This document shows positions 1-9,306 of a stretch of DNA of 9,306 nt, piece by piece (the first letter of the stretch is position 1; each line of letters begins with the position of its first letter). The translations under genes and the position numbers were made by a program. This DNA is from Anaerolineae bacterium (GTDB lineage Bacteria; Chloroflexota; Anaerolineae; 4572-78; J111), in assembly GCA_020433835.1 (NCBI GenBank), contig JAGRBY010000263.1, positions 1 to 9,306 of the forward strand. The letters run 5' to 3'. Below the pieces are notes generated by a model that searched no databases, was not told the origin of the DNA, and saw nothing but the letters and a program-made list of their open reading frames with translations.

Positions 1-860
1 TTGAGTTTCGATAAAGCGTGCTGTATCGTTTGCCAGGCCAGCGCATCCTGCCCCAGTCGGGCATAATGTTCGCTCAGTAGCGTCAGTAGAAACAGTTCGG
101 TTTTGGTATCTTTCAAGAGATAAAAGAAAGATAACGCCTGCTGGTAGAGTGCATTGGCCTGCTCATAGCGCCTCATCTGTTCGCAACAAAGTCCTAATCC
201 CAGTAGCGAGATGGCTTCAAATCTCTTCAATTGCCACTGTCGAGCTACGGCGATGGCACAACTATAAATGACATAAGGGTGCTCGACACGCTCTCGCTCA
301 GCCAGCCATTTTGCTTCCAAATCACTGATATCGTTCATGTAGCGAATCTGAAGGTGGATGCGCAAATCATTCAGAATAGCCGCCGCCGCTTTGCGCTCCT
401 CCATCAAGGTTTTAGGAATATCCAGATTGAAGTAGTGGAAAACCTCAACCGGATCAAGCCCTAACTCACCACAAATCAGCAACACGTTATAGGCAAAAAT
501 GGCTTTTTCCAGGTAATCTTGCCCTTTAGCTAACCCGTTCAGGTCGATTGCCGCTCCCATATTCATATGCCCTGCTATACCAAAGTTGAGTTGCGCTTGC
601 AAGCATTTGGGGCAAGTTGGCATCGGCTGGCTGGGGGGTTCAGTTATGTTTTTTATTGCAATGGCCCCGGAATAATCAAAAAATTCAGAATTGGCTGGGG
701 TATAGCCGCAGCCGGGACATTGGCCGGTTTCAAGCGGAATATTCACAATAGCCCGGCAGGTTTGGCATACGAATACACCCTTATACGTATTCCAGTGCCC
801 GATAGAAAATCGATCACCCTGCTGGCACTGGGTACAATAACTATTAACCATGTACGGCAT
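1..860 (-). CDS. Zinc-ribbon / TPR-like repeat protein (C-terminus beyond window)
   Basis: The gene runs off the left edge, leaving 286 readable residues. The start at 860 has AAGGAG eight bases upstream; a second ATG three codons later is too far from it. The N-terminal ~90 residues hold four Cys-x2-Cys pairs (C9/C12, C32/C35, C48/C51, C83/C86), which would suit two zinc-binding ribbons. A linker and an Ala/Glu-rich helical stretch follow (about 150-195). From about 210 the sequence is amphipathic helical hairpins of TPR character (for example RRYEQANALYQQAL). I infer a soluble scaffold or adaptor that binds partners through the helical repeats. It starts 20 bases after the four-helix membrane protein ends, so the two are very likely co-transcribed. 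No catalytic motif is visible and I do not recognise a named family. The real gene is confident; the TPR label is moderate. Confidence 0.82.
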   Translation of the reverse strand, partial: MPYMVNSYCTQCQQGDRFSIGHWNTYKGVFVCQTCRAIVNIPLETGQCPGCGYTPANSEFFDYSGAIAIKNITEPPSQPMPTCPKCLQAQLNFGIAGHMNMGAAIDLNGLAKGQDYLEKAIFAYNVLLICGELGLDPVEVFHYFNLDIPKTLMEERKAAAAILNDLRIHLQIRYMNDISDLEAKWLAERERVEHPYVIYSCAIAVARQWQLKRFEAISLLGLGLCCEQMRRYEQANALYQQALSFFYLLKDTKTELFLLTLLSEHYARLGQDALAWQTIQHALSKL

Positions 861-880
861 TTGAGATGCTCCTTGTCTCG

Positions 881-1318
881 CTAAACAATCTGTCCACCAA
901 AAAAGCGCCAGCGCGGAAAGCATATGCGCATTACTGATAGAGAAGCCAGGAAAATAGCCAACCAGACGGCGCTGTAGTGCAGTAGAAACTGCCACCACTC
1001 GATATCATCAGGATCAACCCAGGGAAGTTCCAAATCGAACACAGGCAAGCCCCAGATCAAAGCCGCAACCAGCAGCGCTTCAACAACTCCGGCAGCCAAT
1101 TGAAAGGCCGGCGGCCAATCGTGATCCCAACGATAGGTTTGCAGATGGTTATAGAGCGCGTCCCAGCCAAGGCCGATTACGGTTACATAGCCCAATATCG
1201 CAAAAGTCAGATAGTCATCATCTTCAAACAGCCACCAGAAAAAAGCGGTGACGGGTAAGCCTAAAATAAGGGTCAAGAAAAAACGTGTTTGCCAACGGCC
1301 AAAAAGTACAGGGGTCAT
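881..1318 (-). CDS. Small four-helix integral membrane protein, unknown function
   Basis: A 145-residue protein with four likely membrane helices at about 12-30, 37-54, 72-94 and 108-132. The loop between helices 1 and 2 is acidic (FEDDDY) and the one between helices 3 and 4 is acidic and Trp-rich (DLELPWVDPDDIEWW). A WDALYNHLQTYRWDHDW segment joins helices 2 and 3. The C-terminus is basic (RICFPRWR). By the positive-inside rule the basic N- and C-terminal ends would be cytoplasmic and the two acidic loops outside. The start at 1318 has TGGAGGA six bases upstream. It lies between the FHA-flavoprotein gene (172 bases upstream) and the zinc-ribbon/TPR gene (20 bases downstream). No enzyme motif is visible and I assign no function. 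That it is a real gene is supported by its fit to the operon and by its ribosome binding site. Confidence 0.8.
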   Translation of the reverse strand: MTPVLFGRWQTRFFLTLILGLPVTAFFWWLFEDDDYLTFAILGYVTVIGLGWDALYNHLQTYRWDHDWPPAFQLAAGVVEALLVAALIWGLPVFDLELPWVDPDDIEWWQFLLHYSAVWLAIFLASLSVMRICFPRWRFFGGQIV

Positions 1319-1387
1319 GAGTATCCTCCATTGAGTCGCATCATGTATGATTTGTTTTTACGTTTATGCCAGTTATAGGTTGAGTAG

Positions 1388-1436
1388 GACAAATTGCTAA
1401 TTTGTCTGAGTGAGTTGGTACAAGTCAGCGACTTGT
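1388..1436. repeat. Twin short palindromic hairpins in the gap between two genes
   Basis: Two perfect hairpins lie in tandem. The first (1388-1406) is GACAAATT, loop GCT, AATTTGTC: 8 pairs. The second (1420-1436) is ACAAGTC, loop AGC, GACTTGT: 7 pairs, extendable by three more pairs (one a wobble) past one mismatch. Both arms share the ACAA(A/G)T core, the loops are complementary to each other, and the centres are 31 bases apart. No T-run follows either hairpin closely on the minus strand, so this is not an ordinary terminator of the upstream gene. The layout resembles REP/REPIN-type dispersed palindromes, but could also be a paired operator or an mRNA processing or stability element. Confidence 0.7.
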
Positions 1437-1490
1437 TCTACGGTTTTTGTTGTCGCTTCGTTTCCAGTGGAAAAGTTCGTCTGCCTACTT

Positions 1491-3962
1491 TTAGGGTTGT
1501 GCGCGGGTGGCCCATTTGCACCATTGCACCATTGAGCGTATCCCATTGAGCCGACGCAGACCGGGCGCTCGTAAGCGCGTCAAGGCATCTATGGAACGTA
1601 AGGCGGCGTATTGCAGGCCGAGAAAGCTATCGACCGGAGCATAGGGGCCGCCCAGAGTCATGACACCGCTGGCATAGAAGCGACCGTGATGGCTTTCGGT
1701 TTCATTGCGCATAGCTGGTACCTCGAAATCGTTGGCCACGTGCAGCCGGCCCTTGGCATTGCGTTCTAAGTTGTACAGATCCAACATATCTTTAAGCAGC
1801 GGATGGCTATCTATGCTCGAGTTGAGACCGGTAGCATCGATGATGAAATCGGCCAAAAGTTCGGTGTTTTCGTTAAAATGGCCGTAGCCGTCGATGGTCG
1901 TTACCAGTTTGTCGTTACGACGCTCAACTTTACTCACCCGACCAAAGCGGATTTGATACCAATACTCTTTAAGGCCGGTATCGACAATCTTGCGCCAATC
2001 GGCCCGGTCAGCCGTAGTTGAGCCGCCCCAGTCATTGTAGAGTTCATCACGCTCGTTGGTGTTGGCTTTTTCCAGCACGGCGCGCAGATCGCCGCCCCAG
2101 TTGGCTTTGGGCCAGTTAAACGGTTGAAACTCCCAATGGTGCTCAACCCGGCGTCCGGCCCGACCAAAGCGATTGCCGACTGGGCGCGGCGAGCGATTGA
2201 GGTGCAAAATAACAACCTTATCATTTTGCTTACGAACTTCGTAGAGGCGCTGAATAATACGCGAGGCAACAATACCGCGCCCCCGTACCAAAACGGTGCC
2301 ACCGTGTTGAACTAAATGGTCATAAATGTGATCGTGAGGTTCATAGGCGTTGACCACGTGTTCAAAATCGTTGGTTTGCTGTCGGTACGCTTGGAGGTCA
2401 GGTAGAAACTGAATACCCGGATACCCGATGGCCAAATGGACGTAGTTAGCTAGCATCAGTCGATACAGCGGTTTTTTGTCATTGTTGGTTTGAGAATAGG
2501 CAACCACGTAGCGTCCATCGTTGGTTTTGCGAATGGCCATAATGCGACCAAAGCGCCAGATGTGCTGCCAGCCAATGCGACGCGCTTCGGCCTCGATGGA
2601 TTGGTACACGTTATCGGAGATGGGGGTATAGGTGTTGGCCAGGGTTGGCTCGCCAAAAATAGTCCACATGACTTTGAGGGCATTACCGAGCCGAAAATGA
2701 AGCAGATCATGCCAGGCTTCACGAACAGCGTAGCCGGGCCAACCCCAGATATTATCCGGCGTGGAGCCGGAGTCACTTCGCAGCCGCTCGTGATTTGGAA
2801 TTTGCGAATTTCGACAAAGCTGACGATACCGCTCAAACGGTTTATCTTTGATGCCGATGACGGTAATAAGACCCAAATCAACGCCGGAATTGCGTAGATA
2901 ATCGACCCAGGTAAAGCTGCCCAGACCGCCACCTAAAGCCAAATAGGTGGTTTGATCGACCGGTACGCCCATCTGATGAATCTCCTCGACGGAAACTACC
3001 GGCTGGTTAAACGCCTCAGGCGGAAAATCGGGTTGCATCAGCCGGATGATTTCCGTTTCTGATGGAAAGGTTGTTTTACTGGTTACCCCATCATCAACAT
3101 AGGAGGAAGGTGGTTGGAGGTTGGTTAACGTTGTCAGGTTGGCTTCATCAGCGATGGCCGAAATAGATCGAACATGGGTGAAGGTTGTTTGTGCCTCTTC
3201 TTCCGATTGATCGTCACTATGCGGGCCAGACTTGGTTACCTTTAATTGATATTGACCAATGCGAATAGTGTCTTGAGGCATCAGCTTTGATGGCTGAGCT
3301 AGGCTTTGTTCACCGTCATTGATAAATGTCCCGGCGCTCGAGCCGGCATCGCTCACCACGATCTGATCGTCACGAATGTCGATTTTGGCGTGATGGCGTG
3401 AAATCGAGCGATCACCGGTAAGCGTAATCGTGTTTGTTTCAGCCCGACCTACTGTAATAGGAGGCTGGGTTGAAAGCCGGCGGGTTTCGTGGGTAACTGT
3501 GTTTTTCCACTCGACAACCAACTCTGGGGGCAAGCTCTGTTTTGCAGCCGGTGCAGCGGAGCCGTTGTAAAGCTCCTGTTCCAGGCCGACCAGCGTTGTT
3601 TTGGCATCAATAAGTTGGGTTTTATCGTGCCCGTTTTCAGAATGCCCATTGTCGGCAAACGTAACCGTAAAATTGAAAGGGCGAATGTCGAAATTGGCTC
3701 CGCTCACTACCGGATGGCGGGTGATGGGTTCCCCTCCCACATAAACGCCATTGCTGCTGCCCTCATCAATGAGCACAACCTGATCATCTTCGAAATCTAA
3801 ACGGGCGTGTCGACGCGATACCTGATGGCTGTTGAGGACGACGGTGTTTTGGTTGTCGCGCCCCAAGGTGGCCGGTAAATTAACATTTACCTCTTGCGGC
3901 TCACCGGTACCGTTATCTTCCCAACTGAGTTTTACTTGAAATGCTGCGGCGATATCAGACAT
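1491..3962 (-). CDS. FHA-FHA-flavoprotein oxidoreductase fusion
   Basis: An 823-residue cytoplasmic protein. FHA domain 1 (about 10-103) has LGRD (G34-R35), SRRHA (49-53) and GSSNG (69-72). FHA domain 2 (about 148-243) has VGRA (172-173), SRHHA (188-192) and GSSAGT, with Ala in place of the usual Asn. FHA domains bind phosphothreonine. A polar Ser/Thr/Glu-rich linker (about 245-330) follows. Residues 338-823 look like a two-dinucleotide-binding flavoprotein related to N-hydroxylating or Baeyer-Villiger-type monooxygenases: GGGLGS (344-349) for FAD, VRGRGIVAS (559-567) as the probable NAD(P)H Rossmann loop, and IIDATGL (707-713) near the C-terminus. No substrate can be assigned. An upstream in-frame ATG at 3980 overlaps the ribosome binding site, so 3962 is preferred. 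It follows the small FHA gene by 33 bases. The domain calls are confident; the exact reaction is not. Confidence 0.88.
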   Translation of the reverse strand: MSDIAAAFQVKLSWEDNGTGEPQEVNVNLPATLGRDNQNTVVLNSHQVSRRHARLDFEDDQVVLIDEGSSNGVYVGGEPITRHPVVSGANFDIRPFNFTVTFADNGHSENGHDKTQLIDAKTTLVGLEQELYNGSAAPAAKQSLPPELVVEWKNTVTHETRRLSTQPPITVGRAETNTITLTGDRSISRHHAKIDIRDDQIVVSDAGSSAGTFINDGEQSLAQPSKLMPQDTIRIGQYQLKVTKSGPHSDDQSEEEAQTTFTHVRSISAIADEANLTTLTNLQPPSSYVDDGVTSKTTFPSETEIIRLMQPDFPPEAFNQPVVSVEEIHQMGVPVDQTTYLALGGGLGSFTWVDYLRNSGVDLGLITVIGIKDKPFERYRQLCRNSQIPNHERLRSDSGSTPDNIWGWPGYAVREAWHDLLHFRLGNALKVMWTIFGEPTLANTYTPISDNVYQSIEAEARRIGWQHIWRFGRIMAIRKTNDGRYVVAYSQTNNDKKPLYRLMLANYVHLAIGYPGIQFLPDLQAYRQQTNDFEHVVNAYEPHDHIYDHLVQHGGTVLVRGRGIVASRIIQRLYEVRKQNDKVVILHLNRSPRPVGNRFGRAGRRVEHHWEFQPFNWPKANWGGDLRAVLEKANTNERDELYNDWGGSTTADRADWRKIVDTGLKEYWYQIRFGRVSKVERRNDKLVTTIDGYGHFNENTELLADFIIDATGLNSSIDSHPLLKDMLDLYNLERNAKGRLHVANDFEVPAMRNETESHHGRFYASGVMTLGGPYAPVDSFLGLQYAALRSIDALTRLRAPGLRRLNGIRSMVQWCKWATRAQP

Positions 3963-3964
3963 GT

Positions 3965-3975
3965 TTCTCTCCTTT
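3965..3975 (-). promoter_or_regulatory. Ribosome binding site fixing the FHA-flavoprotein start
   Basis: On the minus strand this reads AAAGGAGAGAA, a strong Shine-Dalgarno match just upstream of the ATG at 3962. The alternative ATG at 3980 lies upstream of this site and has no equivalent of its own. The identical 11-mer precedes the small FHA gene at 4436-4446. Confidence 0.8.
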
Positions 3976-3995
3976 ATCATGAAAGAATGAAAAAT

Positions 3996-4430
3996 TTAGC
4001 TTTCCCAAAAAAGAACGGTGCCGTCCCACGGACATTGATCGAGAGCCGGGTTGACCAGCCGGTCGCAAGCCGGGTGAGGACAGTTGATCATAAATTTGCC
4101 GTTTGTCTCCGGGGGCCGGTAGCCCACTTGCAGGGTAACTCGGCCCAAACGCACCAGATAGCCGGATTTAAGGGGCGCGATCTGGTTATGGTCCAGCCGG
4201 CGGTTGTTAACATAGGTTACGCTGTTCTGGCTCAAGCTGCGGAGGTGAAAAGTGTTGTCTTGCAAGAAAATCTCGGCGTGTCGGCGGGACACCGAACTGT
4301 TGGGGTCGGATATGATCACCTGGCAGTTTCGGCTCCGGCCCAGACAAACCGGTTGACGAGCAACATCAAAATCGGTAATGGTCTGTTGGGCCGGCAGTCC
4401 GTTGATTTCCCAGTGTAATGTAATTTCCAT
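3996..4430 (-). CDS. FHA-domain protein with C-terminal zinc-ribbon-like tail
   Basis: A 144-residue protein, almost all one FHA domain (about 3-105). It shows LGRS (30-33), VSRRHAEI (47-54) and the QNSVTYVNN strand (68-76), in which Ser stands where FHA domains usually have Gly after the conserved Asn. FHA domains recognise phosphothreonine peptides, so this is probably a reader of the neighbouring kinase's output. The C-terminus (about 115-140) resembles a short zinc ribbon: C117, C122 and C133 in CPHPAC and CPWDG. A fourth Cys is absent, so D136 or a nearby His (H119) would have to complete the site, or no metal is bound. The start at 4430 has AAAGGAGAGAA upstream. It lies 73 bases after the kinase gene and 33 before the double-FHA gene. 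The FHA call is very secure. Confidence 0.92.
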   Translation of the reverse strand: MEITLHWEINGLPAQQTITDFDVARQPVCLGRSRNCQVIISDPNSSVSRRHAEIFLQDNTFHLRSLSQNSVTYVNNRRLDHNQIAPLKSGYLVRLGRVTLQVGYRPPETNGKFMINCPHPACDRLVNPALDQCPWDGTVLFWES

Positions 4431-4435
4431 GGCTG

Positions 4436-4446
4436 TTCTCTCCTTT
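4436..4446 (-). promoter_or_regulatory. Ribosome binding site of the small FHA gene
   Basis: AAAGGAGAGAA on the minus strand, identical to the site before the FHA-flavoprotein gene. A short direct repeat GATAGTT lies just upstream on the coordinate axis (4452-4458 and 4463-4469); its role is unknown. Confidence 0.7.
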
Positions 4447-4503
4447 GGTTGGATAGTTGTTTGATAGTTAGCGTGTTTGCTTTATCTTTCTAGGCCGGTT
4501 GAT

Positions 4504-6315
4504 TTATGGACAACCAAATGCGTCACTGGGAGCCAAGGCGTAATTAATTGTGTTGGGGCTTCTGTTGGCGATGCGGATGTAGTATTGTGTGTGGGGGACA
4601 ACACCGCCGGCCCAGACAATATCTTTGGTGTTTTCATCCCTATCGCGCCCGTTACCCGCTGGCAGGAGCGCCATGTGATCGACACCGGAGTCCGGATTAG
4701 CGGGCAACTGCCCATTAACGATTTGACTTTGGTTGTAAACAAACATCTCAACCCGCGTTTCATTTTGGATAAAGGCCGTAACCGTTGCGGTATTATTTTC
4801 ACCGGAGGAGAAGGTAAACCATTGATTGCCGCCCGCCCGTAACGTGTAGAAACCACAGCCACCGCCTAATCTTAGGGGAATTGGGCCGACTAGAGCGGGG
4901 GTTGGTGTCAGTGTCGCGGTTGGCGGTGAGGTGGGCGTAGGTGTTGGCAGTGCCACCGTACTCACCGGCACAGCGGCAAGCGAGCCATCCATCTCGATAA
5001 ATCTGGCCATCACCCAGCCCGCCGGTTCGGCTACTTCTAGCCATTGGTTATCGTTGGTACGGCTAACGATACGAATCTGCCCGCCGCTGGTTAATCGATC
5101 AAGGATGCCGGCATTGTTGGAAGGCGAATCGTAGATGGGTACGTTGCCGGTCGCAATGCCGGTTGGCTCACCGGCTGTTTCTGGGGGCGTTGCGGTTGCA
5201 GTAGCTGTCGCGATTGAGGTGGCTGTCGCTACGAGATTGAATTCGTTGGCGGTGGATATGGTTGCGGTAGGCGTTATCAATGTCTCTGCATTTTCGACAC
5301 CGGTCGATGTAATAATGGGTAAGCTAGAATCAGCACGGACATTCTCATTGTCAAATGTTGTAAGGAATAAAATCGAGCCAATAACAATAAAACTTACTGC
5401 GGCCAGCCCGATCCACTTCCACCCGACCGGAGATGGTGGAGGCGTTCTATCCGACTGCGAAACTGATTCTGACGTAGGTTGTGGTTTTACAAAAGATATA
5501 GGGCTGTTGCCTCTCTGAATGTGTTCCAACGTTTCTTGCCAATGCGCCACCGATGCTGGCCGATCGGCAGATCTTAATTCCATGGCGTGCATAATCGCCC
5601 GCGAAAGGGCCGGGCTTAGTTGCGTGTTGATTTTTTCCGGCGGAACAAACGCCTGGGTTTCTGTATAGCGTTTCGTGCTGGCCGGCGGTTTTTGGCCGGT
5701 GAGCAGGGTATACAACGTTGCTCCCAAGGCATAGATGTCAGAGCGCGGGTCGGTGTGGCCGGAATATTGCTCCGGCGGCGAGTATCCTTCGGTGACTGCT
5801 TTAGCGCCCAGCGCCGTATGGCCGCCGTCTTCAGCAATTTTGGCGATACCGAAATCAACCAATAACGCTTGGCCCTTGTGGGTAATTTTTATATTTTGGG
5901 GCTTGATATCGCGATGAATAATGTTTTGCCGATGCAGGTAAGCAACAATGCGGCAGACCTGTACCATATATTCAAGCGCTTGCTCTTGACTTAAAGGGCC
6001 ATTTCTTTTGACAATTTGCGCTAAGTCTTGGCCTTCGATCAACTCCATCACCAAATACTGTCTTTCGTTCTCGGTAAAGTCTTCAGTTACGCTAGGGAGG
6101 CCGGGGTGACGTAATCGGCGTAATACATCGGCTTCTGTTTTAAACTGTGAACTTCCTTCTTTGGTGACAAAATAGTTTTCTTTGATGGCTGTCGGTTTCT
6201 GTTGCTCTTGGTCAAAGGCGCGATAGACAGCACCCATACCCCCTTTAGCAATGATGCCGACGATACGATAGCGGTTTTTTAAGATGGTTTCTTTGGGTAG
6301 TAATTCCCGTTGCAT
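4504..6315 (-). CDS. Membrane Ser/Thr protein kinase with SH3b-like and beta-rich outer domains
   Basis: A 603-residue Hanks-type kinase. The catalytic domain spans about 16-267: glycine loop AKGGMGAVY (23-31), lysine K45, helix-C E61, HRDIKPQN (134-141), DFG (154-156), SPPEQY (179-184) and SDIYALG (192-198). All catalytic residues are present, so it should be active on Ser/Thr; the activation loop has candidate autophosphorylation threonines (T167, T175). A proline-rich juxtamembrane stretch leads to one membrane helix (about 300-319). Outside are a Thr/Ala-rich linker, an SH3b-like domain (about 386-441), a Pro/Thr stalk (456-474) and a beta-rich C-terminal domain (478-603) resembling PPC-type domains, with C487 and C602 able to form a disulfide. 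PASTA repeats are absent. The frame is open up to 6465, but that would overlap the previous gene; the ATG at 6315 has GAGGAGAG upstream. The FHA proteins next door are likely partners. Confidence 0.93.
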   Translation of the reverse strand: MQRELLPKETILKNRYRIVGIIAKGGMGAVYRAFDQEQQKPTAIKENYFVTKEGSSQFKTEADVLRRLRHPGLPSVTEDFTENERQYLVMELIEGQDLAQIVKRNGPLSQEQALEYMVQVCRIVAYLHRQNIIHRDIKPQNIKITHKGQALLVDFGIAKIAEDGGHTALGAKAVTEGYSPPEQYSGHTDPRSDIYALGATLYTLLTGQKPPASTKRYTETQAFVPPEKINTQLSPALSRAIMHAMELRSADRPASVAHWQETLEHIQRGNSPISFVKPQPTSESVSQSDRTPPPSPVGWKWIGLAAVSFIVIGSILFLTTFDNENVRADSSLPIITSTGVENAETLITPTATISTANEFNLVATATSIATATATATPPETAGEPTGIATGNVPIYDSPSNNAGILDRLTSGGQIRIVSRTNDNQWLEVAEPAGWVMARFIEMDGSLAAVPVSTVALPTPTPTSPPTATLTPTPALVGPIPLRLGGGCGFYTLRAGGNQWFTFSSGENNTATVTAFIQNETRVEMFVYNQSQIVNGQLPANPDSGVDHMALLPAGNGRDRDENTKDIVWAGGVVPHTQYYIRIANRSPNTINYALAPSDAFGCP

Positions 6316-6321
6316 AGAGGC

Positions 6322-6329
6322 TCTCTCCT
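6322..6329 (-). promoter_or_regulatory. Ribosome binding site fixing the kinase start
   Basis: AGGAGAGA on the minus strand, a few bases before the ATG at 6315. It rules against the longer open frame beginning at 6465, whose first 50 codons have no kinase-like content and run into the upstream gene's end. Confidence 0.75.
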
Positions 6330-6427
6330 CAATAAATTTCGGTCGGTCAATAGATGTGTTTCGTTCTGTGTTTATCTGTGGACAACGCTTTAACCGCTCA
6401 CTGTTAAAACAGCTTCCGTTTTTGGAG

Positions 6428-8002
6428 TTATGGCAAACTACCAATTTCCAGGGTATCAAGCACATGGTAGAGATCGGTCAAGCTCAAATTGCGGGAAACC
6501 AGCGAAACGAACTGATTTTGGTTCGACTCGCTAGTCGTGAACGCGGCGATGAGAAAGGTGCTGTTATTCGGATCGCAGCCCAGGTAAACATCCAGCGCGC
6601 CGGAGTAGCGAGGATGATCGGTAATCGACAACCGCTGCGGCCCCTCACAACTGGTCAGATAATCGGGGTTGCCAAAGCTGTCCAGAAAAGCGGTTGGCTC
6701 TTGACTATCGCGTGGCACAACGAGCCGTAATCCCGGAATTGCGAAACGCGACTCGCGGAAATTAGCCGATTGACCGGGGGCATTGGCATTAATGGTGGCC
6801 GAGGTCACCGCCCCAAAACTATCGCGATCGGACTGGCCGTTGATTTCACCCCAGACACCGGGAACATCAACCTGAATTACGCCCAGATCATCAACCGCCA
6901 GGGTGTAAGGTGCAGTCGGATTTGGGGTAATCTCCGGCGTAGGTTCCGGTGTAACGATCGGTTCACTGTTGCCTTCATCGGTAGGTTCAGCAACAATGGT
7001 AGGCGTAGGTTCGGGCAACGGCTGGCTGCTAAAAAATGCACCATTTAACTGTTCGTTCGTAGACAACCGCACCAGTTGGTAGCGCAATTCGCTGCCCGGT
7101 TCGCGGTTGAGGACGGTGTCGCAGTAAGCTCGCAGCGTGCCGTCGGCGGCCAGTGGCACATCGCCCAGGTGCGTGATAATATCACCCCCTTGAATACCGG
7201 CGCGTTCGGCCGGCGATCCTGGTGCGACGGCTCGCACCCAGAGGCCGGTGAGCAGTTGACCATCTCGATCGATAGCCGTAGCCTGACCGTTGATGCCCAG
7301 GTTAAAGGGATCAGGCCCTTCCCGCAGATTTTGGATCCGTTGGTACAGCGTATCGACTCCCAGGGCAAGATGGGGTGCGCCGGTTTCATCCGCCAGATAG
7401 GTATAACCGAGCAACCGATTCTTTTCATCGAGCAAAGGCCCACCAAACCCATCGACATTGAAGGATGGATTATATTGAATAAAGCCTTCATTTCCCGCTG
7501 CCTGACTATTTTGAGCGCTTCCCGCTTGGCGAACAATCGTACTGGGGATGAGGGTAAAAGCGCCGTTATCAGTGGTTCGATCAGCCACAGATACCGTCTC
7601 GCCAATCTCGATCTCAAGTTCATCGTCCAGTTCCAGAGCCGGATAATCGTCATCTTGAACCGGCAGTTGGAGAATGGCCAGGTCATGACACTCAGCCACG
7701 CCGACCACCTGGGCTTGTACAGGTGTGGTTTGCTCTTCACCGATAAAGACACTGAAATTGCTAACCCCGGTAACGAGATGATGGGGTACAACCGCCAGCC
7801 CTGTTTCATCAAAAATAAATCCAGAGCCGGCTATCTCGGCGGCATCGGTGCCGTCGGGCTGGCGCAAGCTGCCTGTGGGTGCGACAATACGCAGCGTTGC
7901 GGTTTCCACCGTTTCCAGCGACGCGCCGGAACAGGCGGCTAATAGAAGCCCCGTCATCAACAGCATAACGGGAGCCAAGTGTTTCAGTCGATAGTGTTTC
8001 AT
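6428..8002 (-). CDS. Lipoprotein: HtrA/trypsin-like pseudoprotease with PDZ domain
   Basis: A 524-residue exported lipoprotein. The signal peptide ends at a clear lipobox (LLAAC, lipidated C24). Residues about 35-225 follow the trypsin/HtrA fold: GSGFIFDETG (59-68), a histidine at VVPHHLV (71-77) and DLAILQL (107-113) for the usual acid. The active-site motif reads DGFGGPL (184-190) instead of GNSGGPL, with codon TTT at the catalytic serine position (F186). It is therefore probably not a protease and may bind peptides. A PDZ domain follows (about 232-313, with GSPAERAGIQGGDII). A Pro/Glu/Thr-rich linker (328-365) leads to a C-terminal domain of unknown fold (366-524) with C452 and C476. The start at 8002 has TAGGAGAGA upstream; the longer frame from 8044 would bury the signal peptide. 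It sits 112 bases before the kinase gene, so it may be its extracytoplasmic sensor or ligand. Confidence 0.88.
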   Translation of the reverse strand: MKHYRLKHLAPVMLLMTGLLLAACSGASLETVETATLRIVAPTGSLRQPDGTDAAEIAGSGFIFDETGLAVVPHHLVTGVSNFSVFIGEEQTTPVQAQVVGVAECHDLAILQLPVQDDDYPALELDDELEIEIGETVSVADRTTDNGAFTLIPSTIVRQAGSAQNSQAAGNEGFIQYNPSFNVDGFGGPLLDEKNRLLGYTYLADETGAPHLALGVDTLYQRIQNLREGPDPFNLGINGQATAIDRDGQLLTGLWVRAVAPGSPAERAGIQGGDIITHLGDVPLAADGTLRAYCDTVLNREPGSELRYQLVRLSTNEQLNGAFFSSQPLPEPTPTIVAEPTDEGNSEPIVTPEPTPEITPNPTAPYTLAVDDLGVIQVDVPGVWGEINGQSDRDSFGAVTSATINANAPGQSANFRESRFAIPGLRLVVPRDSQEPTAFLDSFGNPDYLTSCEGPQRLSITDHPRYSGALDVYLGCDPNNSTFLIAAFTTSESNQNQFVSLVSRNLSLTDLYHVLDTLEIGSLP

Positions 8003-8007
8003 GAGTG

Positions 8008-8015
8008 TCTCTCCT
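8008..8015 (-). promoter_or_regulatory. Ribosome binding site fixing the lipoprotein start
   Basis: AGGAGAGA on the minus strand, six bases before the ATG at 8002. That start places a basic n-region (MKHYRLKH) directly before the hydrophobic signal segment, as expected for a lipoprotein. Confidence 0.75.
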
Positions 8016-8071
8016 AACGTAAGTAAATGGTTTTTTAGATGCAACCACTCAAACTTCGAGGTGGTTTGGCT

Positions 8072-8511
8072 TTACACAAGATACGATTGCCCGACAAAGA
8101 TCAGGCCGTCCACAATGGCAATGGCCGCGAACCCTAACTTCAAGGCTCTGGGGCTGAGATATTGGGTAAAAAACGGGGCCGAACGCGCTCCAAAGACTGC
8201 CCCTAAAAGGGTGAAGATGGCCATATCCCACGGAATATCGTGAGCTGTGATTTGATGCAGCAGTGTAAGGTAGATGGAGCCGACGGCCAGTAGCACCACC
8301 CCTAACCCTACGCACCGCTCGATACGCAGGCCATAGACGAACATCAAAAAAACGGCCAGTGACGCTGCGCCAGAGTTGTCGGTTCGGGAAAGGCAACCAA
8401 CAGCACCACCAACCAGCCAATGGCAAACACCACCAGCCACCAGGAAAAATAGTGTGCCTTCGGCGGCGTTGCAGATGTACTATTACGTGGCAAAATTTGG
8501 GTAAGCGACAT
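8072..8511 (-). pseudogene. TauE/SafE-type permease remnant, internally deleted and frameshifted
   Basis: A first frame starts at 8511 (weak GGGG-type ribosome binding site) and gives 55 residues with one membrane helix (SWWLVVFAIGWLVVLLVAF), then reaches TGA at 8344-8346. A second frame continues at the same place and runs to the stop at 8072. It has several membrane helices and a tail (DIPWDMAIFTLLGAVFGARS, LSPRALKLGFAAIAIVDGL) that resembles the end of TauE/SafE (TSUP) anion exporters. The switch coincides with a run of seven T's on the coding strand (8346-8352); one extra T would join the frames into about 146 residues. TSUP proteins are usually about 250 residues or more, so most of the first repeat is missing as well. 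I infer a decayed gene with an internal deletion. A sequencing indel alone would not explain the short length. Confidence 0.7.
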
Positions 8512-8579
8512 ATAAATCCCCTACAAGTTTGAACCGTTACTTTGATGGGTTTAGTCTACAATAACTGTCAGGCGCGTGT

Positions 8580-8690
8580 TTGAACGGCAGTTGAGAAGAA
8601 ATTGAGGATTAGTTGATTCCTTATAATAGGACCTGTGAAATAGAGGAAAATACACTGAACATGATAATGTCACTGAATTCTGCCGTTCAA
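8580..8690. repeat. 11-base perfect inverted repeat bounding 111 bases
   Basis: TTGAACGGCAG (8580-8590) is matched exactly by CTGCCGTTCAA (8680-8690). The interior does not extend the match. Size and A+T-rich content would fit a miniature inverted-repeat element or insertion-sequence scar, but I see no clear flanking target duplication and no transposase. Confidence 0.5.
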
Positions 8691-8770
8691 TGATAGGGCT
8701 TTTTTGACAGTGGATTGATGAGAACACGGCCTGGATGTTCAGTGGTCTCATTTCCATCAGTAATTCAGTG
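8653..8770. repeat. Four copies of CACTGAA in mixed orientation, forming two inverted pairs
   Basis: CACTGAACAT (8653-8662) pairs exactly with ATGTTCAGTG (8735-8744), and CACTGAATT (8671-8679) pairs exactly with AATTCAGTG (8762-8770). All four share the CACTGAA/TTCAGTG core. The two pairs have different centres and cross each other, so they cannot form one simple hairpin; they could be protein binding sites or a pseudoknot-like fold. Confidence 0.5.
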
Positions 8771-8819
8771 TTTCTATCTCGCCTCATAACTGAAACGCCA
8801 CCCGTTCTATAAAAAGCAA

Positions 8820-8848
8820 TTGACTTAGACAGCGGTTCATAGTAGACT
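8820..8848 (+). promoter_or_regulatory. Weak sigma70-like promoter candidate facing the tRNA
   Basis: TTGACT (8820-8825), a 17-base spacer and TAGACT (8843-8848) match the -35/-10 layout with imperfect hexamers. It points toward the tRNA but lies about 130 bases upstream. A separate TAAAAT at 8960-8965 is better placed as a -10 for the tRNA but has no good -35 partner. Confidence 0.25.
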
Positions 8849-8980
8849 TTCGTTATTAAAAATCGTGCTTGTGTACAAGAGGTGCATTGCTTCACTTCCT
8901 GTGGCGAAGTTCACAGTGGACAACCTTTTACCACAAGATCAATTAAAATTCTGGCGTCATAAAATTGGGCGCTGCGTTTT

Positions 8981-9053
8981 GCCCCCGTAGCTCAGAGGAT
9001 AGAGCAGAGGTTTCCTAAACCTTTGGTCGTGGGTTCGACTCCCGCCGGGGGCG
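8981..9053 (+). tRNA. tRNA-Arg (anticodon CCT)
   Basis: A complete cloverleaf. The acceptor stem is GCCCCCG with CGGGGGC and the discriminator is G9053. The D-arm is GCTC/GAGC. The anticodon stem is GAGGT with ACCTT, around a seven-base loop TTCCTAA whose anticodon is CCT (9014-9016). The variable loop has five bases and the T-arm is GTGGG/CCCGC with loop TTCGACT. The 3' CCA is not encoded (CAC follows). It decodes the AGG arginine codon. A tyrosine recombinase begins 60 bases downstream, so the 3' end of this gene is a likely integration site. Confidence 0.97.
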
Positions 9054-9062
9054 CACACTTGC

Positions 9063-9113
9063 CCGTTTCTCTCTGGTAGATATGCCTTCTGCCACGAGAG
9101 GAGCGGCTTTTTT
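9063..9113 (+). terminator. Intrinsic terminator after the tRNA, overlapping the integrase ribosome binding site
   Basis: The 5' arm 9063-9080 pairs with 9088-9106 over 18 base pairs (three G-T wobbles, one bulged C at 9095) around a seven-base loop (TATGCCT). The T-run 9108-9113 follows after one C. The 3' arm contains the purine-rich AGAGGAG (9097-9103), the only Shine-Dalgarno candidate for the ATG at 9114. The hairpin would therefore stop tRNA transcripts and also mask the integrase start on any read-through RNA. Confidence 0.8.
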
Positions 9114-9306
9114 ATGCACTTCGACCAAAGTACCCCATCCGTTACCAGTACATCTGTGTTCGAGGAAGCGCTTGCGATTTTCATGCTGGACATGAAGGCG
9201 CGGCGCCTTTCACCCCACACTTTGGACTTCTACAGAGACAGATTGGGCCGGGCCTTCGCCTGGTTCCAAGCACACGAAGTCACCCACGTCGGCCAGCTGA
9301 CGGCCA
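9114..9306 (+). CDS. Tyrosine recombinase/integrase, N-terminal part (cut by window edge)
   Basis: Sixty-four residues are readable before the window ends. Residues about 14-64 match the N-terminal SAM-like core-binding domain of XerC/XerD-type and phage integrases: VFEEALAIFMLDMKARRLSP, then HTLDFYRDRL, with the typical SPxT (33-36) and a following aromatic-rich helix (FAWFQAHEV). The catalytic domain (Arg...His-x-x-Arg...Tyr) lies beyond the edge, so activity cannot be judged. The start has AGAGGAG ten bases upstream, inside the terminator's 3' arm. The frame is open upstream back to a stop at 9000-9002, so a different start cannot be fully excluded. The gene's place right after tRNA-Arg implies an integrated phage, plasmid or genomic island continuing to the right, with this enzyme catalysing its insertion and excision. 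Confidence 0.85.
   Translation, partial: MHFDQSTPSVTSTSVFEEALAIFMLDMKARRLSPHTLDFYRDRLGRAFAWFQAHEVTHVGQLTA

What the first reader, a model, noticed from the sequence alone, without database searches (positions are those of the whole stretch)
1491..3962. Two FHA domains fused to a flavoprotein oxidoreductase
The sequence shows two FHA signatures (SRRHA and SRHHA) in the first 243 residues, and about 490 residues with FAD-type GGGLGS, a second dinucleotide loop GRGIVAS and a late DATG motif. FHA domains normally recruit phosphothreonine proteins. Joining them to a redox enzyme, next to a kinase and another FHA protein, suggests a phosphorylation-gated oxidoreductase. I know of no standard pathway with this architecture; novelty is inference.
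Basis: partly seen in the sequence, partly recalled or inferred. Interest (0 to 1): 0.78.

Follow-up and report, generated by a model that had tools for sequence, protein, structure and literature searches.

The report
FHA-tagged flavoprotein with dedicated membrane partner
The window carries a widespread but apparently unstudied bacterial redox-type protein joined to a phosphothreonine-reading domain, and it travels with a small unknown membrane protein that is probably its working partner.

Summary
Window 1491-3962(-) is one 823-residue gene: two FHA domains and a C-terminal two-dinucleotide flavoprotein fold (AlphaFold model; best Foldseek hits N-hydroxylating monooxygenases, VIA-align ranks YpdA first). 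It is no artefact or lone oddity: the fusion is a large family, seen mostly in Cyanobacteria and some Chloroflexota, named only for its FHA domain.

The next gene, 881-1318(-), encodes a four-helix membrane protein without Pfam family or PDB fold match. Of 145 cyanobacterial genomes the same 40 match both genes and 105 neither, even where the two lie 1.6 Mb apart; the same 3 of 301 Chloroflexota genomes hold full-length copies of both. The membrane protein's best-conserved non-helical stretches lie on its predicted cytoplasmic side. Four divergent FHA-free flavoproteins also adjoin a related membrane domain, two of them only weakly supported.

Best reading: an NADPH-dependent flavoprotein working as an obligate pair with this membrane protein, FHA being a later docking or gating addition. 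Gating, substrate and electron acceptor are inferred. FHA plus FAD enzyme has a precedent in plant zeaxanthin epoxidase, with the opposite domain order.

The parts
1491..3962 (-). FHA-flavoprotein gene, 823 aa
   Evidence: open frame with AAAGGAGAG upstream of the ATG; large family
3693..3869 (-). FHA domain 1 (residues 32-90), phosphothreonine residues Arg35, Ser49, His52, Asn71 intact
   Evidence: PF00498; column counts
3231..3467 (-). FHA domain 2 (residues 166-244), Ala instead of Asn at 210
   Evidence: PF16697/PF00498; 106 of 115 aligned sequences have Asn; not seen in the sequence of close relative P0002
1545..2966 (-). two-dinucleotide flavoprotein domain (residues 333-806)
2916..2933 (-). 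first (FAD-type) glycine loop GGGLGS, residues 344-349
   Evidence: G344, G346, G348 invariant in 115 sequences
2262..2282 (-). second (NADPH-type) glycine loop GRGIVAS, residues 561-567, followed by invariant Arg590
1827..1838 (-). DATG motif, residues 709-712
   Evidence: D709, T711, G712 invariant in 115 sequences
881..1318 (-). MEM: 145-aa four-helix membrane protein whose presence matched that of the flavoprotein in the genomes sampled
3996..4430 (-). SF: small FHA protein with C-terminal Cys pairs (zinc-ribbon-like), 33 bp upstream
   Evidence: PF00498 1.2e-14; homologue within 1.2 kb upstream in 33 of 48 loci; alignment
4504..6315 (-). Ser/Thr kinase with a weak C-terminal SH3-like match, 73 bp upstream of SF
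   Evidence: PF00069 7.2e-43; PF08239 20.4 bits, below its 27-bit cut-off; not constant in the family
6428..8002 (-). HtrA-like protease with PDZ, same strand, 112 bp upstream of the kinase; membership uncertain, by sequence clustering shared only with L001 among the loci examined
3..860 (-). TPR-like protein with N-terminal Cys pairs, 20 bp downstream of MEM; cut by the window's edge; membership uncertain
   Evidence: (TPR rows below cut-off)

Best explanation
The gene encodes a cytoplasmic NADPH- and FAD-dependent flavoprotein of the two-dinucleotide-domain fold that functions as an obligate pair with the four-helix membrane protein (MEM) next to it. MEM presents a conserved cytoplasmic face on which the flavoprotein docks, and the pair carries out a redox reaction at the membrane (electrons from NADPH through FAD to a membrane-borne acceptor or lipid-soluble substrate). 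The FHA domain is a later regulatory addition that lets a Ser/Thr kinase control docking or localisation through a phosphothreonine, possibly in MEM's own N-terminus, in the small FHA protein SF, or elsewhere. Shown: gene structure, co-occurrence, linkage; the fold is a confident prediction. Inferred: FAD/NADPH binding, docking, redox chemistry, acceptor, phosphorylation control.
For: Fold; the FHA-free relatives match Pyr_redox_2/3, NAD_binding_9 and, within a few bits of the cut-off, Lys_Orn_oxgnase. NADPH: Arg590 just after the second domain's second strand is invariant in 115 of 115. Pairing: MEM and flavoprotein match at E<=0.001 in the same 40 of 145 Cyanobacteriia genomes and neither matches in the other 105, including G107 (1.64 Mb apart) and 6 genomes with the genes on different contigs (G018 and G065 have the gene near a contig end, so linkage there cannot be excluded). 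Chloroflexota: full-length matches to each in the same 3 of 301. Control: a neighbour gene of 10 distinct loci is found in 37 of the same 145 genomes and overlaps the module in only 14 (it was searched as one protein, less sensitive than the two alignments). MEM within 1 kb downstream in 36 of 48 loci, with a 4-base stop/start overlap in 10. MEM: 9 of 12 N-terminal, 5 of 9 middle-loop and 8 of 18 C-terminal columns are at least 95% one residue, against 0 of 6 and 2 of 13 in the other two loops; Lys/Arg sit at both ends. The four FHA-free flavoproteins adjoin MEM-like domains, which in L052 run on into an RnfD/NQR2-like stretch.
Against: No biochemistry. The last glycine of the FAD loop is Ser (113 of 115), and the acidic residue after the second strand, Glu/Asp in 109 of 115, is Lys in the window and Gln in 8 of 22 of the wider set, so FAD binding is not certain. 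MEM has no recognisable cofactor site. The co-occurrence test is not corrected for phylogeny. At the search's own threshold the Chloroflexota count is 7 genomes for the flavoprotein and 3 for MEM; the extra 4 are the distant FHA-free proteins, whose MEM-like neighbours the MEM alignment did not reach; of those neighbours two score only E 0.12 and 2.1. Conserved columns of MEM also occur inside its helices (4 of 18, 6 of 24, 1 of 25, 2 of 20), and its middle loop is net acidic, so the topology rests on the two ends. No phosphothreonine ligand is known; MEM Thr2 is Ile in 5 of 128 and residue 11 is Ser in 14 of 128. The RnfD link rests on one intermediate sequence, and PF03116 is not detected in L054, L055 or L053.
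Confidence: 0.5

Rival explanations
1. A soluble N-hydroxylating or other class-B-type monooxygenase acting on a small metabolite; FHA only places it in a complex, and MEM is an exporter or anchor.
Against: PF13434 not found in P0001 itself; a 22-sequence profile finds no PDB relative below E 0.9; apart from the kinase and the YHS-like gene no neighbour cluster recurs in more than 6 loci (most neighbours were not annotated).
Confidence: 0.22
2. A phosphorylation-gated oxidoreductase controlled by the adjacent kinase, with MEM incidental.
For: FHA1 binding residues intact; kinase and FHA protein in the same strand cluster in the window; some kinase lies in the fetched stretch in 22 of 50 loci.
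Against: Same-strand kinase within 3 kb in only 8 of 50 loci, whereas MEM is found in each of the 43 sampled genomes with a full-length flavoprotein (40 of 40 and 3 of 3).
Confidence: 0.1
3. A redox or NAD(P)H sensor that has lost catalysis: the flavoprotein fold reads nucleotide or flavin state, and FHA and MEM pass the signal on.
For: Altered FAD loop and a non-acidic residue after strand 2 in the window and many cyanobacterial members; signalling-type partners.
Against: Strong conservation throughout the fold (55-64% identity for rows P0004-P0120) and invariant motif residues.
Confidence: 0.15

Closest known systems
N-hydroxylating monooxygenases (PvdA, SidA, KtzI; Pfam PF13434)
   Same: predicted fold over 333-806, two dinucleotide loops; a late ATG motif in that group is recalled
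   Different: no PF13434 match in the window protein, 11-16% identity, FHA fusion, membrane companion
YpdA/Bdr bacillithiol disulfide reductases and the wider thioredoxin-reductase-like group
   Same: highest VIA-align Z (25.3, rmsd 2.8, 318 aligned)
   Different: no Cys in the first glycine loop in the 29 sequences shown (the catalytic Cys of YpdA is recalled, not from a call)
Plant and algal zeaxanthin epoxidase
   Same: an NADPH/FAD enzyme carrying an FHA domain; regulation by phosphorylation is suspected and the FHA role unresolved (passages seen)
   Different: FHA is C-terminal there; its FAD_binding_3 (PHBH-type) fold is recalled, and PF01494 gives no row for the window protein, though two FHA-free relatives, L052 and L055, pass its cut-off narrowly
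Agrobacterium Fha binding phosphothreonine 14 of the inner-membrane protein TssL (PMC3953482, abstract seen)
   Same: precedent for an FHA protein docking on a phosphorylated threonine of a membrane protein
   Different: secretion system, no flavoprotein, different membrane protein
NqrB/RnfD membrane proteins (PF03116)
   Same: one-intermediate link of the stretch that follows a MEM-like domain
   Different: MEM itself has no such stretch; PF03116 not detected in it

Membership tests
FHA domain proteins (PF00498) | profile match above gathering score | tested here: met
   107.5 bits against 20.7
FHA domain proteins (PF00498) | Arg, Ser/His and Asn phosphothreonine-binding residues (recalled list) | tested here: met
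   FHA1 Arg35, Ser49, His52, Asn71; FHA2 has Ala for Asn
N-hydroxylating monooxygenases (PF13434) | two-dinucleotide fold of PvdA/SidA | tested here: met
   predicted model only
N-hydroxylating monooxygenases (PF13434) | match to the family profile | tested here: not met
   no PF13434 row for P0001 at E<=1
N-hydroxylating monooxygenases (PF13434) | lysine/ornithine/diamine binding residues and hydroxylation activity | not testable with these tools
   needs coordinates and assays
YpdA/Bdr bacillithiol disulfide reductase (TIGR04018) | match to TIGR04018 | tested here: not met
   no row for P0001; far sub-cutoff rows only for FHA-free relatives
YpdA/Bdr bacillithiol disulfide reductase (TIGR04018) | Cys in the first glycine loop (recalled feature) | tested here: not met
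   no Cys in the loop in the 29 sequences shown
Zeaxanthin epoxidase | FAD_binding_3 monooxygenase domain (recalled feature) | tested here: not met
   no PF01494 row for P0001
Zeaxanthin epoxidase | FHA domain joined to an FAD enzyme | tested here: inconclusive
   FHA joined to a flavoprotein fold, opposite order; FAD binding not measured
NQR2/RnfD/RnfE (for MEM) | PF03116 match | tested here: not met
   no such row for 881-1318 at E<=1
NQR2/RnfD/RnfE (for MEM) | shared fold | tested here: inconclusive

The most novel reading that the evidence does not exclude
A previously undescribed membrane redox module of cyanobacteria and Chloroflexota: an FHA-tagged flavoprotein passes NADPH electrons to, or through, a new four-helix membrane protein family, and a phosphothreonine switch decides when the two meet. 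The ancestral FHA-free form would be linked to MEM-like domains fused to RnfD-like membrane proteins.
Probability: 0.22. Interest if true: 0.82.

Novelty: new variant of a known kind. Interest (0 to 1): 0.62.

Why it matters
Reading phosphothreonine and running flavin redox chemistry in one polypeptide would link bacterial Ser/Thr kinase signalling directly to NADPH metabolism. The only FHA-FAD enzyme I came across in my paper searches is plant and algal zeaxanthin epoxidase, and a 2025 paper says the importance of its FHA domain 'remains to be clarified' (passages). A bacterial version would make that question testable. Independently, the work exposes an unnamed membrane protein family (1336 hits among 7999 scored candidates; no Pfam domain in the 120 rows listed, and most named rows are 'hypothetical protein', one 'predicted permease', one 'KefB') whose presence followed the full-length flavoprotein in every genome sampled.

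Tried and rejected
Frameshift or chimera: rejected, because the same fused frame recurs in many assemblies. PHROGs: no match for homologue P0083. Solved-structure sequence search: FHA relatives for P0001, plus chance-level rows in the rest (BphD-type hydrolases E 0.36, ferredoxin reductase E 0.95); for the C-terminal profile one chance row at E 0.91. MEM fold: no PDB match; Pfam shows only sub-cutoff DUF1422 (E 0.13) and TctB (E 0.86) rows. A paired-His heme site in MEM: His114 is conserved (127 of 128) but residue 66 is Arg in 31 of 128, so unlikely. Kinase as constant partner: rejected (8 of 50 same strand within 3 kb; 22 of 50 anywhere in the stretch). The YHS-like gene next to the module: no significant association (14 of 40 against 23 of 105, Fisher p 0.14). 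Phylum of L005's genome (record named Rhodothermaceae): only the seed, 1 of 148, perhaps a mis-binned contig. Class of L003's genome (record named Anaerolineae): only the seed, 1 of 150, for both genes. Paper searches showed no description of this module in their listings, titles and abstract starts; the library lacks most subscription journals and preprints. Opened: passages of PMC2176072 (no oxidoreductase, flavoprotein or FAD), PMC11429058 and PMC12570779, and the outline with abstract of PMC3953482.

The mirror-tree correlation (r 0.88, 46 pairs, 0 of 2000 permutations) is weak evidence because both genes share a species history. L027, L028, L030, L031 and L032 were dropped before it; L001 had no MEM; L025 entered with one piece of a split gene. 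The 48 loci are not a random sample: L001-L029 came from the scan, and L032-L051 are regions I picked from the genomes, unlinked cases included; L032 is the same contig as L009, so 48 loci are 47 distinct places. In one search two rows are two pieces of one split gene (G120), and two touching pairs (G122, G142) are labelled 'up' by the script's tie rule.

Full report
What is there. The window's minus strand carries six genes in a row: HtrA-like protease 6428-8002, Ser/Thr kinase 4504-6315, small FHA protein (SF) 3996-4430, FHA-flavoprotein 1491-3962, four-helix membrane protein (MEM) 881-1318, TPR-like protein 3-860. The gaps are 112, 73, 33, 172 and 20 bp, and a purine-rich ribosome-binding sequence precedes each start. 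The relative L001 (record named Anaerolineae bacterium) has the same HtrA-kinase-SF-flavoprotein order before its contig ends, and the closest protein P0002 is named Anaerolineales, so the window is most likely from a Chloroflexota bacterium. No whole genome is held for it.

The family. The C-terminal part has 2502 hits among 7999 scored candidates (a capped list). Of the 120 rows listed, the window's own included, 115 carry an FHA domain; four of the five without one are short proteins (495-527 aa) on contigs of 1.5-4.8 kb. 29 loci were drawn from reference genomes: by record title 20 Cyanobacteria, 7 Chloroflexota, one Rhodothermaceae and one 'proteobacterium'. In whole-genome samples it is found in 40 of 145 Cyanobacteriia but only 3 of 301 Chloroflexota. 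So the fusion is common in one phylum and scattered in another, conserved (55-64% identity for rows P0004-P0120), and where named it is named for its FHA domain.

The partner. The downstream gene 881-1318 recurs beside the flavoprotein. Its family has 1336 hits among 7999 candidates, with no Pfam domain in the 120 rows listed. The model (128 sequences, pLDDT 88.5, pTM 0.81) has four long helices and no PDB match. In 145 Cyanobacteriia genomes, MEM matches in 40 and the flavoprotein in 40, and they are the same 40. At least two of these genomes, G003 and G108, supplied rows of both alignments. In six genomes the genes lie on different contigs (in two of them, G018 and G065, the flavoprotein is near a contig end) and in G107 they lie 1.64 Mb apart, so linkage alone does not explain the match. 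In 301 Chloroflexota genomes full-length matches to each occur in the same 3; at the search threshold the flavoprotein counts 7 because of four distant partial matches, treated below. A control gene that neighbours the module in 10 distinct loci occurs in 37 of the 145 genomes, only 14 of them with the module; it was searched with a single sequence. The exact p value of 1e-36 ignores relatedness and should not be quoted as a true probability. MEM lies within 1 kb downstream in 36 of 48 loci, with a 4-base overlap in 10, and SF within 1.2 kb upstream in 33 of 48 (the sample is not random).

Topology. Lys and Arg concentrate at the MEM N-terminus (mean 2.0) and C-terminus (4.0), which suggests that both ends are cytoplasmic, with four helices between. 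Columns at least 95% one residue lie in the N-terminus (9 of 12), the middle loop (5 of 9) and the C-terminus (8 of 18), against 0 of 6 and 2 of 13 in the two outer loops; the helices hold 4 of 18, 6 of 24, 1 of 25 and 2 of 20. A conserved cytoplasmic face, and a soluble partner found with it in every sampled genome, suggest docking.

Origin. The Chloroflexota search also found four weaker, FHA-free flavoproteins of 410-480 aa. Above curated cut-offs they match Pyr_redox_2/3, NAD_binding_9, FAD_binding_3 or Lys_Orn_oxgnase in various combinations, some only by a fraction of a bit; L053 passes just one of these models' cut-offs, Pyr_redox (PF00070), and that by 0.4 bits. Directly downstream of each, on the same strand, is a protein beginning MC...GRxxTR, related to MEM: E 1.1e-4 in L053, 2.7e-4 in L055, 0.12 in L052 and 2.1 in L054 in a search without filters. 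A profile of the four against MEM gave probability 95.3, E 2.2e-8 for that one comparison, over 129 columns. In L052 the part after the MEM-like domain resembles P0242, an NQR2/RnfD/RnfE protein; L054 and L055 align with it, and there FG-GAP and UnbV/ASPIC domains follow. The flavoprotein-membrane pair therefore appears older than the FHA fusion, though no tree was built.

Mechanism. I propose an NADPH-dependent flavoprotein that works on the cytoplasmic face of MEM, with FHA as a phosphothreonine-controlled docking device. Precedents seen: Fha binding phosphothreonine 14 of the membrane protein TssL (abstract) and zeaxanthin epoxidase with an FHA domain of unresolved role (passages). MEM's MTPxLxGRWQ[TS]R start offers candidate sites, but Thr2 is Ile in 5 of 128 and residue 11 is Ser in 14 of 128, so this is only a guess. 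The kinase is a local neighbour, not a rule (same strand within 3 kb in 8 of 50 loci).

Verdict. Observation confirmed; interpretation partly supported; novelty moderate. The new part is the strict pairing with an unnamed membrane family, which changes what should be tested first.

Noticed in passing
window 8981-9306 (+): tRNA-Arg (cct) at 8981-9054 followed at 9114 by the start of an integrase-like frame (Phage_int_SAM_1 E 0.0034, below cut-off): possibly the edge of an integrated element.
   Followed up: partly
window 8049-8440 (-): TauE/SafE C-terminal part (PF01925 6.3e-8) with two overlapping minus-strand frames; the gene may be broken.
   Followed up: partly
L027 7920-10127 and genome G009: Planktothrix copy in which a flavoprotein lacking about its last quarter runs in frame into MEM (735 aa), while a second full-length flavoprotein and a second MEM exist elsewhere in the genome, about 1.7 Mb apart.
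   Followed up: partly
L054 1924-5445, L055 888-4016: Proteins joining a MEM-like domain, an RnfD-like membrane stretch and FG-GAP/UnbV_ASPIC repeats beside an FHA-free flavoprotein in Chloroflexota.
   Followed up: partly
L057 4539-5366 (-): MEM with a C-terminal extension ending in a CxC...CxxC pattern, like the Cys pairs of SF, as if the zinc-ribbon-like part moved between partners.
   Followed up: no
A3 columns at residues 383 and 386: A cysteine seems to alternate between two positions three residues apart: Cys383 in 13 of 22 sequences, Cys386 in 9 of 22.
   Followed up: no
L010, L011, L014-L017, L021-L023, L027: A YHS-like gene (below Pfam cut-off) lies just downstream of MEM in several cyanobacterial loci but is not otherwise associated with the module.
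   Followed up: yes
L011, L014, L015, L018, L023: Trypsin-like protease frames (judged by eye from the printed sequences, no profile run) near kinases downstream or upstream of the module, recalling the HtrA-kinase pair in the window.
   Followed up: no
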